Shown here one piece after another: positions 1 through 64,000 of a DNA stretch of 64,000 bases. The translations under genes were made by a program, and so were the position numbers. How positions within the stretch are numbered: the stretch's first letter is position 1; each line of letters starts with the position of its first letter. The DNA lies in assembly GCA_036784855.1 (NCBI GenBank), contig JAZDSV010000007.1:248001-312000 (forward strand). Direction: 5' to 3'. This stretch comes from Aphelidium insulamus. Its lineage: Eukaryota; Aphelidiomycota; Aphelidea; Aphelidiaceae. The notes beneath the pieces were generated by a model, which made no database searches, was not told where the DNA came from, and saw only the letters and a program-made list of their open reading frames with translations.

Positions 1-55
1 ACTTGAATTTTTTTCAAATGTGGCTGGTGCGCGTATGGAATGGGGGCCCCAGAAC
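1..55 (+). repeat. Copy 1 of a dispersed 42-bp repeat
   Basis: The first 42 bases of the window are identical to 46701-46742, and a gapped similarity continues for about 12 bases. The match begins at the first base of the window, so the repeat may extend further left. The copy lies 160 bp upstream of the NDUFA8 start codon; the other copy lies just upstream of the mL41 start. It contains an ATG (18-20) opening a 40-codon frame that is not in frame with NDUFA8, so a leader, promoter element or duplicated 5' fragment are all possible. Confidence 0.85.
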
Positions 56-201
56 GTCCCAGCTGGCGAGTTCGATCAACAATGGCCTGACCAATTTGCT
101 GCATTGTGATGAATTGCAGCATTGTATCGCATTTGATTAATTAAAGACTCGAGTAAGGCTGTCAATACAACTCACCTGCACTTAATACAAATTGCAATAC
201 T

Positions 202-788
202 ATGGCTGACGAGGCGGCAATTTCCACAGCGGCGGCATCTCCACCGCAGTCCAGCTCCTCACTGGACGCCAACTTCACCGACCCCACGCCGGCAGACTTT
301 GAAGAGTGCCGCGCCACCCACGCCCCGCTCCTATCCGCCGCCTACTACATCAACGACTTCTGCAAAGAGTACAATGACGACTTTATGCTGTGCAAACGCG
401 AGTCCATGGACCCCGCGCAGTGCGCACTGGCCGGTCGTAAAGTCACCCGCTGCGTGCTGGACCTGTGCGTATATGATATGGGTATATGTACTGGCTGCCA
501 GCTCATGCACCTCATCGCGGCGCTTGCAGATTCCAGCGGTTGAATGTCAACTGCGAAAAGACTTTCGAGGCGCACTGGAAGTGCCTGGAACAAGGCAACA
601 ACTATTACTGGCGATGCCGGCCGGAGGAGCAGGCACTCAACCAGTGTGTATTCAAAAAGATGGCAAGTATCTTTATATTGCATAAGGTGCTAATCGTGTG
701 GCAGGGAATTAAAAAGGTCATTCCACTGGCGCCCGACTACGAGGTCCCCATACACATGCGTGAAGACAAGGACCGATGGTACAAGTAG
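202..788 (+). CDS. NDUFA8: NADH dehydrogenase (complex I) 1 alpha subcomplex subunit 8
   Basis: Accessory subunit of mitochondrial respiratory complex I, of the twin CX9C (CHCH) family that is oxidatively folded in the intermembrane space. Exon 1 (202-464) carries the first cysteine motifs (FCKEYNDDFMLC and CALAGRKVTRC). Exon 2 (530-662) adds NCEKTFEAHWKC and WRCRPEEQALNQC. Intron 465-529 is GT-AG, phase 2, and its removal gives an unbroken match to the family. A second intron is likely at 663-704, a 42-bp GC-AG intron with a GCAAGT donor and a ctaat branch-point-like site. It is in frame and stop-free, so retention would only insert 14 residues. The start gives an Ala/Ser-rich N-terminus; there is no classical presequence, as expected for Mia40 substrates. 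Confidence 0.9.
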
Positions 789-860
789 GTCGGGGTGGTA
801 CCGCAACAGTCATAGACCAGCATGGACCACATATTATACAACGCCTCATCTATTACCAAT

Positions 861-3278
861 TCACCGCTGCTTCAGCTGTTGGAAATAGCTCTGTAGCACA
901 TTAAGCCGCGCATCTACGTCAGCCGCGGGTATCTGCTTCAGAGAGGACTCGAGTGCTTTGACACGGTGCTGTTGCTGAGGATTATTACTCTGCGGTGCAT
1001 TCTCCTTGTCCGCAGAGCTTCTAGCGTGATACCGTTGTATGACTGGCAGCTTCTTGTGCACTGGTCTCTGTGTCGATTGTGGCCGTGTGGATATAGCAGC
1101 TGCACATTGTATGTGATTGTATTCTGGGAACTTTTGGAAGCACGACACACCTCGCAGATCATACGGTGTTTGCGCTGCATTAGTTCTGCTGGCCGCAAGA
1201 GTACTGCCAGCTGCAGATTTGAGCGGAACTCTCGGTAACCGCGCCGTCGAGTCCGCTGATACGGACCGCGAACGGCGGCATGATGCACTGCAGATTGTCA
1301 TCCCTGAACGGAGCAAAAGAGACTTCATCAAACCTCCGTGATCGTTCTTCACGTCGCCTTCGCTGCTCTTCCACGTACGCAGTCGGATCGAAGCGAGGTC
1401 TAGATGGTGATGGTGACGCGGATGGCATCGTGCCAGCGTAGCTGTTGCGCCGCCTGTGATTGTTTGGCGGAACAGTCGGTGACGAAAACGGCGCACCGTT
1501 GCCAGCAGGTTTCGCAGCCCTGCCGCGATCGTACATGGTTGTGGCGCTGCACTTCAGACTGGTTGCACTGCTCTGTCTGGCAAGTGTAGGCGTTCTGGTA
1601 CGTATGCTTGTGGCGGACGAGTTTCGAGGTGCTGTGCGCACGGAGCTACTCCTGGCAGATGCCTGACTCTGCAGATCCACACTGTGCAACTCGTTCCGCA
1701 AACTACTCAGCTCCGAGTCTTTTTGCGCGAGTTGACTCTGAGCCTGCATCTTTTCGACCCTCAACTCCTCCTGCAAGGGAGATATTATAATCAATACAGT
1801 GAGCGGGGCACACAAAACGCACCAATAACTGTTCAATCAACTTGTAGCACCTGTTCAACTGATGGTCCAAGCTGTCATTGTTGGACTGCGCATGTGATAA
1901 GCAAAAACAAAAATAAAATGTACGCAAACACTCACCGTGTTGCTGACTACTTCATTTGTGAGCCGCCGAAATTCATTTTGAATAGAGTGGAATTCTTTGC
2001 GAGTGTCGTCACGCAGTTTGTGGAAAACGCCCTCGACCGACTGGCGATCGCGCACAAGCACATCGATTCTATCATCCGATTAATGTATTAAAGTAAAGCA
2101 TATGGCAAGCACAATGAATACATATTCATATGTTAACATAATTTACATAAAGTACATACTCATTCTTCAGCCTCAAGTTCTCCATGATAAGCTTTTTGTT
2201 CTCCGTTACACTTTTGCTACTTTGTTCTTGGAGATGTTTGCGATCGGCATGGACTGCGCTCTTTTCATGTTCCAAAATAAGCTGCCACAATTACAATCTC
2301 AATATCTCAATAATAAAATAAACGTGCCCGCTTGATTTCCATAACGTGCTCCGCCTTGGAATCGGCCAGCTGTCGTTCCAGTTGCGCAACGGTCTGTTCA
2401 AAGCGAGACTCGGATTCATAATGTTCTTTGCACCGCTGTCTCAGCTCGGTATTGTCCGCCATGGCTTGCCGCAACTTGGACTCCATCCCGCTTAATGCAG
2501 CCTGGCAATCGGCGTGCACAGCTTCTGGAGGAGAAACCTGCTCCTCCGCTGTCTGAGTAAACATGTCTGCGAGTGTTGCTTTCGGTGCCGCGGCAACCAC
2601 TCCGCTATACTTGAGCGGTAGCGGATAGTGTACCCTAAGCGCCGCTGTTAACGGTACGCCAGCTATCAATAGCTACCTTATATATACATACGTATACATA
2701 TATTGAACAAATTATTAGTTCAATAGAGGACACGTACCGGTCAAAGGCCACGGTGTAGGTGAGAATGAGATAGAGCTTGTCGGCGTTGGTGGCGTCGGTC
2801 AGCACGGCGCTTGCACTCTGATCTGCGCCACCAGATGCAAACTGCTGCCGCTGCAGTGCCACCAGGTCTGCGTGCGTCAACACCTGCAGCGACACGGTGG
2901 TGGACATGTTCTTCATGGCCGATACCAGCATCTCGGTAAACAGCAGGAAGCGCTTGTAGTTTCCTGCCATAGCCAGGTTATCACGCCGGTGGCAGCAAGA
3001 GAGACCGCACACGCGGAGAGGTACACACCTGTCTTGGACGTCATCTCCTCCACATAGTCGGCGGTAAAGTGTCCGTGCCAGCGCCGTGCCGGGGACACTG
3101 TCGCTGACTGCACTGTCAGGGAGAGGTGCGGGCCGCTGGGATGGAATGAGGCATAGAGCTCCAAGTCACACTGCGCTGCAGCAGCAGTAGCCGAATGCGG
3201 CCCGCCATCATCGCCGCAGTCGGCTCCGAGTGTGAGCCGGCACTGCTCACGGATGTCGAGCGAGGACGCAGAGGCCAT
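861..3278 (-). CDS. CCDC61: Basal body protein CCDC61/VFL3
   Basis: Centriole/basal body protein with an XRCC4/SAS6-like head and a coiled coil, which positions basal bodies and their fibres. Eight exons can be joined: 3278-3029, 2963-2738, 2634-2324, 2281-2160, 2068-1936, 1885-1823, 1770-1334 and 1287-861. The head shows family signatures: ADYVEEMTSKTG joined across intron 1 to NYKRFLLF, then YLILTYTVAFDR joined across intron 2 to VHYPLPL. A coiled coil follows, then a Ser/Arg-rich tail containing the hallmark RFDPTAYVEEQ, and the end DVDARLNVLQSYF. The fourth exon has no start codon of its own and is seen only by splicing. The last intron is 46 bp. The start at 3278 is chosen because it lies just before the head domain; an upstream ATG at 3371 is in frame. 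The gene is head-to-head with MTFMT, 91 bp apart. Confidence 0.85.
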
Positions 3279-3369
3279 CGACAATTCCCTTGGTTGTCTC
3301 GGTGTATTAACACTCACGGACAGGATGTTGAACGCGCCGTGGACGCCTTTGCGCCGCCTGGCTGCCGGC

Positions 3370-4758
3370 ATGGCTGGCCGGCGCTCGCTATCTGCGCATG
3401 CGTCATCACCTTCACCATCCCGGCCACCGCTGGTACGCGCATGCGTGCATATATCTGTGTAGGCGCGGCTCAAGCTCGCGCCGTAGAAAATTCTCTACTT
3501 TGGCACCTGTGACTTTTCCGTGACGTGTCTGCGCGCGCTGCTGGCCAGACGACACGGCAAGTAACGTGTCATGGCCTAGTATACTTGCTGATATCGCGGA
3601 ATAGGTGACACCATAGACGTGGTCACGCCTCCCGATGATCCAGCCAGGGCCAACTTTAAATCGTGGTCCCACTGCCAAGGTAGGAGAGAACTTCTTATAT
3701 ACATAATTGGATATGGCTGACATATGCACGTGCAGTGCCGCTTCGTTTATTTGCACTTGAACACGGACTACCCGCACACACGGCACCACCGAGGTCTCTT
3801 CGAGGTTGGGAGCTCCCTGCGGAATATGATCTGGGCATCGTGGTGTCGTTTGGCTACTTTATTCCGCCTCGCATAATCCGCGCATTCCGCCTGGGCACGG
3901 TGAATGTTCATCCATCACTCCTGCCACGGTCAGTGTGCTATATTGTGTAAAGTGGTTTGATTGTTATAATTTGTAGGTTTCGCGGCCCGGCACCTCTGCA
4001 TCACACAATTCTGCGAGGAGATCGCGCAACCGGTGTGAGCATCATTGAACTGGACGAGAAGCGATTCGACTGTGGCCGCATACTCAAGCAGACATCTGAC
4101 ATTGTACGTTGATACACTGTGCAGAAGCATTTCCATGTTTGACACAGCGCTAGGCGATCCCCGCAGACTGCACATTCTCCCAGCTTGAACACTTGATGGC
4201 AAGGCATGGCGGCCACGAACTGGCAAATGTTGTTGCAGACTTCATGTTTTACAAGGTGAGCGTGAGCTCTCAACCTCTTTACTGTTAATCTTCTTGTAGA
4301 AAATGGCACGCGCTCAAGAAGCAGCACACAATGAACTCGCGGCTCCCAAGATTACCAAGAGAGATGCATTCGTACAATTCACGAAGCAAACCGCCGCCGA
4401 AATATGGCGCCGGCACCTGGCGCTTTCACATATGCATGATCTACACGGCTCACTTGTTGGCTCATCCGACGAGGTCCGATTCATGGATCTGCGGCATCCC
4501 AATGATACTCGCACCGAGCTGGACATATTATTCCGGGACAAGCCTGCTGCATCATCCAAACCAGGCTGCACCTTTTTCAACCCCGTCACACAAACACTGT
4601 TCATACGGACAGTTGCATCATTGCAAACTAGTTGTCCATCCGACAATGACAACTGGATTGGAGTGCGCACACTGGGAATTGCACATCGGCCTCACACAAG
4701 TGCTCTGGGATTTGTGCAGGGGAATCGGCTCCGGGATTTCCACTGTCATTTTGTCTGA
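3370..4758 (+). CDS. MTFMT: Mitochondrial methionyl-tRNA formyltransferase
   Basis: Formylates initiator Met-tRNA for mitochondrial translation, using 10-formyl-tetrahydrofolate. Seven exons: 3370-3432, 3487-3556, 3605-3679, 3736-3928, 3977-4103, 4154-4255 and 4300-4758. Exon 1 encodes an Arg/Ser-rich targeting peptide leading into [26 protein letters not shown] and the core [12 protein letters not shown] joined to [12 protein letters not shown] (the fold and catalytic region) follow. The C-terminal domain ends with [10 protein letters not shown]. Intron 3557-3604 is GC-AG with a GCAAGT donor; no GT donor keeps the frame there. The stop codon region overlaps the end of the next gene on the opposite strand by 13 bp. 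Confidence 0.9.
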
Positions 4759-5251
4759 GCATCATTTGTGCTGAACACGTCATCAGTGCGATATCGATAT
4801 TTAATGTGTGTTCCCTCATCAGTCTGGAATTTGAGCGGATTGTGCGAGGTACCAATGGACTGATACTGGTTAATAAATGGTGTGATCGCGGCGGTTCGGC
4901 ATTGGCGGGAAAAATCAAGACGTTTTCGCCCGCTGATTAACACGCAGAATGACGAAAACTCGTCCTGCAACACTATTCCAGAACGCAAGTTTGCCACGTC
5001 ACTGATATTCATGTTTTCTCATGGTAATCACAGCACGTTTTGGCAATTGGATATCCGCGGTTTGGGATTGCTCTGCGGCACGAGAACGCGCTTGTGTATG
5101 TCGGGCCAATATCATCAAACTACAGCCAAGCCAACGCGGCGAGGAGCCACAGCCGAGTAATGACAACCAGGTGGTATTCCGGGACTGCGTGTAGAGCTTT
5201 CCCGATGGCCTCATGCGAAGGCTCTTGATTGACATAGAGTGCAGTGATGTC
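4746..5251 (-). CDS. Unidentified spliced gene, 5' end unresolved
   Basis: I do not recognise this protein. Three exons join cleanly: 5251-5168, 5119-5037 and 5001-4746, with GT-AG introns of 48 bp (5120-5167) and 35 bp (5002-5036). The product of about 140 residues includes SHEAIGKALHAVPEYHL, FDDIGPTYTSAF and GIVLQDEFSSFCVL, which read like a folded globular domain rather than random translation. No start codon was found for the first exon shown, so an upstream exon is expected, perhaps towards 5300-5520. The stop TGA at 4746-4748 lies inside the last codons of MTFMT on the other strand. Evidence is only frame continuity and splice signals; the gene could be an artefact. Confidence 0.45.
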
Positions 5252-5522
5252 TAATCAATTTGCTCTTAAGAATGTTTTCACTGCATAGTTGACTGGCGCA
5301 CCTTATTATGTAGTTCACCCGCAGTGTTATTAGTAGTTTTTATACAGCATGGAAATACCGCGGGACAAAGCATGCATGAATTATCGCGTGCATTGTTCGC
5401 CACATCGATGGCGCGCCGATCCGACGGCACCTGCGCGTCATACATTCGCACTCGAACGCCACCGGCACTTTATCGCTTCTCTGCGCGCGCACACACACAT
5501 AAACAGGCCGACAAGAAGCGCC
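5252..5522. other. Gene-free stretch between unidentified gene and DGAT2-like
   Basis: No confident coding exon. It may hold the missing 5' exon of the minus-strand gene and the promoter of the acyltransferase. An ATG at 5349 is in frame with the acyltransferase but gives an unlikely extra 58 residues. Confidence 0.4.
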
Positions 5523-6662
5523 ATGGGTATTCGTATGGCACCGCTGGTGCTGCCACTGCACCGCCGCTTGGAGACGTTTGCGTGTCTGATGGCCACATCG
5601 GCGTTCTTTCTGTTTGTGCTGCTGCTCCTATTCTGCCTCATGACACCCATCACGTACCCGGTGCTGGTGCCGTACATGATTTGGATATACTACGATGACT
5701 GCGTTGGTGCGTTATAAGGCATATCTTAAGTGTAAACTGATTTGTACAGAGCACGGTGGGCGGCGCTCAGACTGGATACGGCGGGCGCGTATTTGGCGCT
5801 GGCTGCGCGATTATTTCCCGTCCAAGCTACGCAAAGAGCAGGATCTGGACCCTGCACGCAACTACATATTCGGCTATCACCCACACGGTACTGTTGGTGT
5901 ATGTTATGTGTTTTTAGTTTCCACAACTTTAATCGTCAGGCATTATCGGCACTGGACTTTGGATTAACTTTTGCACCGAGGCCAACAATGTGTCGGCGAT
6001 GTTTCCTGGGGTGCGCATCACTCCCGTCACACTGCAGGGGAATTTGCGCGTGCCGTTCTGGCGGGACTTTCTACTGGCACATGGTTTGTGCAGCGTGAGC
6101 AAACAAAGTTTCCGCAGCATTCTCACCACTGGCCCCGGGAACTCGGTGATTGTTGTGCCTGGCGGGGCGCGTGAGGCGCTGGACGCCCATCCCGGCTACA
6201 ATGACTTGACCCTGCGCAAGCGTAAAGGATTCATCAAGATGGCCATGCTGCACGGGCAAGTGGACCGTTTAATGCAGTACATGTAATCTCATTGTCTCTT
6301 ATAGGGCCGACTTGGTACCAGTGTTCTCGTTTGGCGAGAACGAGATATTCCGCCAAGTGGACAACTCGCCCGGCACTTCGGTTAGGCGGTGGCAGCAATT
6401 CTTTCTGCAGAATGTGGGCGTGGCGCCATGCATGCCGTACGGCCGCGGCATCTTCAACTACAGCTTTGGACTGTTGCCGCAGCGTAAGCCCATCACCACG
6501 ATTGTGGGCCGGCCCATCGCTGTAGCCAAGAACGAGAACCCGACCATTGAGGAGATCGATGCGGTGCAGGAAAAGTACATTGCCGAACTGCAGCGTATCT
6601 ACAACGCACACAAGGACGAATATGCCGCCGACCGAAAAGAGGATCTGCGCATTGTGCGGTAA
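5523..6662 (+). CDS. DGAT2: DGAT2-family acyl-CoA acyltransferase
   Basis: Membrane acyltransferase of the diacylglycerol/monoacylglycerol O-acyltransferase 2 family, which makes triacylglycerol at the ER. Exons: 5523-5706, 5750-5896, 5940-6255 and 6305-6662. The N-terminus has two hydrophobic segments, followed by GGRRSDW, the loop RDYFPSKL and the catalytic NYIFGYHPHG. Further family blocks are FPGVRI, PGNSVIVVPGGAREAL, LRKRKGFIKMA, and across the last intron VPVFSFGENEIF, APCMPYGRGIF and TIVGRPIAV. Intron 6256-6304 is GC-AG (GCAAGT donor), required to give HGADLVP. The start at 5523 is preferred because it directly precedes the first hydrophobic segment. DGAT2, MOGAT and wax synthase relatives cannot be told apart by eye. 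Confidence 0.88.
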
Positions 6663-6736
6663 TGTCCACCGATTATCTAAGTCTGGAAATATATACTTTC
6701 AACAAACTATATTCATAACTACATAAACATACACCA

Positions 6737-8738
6737 TCACTGTGCTCGGCGCTCAAAATAACCGCAGACTTGGCCAGGTAGTTCGGCCAGCACATCTTTG
6801 GCCAGGTAGGCAGTCACATTGGCGTCCGTGGCATGATTCTGCGTCTTGACGTCTCGCATGGACACAAACTGTACAATGTCGCGCGCCATCTCCACGCCGT
6901 CCGCCCGCAGCGGCTCGGTGTCGGCATCCAGTACGTGCATGGACTCGAACGACGCATTACCCACTCCAACAATTATGATGGACATGGGCAACGTGGAGGC
7001 GTCGATTATGGCGCGGATGGTTGTGTCAATGTCGGTGATTTCTCCGTCTACACACATCATCACAAAGTGTTGCTGCAAGTATGTAGTGTCCATGCGTACC
7101 AGTAACTATAAGCAAGACGTGATACGCAATTTGTCGACCCATCTCACGGCGCACGGTGCTGGCAATGTTTCGTATGGTGGGCGCAAAGTTTGTCGGCCCA
7201 TATCTGATATGTAAGTACATTACAATACAAATGTAATGCAATAGCGTACAATTGAATGTTCTTGAGCGCCAGATCGTACGCACTCATTATGCCAGTCAGT
7301 CCCGCACACTCTGGTTTGGCCTCGTCGCCCGTGAGTGGCCAAAAGTGCGTGACTGAACCGTTGGGCAGCCGTGCGCCAAAGCCGTACATCGGCACCAGCT
7401 GATCAGTGTCGTATTGCAACAGAATCTTGCCCACCGCATATATGGCCTTCTGGTACTCATTGTACACGCCGCTCGGGTATCCGCGATAGTGTAACGAGTC
7501 CGGCAGGTTCGGGTCCCCGTTCGACTGCGTGAAATCTATGGCGATGTGAAGATTGATGTGGCAGCCGTTTCGTATATGATCAAGAAATGACAACCGTTCT
7601 TTGGCGTATTTGCGCAGCACACGGAACGAGCCGACCTTGCTCGTGTGTCCCGGTTTGCCCGTGTTGATGTCGAATGCTTGCCGTGTGAGCAGCTCTTCCA
7701 ACGTTGTCTGAAATGTGCCGAGCAGTTTATGGCTACCGTTCGAGCGGTAGGCCATCAAGTGAAATTGAATTGCGCGATCCAGCTGCCCGTTGGCGATGGT
7801 CTTGGAGTCGACTAAGGATAAAAGAATATGAATGTAAAAACAACAAGTACCACAGAAGCTTACAGAAAATGCCCTTCCACAGCGGCTTGAGACTCTTTTG
7901 CTGGGCGCTGCGATACACAGCCACAGGAGCGCCGTCTTCCCTGGACCGCATAATGTCAAAGAAGCAGCGCGGTCTCTTTGTGATCAGGCCTCCGAGGGCT
8001 TTAATGGGCGGCACATCAGCTTCAAAATCAAAGTCGTATAGCCAAGTCGCCACCTCGTCGCGCACTTCCTCCGCCGACACCGTGATGCTGGCCTGAAATG
8101 ACGGGTTGCCGGCATACTGCTTGTTCATCAGTGATTTCTTCAGACGCTGGTTCGGCGATGCAACTGAATAATAATGTTATCCTGCATTTCATCCAGATGC
8201 AACAATCGGCGCACCGATGTTGCCAAGTGTGGTTTGCATGCTGCCGATAAAGTCTTGCTGCTCAATTTTGCCGCCCTCTTTGTCAATATCAAGCACCACA
8301 AACAGCATCTTTTGCTGCTCCTCGAAAAAGTAATCCACCACAAAGCCGGTGGTGAAATGAGGCCTGTGTGCACATCAGTGTGGTGTTCAAGCCAATATAT
8401 CTCCACCTGCGTACTCGTGGCAGTTCTTGATCATCTCAGTTTTGCCAATGAACGACTGCTTGCCACTCACAGCGTCCACCCAGTACACATACACACACGG
8501 GTCCGACTTGGAGAGCAGGTCCATGGCGGGCAAGCTCCTATGACGCTGATATCAGCATATTGGCAGCGACATTTTTCTTATCTTGCACGTACTCGCAGCT
8601 AATCTTGAGCTCGACTCGAGACAGCGGAGCGCTGCCATAGTGCTGTGGCGGTGACGCAGGCGAAGAGGCATCACGAAATGTCAAGTTCAGCTGGCTGAAA
8701 GTCTCTCCGGGTTTCTGCTTCTGCAGCGGCTGTTGCAT
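6737..8738 (-). CDS. Copine (two C2 domains plus A domain)
   Basis: Calcium-dependent phospholipid-binding protein. Joined exons give C2A (VELKISC joined to ESLPAMDLLSKSDP, then FVVDYFFEEQQKM and DFIGSMQTTLG), C2B (YDFDFEADVPP, DIMRSREDG, RSNGSHKLLGTFQTTLEEL), and the copine A domain. The A domain has a MIDAS-type IAIDFTQSNGDP, HYRGYPSGVYNEYQKAI, MYGFGARLP and LPMSIIIVGVGNASF. The last intron overlies an in-frame-looking ATG, so a short reading frame starting near 7093 is partly intronic: VLLIVT joins directly to DGEITDID. The C-terminus DVLAELPGQV is typical. The gene is head-to-head with the secreted module protein, 141 bp away. Confidence 0.9.
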
Positions 8739-8879
8739 CTGTCCGGTTTGCAGAGTGGAATTTCAAAGTGACGACGACGCCACGCAATTGTCGCCGTGTA
8801 TATTAGCCGCTTGCTGATTGGCTGGTTTTTTCTGTTTTCCTTTTTTTTGCAAGTGAGATTTCCCACACAGAATGCTAAA

Positions 8880-10741
8880 ATGCTAATATTGGCCGCCCTG
8901 GTTGCTTGCGTGGCCGCCCAGCCATCGGCGCTTGTGAACTCTGCAGCGCTCTCGCCGTTGATACCCACATTCAGTGCCACTCTCAGTGGGGAGCTGCTGT
9001 ATGAACCGCGCGGCTCCGACATCACTCTGACCGTTGACGCGTTGAAAAGTGTCGTGCGCGTTGACCGCCTACGCGTCGACCATCGCCTATTCTCCATCTA
9101 CTCCCCGGTATGTACACTGCATATTGTGTGTAGATAATATGTCATTTGTGTATCTAGGAAGCCGAGTATGATTTCTACGAGGACCTGCAGGGCGGCCATT
9201 GTGCATCGTGGAAACATCGCACTGCGGCGCACAGCTCAGATGGCGACATATTTGTAGAGGCCGAGCATGCGGGACTGTATCGGTACAACGGGCGCCCCGT
9301 CGATCGCTGGTCACAGGTCCAAATGTGGACTTATCCCTATAATTCCATTTTCGGCCACAAATTGGTACTTCTTGTGGATACTATTAGCGGTGACTATCTC
9401 GCAGCCGGCAATTCAAACATTGACCCGCTTGCCTACACCGAGTTGCGCAACTTCTCGCGCTCCATCGACCACCGCGTGTTGGATATTGAGGCTTTATTAG
9501 CGCGATGCCCGCCGCTTCCAGATCCATATTTTCCTGCGTACAGTGCAGACATTCGGGATTCGACAAACGAATCATACGCTCTTGAACTGCTTGGTGATAT
9601 GAACGCCGTCAAGAAGATGGCGACTCGCAACAGTGACGGTGAAAAGTATTTGACGATAATGACACAGGTACGTTTGTTAAACTCGTTTCGCCTAAATGGT
9701 TATAATTATTAGAATGTGACGTACAAATTCACTTCAGCGGATGAGCAACCGTTTTGCGTTGCTGTAAATCGTTCAACACGCAACGATTTGGGCGACTGCG
9801 ATATCTTTCGTGAGGCAGAGGTAGCACACTCGGTTTCCGTTATGTTGAATCTAACACGCGCAGTATGACGGCATTGCCATGGTAGACGGAAAACAGATGC
9901 ATCGCTGGACAAACGTTTACGACTTGCAGTGCGGTAACAACGGCGACGGAATTCTGTATACAGATGTTGACAGCGGCAACTATGTCGAGTATCACACTGA
10001 TCGTGCAACTGTAACCATATCAAACTTCGTTGGTGTCATTGCTAAGATTACCGATAATGATATCGCGTCAGAGACTCGACATTGTGTACCAGAGGACAAC
10101 GCCGGGACAGCCCAGGATCCCGGCTATAATCCCGATCTATTGGAATTTACAGCTGCGGTGCAGGACGAAGGCGGCCAGATTAGAGCATATACCGTAGATG
10201 CTCGCAATGGCCGACTTGAAAGCTTTTCGGATGGGTCTTGGCGAATGGCGATGCTTGCGCCGGGATCAGTTGTATGTTTCAGGCACTCTGTACCGCGGCT
10301 AACATCCAGGTAAAACGCTACTCGGTTTACGACATTACAGAAGGCGTTGACGAGAATTCATGCACGATGAGGGTGGAAGATGCAAAACATTTTGATTGCC
10401 ACATTTTCACAAACGCTACGGTATGTCGTAGCTTAACGTAGCTTATAAAATTTGTATCTTATATGTGGCAGTATGCTGGCGAAACTGTATTCGAGGGGCG
10501 CAAAGTGGACCGCTGGACGAATGTAGGGTTCTTGAATTGCGCCACTCATCACCGGGCAAGCACTGAAGCCTTGATCGATCGCAAGACGAGAAACTACGTC
10601 GCCTTTATACGACAAAAATCAATTTACAAAATTATATCGTTTTCTCGCGGTCTCAAACCCGGAAGCTTTGAGCCACGATTCCCCATCGAGCGCTGCAAGT
10701 CCCGCCGCTACAATCAGGAAATATGGAGCATTTCACAATAG
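8880..10741 (+). CDS. Secreted protein with three tandem modules
   Basis: Extracellular protein of unknown role. The start at 8880 gives a signal peptide (MLILAALVACVAAQPSA). Six exons are joined by five introns (9108-9157, 9668-9712, 9821-9863, 10272-10309, 10421-10471), all phase 0. Three copies of one module are visible, each with paired cysteines followed by a G-x-x-V/M-D/H-R-W motif: RYNGRPVDRWSQV, VDGKQMHRWTNV and FEGRKVDRWTNV, each followed by a predicted beta-strand stretch with a D-x-x-x-G/R-N-Y element. In modules 2 and 3 the intron falls just before the motif. The pattern recalls the LVN1.2/ependymin-like secreted fold, but that is a weak resemblance from memory. Confidence 0.75.
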
Positions 10742-10785
10742 TAACCATAGACAAATGATAAATAAAACCTCGATGATCATCTGGT

Positions 10786-11921
10786 TTATGCCCCAAAGTA
10801 TGCATGCATCAATGTCCGGCTGATATTGAGGCCAAAGAATGCTGCCAGGTACACGATGAACAGTATCGGCACGGGGTACAGGAATAGTACTGCATTCTGC
10901 AGAAAAGGCAAGCCTACAGCTCAGTGGTTAGAATGATCGCCACACAAGTGTACAACGACGTACTGTTGTATCCGAGGAATGTGATGTAACAATAGTACAC
11001 CACGGCGACCATATATATACTGTTCCCGAGAAGTAGGCCTATAATAGTTCCCTCCGCCAGTACAATGGACAGAAACAGAAATTGCAGCACATAGGTGAGC
11101 AGGAATACGGGAAAGAAGGCATTGGTGTGCACATCAAACGCATATGCCCACTCCACAGACTGCTCCGCCGACTGGGCCATGTGCCGTGACTGTAGAAACC
11201 GATTTGAGAACCACCTTTTCGATAAATAAGTGACAAGTAAAGATAGCATAAACAGAACAACCAACCAGCAAAATGTGGCCACCGCAGCACCAACCAGCGC
11301 ATAGTCCACAAATACCATATAGAATACGGTGCGCAATATACCAGCAAATCCCACCCGATAGTAGAGCCCGTAGAATATGGCCATCGCTATGCGGTGTGAG
11401 TATTGAAGCAGTACCCATCACAACACCTACTTGACAGTCCCACGGACAGCAGCACGATAAATGCCGGATCATCACGCGCCCACTGGTTTTTTGTCTGGCG
11501 GTGGTAGTAGATATTCTTGTAGCTGCATACATAGAGGCGGCATGTCAGCCTGCATGCGAGAGACACACTATCACCAAGGTACTTGCACTCTTCTCGGTGC
11601 CACCACCAGCCACATCATTTGCCACACAGCCAGCTCAAAGTCCATCTGTCGCACCTTGTGTATCCGGAACAGGAACGACGGCACCAGCGATGTCCAGGAC
11701 CAGCCGCTACGACGCGGGGAACCGAAGGGCGCGATATTGCCGGTAGACCCCGACCAGGCCGATGGCGGGCGCGGTGCACGTCTCCCGCCGCCCAGCGGTA
11801 TGGCACCGGCAGCAGATGGGGGTGGCTGTGACTGCACGGACGCACTAGAATCGCCCATTGACAAGGAGACGTGGCTGGCTGCCGGCGACTGGTGGCGAAG
11901 CTGTTGGCGGCTCGCCATCAT
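10786..11921 (-). CDS. UNC50: UNC50/GMH1 Golgi membrane protein
   Basis: Polytopic protein of the inner nuclear membrane/Golgi involved in receptor trafficking and Arf-GEF recruitment. The N-terminus is a Ser/Pro-rich cytosolic tail, then IHKVRQMDFELAVWQM. The second exon carries YYHRQTKNQWARDDPAF. Later exons carry FMLSLLVTYLSKRW, VEWAYAFDVHTNAFFPVFL and VVYYCYITFLGYN. The last intron (donor GTACGT, acceptor CTGTAG) joins GYNS to LPFLQNAVLFLYP and the closing helix. Several membrane segments are visible. It converges with the module protein, 44 bp between stops. Confidence 0.92.
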
Positions 11922-12205
11922 CTGATTCAGTCAATGCTGATATTGGAAGGCCTTTAACGCAACGCAGACAACAATTGTCAGGCCTTTCTTCAGAGGAAAT
12001 TGGTACAGCACAGTTCAGGTGCCATTTCCTGGTACAATATGTAGTATTTGGCATCATATCATTTAAAATCGTACTGGATTTCCAGATAAAAGTCCCTGTA
12101 TCATCACTCGTGAAGGTGCAAAACATACTTATTGAGCGGCTGTTTACCTAACCAACCAGATGGTATATTTTTATCGCGCTGCAGAAAGAAATCTCACTCA
12201 AAGAT
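11922..12205. other. Intergenic, UNC50 promoter side
   Basis: Between the UNC50 start and the SDE2 stop. No coding signal that survives comparison of frames; presumably the UNC50 promoter and the SDE2 3' UTR. Confidence 0.4.
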
Positions 12206-13108
12206 CTATTCAGAGCCGGCAGACACAGCGGCTGCAGCAGATGACGACGCTTCACCAGTATCAGCTTCCTCATCACTACTTAATCCGTCTATATCGTCCC
12301 AGCCAGCGCACACTGCCAATTTGGGACCACTCACAGACTTGGTGGTTCCAGTACTGCCAACACTGCTAGCTTGCCTTGTGGCTGCCGCATTCTCTGCCAA
12401 AGCTACAACAAAAGTATAAGTACTATATATATTATATATATATGTATGTATATCAGAGAAAAACTCACCCTTGCTGACTGCGTCCTTGACGTCATCTACA
12501 ATCTGCTCCTTGACCACAAAGTACTCGGTGTCCTTGAACATTTGGGCGGGCGGCGGCCGGTCCTGCCGCAGTCCACGCTGAATCTTCTTTTGCACACGTT
12601 CCTCGCGCTGACGCTCCACTTCACTGCGCTTCTCCACCAGATCCGCGGCCTTCTTGGCGTCCTGTAGGGTGCGGATACGTCTGCCGTGCAGATCGCGACA
12701 CGAGCCAATGTTGGTCTCGTCGCGGCGGGCCATGCGCAGACCGCGACTACGCAAGTTGGCGCCGAATCCACCCTTGCCGCCCGCCAGACCGCCCATGGCC
12801 ACCGTGAGCCGCACAATGTCGTCGCCCCCATACTGATGAGATCCCGTGTATTGGCCGCTGCAATGCCGTGACAGCAGGCTAGCGAGCGGCATGTCGTCCT
12901 CGTCGTCAAAGTCAAGATCAGTCGCCATCACGGAGCCGCGGTGAGTGGGACGCAGCGAGTACTGGTCCCGGGGCAGAGGCACCACGCCTGTGCTGAGCAA
13001 GTGACGCTTCACATCCGCCAACGTCAGCGGCTGGCAGTGCTGTGGCTCCACGGGCACCTGAACCACCACCAGAGACGTGGCAGCTGGAGTGCGCAATAGA
13101 ATTTGCAT
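12206..13108 (-). CDS. SDE2: SDE2 replication/splicing factor homologue
   Basis: Ubiquitin-like-fold protein processed after a diglycine; the C-terminal product acts in replication stress response and splicing. The N-terminal 80 residues form a ubiquitin-like domain beginning MQILLRTPAATSLVVVQV. The processing and domain signature GGLAGGKGGFGANLRSRG follows, then CRDLHGRRIRTLQDAKKAADLVEK and a basic coiled coil. One in-frame intron (donor GTGAGTTTTT, acceptor TTGTAG) joins DAVSK to ALAENAAA. The acidic C-terminus (WDDIDGLSSDEE) matches the family. The start is fixed by the ubiquitin-like beta strand beginning at Met1. Confidence 0.9.
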   Translation of the reverse strand: MQILLRTPAATSLVVVQVPVEPQHCQPLTLADVKRHLLSTGVVPLPRDQYSLRPTHRGSVMATDLDFDDEDDMPLASLLSRHCSGQYTGSHQYGGDDIVRLTVAMGGLAGGKGGFGANLRSRGLRMARRDETNIGSCRDLHGRRIRTLQDAKKAADLVEKRSEVERQREERVQKKIQRGLRQDRPPPAQMFKDTEYFVVKEQIVDDVKDAVSKGEFFSDIHTYIYNIYSTYTFVVALAENAAATRQASSVGSTGTTKSVSGPKLAVCAGWDDIDGLSSDEEADTGEASSSAAAAVSAGSE

Positions 13109-13332
13109 CGATGTAAATGAAGACCTTTCGCCCGTTTAGTGAAAAGAGTAATTTTATACTCACGGTCACTATGCTGCACTGTGCTGCTATCTTGGCGTGC
13201 AATAATGGCGCAATTAATGGGCAGACTACGCTAATATGAATGGAACGATAAGTGTAATTGAGTGGCGCTAAATGCAACGATATTGACAGGGGCATAAAGG
13301 CGTGCAATGGAGCAAGAGAGAAAAAATATCAA

Positions 13333-14816
13333 ATGAACCTGACTACGAAGTGGCTGACAGTGTGCCTTGTGCCTGCATACAATTTCTACGCTGTCTCTGG
13401 GAAGATTCCATCGCATCATGTGTCATTTAGCGACGGTACTATGCCGGCAATGCGTTTTCAGCGGGAGTCGGCAAGCATGGACCGCGACCTGGAGTGTGGT
13501 GGCGTCAGGATCCGTGTGATGAATAGCGAGAGAAGCCAGTTGCAAGTGCACGCGCCCGGCTCGCCGTGGCTGCGTCTTAACCTCGGCCGAACCCGTATTC
13601 CCCACCCGGGCTTTCTCAAGAGTATGTACTGGTAGAGGCACGATCATAAAATAATTATACCTTCGCAGTCACGTCGGCACACGATGGACACGTACAGTTC
13701 CTGGACAAAGAGTCAATCAAGCAGTGGCAGTACACATCGGCCTACTTTAATGGTGACAATGTTACTGTGACGGCGGTCGATGCGGACTTGGCGGCACTGC
13801 ACATCGATGTGTCGGGCGTCGAGGTCGGGAAACGTGCATTTGCACTGGAGAGCGCGACAATATCTCTCTGTCACGACCAAGGTGTGTACATAATTGTGTG
13901 TGTATGCCAGTGTACATGTACTAATGACTCCAAGACCGCAGAAAGCGCTCGTACGACAGTCGGAGTGCGCGAATGATGCCAAGTGTTTGCACGGCGTGGT
14001 TGATCGATGATGCACGGAATTGCATGCTGTCCGCGGGACACTGTGCCATGGACTCGGTGCAGACCGGAGTCATCCAGTTCCAAGTTCCAATGTCGCTGGG
14101 TACGTCTGAAGTAGTGTAGTGCTACATTATATCAGCTGATCGACGATGTTAATAGATGATGGAACAGCACAACATCCACCGCCCGAACACCAGTACCCCG
14201 TGGACCCCGCCTCTTTTCAAGGTGTGTACGCATCCACACGATACTACCCGTGTAATACTGTCCGCGGCAGTTGGTAACGGCCGCGGAAACGATTGGTTCT
14301 ATCTGGGCACGTTTCCCAACTCCAATACGGGAATGAGTGCCGCGACAATGCAGCGCCAGACACACAAAGTGGCCACCGCCAATGAGACGTTCGGCACACA
14401 AGCTGGAGCCCCGGTTGAAATTGTGGGCTACGGCAAGACATCTGGTGCAGCCAACATCCAAAAGTCCACGGTGCAGCAGATGCATCGCGGGACAGTGCTC
14501 GAGACAGAGACGCAAATGGACGGGGCGGTGGCGGTCATCCAGTACCGCGTGGATACAACCAGCGGCAATTCGGGCTCGGCGATAGTGGACATCAGCACCG
14601 GGCAAGCGATCGGCATCCACACCAATGGCGGCTGCTATGTCAAAGAGTACGTGCCGCAAGTCTTGTACCACATTTCTTAACTCGGCGTACAGTGGGCAAA
14701 CCTATGGCTACAATTTCGGCACGTCGCTGGTCAACATCAACTTACAGCGCGCATTAAACAGCCCACTCGGCGTCTGCAAGCCCGGCCAACAAAACATAGT
14801 TAACCTCAATATATAG
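13333..14816 (+). CDS. Secreted V8-like (S1B) serine protease
   Basis: Extracellular trypsin-fold endopeptidase of the glutamyl endopeptidase/V8 type. Six exons: 13333-13621, 13669-13881, 13935-14099, 14156-14221, 14271-14646 and 14693-14816. There is a hydrophobic N-terminus, then a pro-region with GDNVTVTAVDADL. The catalytic histidine block is MLSAGHCAMD, the nucleophile block TTSGNSGSAIVD, and the oxyanion/specificity end GIHTNGGCY. After the last intron, YGYNFGTSLVNI matches S1B C-termini. The aspartate is probably in the GRGNDWFYL region. The fourth intron (14222-14270) removes an in-frame stop. The gene ends 11 bp from the stop of the convergent cyclase gene. Confidence 0.82.
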
Positions 14817-14827
14817 ACACATCAAAG

Positions 14828-15771
14828 TTAACTATTAAACGGGCATGACATGTCAGATGCGCGCAGAAGCAAAGGCCGCGACGGCGTGGCATCGCTGTCC
14901 AGTGGCATCAGCTGCAGATTCAGCACGTAGTGTCCATCGGGCACTTCTGTCACGGGCACCCGGCGGCACAGCTCCGTGATGGTGCGGTCCAGGGCGGCGG
15001 TGGGTGCCTGTCATTACGCACAGTGAGCACGGTATCACAGTAGACAAGAGCGTCAATACAATACATTTGCCTATATGTGTGTACCTGACCAGAGCCGGGC
15101 GCCACGCCAAAGAATGCGCGATGTGCCGCCACCTTGCCCCCATCGCTCTCCTTGTCCACGGACGGCAGGTCCGTCAGCAGGTGGCGCACTCGGCACTGCT
15201 CGCTGAGATACGCCAGCGCCTCGGCGGCAAAGTAGGGAGGATTGGTGCCGGTCCACGTGGTGGCGGAGCTTGTACTCGTGGTGTGTACACCTCCCGTGCG
15301 CACCACCACTGCCAGCGGCGGCGCCGGTGTTGCGCCATGATCATCCCCGCCGCCACCACACCAGCGCTCCCAGTGCCGCTGCACGGTGTCCCGCCCAATG
15401 ACGCGGTCAGCCGCAGTGAGAGTTACGTCAGCGGTGATGAGAAGTGCCGGCATGAGCACGGGGACCCGCGCCATCACGCCGGCCATGGACACCACTGCGG
15501 CACTGGCCGGCAGGATGTGCGCCACGCACTCCGTGTGCGTACAGCAGCCATGCGGCGTGAATGCTGCCCCCAGGTGTGTGAGTGAGCAGGTAGACCGCCC
15601 CCAGAGCGTGCACTCACAGTCCAGACGCGTGCAGTTGACGCCCGAGATGTTGTCGCCACCGGAGCGCTCCACCTGGCACAGCTGGGTGCGGCGTGGTGGC
15701 GCCAGTCCAAATGCCTCGATGGGCGCGTCTGCCGCGATGCGCTGCGACAAGTCTGCCACCACACTGTACAT
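14828..15771 (-). CDS. Cyclase/kynurenine formamidase-family hydrolase
   Basis: Metal-dependent hydrolase of the putative cyclase family (arylformamidase relatives). The chosen start at 15771 gives MYSVVADLSQRI, the usual family opening. The metal-binding motif appears as HGCCTHTECVAH, a variant of HxGTHxDxPxH with Glu for Asp. The family block HLLTDLPSVDKESDGGK followed by AAHRAFFG is clear. One intron joins GSGQ to APTAALDRTITELC; the last exon ends RPLLLRASDMSCPFNS. The upstream ATG at 15861 would add a low-complexity, repeat-derived stretch and is rejected. A kynurenine pathway role cannot be proved from sequence. Confidence 0.8.
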
Positions 15772-15781
15772 ATATTGCCTG

Positions 15782-15830
15782 CTCTCTCTGTGTGCCTCTG
15801 TGTGTCTCTGTGTGCCCGTGTGTGCCGACA
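15782..15830. repeat. CTCTGTGTG imperfect tandem repeat
   Basis: Short GT/CT-rich simple repeat between the cyclase start and the stop of the SIN3-like gene. It makes a spurious upstream extension of the cyclase frame. Confidence 0.7.
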
Positions 15831-15864
15831 GCCACCAGCACCGCCACCTACCAGTACACACTGA

Positions 15865-16880
15865 CTACTGCCGGCCAAGACTGCTCTTCAGGTGCGCCGC
15901 CGACACCGTGTTCCAGCAGTGGCGCGGCAGGAACCGGTTGAAGCCGAGCACAATGTCGGCGTACACCGTGGCGGGAAACAGTGCCAGCATCTCGCGTGCC
16001 ACTTGCGGCGGCCGCAGTGAGCCGTCGCGGTGCCGTGAAATCAGCTGCTTGAAGCGCGTGTACAGCTCTTGGTGGTCTCCGGCTTCGCCCACGTCCGGCA
16101 GTGTATGCCTGTGCCGGGTGCGCTCACGGACGTGGTGCAGAAATGCCAGCGCCTCGTCGATTGTGGGCCGCGGTGGCGGTGTGGACAGTAGTCGTGGCGG
16201 TGCCTGCTGATACCTGCTGTCATCTCCTCGTGTTATAGCATCGATACTTGCACCCGGGGCCGTGTGCCATGACGGGGACAGCGCGGGAAGAGTAGGCAGT
16301 GTCTCGTCGGGCAGTGCCAGTGAGTAAACGGGTTCGTCGACGCGTTGACCAGTGCCAGTGTCGCCAACGCCTCCAGTATCGCCCACCTGTATGCGTATGG
16401 TGTAGCCGGGCGGCAGGAACTGCAACGCGTGCATGAATGTCAGCGAGAGCCATGTCACGTCAATGCCACTAAAATGCCCCCGCAACGCACCCTGTTGAAG
16501 CCAACGACCAGTTCGGGGAAGGCGCCCAGCAATTCGACGGCGCGGCCAGCTATGCGCCACACCTGTTCACTGCTGCCGGCTGCCGGGACAAAGCCAATAT
16601 CGCTGGCCTCCCCGACCAGCGACTGCACCTCGGCCACGGTGTCATCATTGGCGCAGCACTGTCGCACGTGGCGCATATACTCGTGTTCAGCACTGGAAGC
16701 TAGAGGATTATCGCCACCACCAACAGCTGCCGTGTGCTGGCTAATGAATGATATCGCGGCTGTCGGAGACCCAAGCAGCTCAGAGTGGCCAGTGCCGTGA
16801 CCGTGAACAGTGTCGGTGGTGTGCGGCAGACCAAACAGACTAGTGTGCGTTTGCAGCGATGGCATCTCGGCCACCGTCAT
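15865..16880 (-). CDS. SIN3-like protein with two PAH domains only
   Basis: Contains paired amphipathic helix (PAH) domains, which bind transcription factors in the SIN3 co-repressor. PAH-1 is spread over AAISFISQHTAAV, EYMRHVRQ and LLGAFPELVVGFNR, joined by an intron (donor GTGCGT, acceptor GTTGCAG) to FLPPGYTIRI. PAH-2 is near residues 170-270: TIDEALAFLHHVRE, ELYTRFKQLISRH, VAREMLALFPATV and GFNRFLP. The protein ends 15 residues later. Full SIN3 has more PAHs and a large HDAC-interaction region; none is visible here or on the same strand downstream. It is therefore a SIN3-like short protein or adaptor. Confidence 0.78.
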
Positions 16881-17383
16881 TTCGATGCGTCAATGGGAAT
16901 GCGCACTGTTGGTTATCGTTGTGGGTGATGCAGAGTTCTGTATATGTGCTCAGAGACAGACTGCGTATAAATGTATCTATATGGAAGTCCCGATATTTCT
17001 ATGCCAATATCTGCGGTCACAATAATGTCACATTAATGACAGCATGTGAGTTGTATGACAGCGACCGCGTGGCCGATCGACTGCTCTTCAGTCTGACATG
17101 CATCGTTTCCTGCCAAAAACTCTTTATCTTTACCTGTTAATACGTACATAATAAATACCAACAACGATGCATATACATAACAATGATAGCGTCACGTCAC
17201 ATATAACAGCAGATGTATACGGTCCCCTGGCGCGTCTGATTGGCCAAGCCACAGGATGCATAAAACGTGCCGGCGAGATGCAGCTGTTCGTCGTCCGCAA
17301 GTCACACAAAATCTCTGCAATCATGCTGACACACTGCGGAATCGCATCGATTCTCGCAATGCTCATTCTGACCACCGAGCTGA
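16881..17383. other. Intergenic, divergent promoter region
   Basis: Separates the minus-strand SIN3-like gene from the plus-strand ankyrin-like gene. It includes a signal-peptide-like frame from 17322 (MLTHCGIASILAMLIL) that terminates at 17442 in a different frame from the ankyrin gene, so I do not assign it. Confidence 0.4.
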
Positions 17384-18426
17384 ATGCCGCCTGCACCTCC
17401 GTTGAACGCAGCAACTGTTCCTATGTTGAATGCAGCAACTGAACCTAACGCAGCATCTGAATCTCCGTCGAAGCCGGAGGAATCCAGCGCAGACCGCGGG
17501 CCAGGAGAAACTGTCCTCGAACTCGCCTTGCCCTTTACTCCAAAGAACAACTATCTGTTTACTGCAGCCAGCACAGAATTTCTGGCAATGACTGGTTATC
17601 GATTGCGCCTCACCTCTATACTGCGCGCTGCCGACTCGAAATCTACTGCGTTGTACGCACTCCAATGTGGGCTGGAAGGGAATGACGTCGTTGCTGCTGC
17701 TGTTGGGCAAGGCAACCTGGCCATATTCGATTGGATGACGCGATCAACTGACGATGCCACTGAACCCGGACTGGGACTATCCACTGAAGGCGCGTTGTAT
17801 GCTGCGCTTCGATATCGTCAGCTTAAATTACTGAAACCCTTGCTTGACGAATACGACTGCAAGGTTGCTACTAGAGAATGTTGCGAGCTTCTGAAGTTAG
17901 AGGTGCCTGAGTCCACATTTGGCCGCATTTGAGTGAAGCCGCTACTAAAGGTCACCTTGGTATGTTGGAGTGGCAGCAAGTCAATGGGCACCTTCAACCA
18001 GACAATATTTTCACAATTTGCAATCAGGCAGCCGGATGCGGACAAATTGACGTGATAGCTTGGCTACTGGCGAACGCTTCGCCAGGCGACGACGCTATAC
18101 ATTATGCCAGCGAGACAGCGGCAGTAAATGGTCACTTTGCAGTATTAAAGCGATTTCATGAATCTGGCAAGTGCGGCCTCTCTTGGATCGGCAGCGCTAT
18201 TCGTAAAGGCCGTTTGGATTGGCTAAAATGGGCGAAAAAAGAACTGCGTTATTCTCCAAGTATGCTAGACTATCGGCTGGCAGCATTGCATCCGGAAGTT
18301 CGAAAATGGTTCAATGAAGTGCACCCAAAGTTAAAATCGATGATATTAATCGAACTGCACCGTTCAACCTTTGCTACGGCGATGCTTGTCTGGAGTCTAT
18401 ACATTCTCGCATATTCCATGAGCTAG
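17384..18426 (+). CDS. Ankyrin-like repeat protein
   Basis: Predicted protein built of about six degenerate ankyrin-type helical repeats with a spacing of 30-33 residues: DVVAAAVGQGNLAIFDW, AALRYRQLKLLKPLL, EAATKGHLGMLEW, QAAGCGQIDVIAW, TAAVNGHFAVLKR and GSAIRKGRLDWLKW. The N-terminus is Pro/Ala/Ser-rich. A frame change near 17930 is resolved by a 38-bp intron (about 17894-17931, donor GTTAGA, acceptor TTTGAG), which also restores the repeat spacing. The splice sites are weak, so a frameshift mutation is the alternative. The C-terminus has a hydrophobic stretch that could be a membrane segment. No molecular function can be assigned. Confidence 0.6.
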
Positions 18427-18490
18427 GAGCTCATTAAAATGGCTTGAGCAATAAATTATCATCAATGGACGTATATTGCGCATCCCAGCT

Positions 18491-19474
18491 TCACTGAGGC
18501 CCATCACTGCCCTCCCTCCACTCTGACCACAGACCACGCAGCCGCAGAACGGCACTGGACACGCTATCTACGGCGGGGCGCGCGTCCACGTGCATCACTG
18601 CATCCACCGACTGTTCAACTTCGGTGGATGAAGCACCAGTAGCCGGCGTACCAGAATAGTAGTCAATTACATATCGCACTTCCTGCCCGTTCCTATCAAC
18701 CGTCCAGTCATGCCGGTCAAACGGCATCGGTGACCACCTGGACAGTTATCATTAGAAAAGTATGACATAATTCATACACACATGCCCCAATATACGCGAG
18801 AAGAGGAATGCTTTGGGTGTGAGATCATTTGGCCTGCCCTGGAACCGCTTCAACTTCGGCTCGGCCTCTGGGCCAGCGTTACCGGTGGCAAGACGTTCCC
18901 AGCGCCGGATCTCGTCCCAGCACCGCTCGTTCATCTGGTTGTGGATGTGCACAATCATGGGCACGTCCTCCTCGGCCGTCTCAAACCCTTTGCGCTGCAG
19001 TGCATTATAGAACTGCTGGTGGGACGGGTACACCCAGTTCTTGTCCTGCTCGGTAACTGCAGTGCCATGAGTGTCGCTGCTGGCATCAGGAGTGTCTGCA
19101 GCGGCCACAACGCGTGGAATGGAGCTGATCTGGCGCGTCGTGTCCAGCACCACCTGTTGTCCCGCACTACTCGTTGCAGCCTGGTTGGACAGCGCGACGG
19201 GAATGAAGTTGTCGGCGCGTAGACGGCTATCGGCGCTCAAGTCGCGTCCAGGTGATGTTGAGCCGCCATGCTGTACTGGGCACTTTGACGTGGATCCTGC
19301 AGCGGCGCCGCTCTTGTGATGCTGCACGGGGCACTTTCCCTGCGCAGCGGAAGTGTCTGGCGCAGCAGATGAAGCAGAAGCAGACGGCGACGACGCGGTG
19401 GAAGAGAATGGCCACCACGACCACCCCGTGGAAGTATTGGTCGCCGATGGTTGCTCTGTGGACTCGGCGGCCAT
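18491..19474 (-). CDS. HCCS: Holocytochrome c synthase (heme lyase)
   Basis: Attaches heme covalently to apocytochrome c/c1 in the mitochondrial intermembrane space. Two Cys-Pro-Val heme regulatory motifs are present near the N-terminus (GKCPVQH and SKCPVQH), followed by the family core: DKNWVYPSHQQFYNALQRKG, VPMIVHIHNQMNERCWDEI and LTPKAFLFSRILG. The second exon starts PFDRHDWTVDR and carries the end of the lyase domain (VRYVIDYYSG). The best join uses intron 18738-18785 with a GC donor (GCATGT), giving ILG-WSPM-PFDRHDW; a GT donor three bases downstream would lengthen the loop by two residues. The start at 19474 precedes a Ser/Ala-rich stretch. Short length is normal for the family. Confidence 0.9.
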
Positions 19475-19704
19475 TCTTATTTTATATAGTTTCCTTTGGT
19501 GTCGTGCAATGTTGATTAGTTTGCCAAGAATGTTTATTGTATTAATTGGAGTTGAATACATATTCACATTACATTTACATATACATCGAACTTGAATACA
19601 TATTTAGTGTTGAGCGAGGTCGCCACATCACACTGCTGCTGTAAGTAGGTTATTCATACAGGTAATTATACACACACACCACACTTCCACATATTTTGTA
19701 CAAC

Positions 19705-21095
19705 ATGCCACAGCCAACAATTGCGGGTGCCCGTGGAGTTCCCGGCAGACTGGCACAGTCATCGGCCACTCCGATGGACACGGAAGTGCACCTCATGCAG
19801 CCCATCTCGCCAATGACGCCCATATTTGACCCCAGCTGCAGCCAGACCCGGGCATACCGCAGTCTTGGTAACTCCGCTGGCGACGATAGTAACAGTACCA
19901 GCCACAACAATACTACCACTGATGGCACTGCGGCGGTGCTGGAAGCGGTGGACTGGCCGCTGGAGCCGCTGCAAGCCAATGAAGTGCAGTTGCAAGTAGT
20001 GTTCTGCGCCATCAACGACCAAGACATCAACGACACTCTGCATAGTCCACGCGGCATCGTTCCCGGGCGCTCATTCATTGGTGCGTTGTCCATGTATGCT
20101 TGTCATGCATCATATGTTCCATAACAGTTGTGCAGGGCGTGTGGTGGCACTCGGAAAGCACGTGGTGCACCTGTCTGTGGGACAGTTGGTGGCGGTGGGA
20201 CAGCAGCACGGCGCCTGTCACCAGATGGATGTGGCTGAACAGTGTGCCGCCCTCAAAGCCGGCCATGAACAGTACTGCACGGACGCGCGTTTAGCGGTAT
20301 CGGATCCGATGCTTCGGGCATCCACTGCCGTCAAGGATGGCACTGGCCGGAGGGTGTGCGGTGGTGGGATGCGGCAAATAGTTCGCGTGTGCTCCTACTT
20401 TGCCTTTCCCATCGCCGATCGGCTGAGTGCTGATGTGGCGGGGTTAACTGCAACTACACTGCTGCTGTCGGTGGGAGCGCGTGTGTGGACCGCGCTAACC
20501 CGAGGAGGAGTAAGTCGCCCAGCTCACGGACACGTTTGCGGAGTGGTGGAGGCGCCGGCTGCTGGCCAGTCACCATCACTATTGGCAGATGTGGCGCGCC
20601 ATATTATAGTCAGTATGGGCGCGCGGGTGGCCGGCTTGGATGACAGTATCGAGTGGGACATGGCTCTGGTCACTGGCACACTTGATACGTCGGTGTTGGA
20701 CAGCATTGCGAGGCGCATGAAGCCTGCGGGAAGAATAGTGCTGCTCACAGCGGCTTCCTCGACATCTTCGACAGTGGACACTGCCATATTGCACACCCGC
20801 AACCTTGCCATCATCGGTATGTGTGTGTGCGCTTAAGTGTTTATGTTGGTCACCTAAGTCTATATTATACTAATACTTCTCAGGAAACCATCCGATAGCC
20901 TCGGTGCGCGAGACTAAGGAGCTGATGGCGTGGGCAAGCAGCAGTGATGCAGCGTGGAAACGTTTTGTTGACGGCACATTGGGCGGTGTGGACATTGTGC
21001 CGCATGCCGCGTGTACACAGCGCGCCTTCTGGCAGCGTCTGCGCGATGCTCGCCGCCAATTTGCCGTGGTCAATGTGTCTGACGGCGACATGTAA
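19705..21095 (+). CDS. Zinc-type medium-chain dehydrogenase, degenerate
   Basis: Member of the MDR alcohol dehydrogenase superfamily, closest in layout to cinnamyl/formaldehyde-type alcohol dehydrogenases. Three exons: 19705-20080, 20138-20816 and 20883-21095. Visible family parts are the N-terminal strand QLQVVFCAINDQDINDTL, IVPGRSFIG joined to RVVALGKHV, then VGQLVAVGQQHGAC and AGHEQYCTDARL, and a Rossmann half ending in MKPAGRIVLL. The catalytic zinc signature is altered: the usual GHE after the proline is GRS, and no clear GxGxxG is seen. Activity is therefore doubtful. It is followed 32 bp later by the IDH start. Confidence 0.7.
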
Positions 21096-21127
21096 CCTTT
21101 TTGTTTCGGAATAAAGAAAAGCATACT

Positions 21128-22528
21128 ATGGCCTCCTTGTCGTCCGTGCGCCGCGGTCTTGCCACGCAGGCTGCCACGCCGCCCCGCTCCTTTCTGGCAC
21201 ACATGCCTGCCCTGGGGGTGTGACTGGCTTTCTTGACTAGTCTCTGCGTATCATGAATATGCTCCTCGTAGGCACCGTTCCAGGGCACAAAGTACGCTGG
21301 CCGCTACACGGTCACGCTTATTCCCGGTGCGTGGCGCGTAATGCTTGAGCTTCACGTACATTCATATGCATACAAAACTTGTGCAGGTGATGGCATTGGA
21401 CCGGAGCTAGCCGACTCGGTCAAGGCCGTCTTCCACGCCGCCAACGCGCCCGTGGAATTCGAAGAGTTTCGCCAGGTTACCGGCGCCAAGAAGGGCAAGG
21501 AGGGCGACCAGGCCATGAAGGCTGCCATCGACTCACTGCGCCGCAACAAGGTTGGCCTGAAGGGTGCGTGTGGAATGTGCATTCTATTACGCCTTTGCTG
21601 ACAGGTCACAGGCATCTTGTACACGCCGGTGGAAAAGTTTGGCGCCACTTCACTCAACGTGTCCATGCGCAAGGATCTGGACATCTACGCGTCGGTGGCG
21701 CTGATAAAGAATGTGCCCGGCTTGAAGTCGCGCCACAACAATGTCGACTTTGCCATCATTCGCGAGAACACCGAGGGCGAGTACAGCGGCATGGAGCATC
21801 AGGTGTGCATCGATTATAGTTCTACGCTACATTCTGTTTTACATCATGAACTAAACACAAGTGCAGTCGTACCCCGGCGTGGTAGAGTCGCTCAAGGTGA
21901 TTACGCGGGCCAAGTCGGAGCGCATTGCCCGTTTTGCCTTTGATTTCGCGCTGAAGAACGGCCGCAAGAAGGTGACCTGCGTGCACAAGGCCAACATCAT
22001 GAAGCTGGCTGATGGTCTATTCCTGAACACGTGCCGTGACGTGGCCAAGCTGTACGAGAGCTCCGGCATAAAGTTCCAGGACATGATTGTGGACAACACG
22101 GCCATGCAGCTTGTGGCCAACCCGCAGCAGTTTGACGTGATGGTCATGCCCAACTTGTACGGCTCCATCGTGAGCAACGTTGGCGCGGCGCTGGTGGGCG
22201 GTCCGGGCATTATTCCTGGCGCAAATTTGGGTCGCGAGTACGCCATGTTTGAGCCGGTATGCATCGTTTGTGTGCTTGTTATGGTGCTGAATGTAATTAG
22301 GGCTGTCGACATGTTGGCAAGGACTTGGAGGGGCGCAACATGGCCAACCCGGTCAGCATGCTCATGTCGGGCGTGATGTTGCTGCGTCACCTCGGTCTGG
22401 AGAGATTCGCCAACCCGATTGCCGATGCTGTGCTGGACGTTATCAAGGAGGGCAAGGTGGTGACTGCGGACTGTGGTGGCAAGTCCAGCACCACGGACTT
22501 TACCGACGCCGTGGTGTCTCGACTATGA
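21128..22528 (+). CDS. IDH3B: Mitochondrial NAD-isocitrate dehydrogenase, regulatory-type subunit
   Basis: Subunit of the mitochondrial TCA-cycle enzyme that oxidatively decarboxylates isocitrate. Exon 1 (21128-21217) encodes a presequence ([13 protein letters not shown]). Later exons give [82 protein letters not shown] and [16 protein letters not shown]. The nucleotide region reads [15 protein letters not shown] rather than HGxAPDIAG, which is the pattern of regulatory subunits (yeast IDH1, animal IDH3B/G). All introns are GT-AG and 50-70 bp. The gene symbol is by type; orthology to B versus G is not resolved. Confidence 0.9.
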
Positions 22529-22600
22529 GTGAACGGAGCATGAGTGGGGCGCTCTCTGTGGCGAAACAAATAAATACTAGTGACCAGCTGCATGCGTATA

Positions 22601-25600
22601 TTACACTCGGCGCAGACCCATCTGCTCCAATATGGCGACAAAGGAATGGTTGGGCTTCAGTAGGTCCAGCTTGCCAAATACACGTTTGCGCACAGTTGCC
22701 TTGTCGTTGCACTGACGCCGCTCGTCTTGGATCTGGCGTAGCTCGGTGCAGAACTGTCGGCACACCGGACAGCACGATGCTGGGTCATAGGAGCTTTTTT
22801 TCTTGGCGGCGGGAGCAGCAGCACCGTTTCCCGGCAATAGGTTGGCATCAGCCAAGTTTTCCTTATGTGGGTCATGGCTGAGAGAGGCCAAATCTTGGCC
22901 AGAATCGGTATCTGTCTGTTGTATCTCTTTGTCCTTGTCGTCCGAGGCCATGCTCCACACCATGTCAAACAGGCAGCTTCGACAAAAAGTGTGGCCACCA
23001 CCACAACTGAGAGACACGGGGAATTCCTTCGATGTGCCATCAGGTGCCGCGGAACCGGCCAGTTCCTGACAGATCGGACAGGCAAAGTGTTCGCTGACCT
23101 GATGGAAAAAGTCCATCATGGTGTGGATGGCGGAGGCGGCGCCCAGTTTGTTCTGCTGACTGATATGTTCCATGAGTGACTGCCAGTGCGGAGCATTCAG
23201 CAGATCTGCGTCAATCATCTGCAGGTAGTCGGGCGGCAGAACGAATCCGGTAGTTTTGCTTATGGCTGCGATTTCGTCAGGTACGCTATCAGCTTGTGAG
23301 TCATCTTTGTGACGTTTATTACTGCCATGCTGGTCATCGTCTTTCGAGAGTGAGCGTTTCGCTACCTTTTCACCCAGTTGCTTTCTTCGGACATCGTCCA
23401 GCGATGTTCCTTCTGGGGTAATTAAACGGCTTAACCCAGGACGATTTTTCGCCCATTCTGCCCACTCTTCCGTCCATGGAGCCGGGCTCGGGTCATCCCG
23501 GCGAAACAGGAACCTCTTTAACATTAAATAAGTCACGTATTGACGATGGCGCCTTACCCAAACTTTGAAGCCGCTGTATGAGCTCTCTTCCGACCAATAA
23601 CGCACGAGTTTGTACACACCGTCGTATCTGCAACCAAGCTTCGGGGCATATTTTGCATGGTCTGCACCGCGCAGCTTCATTTGATACGTGCGAACCACTC
23701 GCACTGCCAGACTCTTGTGCCAATCTTTGGCGGTGGCACCCACGACACTGTTTACCGGGGCATCACATGTCTTGGCTAGAGACAAGTTCATTGCCGTCAA
23801 TTCCTGGTCAAAGGTCTGCTTGGCGTTGCGCTTATTGCCAGATAGGTCACGACCGCCTGATCCGGTGTAAGTGAATTCCGTTCCGTTGTCTTCATCCTGC
23901 GCTGATTAGAAGCCAAGAGTACTAACACAAACTTACCTCGTCATAGCCTTTGGACATGCATATGCTTACGGCACCACCAGTTTTCGCTGAACCGCATATT
24001 CCACCCACAGGTGCCCGATGAACTCCACTCTCGGCAGCCTTTGACTTAGGTAATAAATGACTAAACTACGAAGTACCTGAATGCGAAAGGCCCAATTAGT
24101 CCCAACTTCTATACCCGGAATAGCACCACGATGTGTGCCGTCAACTACGGTGCACTTTTTGGTCATGCCAATGCACGCAAACCCCTTGCCCCACTTTCTG
24201 CCGCTAGTGTTCGCCGAGGCCATCTTGGCTTTCTTTGACTGCTTGAAATCGACCTTCTCCCCAGGATTCACAATATCGTTTACATTGACACAGTAAGGGC
24301 AGTACCTATACTATTATATCAAATGTGGTGCTAAAATAACATACCAGTCATCTTCTGGCAGCGCCGTCAAGTCCACACATCGCAAATGGTACCAGCTCTG
24401 GCACTGATCGCAAACTATATCGTCTTTTTCTTCGGCTGTTTCATTACACATGCCACAGCCGCACTCTTTGCACTTAAAGGGGCGTTTGGTAGCAACCTTG
24501 CACATGTCACACAGCCATCCATCTATATGAGTTACAATGGCTATGTGCGAACAGTAATATACCTTGATCCATAGTTGTGGCTGTATCTGTCGGATCTTGA
24601 GCTGCTGCATTATCTGTAGTAACACGGGATCGAGTTGGAGGTGGGTTTGAGGTTAGCGCCGCAAACTCTCTGAACGGGTATATCTCCTCAGTTCCGTCGC
24701 TTCTTAATTCCAATCGAGTCGTTTTTGCCTGTCCCTTGGTATCCTTGCGTGCAATGTCTACAACGAGCGAAGATTCTCGTGCCTCCACTACAGACGCACG
24801 AAACCAGAATCCCACGTCACCAGGTTCGTCAAAGTTGTAGTTTACTAATAATTGCTGACCAGTTTCAAGCTCTTTAACGGATGTAATCGGCTCCTGCTCG
24901 ATTGGTTTTATGCGTACGGTATCTCTTAGCACCACCGGATTCTCGTCAGGGTAATCGCTATATTGGCACTGCAAGTAATAATCAGTACATGCCGTACATC
25001 AAGATAAGCACGTGAACTTGCCTCAATTTTGAATGGCGAATGCGATATTGCCAGAACCTTGGCCTCAAAGTACGCGCTTACTTCTGGATCAAGTACTTCC
25101 ACCAGATCGCCGGCTTTAACATTACCCACATCGGGAAGCAGTACTTCCTGCTCCACATTCTTGTTAAAACTTACATCAACTGTCTCTTCTTCTACATCTG
25201 GTTGCTTGTCGTGAACAACATTTGGCTGTAATGGCGGTGGTGAATGGATCTCTGGCGGCGGTGCTTGGCGCTGAAACAGCTGTATCGTGTCTAGAGGCCT
25301 GACGTCGTACTGGAACAGGCTGGAACCGTCCTCAAGCTATACGGATGATGAGGCACGCAACACCAGTATCTTTACAGACACACATACCTGCTTGCCCTTG
25401 AAGAGAAGGCGCGTCTGCGCTGCCGTGATGGAGGCATCATGGTCGGCATTGAGTGCAGTCACTATGGCCTTCCTGAACTGCAGACATATAGTGAATAAGA
25501 TGCATAGCGCCACTGATGTCACAGCCACTCACTTACCAGCTTCACGGACTCATCGCGGTCCACCTCTAACGGCAGACGAACGCTGGCCGCAGACTGTCGC

Positions 25601-25623
25601 GCCCATTGCACATACACTAGCAT
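22601..25623 (-). CDS. UHRF1: UHRF1-like protein A: UBL-Tudor-PHD-SRA-RING
   Basis: Putative E3 ligase that reads hemimethylated DNA and histone H3. Exon 1 (25623-25537), exon 2 (25477-25388) and exon 3 (25336-25022) encode the ubiquitin-like domain (LLFKGKQ then LEDGSSLFQYDV and DTIQLF) and the first Tudor (VEVLDPEVSAYFEAKVL). Exon 4, from 24968, completes it with YSDYPDENP and holds the second Tudor (LLVNYNFDEPGDVGFWFRA). The PHD follows: WLCDMCKV, CKECGCGMC, DIVCDQCQSWYHLRC. The linker KQSKKAKMAS leads to the SRA: GRKWGKGFACIGMTKKCT, IPGIEVGTNWAFRIQ, ESGVHRAPVGGI, FTYTGSGGRDLSGNKR (the NKR finger is intact), YAPKLGCRYDGVYK. The RING is FACPICQEL, CGGGHTFCRSC and CCPVC, with an unusually long loop between the second and last cysteine pairs. 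Intron 24969-25021 is GC-AG. Confidence 0.9.
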
Positions 25624-25934
25624 TGTGTAGAAGTTTTGGATTGTTGCGCTCTTTTGTTGCTCCGAAATGTCAGGCAGATATGTAGCTAAATACTATTTAC
25701 AATGCGCTACTTAAAGATTCAAACAGTAAATATTGTCTAGCCTACACTGCTGTATTTTTAGGATTAAACGCTGTCACAGCAAGAGGTTCCAATGTGAGAG
25801 CTACCTTGTATTTAAAGCCGGCAAAGCGTAATGTGCTACCTATGCTGCCGCTATACAGTATGTTAATAGAACATGTCACTGTGGCAGCTAGTGTAGTATG
25901 TCACAAACTGTACTATGCAAACTATAATTGGTAA
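25624..25934. other. Spacer between UHRF1-like A and B
   Basis: Promoter side of gene A and 3' side of gene B. No gene seen; some AT-rich sequence. Confidence 0.4.
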
Positions 25935-27450
25935 TTATGCCGCAGAAGACGCGGATGATGATTTTCGGCGGCGGCCCTTCGTGGATCTGTTCATAGTGCG
26001 AAGGGCGGCGCAATCCTGCCGACAAATTGGGCACGTGTTGTTGTCATATCTTGTGGCCCATTTGCGAATGCAATCTCGGTGGAATGCGTGTGCTCCTGCG
26101 CAGTCCAGCAGTACAACAGCAGAAGTCCTGGCCCCGGCTGCGGGAGTGTTTTGTACACCTAAATCATCCCAGCATATTCCACATGTGAGTGTCGTCGCAG
26201 TACTGGAATTCAGACGGCCTGAAAACAGTTCTCGCGATTTGCTGGTGCCTAATGGCAGGGCGACACAGCGCTCCGGCACCTGACCAGGATTTACAATATT
26301 GTTTTCGCAACGACAACCGGGGCAATACCAGTCCAAATGTTGTGCCGGCAGCGCCGTCAAGCCAATGCACTTCAAATGGAACCACTTCTGGCAGCGAACG
26401 TCGTCGCACAGTACATGCTCGCTGTCTTCCGTTTTGTGACACTTGCCGCAACCGCATTCATGGCACACTTCTCGCCGTTTTACCTTGCAAGAGTCGCAGA
26501 ACCAAATTGAAGTGTCTGCAGATCGAATTAATATCATGCAATAAAGTAAATACACCAGCATATGCACCATTCTTTTTGAGCAAAGCCTCATCAGAGAGAA
26601 AGTCGTTAAAGAAGTACATGTTGGCCTTCTTGGGACCGGGCGGCTGTAGCGCCAAATGTATCACAGTGGAGAATTCCTGTCGACCACTTGAGGCGTTGGG
26701 GTCCCGGACAATGCGAAATATTTCCAGCTTGACCTTCCCATCGTTGGCCGGGCTATTCACCTCTAGTACCTTGCCGCGATACCAGAAGCCGATCTTTGAT
26801 GGTTTCTCAAAGTTGTAGTTGACTAGAAGTTCGTCGCCGACTGCGAGTTGTGCGAGGGAAGTCACTTCACACAAGGCTCGCGGCCTAATTCGATCCATGT
26901 TCTACGTTATGTCAAAATGACTATCAGAACAGCAAATGTCTTACACGCAATAACGCTGGTGGTTCAGAAAATCCAATATACTTGACCTGAGCAAAGAATG
27001 GCTCGAATTTGATCTTGAGCACAGTCGATTCGAACCATGCTCCCATGGTCAGGTCAAGCGCCTCCACTGAATCGCCCTCGCGCACATTTTGAATGTACAT
27101 TGGCGGGTTTTCCGGTAGCTTGTCCATGGCTCGCACCAGCATTTGAACAATATTACGCTTCATGATGCCGTACCGGGCCAAAGTCTGGCCATCTTCCAGC
27201 TGCGTGACGATGCAAATAAGCAGATAAGATAAGCGGTACTACACATAAAAGTACGAACCTGCTTGCCACCAAATAAAAGGCGGACGCGCTCAGGAGCGAC
27301 ATTGGCAGCCTGTGCTGTTCGTTTTCGCAGCTGATGAGTCAGTAGAATATGTATTGTTGTGAATAGGTGGCACACCTCATCAACAAGCTGAGTGGGTTTG
27401 ACCAGCAATGGCAATTTGTCGATATTGGCACCTTGAACAAATACTATCAT
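25935..27450 (-). CDS. UHRF1-like protein B: UBL-Tudor-PHD-RING, no SRA
   Basis: Paralogue of gene A. The start at 27450 gives the ubiquitin-like strand MIVFVQGANIDKLP. Introns fall after VDE and after LLFGGKQ, the same sites and phase as in A; LEDGQTLARYGI follows. The first Tudor shows MGAWFESTVLKIKFEPFF, but the Y-x-D-Y-P element is changed to YIGFSEPP. The second Tudor shows LLVNYNFEKPSKIGFWYRG. The PHD is WFCDSCKVKRREVCHECGCGKC followed by VLCDDVRCQKWFHLKC and DWYCPGCRC. After NIVNPGQVP, where the SRA begins in gene A, there are only about 35 residues before a RING-H2 (LTCGICWDDL, HAFHRDCIRKW, CPICRQDC). The tail is basic and Ser-rich. It cannot bind DNA through an SRA, so it would be a histone-directed ligase if functional. 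Confidence 0.85.
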
Positions 27451-27484
27451 TTTCTTTTCACTGGAATCGCTGCGCAAACATACA

Positions 27485-28794
27485 TCAGTTACGCAAATGT
27501 GTGGGCATTGGCGCCAACCTGCCGCTCCTCAAATCAAGACAAACCATACCGACATTCTTGGCTGATGGTGACAGAGAGTTGGATGCTTCGCAGAGAGTCG
27601 GCGCCGTACATTCGCTTGCACTTGCACTGCTGGTTGTTTTCGGACGTTTTCGCTGTGATAGTGGGAGCGGCAATTCATCGGAAGAGCTTGTATTGATCAC
27701 GTCATCGTCGTCATTACCGGCAGTCTTGGCAGCATCGGCGCACATCACTGTGTCAAGCCACATTGCACTTTTGCGTCGCGGCGGCGGCGGAGTTATATCT
27801 CTGTGATGGTGATTCTCATCTGGAACGGACTCGACACTAGCTTCATCGTTGGAGTGGATGAGTATCGGCGATTCGGGAGAGCGGCCACCAAACATTGGCC
27901 GATGGTCACTGTCGCTGTCATCGAAACTGCTTTGTGCCTTTAGTGCTTCTCTGACTGAGAATTTGGCGAGTGGTGGCGGTGGCGGCGGCGTGGCATTGCG
28001 ACAAACAAGCAGCTCCACGCTAGAGAGAGCGGGGTGTACGCGTTGCACCACCGCACTGCACCACTGCCCCGCCTGTGTGACGTCGGAAAAGTTGTAGTTA
28101 ATCATCAGGTGGACCGAGAAGTGCAGGTCGTCGAATTGCGCTGGCTGACCACTTGATTTAAGCACGAGCCTGCGAGGATCCTGAACATGATATATCTATA
28201 TACTTTTCTGATGTGCATGCCACATAGCGCTACATACACTGGAAATGTATTGCGCGTCGCTGTGACACCCACTGCAATATCGCTGCAATTATCGTAAGTG
28301 GGCATTCCATGATAGATTCTGGCGCTGCTGCTTGCCTGCATGAGAAACGGCTTGAAGGACACTGTCAGAACGTCTGCGACCAACAACGCGTCGCTGACAA
28401 GATCAAACTCGTTTTCCACGGGGCTGGAAACCTCTGCCCAGACCGTTATCAGCCGGCCTTCTGTAATGCCGCACTTTGACAGGCTCTCCGAAGCCGGCAA
28501 CTAGCGGCATCAACATCAATATGGTATTGAAGCAAGCACACAAACGTCCCCGCACAAACCTGCTTGTCTTGAAAGACGAGACGCGCGCGATCCCATCGCC
28601 TCTCGCGGTCCAGTGAGCGCATGGAGGATACGGCTGCATCCAACAGCTGCATTGCAACAACCATTAGTTGCTGGGAGAAGTACAAAAGAAACGTCAGCGC
28701 AATGAGCTCTTGCCTCCCCCACAGTCTGCCGCAGATCCACGTGTACGCGGTGAAAGTGGAGGCTGTCGGACAGCTGCAGCCAAACATGCGGCAT
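27485..28794 (-). CDS. UHRF1-like protein C: truncated to UBL and Tudor parts
   Basis: Third paralogue. The ubiquitin-like domain starts MPHVWLQLSDSLHF. Its first intron (28671-28713) lies after VGE, the equivalent site to A, B and D, and is GC-AG (GCAAGA donor). The second lies after LVFQDKQ. Then LSKCGITEGRLITVWAEV and a diverged first Tudor (DLVSDALLVADVLTVSFKPF) without the canonical acidic-tyrosine element. The second Tudor is recognisable from LMINYNFSDVTQAGQWCSAV. From there the protein is low-complexity (Pro, Ser, Asp/His runs) and stops; PHD, SRA and RING are absent. It may be a dominant-negative reader, a decaying copy, or a protein with a new tail. Confidence 0.75.
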
Positions 28795-28895
28795 TTGGGC
28801 AATGCAATTCCACGCTCCGGATTGGCCGAGCGGCTCTGTGCTACTCTTTTTTTTTGAATGCTAAATATTCCACTCTTTCCGACTATTTCCGTAAA

Positions 28896-29765
28896 ATGTT
28901 GCCTCGACTGGTTCTGCTGTTCGTCTCGCCAATTGCACTCGGTGCTCTGGCATCTGATTTTAATCATCATGTTGCCTCTGTCTTCCATACCAATGATACA
29001 TCGCCATCCAAAATTGTTGGCGGTATAGACGCAGAGTACTCTCCGCGACAGTGGATGGCTGCAATGTTTATCGATGATTACTTTCTTTGCGCCGGCACGA
29101 TCATAGGCAATAATCGGTTGCTGACGGCAGCACGTACGTACTACTTATTTCTATGAGTGGTTGCCCAGCTTAATTGATGTATGAATTCAGATTGCGTCAA
29201 GGATTTCCCTGCGAAAAGAATGTCGGTTAAAGTACGAAATATTAAGCAACCCATAACAGTTGAACGCAAATTCATTCACAAAAAATTTTCTATCAAGAAC
29301 GGCAATATCCACTACGATGTTGCGGTTCTGTGGTTGAAAGGTGCACACAATATCCCAGCTTCAGATTACGTGAAACTCGGTTTCAGTAAACAGAAACAAA
29401 CCCCATATACAGCTGTGGTCCTTGGCTGGGGATACAAGTCGGAACAGACTGATATTAGCGGCAGTTTGCAGCAGCTAGACATCGCCATGCACAGTTATAG
29501 CTATTGCAAAAAGAAATGGGGAAAATTTTTCACGAATGAAATGATTTGTGGCGGAGGCGAGAAGGGGCAAGACACGTGTCGCGGAGATTCTGGTGGACCA
29601 TTGATTATGCCTATGGCACACCATAACGATAAGCCGGTACAAATTGGAATTGTTAGCTTTAGTGAGAAGCATTGCGGCAAAAACGGGCTCCCCTCTGGAT
29701 TCACTTCGGTGGTCAAAGTGCGCAATTGGATCCGGTACTATCGAAAACAGAAGCTATCAGAGTAA
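28896..29765 (+). CDS. Secreted trypsin-like (S1A) serine protease
   Basis: Signal peptide MLPRLVLLFVSPIALGALA, short propeptide, and the activation site KIVGGIDAEYSP. The catalytic histidine codon is split by intron 29134-29191 (phase 1): TAA-H-CVKD appears only after splicing. The aspartate is in HYDVAVLWL and the serine in CRGDSGGPL. An Asp six residues before the serine (QDTCRGDS) predicts cleavage after Arg/Lys. The C-terminus VKVRNWIRYY is the usual closing helix. It lies between two UHRF1-like genes on the opposite strand, 101 bp from the start of C. Confidence 0.9.
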
Positions 29766-29815
29766 TCATGTGCCTATAATAAATATTGATGCAGATAGTT
29801 CAAAAACTGTTCTAT

Positions 29816-32327
29816 TTAAGTCCTTTGTAGATGACGGAAAATGCGCTGAAGAACGATGTTGCACTTGAGGGTGTTGCAATATTCCGTGGCGTCAGTACCG
29901 GCTAACGACAGTTCGACACAAGGCCGGCGGCAAACCGGACAGCAAGATCCCGCGGAGTAGCTAATAGCATTACTTTGACTGGCTATTTGTGTTGAAGTGG
30001 CGGTTTGTCGTGACGAGGCGTGATATTGATTAGTGTTAGTGTTGTTGCGGTTTTTCTTCGTAGTTCTTATTAAATCCACCAAGCACTTGCGACAAAAATT
30101 GTGTCCGCCACCACAAGTAAGAGTGACTATCGCACCGGTCTCATTGCCGCCGACACGATCTAGGCAGATGGCGCAAGTAAAATGTGAGTTCACTCGGTGT
30201 ATAAGGTCGGCACGATCCACTTGTGTTGATAGAATGCGCCTCCAAAATTCAGAATTAGCCAAGTCGAGCGCGGCAAGAGACTTGATGCTTTCCAGCCAAT
30301 TTGAATGAGCTGTGCGAATAGACGCCGTCGGGTCTGGTAACAATGCGGGTCCACCGTTTCTGCGATAAAACCTGACATTTTTCATTTCATACTGTTGACT
30401 AGCGATAATACTTCTGGTGTCGCAGTGCGGTGGTGCCAACAGTTCTCCTAGTCCCGCTCGTCCATATGCCCAGCTGCGCCACTCCCTGGTCCATGGTGCA
30501 GCGACTTCATCTACCCGCCAGAAGAAGTACACCTGAATATAGTTAAAAGTCATCTACATAGCAATTTTAAATGATCGTTAATAACCTTTGAAGAATTTAA
30601 AGAGCTGGTTGAAAATCTATACAGTCCATCGTATCGATATCCATAACTCGGGGCAAAATTGCTTTGATATTTCTGTTTGTACGACCGCAGGACCCTCACG
30701 AGTGGCAAATCAACATTTTCCATATCGGGTTCGCGATCATGTAGCCAAGGGAAAACATCGCTCTGACTGACTGTATGCAAGACGAATGAATAGCCATCGT
30801 CATCACAAATCTGAATTTTAGCTCTAGTGCAGGAGATAGGTAACCTACGCTGTATTGATTGAACTCGCAGCACAAACTTGCGCAGCCAGAACGGGATAAA
30901 GTGTCGAAATCTTCGTGTAGCGAGGCGTGGATTCCAGATTGTGTCAATTGGTGGCGGAATGCAAAATGCATCCCCACAATAACGTCATCCACTGCCGTAG
31001 GATGCTTGGTTTGTGTAGTTATTCTGGCAACTGCTGCAAAAGTAGTCGGTATTGCGGCACTCTGGCCAGGGTTGACGATGTCGTTGGGATTAATGCAATA
31101 CCGGCAGTACCTGCAGTCAATTTAGATGAATGACGGAAGTGCACTTACGAACCAGTCACCATCGGGAATTTGGTGCATATTGACGCACGATAGGTGATAC
31201 CAGTACTCGCACTGACTGCACACTAAATCATCATTGTTCCACTTGGTTTGGCGGCATTCACCGCACCCACAGAGGTTGCATGTTGCCGGTCGTCGCTTTG
31301 CATTTTTGCATGCCTCACAAAGCCACGAACTGTCTAACTGGAACTTAAGGCGCGTGAAAACTTTACAATAAGCTACGAACCCACGCAATCTTGCTCGGTC
31401 ACAGCCGACTTGACACGTGCAAAGTACTCAAAGTCGTAAATGCGTGGATTGCCGCCGAGTTTGAGGCCGACGGTGACGTCGCAAATATCACAGTCAAGTC
31501 GGTCGTTTTTAATGTGCGGCCGAATAATTTGCATCGCGACTCTTCGACTATTTTGCACCACCTTTTGCACCACCGCGCGGTACCAGAATCCCAGACTCTT
31601 TGGATCGTCAAAATTGTAGTTTAGTAAAACTTCACGACCGGGCGGCAGATCCCGCATTGATGCCACGGGTGCGGAGGCAGCTGGCTTCAACAAAGATCTG
31701 TCCGTGATCTGTACTGTGAACTCTGGCCCGTAACCATCGTAGAGGACTGTGACGCAAAAGGGCCGCCACGACACAGCCTGTACAGTGGCCTCAAACCACG
31801 ACCCGTAGCCTTCCAGAGCGCCTTCAATGTACAACACCTCCAACCGGCTCCCTGCTGTCAGATCTGTCAAAAATTGTTGGCGGCGTCTTGATCTCTGGGA
31901 GATGTTGGAATTAGTTGACACCGCATTTGAGGATTCGGTTTCCTCTGGCGTCAACTGTGGGGTCACAATTGGAGCGAAAATAGCGTGCATTGTGTCCAGG
32001 GGCTGAATGCCATAGTGCGCAAGGCTCGGTACGTCGTCCTCCAGCTACACGTTTTGTGAGACGATCCCGGTACATACCGCCAACCTGTTTGCCTTTGAAT
32101 AGCAACCGTATGCGGTATTGCGATGCGTCTCCATTCGAAGCATTTGCATCTACGACGGAACTCCGCACATGTTGTCTGAACTGGAAGAACTCATCAGCCT
32201 GGACCATGGAACACACGCAAACTGCACTAACCTCGACAATAGCAGTGTACCGATCTACTTCCAGAGAGAATTCAGCATCGCCCTCGCTGATGCCAGGCCA
32301 CCCAGAGATAACCACAAATATCAGCAT
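29816..32327 (-). CDS. UHRF1-like protein D: all domains, diverged SRA
   Basis: Fourth paralogue. The ubiquitin-like part starts MLIFVVISGWPG; introns after IVE and after LLFKGKQ match those of A-C. Tudor 1: YGSWFEATVQAVSWRPF with VLYDGYGPEF. Tudor 2: VLLNYNFDDPKSLGFWYRAVV. PHD: SWLCEACKNAKRR, CNLCGCGEC, LVCSQCEYWYHLSC. The SRA N-terminal part is only partly alignable (VGMHFAFRHQLTQSGIHA corresponds to VGTNWAFRIQAAESGVHR in A). The GSGGRDLSGNKR block was not found; the C-terminal YGYRYDGLYRF and VYFFWRVDEVAAPWTREW are kept. RING: FTCAICLDR, CGGGHNFCRKC, CCPVCRRPC. Exon joins inside the SRA near 30850-30900 are uncertain, possibly a short GC-AG intron. Confidence 0.8.
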
Positions 32328-32748
32328 GGCATGACGCAATCGATGCTGTGGGAATCCGTGCGCCACCTTGTGCACAACTTGGCCGGGACACTTATGGCAA
32401 CAACAACGACATTATAACGCGGAAGTACTTTATTATCGCAAACACTACATATATATCTGCGCATATATGTCACGAATAATCACTCCACACAAGTGGCAAT
32501 GACGAAATGCCAATAGGCCCCGCTGGCAACGAAATCGCGGTCAGCTGACAAACAATCAAGGAGGCGTCGAATGGAATTGCGCGCTCTTTCTTTTTTTTTT
32601 CGTTTCCCGTCTCGTCCACAATCGCCGCGCACTTTCTTGCTGCTCGTCGTCTAAGCCGCGCCGCTGCACAGCACTCCCAACGCACGCACAGCACTCCCAA
32701 CGCACGCACACACGCGCCCATACACTCACTCACGCACACAATCACCGC
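32328..32748. other. Intergenic between UHRF1-like D and the desaturase
   Basis: Divergent promoter region. It contains a perfect tandem duplication of 20 bp (32671-32690 and 32691-32710) in a CAC-rich leader close to the desaturase start. Confidence 0.6.
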
Positions 32749-34113
32749 ATGACAGTTGAAATGCCGGCCAAGACACAGGTCATGACTAGCGACTCTGCAC
32801 CCAGCGACGAGAAGCTGGCCGTGTTCTTTGACCCGGCGCTGGAGCCAGTCAAGGAGCACGGAGACGATTTTATCTGGTCTCTGCGTGAGGAGCCGCATTT
32901 TTCTCGCCGGAAGGAGATTCTGAAAAAGTACCCCGAGGTCAGTGCCGTATACTCTTTCTAGTTTGTCTAAGTGGACGCTCAAATTACATAGATCCAGAAA
33001 TTGTTTGGCCCAGAGCCAATGTCCAAGTGGATTATTTTGGGGACGGTGGCACTGCAGCTAGCCGTAGCGTGGATGCTACGAGACTCGCTCTCTTTCATGT
33101 CGTGGAAGTTTTGGATACTCGCTTACGTCATTGGTGAGTTGACCTAGGTTTACCATTTATTACATTTAATTAATGCACATACATGTATAGGTGGGACTGC
33201 CAACCAGTCGCTCTTTTTGGCAATTCACGAGTTTTCACACAACCTGGGATTTAAATCTATACGCGCCAACAAACTGTTTTCGATTATGGTGTCCAATGTT
33301 CCAATTGCAGTTCCGTACGCAGCCTCCTTTAAGGTACATATAATAACGATAGATTTATATCTTGTGCCTGAGTTGAGTTTACAATAGCCGTACCATTTGG
33401 ACCACCACAAATACCAGGGTGTTGTCGGTGTGGACACTGATATTCCCAGCGAGATGGAGGCGCGCCTGTTCTCCAGCACTCCGGGCAAAATCTTTTTCTC
33501 CTTCTTTCAAATTGCATTCTACGCACTGCGCCCCGTGCTCACCTACCAGCAACCATTCACGTGGTATCATGTGTTGAATTTGGCATGGGTGCTGTCCGTG
33601 GATGCGCTGCTGTGGAAGTTTGCCGGACCGGGTGCATTGATTTATCTGCTGGCCAGCTCATTTCTTGCGGGATGTGGATTACACCCGTGTGCAGCGCACT
33701 TTATTGCTGAGCACTACGTATTCACCGGCGAATGGGAGACCTACAGCTACTATGGGATCTTGAATTTGTTTTGCTTCAACGTGGGGTGGGTGCTTGTTCT
33801 GTATATCTTCAGCGGATTAAATTTTTGCAGTTACCACAATGAGCATCACGATTTTCCCAACATTCCCGGCTCCCGCCTGCCCATCCTGCGCAAATTAGCT
33901 TCGGAATACTATGACAATCTACCGTACCATAAGTCCTGGCCACTTGTCACATACAAATTCATTACTGACAGCAACGTTGGGCTTTGGAACCGCGTCAAGC
34001 GCAAAGGAAACGTGCGCATGAAAATTGCCAAGAATGTGGCGCAAGAAGAGGCGGAAACCGAGTCACCGGCCGAGCAAGCAGAGCGCCTTGCCTCTCAGCG
34101 CAAACTTGCATAG
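32749..34113 (+). CDS. DEGS1: Sphingolipid delta-4 desaturase (DEGS type)
   Basis: Membrane di-iron enzyme that desaturates dihydroceramide to ceramide in the ER. N-terminal domain DDFIWSLREEPHFSRRKEIL and KKYPE joined to IQKLFGPEP. Three histidine boxes: HEFSHN, HLDHHKYQG and YHNEHHDFPN. FIAEHYVF and ETYSYYGILNL are also family-typical. A 45-bp GT-AG intron inside the last long frame (about 33783-33827) is in frame and stop-free; removing it gives FNVG-YHNEHHDF exactly as in the family, whereas retention inserts 15 hydrophobic residues in the catalytic site. The C-terminal tail is rich in Glu and Lys. Three further introns are GT-AG. Confidence 0.92.
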
Positions 34114-34275
34114 TTGTGCGCACCTCAGTGATATGATCAGAGAGCATTACCTGAATGGAGCAAAGATAAAAGATGCTAGTACAGTACGATGACCAATTGT
34201 TGATGTAAATGATAATAATTGATTCTGATTGCAAGAGCTGTCTGGCCGTTCTTGCTCCGTGCTATTTTGAACCTC

Positions 34276-35798
34276 CTAGTCACCTTGCAGTGCAGGAGAA
34301 CACGAAGAATGCCTGCTATTGTATTCAGTCCGAACTGCAACGTCCGTCCAAAATTTTCTCAAGTTTAGGTTCGTATCCTTATCAGCTATTGACCAATCTG
34401 CAATATTAGCTGCGCAAGCCAACATGTTGTTGACGATTATTGAGATTTTGGCATTTCGCGTGCAGCTACTGTGTTTGTCGCTCATTCGTTGCCTGAAAAG
34501 CCAAGAACTTCCTGCGCTGATTAGGCGGCCACAAAGAAATCGATCTTCACTTGGATTAAGCAGCTTGCCGTCACGTGGTAGCAAAAGGGCAATTATCGGT
34601 ATGGGAGTCTCATCCAACCAACCAAGCCATTGTTGAGCATTGGGACATAGGGTAGATAGAACAAAACGATTATTTGGATTGATCGGCCCGAAATCAATGC
34701 TGGCGCACACTTGGTCGATGAATGATTTTGGCTGCTTGGACAATGCGCAAACAATGGTAATATGGTAATTGCTATCTAAATTGTTGGCAGTGGTAATTAG
34801 CCGAAGCGCGTCATCAACCGTTTCCATTAGCCCATATACCGCCGTAAGGCGATAATAAAACTCCCGTAAAGAAAAAAATTTGATTTGATAGCTCTTCAGC
34901 GAGGCTCTGTGGTTTGCAACATGCAGAGCAAATTCAAAAGTTGTCTTGAAACTTTTTCGGACCTGCCTGGACGGATTACTTCGATTCTCAAAAAAGTTGA
35001 ATATGATGTCAATAAATTCATGCTGCGACAAGTTAGAATCATGCCATATCTGTGCAATATTAGTTCCGAAGTTGGGCCATGCTAGCTCGTCGTATATCGA
35101 GTTGATTGTAATCTAGAAAATTAACTTAATACTCGTAATACTGCATTAATTAATGTTGGAGAACTTGCCTGCTTCGAATTTTCGATGCAATTGTAAAGAG
35201 GTACCACAGCCGTGGCAAATTGAGGGTACTGGTAGTAAAAGTTGCGAACTGCTTCTGCGGTAGCCAACAGCGGGATCGCAGCACGGGCAAACACAACAGC
35301 CAGGTCGAAACGACCATCATACAGCGCCTGACCGTAGCGCTGAGCAAGAAAGTGGAGCACACGGATATCTAGCGCGTCCATGTTTGATGAGATTTGCAAA
35401 CGGGGAATCCGGTGGAATTCCGTGTGAAAATATATCCATGTGATATAGTTTTGATCTTGAAGCAAAGAGTCGTCATTGATTACTTGGTCTGCAATGACCA
35501 TCGGAGTCCATCGGCAAACAGGGTTGCCCGCCTCGTCGTCGAAAAATGATATTTGTGGCGGATATCGAGGTCCAGGGTGCGTAATCATAATTGTATGGCC
35601 TTGTGGTGCATATTGCGCATGTAGCGCGTTTGATTGTCCGTATTGGGCAACTGGAGCATACTGCACAGCAGGCAAGGCATTCCGCGCGTCGTCGTGCTGT
35701 GCATGCTGAATTCCACCATGGCCATAGGGACTCTGGCGCATCATGCCGAAAGCCAGACGCACGCGCAGGATCGCCACTCCCAGCAGCACAAGAATCAT
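34276..35798 (-). CDS. Unidentified secreted protein
   Basis: Not recognised. The start at 35798 gives a hydrophobic leader (MILVLLGVAILRVRLAFG), followed by a His/Gln/Tyr-rich stretch and a globular region (RRWTP-like CRWTPMVIADQVI, YFHTEFHRIPRLQ, RVLHFLAQRYGQAL). Intron 35113-35168 is GC-AG with a GCAAGT donor, phase 0, joining NCIENSKQ to ITINSIYDELAWP. The second exon continues for about 270 residues (SQHEFIDIIFNFF, IIALLLPRDGKL) with no membrane segment. Length is about 500 residues. Confidence 0.65.
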
Positions 35799-36087
35799 GA
35801 TATATTTTTTTGTGCAGTCTTGCGCATGCATAAGGGGCTGACGGATGCACGCTCCGATTGGCTAAAAGTTGGCTACTGCCAGATTGCACGTTGCCACAGA
35901 ATGGAATGCAAGCATTCTAGATACAGTACGTTGTACCGGCTGCTAATGAGATACTTACGTACATACGTAGGGAGCTAAATATCCGTGGCGCCGCTGGCAC
36001 CGAACCGTGTTTGTTTGTATCGACCACATCGCACACAAGAAACTTTATCGCTGAGCTTTTCGCCTCACAAAACACCGTACTGCAGCC
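35799..36087. other. Intergenic, divergent promoters
   Basis: Between the secreted unknown and the exchanger start. Nothing specific seen beyond short AT-rich patches. Confidence 0.4.
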
Positions 36088-38980
36088 ATGGCGGTGACGG
36101 ACGGCGAGAGCGATGTGTCTGCCGCTGAAGAGACACATGCACTGTTCATTAGGGCGACGTTAATGCTGTCCCTGATGGTTGGCTCCATGCTGCTACTCAA
36201 TGTGCTCAAGATGCGAGGATTTCACGCCATCAGCGAGACAACGATATTCGTGCTCATTGGTGAGTTCCATAGTGTGTGGGTATATGTGTGTTTTGTATGT
36301 ATGGGTGTTGACATATCATGTTGTGGACGGACACTGACATACATTGTCGAAAGGACTGTTTGTGGGTGTTGCGTACGTGGTCACCAGATACTTTCTGAGC
36401 GACGGCAAGACTCACGAAGGCACGGATATTCAGCTGAGCGCCAACTTTTTCTACTTTGTTCTCTTGCCGCCCATTATCTTTGAGGTAGGTCGGCGGGATT
36501 ACACGCTGTAGTCACATTTGTTCATCACCACTTCAGGGAGGGTTTACGCTGCAGCGAGTTGCCTTTGTGCGCAACCTTTGGCCCATTCTGGCGCTGGCAC
36601 TGGCTGGTGGCGTCTTCTCCACCGTGGTCACATCGCTGGTCATGTATCTGTTTTCGCGGCTCATTTATCCCGCGTTCACTCTGACACACGCGCTTGTCTT
36701 TGGGTCCATCATCTCGTCCACGGATCCGGTATCAGTGCTGGGCATGTTGCCGCCCAGCACCGACCGCAACCTGTACATGCTCATCTTTGGCGAGAGTGCA
36801 CTCAACGACGCCGTCTCCATTATTCTGTACCGGTTCTTCACATCGCTGGCGGAGAGCGAGAAGGAGCAGGACGGCATCACCGTGGGCAAGTTCTGCATGT
36901 CCATCCTGCAGTCTGTGTGGATATTCGTCGGTTCGGCCACCATTGGAATTGTGGTTGCGTTAATGTTCGCCAAGCTGACCAAGCACGTCAAGGCGCCCGA
37001 AGCCGCGCCCATCTTTGAATTGTTGATGTTCCTGGTGTTTGCGTACTGCAGCTACTTGATTACCGACATTCTCGGCTTCACCGGCATTATCGGGATATTC
37101 TTTTGCGGAGTGGCAATGGCGCACTATGCCTACGACAATCTGAGCAAGGTCACTCTGCTGGCTGCCAAGGTAAGTGATGATATCTGATCTGTTTTATCGT
37201 ACGCTATAATTAATATTTGTGACAAGGTGGTGTTGCGAACATTCAGCTCCATGTGCGATGCGTTCGTGTTTCTGTACTTGGGTCTGGGACTGGTGGCATT
37301 TGGCAAGGCCAAGACAACGTACAATCCCGCCTTCATCATTGTGGCCATTGTACGTGCGGTAGTCTGCTATATTCTCGTCGTGTCTTTTACACCCTGTAAA
37401 GCTTGCTATATTAATTTGTCCGAATTATATAAGGTAATGCTATTAACATGTGAGAATAGATTGCCATATTGCTGGCGCGAACACACGTCTTCATTATTGG
37501 AGCGGCCAACAACTTTTTCTCAAAAGTCTCACACAACGTGCACCGCCGCATCCCCATGAACCATCAGATATTCCTGTGGTTCTGCGGGCTGCGCGGCGCC
37601 GTGGCATTTGCACTGTCGGTCACTCTACTCTCGAACAAGGCCTTCCCGGATGATATCAGTGCGCTGATCTATGGCACAACCACAATGGTGGTGTTCTTTA
37701 CCGTGGTGCTGCTGGGGGGTTTTGTACCATACGTGATGCGTCGGTTGAAACTGGATGCGGCATCTCAGGCAGAGGCCGCGGCTGCATTACAGCGACTGCA
37801 ACAGCAGCCACCGCCACCGCAATCATCTGCCTCATCAACGAAGCAACAAAAGGGCGTCGATTCCACGATGGCACCAGAAACACCGATTTTCAAATCTGCC
37901 AAGACTGGCCATCAGCAGCCCGGTGGCCACAAGGTGCAGAGTTCGCTGACCACGCTGGACGAGTATCTCGGCCCCGAACAGGACAGTCAGAATCGTGCCG
38001 CCGCAGAGTCGGCCGAGGACGCCGCCGCCTTCATGGACGTGATCGATAGCGGGTTCTGGATAAAGATCTACGAGTGGGACAAGCGCTACCTGAAGCCCTT
38101 TTTCAGCGTGGACCCACGGCGCACAAAGCGCCAGGGCAACGTCGTGTATGATACGGCTGCCGTACGGTCCAATGTCGCGCGAGGCGGCCACATCAGCAGC
38201 TCGATGGAGCGCGTGTCCAACAGCAACGAGAACGTGTACGAGATACGCAACACGAACCTGGTGTCGCAGCTGGACGACGACGATGACGACGACGAGCTGG
38301 ACCGCGTGTCGATCGCGGTTGCGGCCGAGATGATTGGCATTGCCGGCTCGACGGCTTACGGCTACGTGCAGACACAGCCATCCGCCACCGGGTCCCATGC
38401 GCCATCAATGCCCGCCGCCATACCGCCGCATATGCGCAGTCGCACGCCCAGCATGTCCAGCCTACAGCAACAGCAGCCACTGTCACAGGCGCGCCGCAAG
38501 GACAGCAGCAGCAAGCGGAGTTTGATTGAAATGCAGCCCATACGGCCACCGGGAGACGCGTCAACCTCCACCCCATCGCCCAGCATTACGTCTGCCCGCA
38601 TAGGTGGCGGCGGGGCCGTGCGCACAGATGCCACCACTATTCCCATGGCGGAAGAGGACGAGGAGGCGGAGGGAAAGCCGCAGCAATTACAGCAACCATT
38701 CGAAATATCATTCGGGCGGGGTGGTTTCGGTGTTGGTAGTAGTTTGCGCAACCCGCCAAGTAGTGGCGCATTGAGCGCCGGCAGCAAAGGCGTGCAACAG
38801 TCTCAGCAGACTGTGCGCGACAGTGACACCAATTCAGTGGCCTACTCCGAGTTCCAGAGTGGTGGCGGCGTGCGCGACGAAGATGATGGCAACGCAGACG
38901 CTCAGAGTGTATTTAACGCAGACGACGATGATGATGGCCGGAAGCTTGTCGGCGCCATGGCGCGTACGGCACGCAGCTGA
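36088..38980 (+). CDS. Na+/H+ exchanger, SLC9 (NHE) family
   Basis: Cation/proton antiporter. The first exons give ALFIRATLMLSLMVGSMLLL, joined at GTGAGT/CGAAAG to GLFVGVAYVVTRY and FFYFVLLPPIIFE. The transport core includes GSIISSTDPVSVLGM, LIFGESALNDAVSIILY and FGFTGIIGIFFCGVAMAHY-like residues, then CDAFVFLYLGLG and CGLRGAVAFALSV. This set is that of endomembrane/organellar NHE6-9 and NHE8-like exchangers; the exact class is not resolved. A long cytosolic tail of about 400 residues follows, with Gln-rich, Ser-rich and acidic runs (DDDDDDEL), unlikely to be conserved. One intron near 37352-37459 is unusually long for this window (about 110 bp). Confidence 0.88.
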
Positions 38981-39098
38981 TTGTTGAGGTCGACGCTTAG
39001 TTAGATAGACATGTATATGTGTGGTGCATACATACATTACATACATTATTTATTAATAATTACTCGGAAATTGCATTTATCACATCATATAAGCTGCA

Positions 39099-39966
39099 TC
39101 ATGCAGCGTCGTCGTAACCGCAGTTTGTGTGGTCCACAGGGAGCAGGACTGCATTTGCGTTAACGAAGTAGATAAGCTGACAACATACCGCCCAAGTCAA
39201 AGTTCCAGTCGTGAAGGCGGCGACGCATCTCTTCTACGTGGTGCCCAACACCATATGGGCGCCGTGTAAACAGCCACAGTCCGCTGTAGTTGAAGAGGCG
39301 CCCGGTTTGGCAGCGCCCATTATACCAATTATGATTCGAAGGCGGGCCCCCACTGACGATCATCCACTCATATCCACCCGAGCCCTGGTTGCCTCCTGCA
39401 TCCATCAATAACAGCAATATAAAAATATACTGTAGGCAATGGTATAGAGGAAAATAACATTCCGATAATTAAGTACCGGCATCTAGGATCCAGTAGGGAC
39501 CGCGAAGAAAGTTGGGCATAAATTCGGGACCGACAAGAAAGTGGCTGGGATCAGCCAGATCTTCAATAAAGCCATGCAGCTTGGCAGACTCTTCCGTCAA
39601 GCCATCCTTTTTCCAGTACGTGGCCAGCTCCACTTCACATGTGCCATTAGTCACTCTAATGAACACTCTAAACCAAGCCATACAAGTCTGGTCCGACAGT
39701 GGAGTGTATACGTCTCGTGTGCAGTACAGGTCCCGCTCCGACTGGTATATGACGGTCATCTGCTGCTGCACGTACCACGCACGCTGCTCGCCGTAGAAAT
39801 CCGTCATGTTGACATTGGACATGGATGTCAGATTGGGCGGCGGACACTGGATGCCGTGGTGGTCCAGCATGCTAACGGCGTTGGCAATCATGGCATGTTG
39901 TAGCGGAGTCGCGGTGACCGATACGGCGGTGGCGACGGCCAGCACAGCCAGAAGTGTCGACAGCAT
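39099..39966 (-). CDS. Secreted lipocalin-like protein
   Basis: Signal peptide MLSTLLAVLAVATAVSVTA. The body has N-glycosylation sites (NLTS, NMTD), the strand-rich segment AWYVQQQMTVIYQSERDLYC, and RGPYWILDAG joined by an 85-bp intron to GNQGSGGYEWMIVSGGP. GLWLFTRRP and a helix (HHVEEMRRRLHDW) follow. A second intron joins FDLG to VLLPVDHTNCGYDDAA and the stop at 39099. The order of a beta barrel, a W-x-L-x-R-x-P strand and a C-terminal helix resembles lipocalin or violaxanthin de-epoxidase-like barrels. Ligand unknown. Confidence 0.65.
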
Positions 39967-40104
39967 GATGCAGACTGAATAACAAGTGCAAGTGCAAGCC
40001 TGGACGACAAAATGACGTCAACTAGAATTTGGCCGTTTGGTCCCACGGACCTTGAAACAGATAATGCTATGCATGTGCTCGCTCATCTTTCTACAAAACT
40101 ATGT

Positions 40105-40643
40105 CTAAATCCTTAAAAAGCGCGGCAGCTTTATACCCGTCGGCCCTTGATTATTTGGACTTGGCTCAGCCGCGAATGTAGATACCGGTTGAAGCCGTGG
40201 ACCCAAGTGAGCTGGGTGGAAGTTGATCGGAGAGTCCTCGATGTCAAGAAGTGACTTGAGACATCGCAGGACTAAACATTGCGCCGCAGCAGCGTCTACA
40301 ATATCGTCAAGACCAACTATTATATGAGATAAGCATGCTTCAACGTAGTCTCAATAACATACCCGACATTTGCCGACAGCTTTTGACTAAGCGTTGTCGC
40401 ACACCATCGTCAAGACGAGTGGTGAAAGCATAAAGAAATCTCTGGGGTTACTCCACGGTGTCGAGCATCGACTATCAGACGGAGCCCCGGCTCGTAAAAT
40501 TTAATTATCGCTTCGCGTACATGGTACCACGATGGCGCGGGGATGGCAAAATGCCACACTCGCTGACATTATGACGGCGTAGTCTCGCACTCATTGCATG
40601 TGATCACTGCGATGACCTGGTGACGCACATTATAAACAAGCAT
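40105..40643 (-). CDS. Unidentified four-exon gene, about 139 residues
   Basis: Found only by joining short exons: 40643-40608, 40562-40473, 40441-40363 and 40316-40105, with GT-AG introns of 45, 31 and 46 bp. All phases agree and the product runs from an ATG to a stop: MLVYNVRHQVIA, WHFAIPAPSWYHVREAI, KFYEPGLRLI, RFLYAFTTRLDDGVRQRL, LDDIVDAAAAQCLVL and LPRFLRI. Composition looks like a helical globular protein. I cannot name a family. The 31-bp intron is the weakest link. Confidence 0.55.
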
Positions 40644-41068
40644 GTACTTTCCTTGTAACTATCGAGTCATACATAATTAATAACATGTTTGAAGGTTGCC
40701 ACTGTATTGACTGGACGGCCCAGGTTAATCACGCTTGCATCGCACGCGAGCCGTGCAGAACTATCCAATGCAGATGATTGATCTATCAATCATAGTCGGT
40801 GGTGGCGGCTGCCTGCAATTAATTTCGCCGAGTGCACTGCTGCTCGTTTCTGTGTTGACATTCTGTTGCATGCAATGTTCAAGGTCTGTGCACAGTGTTT
40901 CTATGCAATTGAAATTATGGCTATTTGCTATAAGTCTGTAATTTTCTGTATGTATGATGCGTAGTGGATGCTGCACTGCATCACTGGTGACATCAAACCG
41001 TACATAATGCACAACACTGTATACTGTTAACTGTATATGCATATCTGGCATATGTTAACATTGAACAG
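40644..41068. other. Region upstream of NoxR-like; first exon not located
   Basis: The next gene's reading frame begins at a splice acceptor (41068), so its start exon should be here. A candidate is the frame from ATG 40771 (MQMIDLSII) with a donor near 40796, but this would need a 270-bp intron and is unproved. Confidence 0.3.
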
Positions 41069-42184
41069 GCAGAGCTATTGCAATGGCAGCGAGGTGTGGC
41101 CGCGGTAGAACAGCGTGATTATGATGTTGCAATCCGAGAACTTTCTGGTGCTGCGGAATTCATGGGCGCCCGGCTCCACTACAATGTGGGGGTGGTGCAC
41201 ACGTTGCTGGGTCAGCATCGCGATGCCATCAGCGCTTTCACCGCCGCCACTGACCGCGATCCGTACTTGGCAGTGGCGCATCATCGCCGCGCTCTGTCAC
41301 ACTGGCATCTGGGCGAGGTGTCACTGGCGCTCAAGTCGTGGCAAATGGCAGATCGCAACTTTCGCGGCGCCAACTTCATTGATTACGGGCAGCTGGGGCT
41401 GGCGCGCTTGCTGTACCGCTTCGAGGTGCTGTTCAACTGTGCGGCGTGTCTGGCGCAACTGGGTGCCGATCGGGCCGCGGTGGCTGATCTCCTCATCACG
41501 GCACAGGCGTCCCGCGTGTTGTCTAAACACTCGGACGCGCGATTCCAGCCAGCGACCATATTGGCGGCGATGAGCGACGAGGGCAGTAGTGAACGTACAG
41601 CAGCTGAGCCACTCGGGGTTGGTGATGCCGAGGTGTTTCGGCCGCCGGCACTGAAAATATCGAGCTTGCTGCGGCAGGCAGATCTTTCACCTTCCACCAC
41701 GGCAAATGATAGTTCCGCGCGTAATCACCAAAGCGGCTACGGGGTCGAGCCACTATTAACAGATCGAGAGTCTCACGTGGCTCTGCGTCAATGCCGCCAT
41801 TCTGATGAGTGGTCTGCCGGGCAGAGTGCCGACCAGACCAGCTATAAGAGCGCTCCAAGCAGTCTGCTGTCACCGCTATCCACGGCCACAATTGCTGCAT
41901 CCACGAAGAACCTTCGACTCAAATGCTACTTGGACGGCGACATGTGCACCGTGGTTGTGCCGCACACTGCCGAGGACCCGCTGACACTGTCACAACTTTG
42001 GGTCAAGTTGGCGGCCAAGTTCCAGCTGCCAGACACGGCGCACTACAAACTAAAATACTTTGACGACGACGACGAGCTGACCATGCTTACGGATGATGAG
42101 GATTTGCGTGTTGCTCTGGAAGAGTTTACGGCGTCGGACCGCGCGGGAACTTGTTTACGCCTGTTGCTGCAGCGTACCCACTGA
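41069..42184 (+). CDS. p67phox/NoxR-like NADPH oxidase activator (TPR-PB1), 5' exon missing
   Basis: Rac-binding activator of NADPH oxidase. The TPR array matches p67phox closely in order: LLQWQRGVAAVEQRDYDVAI, RLHYNVGVVHTLLGQHRDAI, DPYLAVAHHRRALSHWH, and the signature RGANFIDYGQLGL followed by EVLFNCAACLAQLG. The activation-region start FRPPALKISSLL is present but not the DYLGKA element. A Ser-rich linker of about 100 residues leads to a C-terminal PB1 domain (LRLKCYLDGD, YFDDDDELTMLTDDEDL) with both a basic lysine in strand 1 and an acidic OPCA-type motif. No SH3 domain is seen, as in fungal NoxR. The frame starts at the acceptor AACAG; the initiation codon is upstream. Confidence 0.85.
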   Translation, partial: AELLQWQRGVAAVEQRDYDVAIRELSGAAEFMGARLHYNVGVVHTLLGQHRDAISAFTAATDRDPYLAVAHHRRALSHWHLGEVSLALKSWQMADRNFRGANFIDYGQLGLARLLYRFEVLFNCAACLAQLGADRAAVADLLITAQASRVLSKHSDARFQPATILAAMSDEGSSERTAAEPLGVGDAEVFRPPALKISSLLRQADLSPSTTANDSSARNHQSGYGVEPLLTDRESHVALRQCRHSDEWSAGQSADQTSYKSAPSSLLSPLSTATIAASTKNLRLKCYLDGDMCTVVVPHTAEDPLTLSQLWVKLAAKFQLPDTAHYKLKYFDDDDELTMLTDDEDLRVALEEFTASDRAGTCLRLLLQRTH

Positions 42185-42263
42185 GTAGCGTACACAACAC
42201 ACTATATACATAGCATAATGTATATGCAAATTCTGTATGAACGTATATATGTATGAATGACAT

Positions 42264-43274
42264 TTACAGTATAGGCGGCAAATTTGTGTCGGTGGCCTTG
42301 CGGGGCACACGGGTCATCATGGGCACGGAGCCAGTGCGCAAGTGTCCGCGCTGGTGATGCTGTTGTTGTTGTTGACCGCCACGCGACAGTGACGGGTGCG
42401 GTTTGCGGTGGTGTGGCGCGGGTGTGACAGCTGGCGGTGGCGGCGGATTGTGCACGTCGGCCAGTGTCATTCGGCGTTTGCGCTGCGGCGGCTGCGTGTC
42501 CGGCACCGTCATCTCGGGATAGTGCTCAGCGTTCATGGTGGCCACTTCAGTCATCTGCTCGAACGACTCGACGATCTCGTCGTGGATCTTGCGCGTGTCG
42601 GACGGGTCACTGACCAGCACGGCGGACGCGCTGCTGGCCACGGAAAAGTGTTTGAGGTGGTCCAGGTGTGACGCGTCCTTCCGGCCCAGCTTGAAGGGTA
42701 ACATTCGCGGCGGGATCAGGAAGCTGGCGCGCTTTGACGACACCGCACTGGTCTCTTCGCCCGACACTGTTATGTCGGGCACCAGGCTGCTCCGGCTGAC
42801 ATCACGGCCATCAGCAGTGTCACTGTCGGCATAGACACGGCTTGTCCGCGCCGAGGCAGTCATGGCACCGCCGGCCCCGCCACTGCTGCCGAATGCCCAG
42901 GAATATTGAGAGTTGCGATTATTTTGTTTTCTGCGCCACCGCATCCACGCCAGTGTCAACACTACGCCCAGCATGACCATCAGCACGCACACAAACGTGG
43001 CCAGCGCGACATTGCCGGCACCCCACGCCGGTCCGGTGTCGGTGTTGCCGGTGGGTGGAACACCGTTGAAATCAGTCGGGCCAGAGTTCATGTCGGTCAG
43101 CGGTTCTTGCGTGTCATCAAATGTTGTAGATGGCGTGGCAGTGCTGCTGGTAGTACTGCTGGAGGAATTGTTCTGTCGCCCGCCAGAATTGTTTTGCGCC
43201 ACAGCTATGGTGCAGCAGCATGCAGCGTATAGTGCTGATGTCACAGCAACGAACCACAAGCGCGGTGTATGCAT
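42264..43274 (-). CDS. Single-pass membrane protein, unknown
   Basis: Intronless frame of 336 codons. Signal peptide (residues about 1-26, ALYAACCCTIAVAQ), a Ser/Thr/Asn-rich ectodomain of about 60 residues with N-glycosylation sites, and a transmembrane segment (ALATFVCVLMVMLGVVLTLA) followed by WMRWRRK. The cytosolic tail of about 220 residues has ISSK-type Ser/Arg sites, a Pro run and a Gln/His run near the end. No enzymatic domain. It could be a receptor or adhesion-type protein. Confidence 0.65.
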   Translation of the reverse strand: MHTPRLWFVAVTSALYAACCCTIAVAQNNSGGRQNNSSSSTTSSTATPSTTFDDTQEPLTDMNSGPTDFNGVPPTGNTDTGPAWGAGNVALATFVCVLMVMLGVVLTLAWMRWRRKQNNRNSQYSWAFGSSGGAGGAMTASARTSRVYADSDTADGRDVSRSSLVPDITVSGEETSAVSSKRASFLIPPRMLPFKLGRKDASHLDHLKHFSVASSASAVLVSDPSDTRKIHDEIVESFEQMTEVATMNAEHYPEMTVPDTQPPQRKRRMTLADVHNPPPPPAVTPAPHHRKPHPSLSRGGQQQQQHHQRGHLRTGSVPMMTRVPRKATDTNLPPIL

Positions 43275-43749
43275 GTATATTAATTATTTGAATGCTTGTA
43301 CCAGCTGCAAGTAGAAGTGCGCACGCCCATTGGTTACACCGAATTGATTAATCTCGAATCCGTCAATCGGAAGGCGGCCATGCTTGCACACGGCCTGTTG
43401 TCCCTGCCGTTGCCACAAATACGTCTAATTTGCCCGTGGAACTTTACATGACAGCTACTTTGTCTACACTCTATCTCTGGACACATTAACATAAGTGGCC
43501 ACCGTCAGACACCATAATCAGCAGAAATTTATCGCGATATTTGAAGCAGTCACTTGAGCAGCAACCAGCCAATCACGTGCCGTCACGGCGGTAACACGAG
43601 AAAGCCAAAGGCGGCAGCGCTGTCACAGCACAGCTTTAAACCGCGCACAACTTACAGTGAATTAGGTGTATATATATATATATATATATCGCATACATTC
43701 TACATCAATTCAAGCACCCGCGTAAACCCCACCCACCCACATTTATAGT
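43275..43749. other. Intergenic, head-to-head promoters
   Basis: Between the minus-strand membrane protein and the plus-strand hypothetical gene. It contains a (TA)n microsatellite at 43669-43689 close to the plus-strand start. No gene seen. Confidence 0.5.
43669..43689. repeat. (TA)n microsatellite
   Basis: An uninterrupted TA run of about ten units, 60 bp upstream of the hypothetical gene. Confidence 0.9.
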
Positions 43750-44277
43750 ATGCACGTGACTACAGATGCCATGGCCGGTGCTGCGAAACGCCCAGCTAGC
43801 GCCACAAAGCGTGGCCATCGTCGCTCATTGTCTGGTTGCGGCACAGCTTCGACGCTAATGGACACCCACCGCAAGTCAAGTGGCGCCACATTTGACGCGT
43901 ACGAGCGCATCATGGCTCAGTGTCTGGACTACTTTCGCACGGTGAGCGTGTGCGGAGCGCCACGACTGTCGCCCGCATGGACCATTGTCCGCCGTGTGAC
44001 AGGCGGCACTTCATCTGGATCGGCATCACCCGCGCAGCGTCGACAGTCACGCGCAAGTAGCCAGGGCCAAGACACGGCACCGCCCGTGGCGCGACTGTTG
44101 ACACAGCTGGGCCTCACTTGTTTTCTGCGTGATCCGTCCCTGCTGCTGCACTTTACGCAGACCGAGTACGAAGACATTGTGCGCTCGCGACTCGATCGCA
44201 TCTTTCCGGACCGTGCACCCGGAACGAGTGGTGGACCAATTGCACTCAACTCGGCCATGGCACAGCTTGCTGTGTAG
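43750..44277 (+). CDS. Hypothetical basic/Ser-rich protein
   Basis: A 175-codon frame with no family match that I know. The N-terminus is basic and Ser-rich, followed by a possible helical segment (FDAYERIMAQCLDYFRTV), a Ser/Gln-rich linker and a second helical segment (LLHFTQTEYEDIVRSRLDRIF). Two plausible starts, 43750 (MHVTT) and 43771 (MAGAAKR). Codon use and the intact frame support coding, but nothing else does. Confidence 0.5.
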   Translation: MHVTTDAMAGAAKRPASATKRGHRRSLSGCGTASTLMDTHRKSSGATFDAYERIMAQCLDYFRTVSVCGAPRLSPAWTIVRRVTGGTSSGSASPAQRRQSRASSQGQDTAPPVARLLTQLGLTCFLRDPSLLLHFTQTEYEDIVRSRLDRIFPDRAPGTSGGPIALNSAMAQLAV

Positions 44278-44400
44278 ACGTGTTTGGGTTGGACACGGTA
44301 CCACCAACACCAACGCAATACAGGATAGCAAACCACAACACAGCGATGTAAATAGAATACAGTCGGATGTCTACCGTATCTCTTCTCTCGCCACACGGTG

Positions 44401-45771
44401 TCATGCATCCAGTGCACGCAGTCTGGCAGCGGCCTGCTCGCTGGTCAGATCACGCTGCGGCGTGCCAAACATCTCGAAGCCGGTGAAGAACTTTTTCACC
44501 GTTGCACTGCGCAGCAACGGCGGGTAAAAGTGCATGTGAAAGTGTGACAGCGACACCATCTTTTCAGCCTCGTCATCCGTCGGCGAGAACGGTGACCGCG
44601 ATTCCTATTTGCACGTCAGGAGTCACAAAGTAAAAGTACAAGCATAAAATCACGGTACCGCAGTGAAGCGCTGCCCGATGGCATGAGGGGTGCAGGGCGC
44701 CTGATGTATGCCCATACTGTACGGGAATGATGTCTGGAACAGTTTGTCGTAACGTGCGGTCACATTGCGCATACAGTCGGCAAGATGAACCTTTCGCTCC
44801 GGCGTAAAGTCTAGCAAGTGTCGCAAGTGGCTTTTGGCAAGCAATAACGTTTCGAAGGGCCACTGGAGTCATACATTAGCGCTCATCATTATATATAATG
44901 TAACTCACCATGGCCCACCAAGGCACAACGCAAATGAAGCTCTCATTCTCGTAGACAACGCGTTCACACTTGCTGGCCTCCAGTTTGGCATAGTGGCACA
45001 GCAGACATGATGCTGCCCCATCACCAGCGACACCCCGCTCACGACTCCAGTGCGCCATCCCTTCGTACTCTCGCTGCGGCTCATCCGGCACCTGCTCCGT
45101 GGCCCAGCACTGTCCGTGCGGATGCGGGTTCGAACAGCCGACAATGTCGCCCTTGTTCTCAAAGAGCTGCACGTACTGCACGTGCGGCACATGCAGATAC
45201 GAGCGGTAGATGGCGGTCCAGGCATCGATGACGGCACACAGCTGCTCCGTGCTCATTTGTGCCAGTGTCAGGTCGTGCCTAGGCGAGAAACAGATCACGG
45301 TACACTCGCCACGTGTCGACTCTGCCCGCAGTAGCATTGACTCGTCATCAGCCTGGGTGTCTCCTTTCTGACATGTTATGGTAAGATAAAGTTCGATTGT
45401 GAATATGTATGCGTACAGCGGATGTGCATGTGAGCAGAGGCTGCTGTGCCTGCACGGCCGGGAAATCATTAGCAAACACATAAGTGCTGGTGTAGTCGGG
45501 GTTGGCGGTGCCGCCCACACGCGTATTCCGCGGACAAAGATAGCATTGCGGGTCGTGGCTGGGCAGGCGCGTGTCGGGCACCTGTTCCACCTGGCCTGCC
45601 ACGGCACATGACGCGATTAAGAGCATGCAAATGACACGATGACACGCGAACGCAACAGCACTAACCCAGCCAGGGACGCTTGGCACGGTGTGGCGAGCAG
45701 AGAATCCAGCTGCGTGTCAGCGGGTTGAAGCGGCGGTGCGAGTGCTCCGCGAAGTCAAAGCGGCCGGCCAT
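44401..45771 (-). CDS. GALT: Galactose-1-phosphate uridylyltransferase
   Basis: Leloir pathway enzyme exchanging UMP between UDP-glucose and galactose-1-phosphate. The start gives [20 protein letters not shown] and [11 protein letters not shown] 63-bp intron leads to the zinc-binding [12 protein letters not shown]. Further blocks: [26 protein letters not shown], the active site [12 protein letters not shown] (nucleophilic His in HPH), and, across more introns, [13 protein letters not shown] and [16 protein letters not shown] followed by FFTGFEMFG and [14 protein letters not shown]. All conserved regions are present, so it is probably active. It converges with the hypothetical gene at 43750-44277. 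Confidence 0.94.
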
Positions 45772-46700
45772 TCAGTTTGCGGGTGATTGAACACGTGCCG
45801 CACCTGGATCGCTTGAAAGAATACAATAACCAAACATAATCAGCTCATTCCTTGTGGACTGACTGGCAAAGACCGCGAGCAAGTATGGACAGCATCTCTC
45901 ACTCAGTTGCGATAGTTAACCCTAACTTAACTATCATCAATAACGCATGCAACCACAGCGCAGCTACATAAATGACATTGCAATATAGTGCGCTACATAT
46001 GTAAGAAGTGGCGAGACGTTGCAGTAACTTACACGAGCTGTGCGACGATATTCGGTTGACTATTCTAATTACATATATAGTTGGGATAATACACTAGCGC
46101 CAGTTGCTGTTGATCGGCGCTAACGTCACCAAACCATGTATATCGCTCGATAATGTCATCATTGACTTAACTTAGCGTTGATAATCATCACAGTTGCATG
46201 CATTCGCTGGCGTCATACATTGGGTTTGCTGAATTTATATGTTGTACTGCTTGACGTCGGCTCATTTCGGAATGTCAGAAGTTTACATACACGAGGAGTC
46301 GGCAACCAGGATAGTGCCATGCAGCTTCTCTATATACGGGCTGATATTGATGCGTTTATGAACGCAGCTAAAGCGTGGCGACTGTCACGCATACATCTGC
46401 GGCCAGACTACAGCGCGCCCAGTGCTGTACTACTGGACAAAGAAGCCAAGAAAAGATAACCACAAGTTCAGATGAAAAAGCCGCCCAATGAAAAAGTAAC
46501 AAGCCTTAACGTTGACATCGTGCGTTATTTAGTAGTTGATATTCGGACTGAGTTTGTCGCATAAACTACAAGTTGAACGTATGGATAACTTCAAATTACA
46601 TTGTAGAACGCGATAACATCTCACCACGTTTACTACCATAAACAAAATCGACGTCGCTGACAACTAAAATCATCCGTGCATCGTGTGGGCGCGTTATTCA
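45772..46700. other. Long intergenic stretch
   Basis: The longest region without a confident gene (about 930 bp). AT-rich with scattered stops on both strands. It contains one weak frame, listed separately. Confidence 0.5.
46178..46459 (+). CDS. Weak open frame, possible terminal exon
   Basis: A 93-codon frame. Its second half (QLLYIRADIDAFMNAAKAW, APSAVLLDKEAKKR) looks more protein-like than the first. It could be the last exon of an otherwise unseen gene or a decayed fragment. No family recognised. Confidence 0.2.
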   Translation: MIIITVACIRWRHTLGLLNLYVVLLDVGSFRNVRSLHTRGVGNQDSAMQLLYIRADIDAFMNAAKAWRLSRIHLRPDYSAPSAVLLDKEAKKR

Positions 46701-46753
46701 ACTTGAATTTTTTTCAAATGTGGCTGGTGCGCGTATGGAATGTGGGCCAGAAC
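46701..46753 (+). repeat. Copy 2 of the dispersed 42-bp repeat
   Basis: Identical to window bases 1-42. Here the contained ATG (46718-46720) is in frame with mL41, so the repeat could be the start of the mL41 coding region (MWLVRVWNVGQNF) rather than only a promoter element. Confidence 0.85.
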
Positions 46754-46785
46754 TTCGTTCAAGTAATCACAATCACAATCACAAT

Positions 46786-47303
46786 CATGACCGCGGTGGT
46801 CGCGTCAGTGTGCCGCGGCCTGCAACGACGCGTCCTCGCACCAGCCAGCGCCGGCCACAAGAAGGGTGCGCGTCGGCGGACGTGGTGGTTCCCGAAGCTG
46901 TTGCGCAACCGCCTCAACAAGGGTAAATACGGATTATCCTAGTACACATGCATACCCCCCGCTGACCAAGTCACCAGGGTACGGAGCATCGGGGATGGGC
47001 GTGGTGCGCGACGGCAAGTTCACACTGGACCCGGAACGCGTGCGCAACTACGTGGTGCCCGAGATGTTTGCCGCGACACCCGCCTCACATGCCGCCACCG
47101 ATCTGCGGCCATACGTCGACGCCAACATACGCGTGCCCAGTGTGCCGCCGCCCACCAAGTGGGAGTATCTGCGCGTGATGCAGGAGCAGTGGCGCATGCG
47201 GCATGAGTGGGACGCGGAGAAGGTGCGGCAGGTGGAGCAGACTCAAGCTGAACTGCCACTACTGGCGCGCAAAAGCGGCAAGCAGGGCCTGTGGGGTGCC
47301 TAG
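46786..47303 (+). CDS. MRPL41: Mitochondrial large-subunit ribosomal protein mL41
   Basis: Component of the mitochondrial 54S/39S ribosomal subunit (yeast Mrpl27). An Arg-rich targeting sequence (SVCRGLQRRVLAP) is followed by KKGARRRTWW and LRNRLNKG. A GT-AG intron (about 46922-46978) joins it to the family core GYGASGMGVVRDGKF and VRNYVVPEMFA, then LRPYVDANI. The C-terminus is a charged helix. The start at 46786 gives a normal presequence; the in-frame upstream ATG at 46718 lies inside the dispersed repeat and would add 23 residues. Confidence 0.82.
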
Positions 47304-47600
47304 CGCTCTCTCAATATAGGCTAAATATATAGTAAGTATAGTATACTATACATTTCACTCATGCCAGACTCTATTTTGCCAAAATATTATAGCCTTGCCA
47401 CTTTCAGAGTCGCAGCCTCGTCGCTGGCACTTGCTACGCATAGTTGGTGACACATCATCAGTGGAGGCCGACATGTACTGTCAGGGTCACCGGTCACTTT
47501 GATCGCCGTCTTTCCTTTGAACGAATGTTGCGCGTTGCCGTGTTGATCAGGACGGCTTTGCTAAAATTGCGGACAGACTGCTTAAACACAGCATCTACTG
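47304..47600. other. Convergent 3' region between mL41 and IMP2-like
   Basis: Short AT-rich 3' sequence with no coding signal recognised. Confidence 0.4.
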
Positions 47601-48480
47601 TTATCCAGTCATAAATCCTCGCGCAGTTACACGCCTACGCTCGTCCGCACTCAGACCCCGCTTAAATGAATCCCCACCATTCAGCGCACATAATACAGTG
47701 CCCAGTAGACAACCAGCCGGAACCTTTTGATTACATGGTAAGAGACTCACACAGTACCTATCCATCATGTGGTCATACCGCCCCGAAAACGTTGCTGTCC
47801 AGTGGAACATAACTATTGCGTGCAGTGTCTCCTCCATGTTCTAGCACACTCTCCAACCAATAGTTGCCGGGAGGAACGCGCACCGAGGAGTATTGTAGTG
47901 GCATATCAGTTGCAGTGGTAATCGACCTCCATTTGCTGCCATCATGCCACACGTCACACCGGCCACCGGATTCTAGGCCGTCCACTCCATCACACGTGAC
48001 AAACGGCGACTGCCAGTACCAGTATCGTGGTCTGACTCTGTCCCCGGGACGCGCAAGTACGCGTCCATATAGCGTTTTGGATGGATCGAGCGGACACCTG
48101 TCGCCGCTGGATTAGTTGCGAACCACTGCACGCGCGGTGTCGTGCCTGTACGCGACAATGTGGCCGATGCGAACGCGTCCCAGGTGATATTCCGGTAGCA
48201 GAGCCGTGCGCAGGACCGACACCACCCTGGCAGAACCGTCGTGCACGCGGGACACGCTATCCGCGATATGGGAAGTGAACTCGACGCCAGCCACGACTGA
48301 AGACGGCCGCTGTAACCGCGTGTGCTGACACAGCGGAGACACGTGCACCGTGGCCACAGACCATGTAAATATTGCGGCAGTCGAGGCGATACCGCCCGCC
48401 CAGATGGCTCTGTCCAGCCAGACCGGTGGCATTATTGTTGTGTGCTGGAATGTTCGTAGACAACGTAAAAGGCATGGCAA
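47601..48480 (-). CDS. IMP2-like (S26 peptidase family) protein, catalytic residues altered
   Basis: Resembles the inner-membrane peptidase subunit IMP2/IMMP2L, which removes sorting signals in the intermembrane space. A basic N-terminus and one hydrophobic segment (AGGIASTAAIFTWSVA) precede the domain. GRVRIGHIVA joins across a 45-bp intron (about 48115-48159, containing an in-frame stop) to GDRCPLDPSKTLYGRVLARPGDRV, matching GDIV...KRVIALEGD. The catalytic lysine position is Gly. The usual GxSMxPT block appears only as FTSHIADS. The closing box is VPPGNYWLES, VPLDSNVFGAV, joined to PAGCLLGTVL. The box order supports the family; the active-site changes suggest a non-catalytic subunit. Confidence 0.65.
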
Positions 48481-48540
48481 CCAACATATACTTCACGGTA
48501 GTTGCCAACCAAGAAAAGTCCACCTACATATATACTGGTA

Positions 48541-50489
48541 ATGGCCGCCGCCGTTGACGCCGCTCAGTACAGCCAGGTGCTCAGTGAACGGAACAGAGTC
48601 GCGGCCGCACTCAAGAAGCTGCAAGACGCGTCGGAAAAGGGTACTGAGGCACTTGTGAGTATAATCAGCGCGACAGTATTTAACTGTTTGCAGCGTTGTC
48701 AGAGTTTGCAGCGCTCAAACAAGAGTTTGAAGACTCGAGCGCCGAGGCCGACGATCTTCGCGAAAAGGTATGTAGTTAACGAGTATGCCATTGTCAAGTA
48801 TCTCATGTGGGCAGTTGGCCGTCGTATCAAGGCAAAAGGTCCAGCTGGAGTCACAGTTGAGTCACTCCGAGTACTTGTTGTCGCAGATTTGTCGCGGTGG
48901 GTCCCAAAAAAACATATTGCACCAATATTCATCATAAGTTGACGATATGCAGCTTCCCGCCTGGCCATTGTTGAGTTCAAAGATTTGAAACAGCGCTACG
49001 TCGACGAGTATGAGCGGAGACACGCGGCGGAGGAGCGCGTGATTCAACTGGAACACGCGGCTGCCAGGCACGGTCAGCAGCTTACCAAGCAGTCGTCAGA
49101 TGAAGGTGAGTGCGTTTGTCTCATAGCTGTGACTATCATTAAATTACTTAATGTAGAACTCGCAAAGGTAAAGCTGCAGCTGCAAGACACGGTGCAAGAG
49201 TTTGAAGCGTTCAAGCAACTCGCCCTCGCCCAACACGAATCGCTGTCACGGCGCATTCAGGCCGAGATGACACAGGCATCCATGAATGAGCGGTACTGAT
49301 AATGTCAAGACTATTGTTCTATCTCGGCTAATGGCTGATATTTCAGGGAGAGGAACTTGTCACCGAAGCCATCAAAGCTGTCTCCCACAGATGAAGTATC
49401 GGTGGCTAGTGTTATCCAGCGGCCACCTCCCATGAAAAAAATATTGCTGGATGATATACGCCGCGGGGTGCCACTGAAGAAGGCTTCCCATCTATCCGTG
49501 TCGGAGCTGACAGACACCACCACGTTTACAACAACAAGCGCCGCTCTCTCTGCTGTACAGCCACGCTCATCAATGGCCGGTGACGTGCGCAACAGTCAAA
49601 ATAATCGCCGCCGTGCAACGCCCAGCATATACAATGCGGGCCACTTTGGGAAACTGGGCATGCTACTGGTACGTGAGCATGTGAGCATGAACAGTCAATA
49701 GTCAACGGCAATCTAAATCCGTAGTCCCAAGGACCAGAACGTCAAATAAGCGCTTCTGCTACCAAGAACAGCCCGACCGTGGTATCGCAGTATGGCTCGC
49801 TGAAAGAGTCGCCGGAGGCGCGCGTGTATGCCGTGGCGCAGTCGCTGATGGACGCCTCCACCGACACCAAGGCAATCATAGCCAAGCGGTCTAGCCGCAT
49901 CATGGAAGCAGCCGGCCAGCTTCAACCGGCGTCCGAGTACACTGCCACCACCGCATCAGGCACTGTCAAGAGTATGAAGCTGCCACCCAGTCTGCTTGCC
50001 CGCCCGTCACAAGGCCAGTCAAGCAATCAGACAACATCGGTGGACGGGACAATGGTGTCGCGCGCATCCGACTGGTCCAACGCTTCATCGCTACGTACAC
50101 TGGTCCCGCCACCAGTGCCGAAAAAGGACCGTTCGACACCGAAGGGTCCGGAGCGAATTGCAGACATATCCAATTCAATGGTGCAGCGTGACACGATGCC
50201 GACATCGGTGCGTTTGTAATCAAAGTTGTATGAAGCGTTACTTACTCATATCGATGAGCAGAAACCTTCTGCGAATGCCACACCAATGCACTCTGTCAAG
50301 GTGCCACCGCCACTTGTAGCACAAGACCGGAATGCTGCACCGAGTTATGTTACTCCGTCGCTACAACCATCCCGCAGACGAAAAGCCGGTCAACAACCGG
50401 ACAACAACAGGGCAGCATCGCGGGGCTCACTGACGGAGATTGACGCTCTGTTTTCAGAGTTGGAGGATGAGCTGGGCGTCCAACTGTGA
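48541..50489 (+). CDS. Coiled-coil protein with a WH2 actin-binding motif
   Basis: Multi-exon gene, not assigned to a named family. The N-terminal half is coiled coil (SQVLSERNRVAAALKKLQ, FAALKQEFEDSSAEADDL, LKQRYVDEYERRHAAEE, ELAKVKLQLQDTVQEF). The middle has a WH2-type motif, MKKILLDDIRRGVPLKKA, preceded by RPPP. A Ser/Pro-rich region with PPPVPKKD follows, and the C-terminus is acidic (IDALFSELEDELGVQL). Exon joins are clear from 48961 on; the first intron ends at an unusual CAGAG acceptor. The architecture (coiled coil, polyproline, WH2) suggests an actin regulator. Head-to-head with the IMP2-like gene, 60 bp apart. Confidence 0.65.
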
Positions 50490-50602
50490 CGACTACAACT
50501 ATATAGTTCATCTTCACACATGTATTTAAATGTTTAGTGTTGTGTGAAGTGCAGCGTTTGGAAGATGAGCTCTGCATCCAACGGTGACGACTACAACTAT
50601 AG
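50460..50602 (+). repeat. Duplicated 3' end of the WH2 gene
   Basis: Bases 50460-50503, spanning the last codons and stop of the WH2 gene, recur with few changes at 50559-50602 (GGA-GATGAGCT and TGACGACTACAACTATA blocks). The copy is 99 bp downstream and outside the coding region. Confidence 0.75.
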
Positions 50603-50820
50603 TGCACAATAACCCATGTGAATGGGAATATATGTGTAATTTAGCAGTCAACTACAGATACTGCAAGCAATTGAACGATATTATCTGAGTGAGAGGTGCA
50701 GTTCAACGCTTTTAAGAGGTGCTGTGCTGTGTATGCATTTTATTGCTTGTTCAACCTCATGATGTAATTCAAGCGCTTTTAAGGTATAAATTGTGGCGCA
50801 GCTTCTCTGATCACACACGT
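50490..50820. other. Intergenic with short duplications
   Basis: Contains the duplicated 3' end described separately and two similar TTCAA-GCGCTTTTAAGG-type blocks near 50700 and 50770. Otherwise promoter of the following secreted protein gene. Confidence 0.5.
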
Positions 50821-52423
50821 ATGAAGAATACGATCCCGCTCGCCGTGGCGTGCCTGGTTGCGGCGCTGGTGCACGGCACCTCGGCCACTCCGCCCGCCAG
50901 GACATCAGCGGCGGTGGCTGATTCTCGGCCACTTGTTTCCAACACGCAAAATGGCAGGCGGCGATCCACCGCGAATTTGGTGCCAAGGACCGTGCGCAAA
51001 ACGGACGACCGCGACGTGTTCATGACCACCGAGCCTATCCTGCCGCAGACACTATCTGTCAAGTGGACTCGACTGGAGGATGTGACGCTCAAGGACGCGC
51101 CCACAATACCATTCCGCGCCACATTCATGCGCTTCGGTAACGCCAAGCACAAGACCAGTGCCCGCCTGTATTTGGCGCATACACACCGCACCAGTGATTC
51201 GCAGCCAAACTTTCTTAGCGGACCTGAGCGACAGCAAGAGTGTGAGCATTGACCTGATGGACGAATATGGCTGGCTCTACTATGCTGCCGATACGCGCAA
51301 CGATCTGGTGGCAAAGTACTCACTAGATGACGAGACTTGGAAAAACCGTCTGTGCGGCGATGATACACCCCGCCCTATAGGCGTCTCTGGTGAATGGCGC
51401 CTGTACAGTGTGGTATATCGCGTGTCACCGGAAATGCTGGCCGACTATGAGGATTTCTCGCTGAAAGTGGAGCTGTTGCACAATGAGATAGCGGAGCATT
51501 GCGTGGAGTCTGGCAGTATAGAGTTTTTTGCCGGCAATATGGAAGAGCAGCAGAAATATGTTCCCATTTCGGGCGTGTATTTCCACTTGGCCGCGCCAGT
51601 GCGAGGCTCTTTAACGCAGTTTGCCCCTTTAAAACCGGATTTCACGTTTGATGGTCAGTATTGGGACACAAATCGCCCCATGCCCGACACAAGCATCACG
51701 ATGTCTCAGGCTGTGTGGACGGGCAAGAACGAAGCAGGCTTTTCGGAGCCGCTTCGATTTACTTTTCGCGTGTATAACAAGTTGGGGACTTCGCGCGACA
51801 AGGTGTTCAAACTGCTGCTGGTGGGCGATACTGGCGTGACGTATCCAGTCACTATGGTTTCTACTGCCACCAATGCCAGGCTAAATTCTGAACACGACTG
51901 GTGGCTGCTTAATTTTGCCCGCTTCGTTACCGGGGCCACGTACGATCCAACACAGGCGTCCATGAACACTGCGTACCCGGTAACTATCAACACGCCAGAC
52001 GCTCTGCCGGCCAGTGTGTTTGTTAGAAATGAGTGGATCAATGTGGTGCAGATCCCCCCTAAACCGTTCTCTTACCAACGCGAATATGGCCGCATTGTCA
52101 CCTTCTCTATAGCGGTGGAAGTACCGACAACAATTGATGCCTGGCCCGCCAACGGCCGCTATCGTTGGAAGTATGAGGCATATGCTCATGATACCGCGGA
52201 ATTTTTGGGCGAAGAAGCGTACATGGATGCGGTGGAGGTGGCGTTGGGAGAACCGCCGCAAAGTACGCAAAGTTGGGCAGACGATAAGCGACAGATCAGT
52301 AAAACGGTATACCGAAGACCTGATCGACCCTATGACCCGGAAAATGACAGCCAAACGTCCCAAGCTACGGCGAGTATCGAACAATATCTGGGAGAGTGCC
52401 GGAAAGGACAGTTGCAGCCATAA
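50821..52423 (+). CDS. Unidentified secreted protein
   Basis: Signal peptide MKNTIPLAVACLVAALVHG. A 37-bp GT-AG intron (about 51156-51192) joins two frames, giving GNAKHKTM-IRSQTFLADLSDS. The protein has about 520 residues, beta-rich and aromatic (YGWLYYAADTRND, SGEWRLYSVVYRVSP, SEPLRFTFRVYNK, GRYRWKYEAYAHD), consistent with several immunoglobulin-like or C2-like beta sandwiches. No membrane anchor. No family recognised. Confidence 0.6.
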
Positions 52424-52517
52424 CATTCACTGCATTCAGCTCACAAGCAAGCATAAATACTACCCAAATACTGATTTTGTATGCGTATATGAAGAATATT
52501 GCGCGTGATTGTAGTGG

Positions 52518-53919
52518 CTACTGCGCCGGCACCACAATGCGCCCCGCACCCTTGTCGTCGTAGTCGAGAGTGTTCATGCGCATGCCCGCCGGACACTCGT
52601 GCTGGCTGACGTCCATGCACATGGCCATGCAGCCAAATGCCTTGCACTGCCGTGTGGCACCACCCCATCCCCACTTGCACGCACCCTTGGTGTATGGTTG
52701 GCCACGCATGCACGTCTGCGCAGTATGCGAGTGCAGCATCCCACATCCCTTGTCGTTCCAAAAGATGAATGGAGTGTTGCATGGCAGCTCGCTGTTTCCA
52801 GGCTACGTCCACGTTTCATAAAAATATCAAAATTCATAAAACTCATTTGCTTACCATCCACATCTCGAAATTGGTATTCTGCCGGTAGTACTGGATGGTG
52901 TTGCTGCGCGACTGCAGTGCGGCGACAGCGTACGTGATCAGAAGCGACATGGCCAATGCCGCCAACAGCGTCACTGCCGCAACAATCCTGGGTGTGGCCA
53001 AAGCAAACAATATCCCCGTAACCGGCGCAGGTACAATGCCACGTTTCTTGAGCAGCACTGACGAATCTGTGGCTTCGGTGGTGACTGGCTTGACGCCGGG
53101 TGGTAGAGATGTGGTATTTACGCGCGTGTCCAACTCCACCAGCGGCGGATAGCCCAGGCACTCACCTATTTGTGCGGTACACGTCTGCTTTTCCTTGTGC
53201 GATGTTTCTGTGGCATTGGCCAGAATGCACTTTTCGACCTCGAACCCCATCTTTATCCAAGTGGTGCCGGTTCGACACGCGTTGAGGATTATGGCCATGT
53301 CGGTGCCCATGTCACCGTACGCCTGCAGCACCACATCCGGAATGGCGCACTGGTCAAATTTGGCCTTGACCGCGTCGCACACCACGCCAAACTGCGACGG
53401 CATCAAAAGTGGCTGTGTGTATTGGCTGAAGAGCGTCGCATTGAACTCTTGGTCGGAGATGCCGCCCGACTTGTCCAAATCAAGGCTGTTGAACTCCTTG
53501 TCCACCAGCGTGTCGACACTGCCAAACACGTTTTTGAACATGAACTTGACCGGTCCCATCTTGGCGCGCAGCTGGGCCTTGACGTCGTCATGGCTCCACT
53601 TGCCATCGCCATCGCGATCACCCTTGGCGAATGACATTGTCATAAAGTGGTTGTAGATGGTGACGTTATTGTGGAACATGAGGTGCAGCAAGTCTGTCTT
53701 GAGGAGCGGTGCCGCCGTGTCCATCTTGAACGGGGGCGGTAGGAGCGCGGCCACCTCGGCCAGTGTGCGGTTCATGCGCGCGGTGGCCAGCACGTCGGCG
53801 TCGCCGTTATTGCTGGGAGGAGTAGCTGCGATGCTGTTGTTTAACACGGCTGGTGGCACGGCTGACCCATTTGCACACGCGGCCCAGAGCAGGAACGACG
53901 CGGCAGCTGCTGGCAGCAT
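52518..53919 (-). CDS. EF-hand single-pass membrane protein
   Basis: Signal peptide (MLPAAAASFLLWAACANG), a lumenal region with N-glycosylation sites, then two EF-hand loops, DRDGDGKWSHDDV and DLDKSGGISDQEF. A conserved-cysteine region (VCDAVKAKFDQC, ACRTGTTWIKMGFEVEKC) precedes a transmembrane helix (AAVTLLAALAMSLLITYAV). An intron after FEMWM (acceptor CGAG) leads to a cysteine-rich C-terminus (CGMLHSHTAQTC, CKAFGCMAMCMD). Calcium binding in the secretory pathway or at the cell surface is inferred; no specific family recognised. Confidence 0.65.
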
Positions 53920-54216
53920 TTCAACTTGCTGCAGTGCGTGCGTTGGATTAGGGAATTAGTTAAATAATTCTCGAATGTAATGCCGCGTTCAGGGGTAAAA
54001 CTTGTTCGACGCCACATTTTAGCCCTGATGATTGACGTGGTCCCTGTTCCCTCCTTCACCAAACACTTTACGACACACTTAAATAAAATCTAGCTGGCCG
54101 GATGATTGACGTGGTCTCTCAATGAGATTATTCCCTCCTTTGAATTGTAGCACCAAACACTTTACAATACACTTAAATAAAATCTAGCTGGATATAAATT
54201 GGATAAGAGAATCTAC
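53920..54216. other. Intergenic with a tandem duplication
   Basis: Contains two imperfect copies (54027-54097 and 54101-54191) described separately; no gene seen. Confidence 0.5.
54027..54191 (+). repeat. Tandem duplication with AATAAA motifs
   Basis: Two copies begin GATGATTGACGTGGTC and end AATAAAATCTAGCTGG. The second is about 20 bp longer because of an internal insertion. Both carry a polyadenylation-like AATAAA on the plus strand, although the neighbouring genes are both on the minus strand. Confidence 0.8.
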
Positions 54217-56459
54217 TCAATATCGTGTCCACGAATTAATGCCGCTCTGTGAATTATATGGAGGAATGCTGCTAGACGAGTACTGCACAGTGGACGATGT
54301 GGTACGTGCAATAGTGCGCGCTCGGGCAAGCCTCCGAATCCTGATGACAAGCATGACTGCTGCAGTAATCAACACGGCGCACAGAGCTGACGCGGCCGCA
54401 ATGAATGTGATGGAGCTGGTCAACTTCTGGGTGCCCACTGCTGGCTGTTGCAATGTGGTATTCGTTAAATCGGTTGTCTGAGGTGTGCTGATACACTGGC
54501 CATCAGCGGTTTTAATCATGTTTGCGGGACAGTCGGCATGATCAACCAGGAAACAATTGGTGTTGCCCACGGTTGCCTTGCGCGTCCCGGGTGGGCATTT
54601 GTTACAGGTAGCCCCGTCCCAACTGTAGTCAACGTCGCACACACATGCATTTATGGAGGTAGCTCCTGCTGATGGTGTGGATGTTCCCACAGGACACGCA
54701 GTGCATGGACTATTGCTAGTGACGCTCTTGTATGTACCAGGGTCGCAAGTGACACATGATGTGTTGTCAGCCGATCTTGTGTAGCCAGCTAAGCATGAAA
54801 ATGGCGTCGTACTGGTGCAGTAGGCATTTGGGATGCATGGCGCACAAGTTGAGTTGCCCGCTGTGATCTTGTACTGGCCCGTCGCGCAACCCGTACAGAT
54901 ACCCGGCTTGACCATTTCATAGTTGGGGGCGCAGACACAAGAAGCAGAGCTAGTGCCAATTGTCGTCATGCGTGCCGGACATGTTGAGCACCTTCCATTG
55001 CCGGTCAGAGGTTTGTAAGTACCTACTGGACAGTCCATGCAAGACAGCGAGTCCGGCGAAGGATAGCCGCCGGGTGGACAGGGATTGGAAGTGGTGTTGC
55101 GGCATGCAAGTTGCGGCTGGCTGAAGACATTGGCTGTCAAGTCAAATGTATATCTGACGAACACCTGGGTGCCAATCGCATACGCCAAGCATCCCTGATA
55201 AAACATCCACTGAGGACATCCACCCAGTCCAGAAAATATTCGTTGCACATCGTTCCACGTCTGCTGGTATGGGCATACCATCGCTACGTCATCAATAAGC
55301 ATAAACTACCATGTAAAGAACATACATTGATCCAAATCAGCCCAGCCAGTTGTATCGAAGCCATAGTCAGTGTTCCAGCCGGGGCGTGCATTCAACTGGC
55401 TACTGGTGATTTTCCACTGCGAACGTCCGTCAGACGCAGAGAATACTGCATTCTGATACAGCAGTGACGTGATGAAGCCTCGAGAATTGCCCCAGTCCGT
55501 GACGCGCATTGCAAATAGATACTTGCCCGGCACCAAGTTCAACCTCAGGTCCATGATGCGCTGCCATGCGTAAGGTACAGAGTATTCACTCTCTACAGCT
55601 GAAGCGTCAACTAACTTTACACTAGTCATGGGAGTATAGAATCATAGTACTGACCTCTGGGACCCACAACGGTATAGTTGGCCACGTAGAGCATGTAGTC
55701 ATTGTCTGCGGTTAGACGCACCATTAGCGGCTGTGTGCTGTCCGTCTGCGGACCAATGGTGTGCGATAGAATGGGATTGGTAGAGGTCATTATGCTCTCG
55801 ACCGTGTTCGCAGCCGGGCACAGTGATGGATCGATGGGTGGCAGAGTGATCACAACGCGGACATAGTACGTCCCAGCTACAGTAGTGGTGCACGTGCCAC
55901 CGGGAGAGATCCACGCAGGTTGAAGTGAATTGAGAGAGGGAGGCGTGACAAAGTCCGTAAATGGTTGCCCGTATGCGTTTACATCAGCTGGTGACACGGT
56001 GCAATTCACGGCGGAAGACCATGCGGCACCACCGTCGGGACTGGCAGAGTTGCCAAGCCAGTCCTGGGTGCTGGGAGCCACTGTAGACACTGTCCAGCCG
56101 GGCTGTCCAGTCTGCGTCAACAGTGAACCCGCGAACCACACCGACGCCATCAGACCCGTAGCCGTAGATCCATTGGTGTACGTGTTGACAGTGAAGGCGA
56201 GGGACAGCTGTGCGGCACTCACCCACAGCGTGATATTCTGCATACGATCGAACGCGGTGGCGGGAACTGCGTCCGTGGCAAGCGCTGCATTGTCCGAGTA
56301 GTGCGGCCCGATCAGCGTGACATTGGCCACCCGCAGCTGCCAGTCGTCCTTGGCCGCCACGCGCACTTCCAGCGGCATGTTGCACACCGCAGCTACCTGC
56401 ACAGCGCTGCCCACTGCAAGCACAAGGACGGTGTACGTTAAACAGTATAAGCGGGACAT
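54217..56459 (-). CDS. Receptor-like protein with duplicated ectodomain and cysteine-rich repeats
   Basis: Signal peptide MSRLYCLTYTVLVLAVGSAVQ. Two related beta-rich domains follow (LRVANVTLIGPHYSD and LYVANYTVVGPRG start the repeats). They are joined through a very short intron, best read as 29 bp (GTACTA...CTAG). A further intron (donor GTATGT) joins DQ to SMVCPYQQTW. The next 200 residues hold four to five cysteine-rich repeats of the ephrin-receptor/GCC2-GCC3 type (CMDCPVGTYKPLTGNGRC, CTGCATGQYKITAGNSTC, CVTCDPGTYKSVTSNSPC). A transmembrane helix (LCAVLITAAVMLVI) and a 35-residue basic/Ser-rich tail end the protein. It could also be two genes if the short intron is wrong. Confidence 0.7.
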
Positions 56460-56787
56460 AGTAGCAATAGTGTATAATATTTATAATAATACAAGTGTGT
56501 ATATGCGAGCACTCTGCACTCAATTAGTGCCCGGCGATTGGCAACGATGCTGTTTGGGTGACGCCGGCAGTAGCTATACATGTAGCGAGCTACAATTAAA
56601 CGTAAATATTTACATAGTGTATGCAGATACAGCGACGGTGCTGGGTGGACTACTACTGGTAGTATTTAGTATTTAGTCATGGCATAGACTCCCTTCTTAT
56701 CACATGGGAGAAGCTGGAAGGAGCGGGTCAATGTATTACATGTATTACAAAGCAGAGTATAATGATCATAACTCTCTGCTTACAATA
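56460..56787. other. Intergenic, divergent promoters
   Basis: AT-rich stretch between the receptor-like gene and the YqeY gene. Nothing specific seen. Confidence 0.4.
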
Positions 56788-57438
56788 ATGAATCGCGTGA
56801 TAATCACGGCTGGACGCGCGCTAAGCACCTCGGCAGCGCGGCGCGGCCCACAGACGCTGCTGCAACGCGTCCAAACCGACTTGAAGGTGGCGATGAAGGC
56901 CGTCAAGTCGGCAGAACCATCGACGGGCATGCCGGCACGCGTGGCCACATTAAAGTCCCTGTTGTCCGAGTTAAAGTACGCCGAGAAGGCTGTCAGTCTG
57001 GGTGGTGGCACATCTACGTCACAGACACCGGCACCGGCACCGGTACAGACGGAGGAGGCAGCGGTGGCAGTAATTCGACGCGCCATCCGCAAGCGTCAAG
57101 AGTCCATTGAGCAGTATGGCAAGGCCGGGCGACAAGACTTGATGGAGCAGGAGCGCCACGAACTGTCCATACTGGATGCATATATGCCGCCACAAGTGAC
57201 GGGCGAGCAGTTGGCGCAGCACGCGGCCGACGCCATAAACGCCGTGCAACGGGCGGTTGGTGGCCCCGGCTTGACGGCGCGCGACATGGGCCTGCTGATG
57301 AAGGAGATGCGGCACAGGGTGGACGCCACGGCAGCCGATGCAGCCACATTGGCCAAGTCCATCCGTGCGGCCATGGCCATGCAGGGCGACAAGAAAGCGT
57401 CTGACGTCGAAGGCAAAGTACGCGGCACGGCAAAATAG
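56788..57438 (+). CDS. Mitochondrial YqeY/GatB-domain protein (AIM41 type)
   Basis: Intronless. Presequence MNRVIITAGRALSTSAARRG, then the YqeY fold: LLQRVQTDLKVAMKAVKSAE, RVATLKSLLSELKYAE, AVAVIRRAIRKRQESIEQYGKAG, RQDLMEQERHELSILDAYMP and GLTARDMGLLMKEM. YqeY domains resemble the tRNA-binding tail of the GatB amidotransferase subunit; the role of AIM41 in mitochondria is poorly defined. Start chosen at the presequence; the upstream in-frame ATG at 56704 is not supported. The FAM210-like gene starts 34 bp downstream on the same strand. Confidence 0.88.
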   Translation: MNRVIITAGRALSTSAARRGPQTLLQRVQTDLKVAMKAVKSAEPSTGMPARVATLKSLLSELKYAEKAVSLGGGTSTSQTPAPAPVQTEEAAVAVIRRAIRKRQESIEQYGKAGRQDLMEQERHELSILDAYMPPQVTGEQLAQHAADAINAVQRAVGGPGLTARDMGLLMKEMRHRVDATAADAATLAKSIRAAMAMQGDKKASDVEGKVRGTAK

Positions 57439-57472
57439 AGTGCCTGACTACATCTGACTCTCTTCCCTGTCG

Positions 57473-58249
57473 ATGATTGCTTTGGGGCTGCGTGGACTTT
57501 TGCAGCGGCAGCCACAGCAGGCACTTGCTGCCCACCGCCTGCTGTGGCACTATAGTGCAGCTTATTCCCCCGCGGCACTGCCACTTCGCGCCCAACTGAA
57601 CGTGAACGCTTTGGCACGTCGTCGCCACATCTACACCCCGGCCAGCAGGTCTCCGCCGTCACCGACCGCGGGCAAGCCGCCGCGCCACCCAGCCGCGCCA
57701 CCGCGGACTCGCCGCACCGGAATGAAGCTGGCCACGCGCGAGAAACTGGAGTCCATGTCGTACGGCGACCGGTTCCGTCTGCTGTCCAAGGAGTATGGGC
57801 GGTGGGCGCTCGCGGTCTATCTCGGCCTGTCCACCACCTCCTTCTCCATCATCTACCTGGCGCTGCTCAATGGCGTCGACGTCCAGGGCTACATTCACAA
57901 GGTCGCCCACATATTCACGGCGGGTCGCGGTACTACTGACGGTGAAGGCAAGGTGGATGATGGTGCCGATGGCAAGGCTGCTATTGACGACACCGCGGCT
58001 CAAGTCCAGGTGTTTGATGCAGACCAGGAGACAGACGTCGCGGATGCCAAGCACCGCCAAGACGGCAAAAAGTTGGGGAAAGAAGATGTGAAGCCGTCTG
58101 GCACAGCACCGCTGTCGACCAAGTCTGCGGCCACCACGTTTCTGGTGGCATTTGCGCTGAACAAGCTGCTCTCTCCCCTCAAACTGATGCTCACCGTGGT
58201 GGTCACGCCAACTCTGGTGCGCTGGCTGAGGAGGAGGCCTGGCCGGTAG
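57473..58249 (+). CDS. FAM210-like (DUF1279) mitochondrial membrane protein
   Basis: Intronless. Long Arg/Ala/Pro-rich mitochondrial N-terminus, then a short coiled segment and the DUF1279 domain: LSKEYGRWALAVYLGLSTTS, IIYLALLNGVDVQGY, and, after an acidic, Asp-rich insertion of about 75 residues, ATTFLVAFALNKLLSPLKLM and VTPTLVRWLRRRP. FAM210 proteins are inner-membrane proteins linked to mitochondrial translation and cristae. The insertion between the two halves is longer than I would expect. Confidence 0.85.
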   Translation: MIALGLRGLLQRQPQQALAAHRLLWHYSAAYSPAALPLRAQLNVNALARRRHIYTPASRSPPSPTAGKPPRHPAAPPRTRRTGMKLATREKLESMSYGDRFRLLSKEYGRWALAVYLGLSTTSFSIIYLALLNGVDVQGYIHKVAHIFTAGRGTTDGEGKVDDGADGKAAIDDTAAQVQVFDADQETDVADAKHRQDGKKLGKEDVKPSGTAPLSTKSAATTFLVAFALNKLLSPLKLMLTVVVTPTLVRWLRRRPGR

Positions 58250-58457
58250 TATGTAGTGGAAACATTTGTGTGCCATAGGGCACTGAAACAGATAATATAC
58301 AACATATTGAGAGGAGCCTACGTGGATTCGATGGGTGCATACATATTTAGCATATGTGCGCTTAATCATCAACGATGCTGGCCATCGTGTCCTTGGCAGC
58401 GGGACTACTATTTAGAGGACAGCGTGGCAAGACTATTTTCCTTATCCAAATATTTAA

Positions 58458-59997
58458 CTACAATCCATATTTGATTAATGTCACAATATGTAGTGGCTCA
58501 TTAGCACAATAGATCTTACTTGAGGCATCACAGCAAGTGCATAGCTCATTTCCGGGAATGGCCCAGATCTGATCCACAAGTGGGTCACGGTTGTCCAACA
58601 TTTTGGTAGCAACTCCGACGGTACAAACTTGCTTGCACGCATATACACCGCCGTCAACAAGTTCTTCATTGGAACAGTCCGAGTCCGATGCGCGTGCAAT
58701 TCCAGCCCGAAGGGCCGCCAGCCACTCCAAGCAATCAGTTTTGCTTGCAGCTTGTAGCTTGAATAATCTGATGGGTTCATACAAATGTCCAAACAATCCG
58801 TACACCTACTTGGCGGGCGTGATCACCAGGAAGCAATTGCGGCGCCTGCCAGTGTATGCGGCAGTGACAGCGCAGAGGCGCAAGCTTGCGGCAATAGTTG
58901 TCGATTGGCTTTTGCCATCGATATAAACCAGGTTATCGCCACGCAACGTAAACAGGCGGCGATTCCATGTATAGATATACTTTCCATGACCACGCTTCAT
59001 TAGGTAACCAGATTTGCCGGGAGTATCTAGAGTGCTCACTGCATCCACCGTGGCAATGGAGGTATCAATGCTGGAAACATCCACCGCACTGTTGTCCTGG
59101 CACAATGTATTGGACTTGCCGAAAACATATTGTTCGGCGCGCTTGATGCGCAACTCGGCCGTTTTGTTCGCCAATTGCTGCATGAGCGGCCCCATACTCT
59201 TGAAGGGCTCATATTCGTCACTATAAAACTTGTTGTGAACCAGCCTATGATCAGGACGTTAATCGGGATGTCTGATGAGCGCTGGAGGGCGTACATGTGG
59301 CCGAGTTTCTGCGTGATAAGGGTATTAGGAAACGCGATAATATGACACTTGCAATACTCACAATCTGCATTGCGGTGAGGTCATTCAGGCCCTGCACCAT
59401 TTCAGCAGCCAATTTGAGGCTTGATGTGACAGCCGCGGCGGCTTCAGTCGCGACCACATCCATGTTTATCGGAGTAGCATAACCGTCATTGATGCTGTTC
59501 GGAGGCGTGTGCAGCTGAGTTGACGCGCTCGTGGACGGGGCAATCTAGATTCAGTGTCATTTATGATCACCAATAACACAACTGATTACATACCGTCTCC
59601 TGGAGACGCGCCGTGATATTGACCAAATTCTCGGCCGTCTTGTCGTGAGCGTAATCTGGCAGTCATCAGTTCATATGCACAAAGATGCGCAGTTGCAGTA
59701 GACATGATGTTAAACTGTACCCATCAACACTTGGCGGCGACTGTTCTGCAGGCGCATCGTCGAGTAGCCGATCGTTGCCAGTTTTCCAACACTGGCCACA
59801 CAGTTAGCAGAGAACTCGGAATGTGCAGTGCGCATGTACCTGCGGTCGGCAATGGTCTTCACGCGGACTTTTGTGTGTTGCACAAACACTTGAATCGTGC
59901 TGCTGAGAGCGCGCAGTGCGCGGTGCTTGGTCGAGGGTGTGATGTGCATCAATTTATCGTCGGTGGGAGTCGCGCCCATTTCAGCAGTCGATGGCAT
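58458..59997 (-). CDS. BAR-PH protein with truncated ArfGAP (ACAP-like)
   Basis: Membrane-curvature and phosphoinositide-binding layout of ACAP/ASAP ArfGAPs. The start at 59997 gives an N-terminal BAR-type helical region (RALRALSSTIQVFVQHTKVR, DYAHDKTAENLVNITARL, AAEMVQGLNDLTAMQI, EYEPFKSMGPLMQQLANKTA), assembled over several GT-AG introns. The PH domain is clear: KSGYLMKRGHGKYIYTWNRR, FTLRGDNLVYID, and LFKLQAASKTDCLEWLAAL. An ArfGAP-like start then appears, IWAIPGNELCTCC. The frame ends 29 residues later, without the second cysteine pair or arginine finger. The remnant after 58458 contains no continuation that I can see. Confidence 0.65.
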
Positions 59998-60551
59998 AAC
60001 AATGGTTAACAATGACGAAGGAGAGCGAGTATCAATGAGAGAGGAAGTTTGTGAGTGAGTTAATGAGAGCTGTGAGTGGTGATGAGAGGAGCGTGTAGCG
60101 GGTGAAAGTTCGGCAGAGTGAAGAGAGAATGTATTTTTAGACGCATGATAAGACGACGCGTCACGGTTAGTGCATGGCAACCATGCCGATGACCAGGGTA
60201 GCGGTCGTCTTAAACATATATTGTTCAATTGCCACCTGTACGATGACATTTGGTTGCCAGCCCGGCACTGATAGACGACAGTCGAGCGTTCCAGGGAATG
60301 GAGACCATATCATCATTCTATTATGGACTGTATCTACTGGAATGCACCCAGCTTATATTAATGTGCATAGTAATTTTGGCTCTTGGCGACAATGTGACTA
60401 CGGATGCAACAGTGCTTTAAGTACATGTGTTGTATTCATTACACACTAGATGTAAGAAAAACATGGCAAAAAGTATATAAGGACCAATTCAAGACACATT
60501 GCAGTGGCATTTAAGATAATTTACTTTGACAAGTGTCCCGGCCATTCATCC
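59998..60551. other. Intergenic between BAR-PH gene and SMAP gene
   Basis: A GA/CT-rich purine tract at about 60010-60110 (5' leader of the BAR-PH gene), then AT-rich sequence. No gene seen. Confidence 0.45.
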
Positions 60552-61902
<1,351 letters not shown>

Positions 61903-62005
61903 TGCGTGCAGCGGCGGTGCGGTTGGTGCGGAAAGAGCGTTCTTTGCGTTGGCTGTGTCTGGCAAACACACTGGCGCCCGCAGAAGCGTTTCAGACTAAA
62001 TCGCT

Positions 62006-62105
62006 CCTGGGAAATTGATTCCTAGGACAGCAAACTTCTGCTGGGAAATAATTCTGGGGGAAAATATGCCCAGGAAAAGGATTCCCGGGGAAAAGGATTC
62101 CTGGG
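62006..62105 (+). repeat. Imperfect GGGAAAA-GATTCC minisatellite
   Basis: Five or six degenerate units of about 17 bp such as GGAAAAGGATTCCCGGG and GGAAAAGGATTCCTGGG, directly upstream of the Vms1-like start. The neighbouring reading frame runs through it without stops, which creates a false N-terminal extension. Confidence 0.75.
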
Positions 62106-62122
62106 CATCGAGAACTTCCCTG

Positions 62123-63240
62123 ATGAATCAACGTATTTTCGCGCTGGCGGAGCGATGGCCGCGCCTCTATCCCGACTTGCGCGCCGATGAAGACGTCCCT
62201 GAAGGACAAGAGGCACGAGCCGTGGATGATGTAGTGGTTCCTGCTGATGCTCGAAGAGAGCACACTCCGACGCGCAGTGGTCGATCTTGTCAGCTGTGCG
62301 GCGTTGAAACCGTGTTTTCATCCGTGCAGCAGCAGCGGTCTCACTTTCAGTCGGAAATGCATGTAAATAATGTTCGTCTGCGTGCCAACCTTGGTCCTAC
62401 GGTTGCCGACAGTGGTGATGGTCGTCAAGACCGCGCTGAGCCGAGTGGTGACGATGGATCAGCGGATGATGGCGATTCCGACGCTTCTTCTGCGGATACT
62501 GCCCCGCGAACTGCTGGCAAACCAGAACTTGTACGGTTCTCTAGTCTCGCGCAAAGCATACACTTTGACATTGATCGCCGAGTGCTGTGCGCTCCGCCCG
62601 CTGTGCGTGGCGATACGGGCTTCAGTGTGCCAATGTTGGAGTGTCTGAGTAATGTTGCACGTTCCCGACACTGGTCCTTCTTCTTCTTCTCGGGAGGCCG
62701 ATTCGCTTACGCGGTGTACGAAACGGCCACTGACCGATGCATACAGCATGGCACTGCACAGCGATACACGGTTCGCAAAAAGCAGGGCGGCAGTCAGCGC
62801 ACGCGGGACGCGCAAGGCAATGCTCCGAAATCAGCCGGCGCGTCATTACGTCGACACAACGAGCGGCTATTAGCAGAGGTAATATTGTACTTTCCATGCA
62901 TGTAAGTATCAATATATTATATATAGGAGATAAATGACGCGGTTAAAAAGTGGCGACAGGAGTGGCTGTGTCGAGGCGACTTGGGACACCAGGAAATAGT
63001 TTGGCTCCATGCGCCGGGCACCTTTAATCGAACCCTGATAACAGATGCTCTGTCACTGCCAGGTGCGCATTAGATCGAGTAATGCAATGTTGTATATTCA
63101 TCAATGTAGACGATGCCGCCGCGCACATGCTGCGCACTGTGCCCTTCTCGGTGCAGTCGATAACGCAACAATCTATCCAGACGTGCTATGAGCGACTGGG
63201 CAACATTCGCATACACCCAGGCGCCGGCAGGACTCAATAA
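62123..63240 (+). CDS. ANKZF1: Vms1/ANKZF1 peptidyl-tRNA hydrolase (short)
   Basis: Ribosome quality control enzyme that releases nascent chains from stalled 60S subunits. A C2H2-type finger (CQLCGVETVFSSVQQQRSHF, then H) precedes an acidic linker and the VLRF1 domain: HWSFFFFSGGRFAYAVYE, QRYTVRKKQGGSQRTRD (the glutamine-bearing catalytic loop) and KSAGASLRRHNERLL. Exon 2 continues EINDAVKKWRQEWL and IVWLHAPGTFNRTL, and exon 3 RTVPFSVQSITQQSI. The protein ends about 40 residues after VLRF1, without the ankyrin repeats and VCP/Cdc48-interacting (VIM) motif of yeast and animal members. Start chosen after the minisatellite. Confidence 0.85.
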
Positions 63241-63613
63241 TAATATGATATCGCGCGTTTATCTTTATTCAAATTGTCGTAGCACAGTGTTGCCAGACTA
63301 CATACCATGGCGATAACCGTCTCTTGAGCCACAATTACAAAGTCACTCCCATATGTATCCCATAGGTAATAGTGTAAACAATACAAATTAGAAGCGTGTA
63401 ATGTATTGTAGCGGTGCAGCCATGTTACCGAGAGACAGCGCTATGTATGAAGTTTACTTACTGTAAACGCCACATTACGTCATTTGCGGTTGCGCATGCC
63501 AACTACGATCGATCGTGGAAACCTTTTTCTGCCGCTGCGTGTGCAAACAAACTTCTCCGCCGCCAACTCCGCCAACAGCGATAACCGTAGAGACAACGAC
63601 AACAACGGCAACA
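63241..63613. other. Intergenic, 5' region of ABCG gene
   Basis: AT-rich sequence then a CAA-rich leader just before the ATG at 63614. No gene seen. Confidence 0.4.
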
Positions 63614-64000
63614 ATGACCACAGGTGATAGCGCTGTCGGCGTTGTCTCCGGCTCTCCGGCACCGCCCGCCAACACTGATGTCGTGATCGAAATGCCCAAC
63701 AATGTCCCGACGGAACAAACTGCCCCCGCCGACGTGGATCCGAAGCATGAGGCGCAAGTGGCGTCCGCGGCCTCACTGGCCACCTCTAAACAGTCGCTCG
63801 AGATTGCCATTCAAGATATATCATTCCGGGTCAAAGTGCCTAGTAAGCGGGCGGAAGGGCAGAGCAAGCGCACCAAAGTGCCCATGGTTGACAAAGTTAT
63901 TCTGTCGGGGATCACCGGTGTGTTCCGTCCCGGCAAGCTTACGGCGGTCATGGGCGCCTCTGGCGCTGGCAAGACCAGTCTGCTCAATGTTTTAGTGTGT
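63614..64000 (+). CDS. ABC transporter, ABCG-type, 5' end only
   Basis: The open frame runs off the window. After an acidic, Pro/Ala-rich N-terminus of about 70 residues comes the start of a nucleotide-binding domain ([36 protein letters not shown]) and the Walker A motif [14 protein letters not shown]. The order NBD first and the [25 protein letters not shown]-type lead-in are characteristic of the ABCG/White half-transporter class. The last bases (gtgtgt after NVL) may be an intron donor. Signature motif, Walker B and membrane domain lie beyond the window. Confidence 0.85.

Follow-up and report, generated by a model that had tools for sequence, protein, structure and literature searches.

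The minus strand of the window (the whole 64,000-nucleotide stretch of Aphelidium insulamus DNA analyzed here) carries, between positions 32327 and 22601, an array of four open, spliced paralogs of UHRF1, denoted A to D; exon models were picked by hand at splice sites, and 4 of 4 are open from ATG to stop. UHRF1 in animals helps copy DNA methylation marks, and A. insulamus is a tiny algal parasite that belongs to the aphelids, the sister group of Fungi. In these models, gene A is complete, B lacks the SRA domain, C lacks the PHD, SRA and RING domains, retaining diverged ubiquitin-like (UBL) and tandem Tudor (TTD) parts, and D has all parts, with an SRA devoid of the NKR finger. The spliced models and the Pfam matches, complemented in the case of C by a profile match, thus bear out the four paralogs and the modular domain loss proposed in an earlier note on this DNA. 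The genes comprise 9 (A), 5 (B), 5 (C) and 7 (D) exons separated by introns of 38-67 nt, with GC donors at three sites only (intron 3 of A, introns 1 and 3 of C) and GT donors elsewhere; pairwise protein identity is 21-36% (64-79% amino-acid divergence). A trypsin-like serine protease gene on the plus strand (28896..29765; PF00089, E-values of 1.4e-27 for the second exon and 3.1e-4 for the first), which is outside the UHRF family, splits the array between C and D. The array sits in an 18-Mb nanopore-assembled genome, and a zoospore expression study that detected 7708 of 7802 genes has already been published (PMC11767097); the genome-wide searches described below cover an assembly of 17.95 Mb in 169 contigs.

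Gene A (22601..25623, minus strand; exons 25623-25537, 25477-25388, 25336-25022, 24968-24563, 24522-24345, 24305-24077, 24038-23937, 23896-23558 and 23515-22601) encodes a canonical UHRF1 of 886 aa with the domain order UBL-TTD-PHD-SRA-RING, all five domains scoring above the Pfam gathering thresholds (E-values of 5e-9, 3.5e-13, 9e-8, 9e-41 and 1.2e-5, respectively). A phmmer search started with this protein identifies a UHRF1 chain in PDB (12dl_BA) with an E-value of 9.9e-111. Among the best 120 of 155 matches listed in the homolog search, the top one is P0001 (ENA, 539 aa; 44% identity over 61%), which has the UBL-TTD-PHD-SRA architecture and stops before the RING; in the SRA part, the identity reaches 68%. 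The TTD of A maps to 24738..25120 (minus strand; PF12148, aa 132-241) and the SRA domain to 23492..24130 (minus strand; PF02182, aa 418-590). The alignment shows that the latter retains RDLSGNKR, within the finger loop RDLSGNKRNAK (minus strand, about 23851-23819), and the valine of HRAPV. The residues Y, D, Y and T, which we take to form the 5mC pocket, are kept as well, and at two positions that presumably contact the DNA backbone, gene A has S-K where animals have A-G. The RING finger (22748..23080, minus strand, end approximate; PF13445) shows a CGGGH spacing (C-x3-H) and a long insert in the alignment. By its sequence features, gene A is a UHRF1, with predicted hemimethylated-CpG binding and H3 ubiquitylation.

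Gene D (29816..32327, minus strand; exons 32327-32232, 32180-32085, 32044-31381, 31333-31153, 31110-30849, 30810-30586 and 30532-29816; 746 aa) has the same domain order as A. Its TTD (2e-10) and SRA (1e-8) score above the Pfam gathering thresholds, and its UBL (5e-5), RING (6e-5) and PHD (9e-4) below them. In the SRA-like domain (30482..30995, minus strand; PF02182, 1.2e-8), SDVFP takes the place of RDLSG of A, NKRNAK is missing together with 22 more residues downstream, and the valine of HRAPV is replaced by histidine; the presumed pocket residues D, Y and T are C, L and H. The zinc ligands of the RING are complete in the alignment. The codon signal of D is weak (0.08) even with D inside the training set, and P0001 is its sole match at E <= 1e-6. 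Gene B (25935..27450, minus strand; exons 27450-27376, 27330-27259, 27199-26945, 26901-26568 and 26515-25935; 438 aa) consists of UBL (6e-14), TTD (2e-14), PHD (2.5e-6) and a RING-H2 (2e-8), and a Pfam scan of the spliced model detects no SRA. Its PHD and RING share one exon, with about 42 aa between them, and the aligned RING has a full set of zinc ligands, one cysteine being changed to histidine. In both B and D, the positions that we take to form the aromatic cage of the TTD are occupied by aromatic residues.

Gene C (27485..28794, minus strand; exons 28794-28714, 28646-28560, 28500-28336, 28282-28238 and 28180-27485; 357 aa) encodes a diverged UBL and a TTD-like region followed by an acidic, serine-rich tail. 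The UBL (0.03) and the TTD (0.08-0.09 across two exon models) both remain below the Pfam threshold, and no match to PHD, SRA or RING appears at E <= 1 in Pfam. A profile-profile comparison with the UBL-TTD part of A, B, D and P0001, however, yields a probability of 96.6% and an E-value of 5.7e-10 over 167 columns, which together with intron columns identical to those of its neighbors indicates that C shares descent with UHRF1; the same two observations reject the possibility that C is a chance open frame. A single 155-nt GC-AG intron was considered for C and replaced by two introns flanking a 45-nt mini-exon (28282-28238), given that the 15 residues lying between the intron columns of A and B are precisely those encoded by this exon. 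Codon bias for the whole gene is 0.086 in frame, whereas 500 shuffles reach no more than -0.021; for exons 1-4 it is 0.166 in frame against -0.12 and -0.16 out of frame; in the long last exon, the signal is weak (0.043 in frame; -0.043 and 0.030 out of frame). Having neither the aromatic cage nor a RING, the product of C could serve at best as a decoy or partner of the UBL type, unless the gene is on its way out.

Two UBL introns, both in phase 0, fall in alignment columns 33 and 68 in all four genes, as the earlier note had claimed. Additional positions are common to A and C (column 209, GC-AG in each), to B and C (column 224), to A, B and D (columns 356-358, phase 1), and to A and D (column 440, phase 2, and columns 567/568 and 675/682, phase 0); it is the mini-exon that puts the introns of C at the columns of the third introns of A and B. 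These coincidences imply that A-D derive from one intron-bearing ancestor by DNA-level duplication, in support of the tandem origin put forward previously. Genes A, B and D also have in common a RING spacing of C-x3-H in place of C-x-H; in this, they differ from the two animal and the two fungal sequences aligned with them.

Phylogenetic trees were built with 21 and with 13 of the 120 listed homologs of A. In the 13-row tree, A, B, D and P0001 cluster together (support 100/99), with A, B and D joined inside this cluster (82/88), B and D being long branches that meet, and an unrooted split (100/100) separates animal and animal-like rows from the fungal rows together with A, B, D and P0001. A clade of A and P0001, under which B and D would be the older genes, is not rejected with the same set (p-AU 0.086). 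Amoeboaphelidium is absent among the 120 listed UHRF1 matches, though its HSP90 (P0142) is in the database; this absence from the listed matches suggests that it lacks UHRF1. The HSP90 of the genome analyzed here groups with that of Amoeboaphelidium (SH-aLRT 95, 7-row set). Named HSP90 matches among the 120 listed come mainly from early-diverging fungi, chytrids included, and one is from an aphelid; the HSP90 set comprises 52 of these 120, with the two top-scoring matches, P0121 (Phaseolus vulgaris) and P0122 (Vigna unguiculata), excluded as odd. The TTD had raised the possibility that the genome is holozoan, which was abandoned in view of these matches and the HSP90 tree.

Taken together, these observations are best compatible with a lineage-specific tandem expansion, which we consider reasonably probable, in which A would continue as the ancestral factor for maintenance methylation, B and D would be 5mC-blind histone-reader/RING proteins, and C a relic or regulator. 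Under this scenario, A would keep the ancestral job, in which the SRA would recognize hemimethylated CpG and the TTD-PHD would recognize H3, and ubiquitylation of H3 by the RING, together with the UBL, would recruit DNMT1 through its RFTS domain. B and D keep the parts expected to bind H3 via TTD-PHD, along with complete RING zinc ligands; having presumably lost 5mC sensing, they would target chromatin or UHRF1/DNMT1 with no dependence on DNA methylation. By analogy with VIM5 of Arabidopsis, reported to target MET1 for degradation (PMC8594673), they are probably regulators or antagonists of A. In human UHRF1, the selective recognition of 5mC, the ligase activity on nucleosomes and the maintenance of methylation are described as dependent on the finger loop (PMC6816099); on this basis, B and D may have no activity toward H3.

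That only A is functional, with B, C and D being decaying duplicates that are open by chance, is rather unlikely. Decay would fit the long branches of B (2.1), C (7.7) and D (3.2) compared to A (0.76) in the 21-row set, the weak codon bias in D and in the last exon of C, and the loss of the cage and most domains from C, but the three genes retain open frames through all of their 5-7 exons, and their splice sites are consistent, for all their divergence, and B and D preserve the RING ligands and the presumed aromatic cage of the TTD.

Genome-wide searches reveal a DNA-methylation gene set in the same genome as the array. Searching for DNMT1 and for further UHRF copies had been suggested in the earlier note: DNMT1 is present, with RFTS, BAH and methylase parts, and protein B produces 18 matches, 8 in the array and 10 on other contigs, each of the latter covering about one domain. 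The PF12148 profile has three matches, in A, B and D, and PF02182 has two, both in exons of A, the SRA of D being missed at E <= 0.001. Only two loci in the whole genome match PF00145, DNMT1 and a DNMT2-like gene, with neither DNMT3 nor DNMT5 detected. The CXXC domain (PF02008) has no match in the four DNMT1 fragments or the whole genome, and none in 14 control genomes either; searches for TET/JBP likewise give no match, in this genome or in the controls. A CDCA7-like gene and a Pre-SET match complete the set. CpG depletion was considered as a proxy for 5mC, and the result is negative in general: bulk observed/expected CpG is 1.02 in the window, which is not depleted, with a median of 0.97 over 30 of 79 reverse-transcriptase matches, loci that each include flanking DNA and are not independent, several being near-identical copies. 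Three of the 30 (L021, L031 and L042) are AT-rich with values of 0.47-0.51, and three more have 0.78-0.79.

These data bear on the alternative that A-D are unrelated to DNA methylation today, the organism being without 5mC and using UHRF1 for replication or repair only. This alternative agrees with the CpG ratios, which are close to 1 for the window and for the majority of the transposable element loci examined, with the two-locus methylase inventory, and with the near-undetectable 5mC in early-diverging fungi given in a review (PMC13297926). It is unlikely, however, in view of the multidomain DNMT1, the SRA finger retained in A, the three CpG-poor loci, and the CDCA7-like gene: in a survey of 180 species, CDCA7 is reported from 0 of 17 species shown to lack 5mC (PMC10538959), under class I criteria that the gene found here may not satisfy.

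A more far-reaching reading, which as a whole appears quite improbable, holds that the complete UBL-TTD-PHD-SRA-RING form of UHRF1 predates the animal/fungal split, with the TTD lost in fungi, and that UHRF1 is divided in this lineage between a form for maintenance (A) and forms for establishment (B and D), in a genome where DNMT1 is present and neither DNMT3 nor DNMT5 was detected. Both B and D would then ubiquitylate H3 at H3K9-methylated nucleosomes regardless of hemimethylation, such that DNMT1 installs new methylation. Finally, a single misassembled locus or collapsed alleles, the former raised in the earlier note as grounds for refutation, are extremely improbable sources of four genes that are only 21-36% identical, have differing yet overlapping intron sets, are interrupted by the trypsin-like gene, and come from an assembly described as a nanopore/Illumina hybrid (PMC10608142).

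The array amounts to a natural experiment in the dismantling of UHRF1, with complete, SRA-less, SRA-finger-less and C-terminal-half-less copies side by side. UHRF1 is described as joining histone reading, 5mC reading and ubiquitylation, the need for each being still under study (PMC7585203). The earlier note regarded UHRF1 as normally single or a pair, which agrees with the two genes of mammals (PMC8594673) but not with the up to three copies reported in some animals (two or three; PMC9476566) or the six VIM genes of Arabidopsis; such extra copies provide a precedent for expansion with domain loss. The VIM1-6 family is, as described, likewise a lineage-specific expansion within the UHRF family, VIM6 having lost the PHD and the C-terminal RING (PMC8594673); the VIMs, however, are without UBL and TTD and have two RINGs, whereas here it is the SRA that is gone from B and C, and the SRA finger from D. 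The 'stripped-down' UHRF1-like factor of Cryptococcus is a reduced UHRF1 in a fungal line (PMC13297926) and works with DNMT5, which is not among the two PF00145 loci found here. The fungal UHRF1 of Ambispora and Coemansia shows the order UBL-PHD-SRA-RING, as in A, but the TTD that A, B and D possess is missing from the Pfam annotation of three named fungal proteins among the listed matches (P0009, P0066 and P0120), the alignment leaving no room for it in P0009 and P0120, as it is from the plant VIMs as described (PMC8594673). Animal UHRF1 and UHRF2 share with A the NKR finger and all five domains, arranged alike, and animal-named proteins ranking high among the listed matches are about 35-37% identical to A over 81-86%; the differences are the C-x3-H RING with its long insert, a DNMT1 partner without a detected CXXC, and the presence of four copies in one array, three with missing or degenerate parts. 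The main surprise is a complete, TTD-bearing UHRF1 outside Holozoa, and the aphelid TTD bears on when maintenance methylation gained its link to histone methylation.

For the four UHRF1-like genes on the minus strand of the window, splice sites (GT-AG or GC-AG) were chosen manually, and the resulting frames were confirmed as open. Gene A (25623-22601, minus strand, 886 aa in 9 exons) contains all five UHRF1 domains above the Pfam threshold, namely ubiquitin-like (UBL), tandem Tudor (TTD), PHD, SRA and RING. Gene B (27450-25935, minus strand, 438 aa in 5 exons) has UBL, TTD, PHD and RING according to Pfam but no SRA whatsoever, and in gene D (32327-29816, minus strand, 746 aa in 7 exons) all five domains are matched, with UBL, PHD and RING under the gathering scores. 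For gene C (28794-27485, minus strand, 357 aa in 5 exons), Pfam identifies no domain above threshold. An hhalign comparison of C with the UBL-TTD parts of A, B, D and P0001 (an unnamed ENA protein of 539 aa with the architecture UBL-TTD-PHD-SRA, ending before RING) yields an E-value of 5.7e-10, and all four introns of C fall in alignment columns of A, B or D introns, so that C is a UHRF1 relative. The four-gene cluster described in the earlier note is confirmed, down to its details. The array amounts to a natural domain-deletion series of UHRF1, and with gene A it documents a full UHRF1 in an aphelid.

The pairwise identities of 21-36% among A-D, with frames that remain open across 5-9 exons, speak against assembly duplicates as well as against recent pseudogenes. 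In-frame codon bias is clear in A (0.193), B (0.185) and exons 1-4 of C (0.166) and weak in D (0.080) and the last exon of C (0.043 vs 0.030 in another frame); the training set included A, B and D, which flatters their values, but not C, whose overall bias of 0.086 compares with a shuffle mean of -0.137 and maximum of -0.021 (500 shuffles). A zoospore study reports detection of 7708 of 7802 described genes (PMC11767097).

The two UBL introns said to share place and phase in all four genes indeed do so, at alignment columns 33 and 68, both in phase 0 (4/4). Further introns are common to A and C (column 209, GC-AG in both), B and C (column 224), A, B and D (columns 356-358, phase 1) and A and D (column 440, phase 2). 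Within the SRA, A and D have phase 0 introns at columns 567/568 and 675/682, the latter pair being at the same place by a hand residue count, 11 residues ahead of a common APW motif; a third SRA intron, at column 533 in A, is absent from D. The GC-AG introns of A and C lie at 25021-24969, 28713-28647 and 28335-28283 (minus strand), and since the one in the TTD occupies the identical place in both genes, its GC donor probably predates the duplication. The RING spacing is C-x3-H (CGGGH, CAGAH) in A, B and D vs C-x-H in the animal and fungal proteins aligned with them (two of each). The simplest reading is that the ancestor was a full-length, intron-rich UHRF1, from which the SRA was lost in B, the SRA finger in D, and everything after the TTD in C. 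The interpretation in the earlier note is upheld in part: the duplication and the modular domain loss are demonstrated, and subfunctionalised chromatin marking and a 5mC link are conjectural.

In a 16-row UHRF1 tree from which C was left out, A, B, D and P0001 form one group (support 100/99), and a 100/100 split places these with four rows of fungal or unnamed fungus-like proteins, apart from the other eight, which are animal or animal-like. A, B and D come together at 82/88, and a tree that instead joins A to P0001 passes the AU test (p-AU 0.086). The long branches of B and D meet in the tree, which therefore does not fix their branching order. If the A-P0001 grouping is true, B and D predate the A/P0001 split.

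The finger RDLSGNKR is intact in the SRA alignment of A, where the positions that we take to form the 5mC pocket (Y, D, Y, T) are all kept and two presumed backbone-contact positions are changed. In gene D, the presumed pocket residues D, Y and T have given way to C, L and H, and H replaces the valine of HRAPV. The positions assumed to form the TTD aromatic cage align as aromatic residues in A, B and D, not in C, and each of A, B and D keeps a full set of RING zinc ligands, with one C replaced by H in B. In the finger of D, RDLSG is changed to SDVFP, NKRNAK is absent, and so are 22 residues downstream. As the finger loop of human UHRF1 is described as required for selective 5mC binding, nucleosome ligase activity and methylation maintenance, with simulations suggesting that base flipping itself is independent of it (PMC6816099), D is predicted not to read hemimethylated CpG selectively.

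The array is flanked by two plus-strand genes, one for isocitrate/isopropylmalate dehydrogenase (21855-22376) beyond A's 3' end and one for a fatty acid desaturase (33388-34113) upstream of D. C and D are separated by a trypsin-like serine protease gene of opposite orientation (28896-29765, plus strand) with a GDSGGP motif, one likely intron and a start that appears signal-peptide-like by eye.

A. insulamus is an algal parasitoid, and aphelids are the sister group of Fungi. The genome searched comprises 17.95 Mb in 169 contigs, the window being C139:248001-312000; the published assembly is given as 18.93 Mb in 274 scaffolds with a GC content of 52.05% (PMC10608142). In an HSP90 tree of 53 rows (this genome and 52 of the 120 matches listed), this genome falls in a 7-row set (SH-aLRT 95) whose other members are the aphelid Amoeboaphelidium and five unnamed rows. 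The two best-scoring HSP90 matches listed, P0121 and P0122, are labelled as proteins of bean and cowpea, which is odd for a fungus-like query and perhaps reflects contamination in those records.

The genome search proposed in the earlier note locates DNMT1 and no fifth UHRF copy. The SRA profile PF02182 gives two matches, both exons of A, and misses the SRA of D, which shows the sensitivity limit of this search; the TTD profile PF12148 matches A, B and D; a search with protein B gives 18 matches, 10 of them outside the array and each about one domain long. DNMT1 (C1:998500-1008400) has replication-foci (RFTS), BAH and methylase parts in order, and its BAH-to-methylase piece matches DNMT1 chains in PDB. 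A CXXC domain is recognised neither in the DNMT1 fragments nor in the genome, and control genomes also give no match. The methylase profile PF00145 gives four matches, all at DNMT1 and a locus on C90 that we take from its motifs to be DNMT2-like; DNMT3 and DNMT5 are not seen in the genome at that sensitivity. Both matched stretches on C90 contain a stop, and these stops may be introns. A zf-4CXXC_R1 protein (C64:176807-177187, E 9.7e-28) resembles CDCA7, which partners HELLS in maintaining methylation, and a second one matches more weakly (C97:545243-545500). A published survey, which sets criteria for class I CDCA7 that the C64 protein may satisfy, reports CDCA7 in 0 of 17 species with a demonstrated lack of 5mC (PMC10538959). 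The single Pre-SET match in the genome may represent an H3K9 methylating protein. The CpG o/e values, 1.02 in the window and a median of 0.97 in 30 of 79 reverse-transcriptase matches (no difference, p 0.25), count against active methylation. Three of these 30 loci (L021 and L031 on C113, L042 on C99) have CpG o/e of 0.47-0.51, GC of about 0.40 and TpG/CpA of 1.41-1.44, and could be methylated or foreign elements; three others have CpG o/e of 0.78-0.79.

Among the best 120 of 155 homologues of A, the named ones are mostly animal UHRF1/2, and the best match is P0001 (44% over 61%). For D, 8000 candidates were scored, and P0001 is its sole match with E <= 1e-6. Animal-like UHRF1 is already known in unicellular Holozoa, given that the ichthyosporean Amoebidium and the filasterean Pigoraptor are reported to have animal-like UHRF1 and DNMT1 (PMC11244446). 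In contrast to aphelid A, the three named fungal UHRF1 proteins among the matches listed lack a TTD by Pfam, and the presence of a TTD-bearing UHRF1 in an aphelid suggests that, barring lateral transfer, the full architecture may predate the animal-fungus split. A literature search that took in a minority of subscription journals and the top of the longer result lists turned up neither an aphelid UHRF1 nor a fungal TTD-UHRF1, and no non-plant UHRF1 tandem array. The plant VIMs are a precedent in which, as in A-D, the UHRF family is expanded with domain loss (VIM6), and where VIM5 is described as acting against the methyltransferase (PMC8594673).
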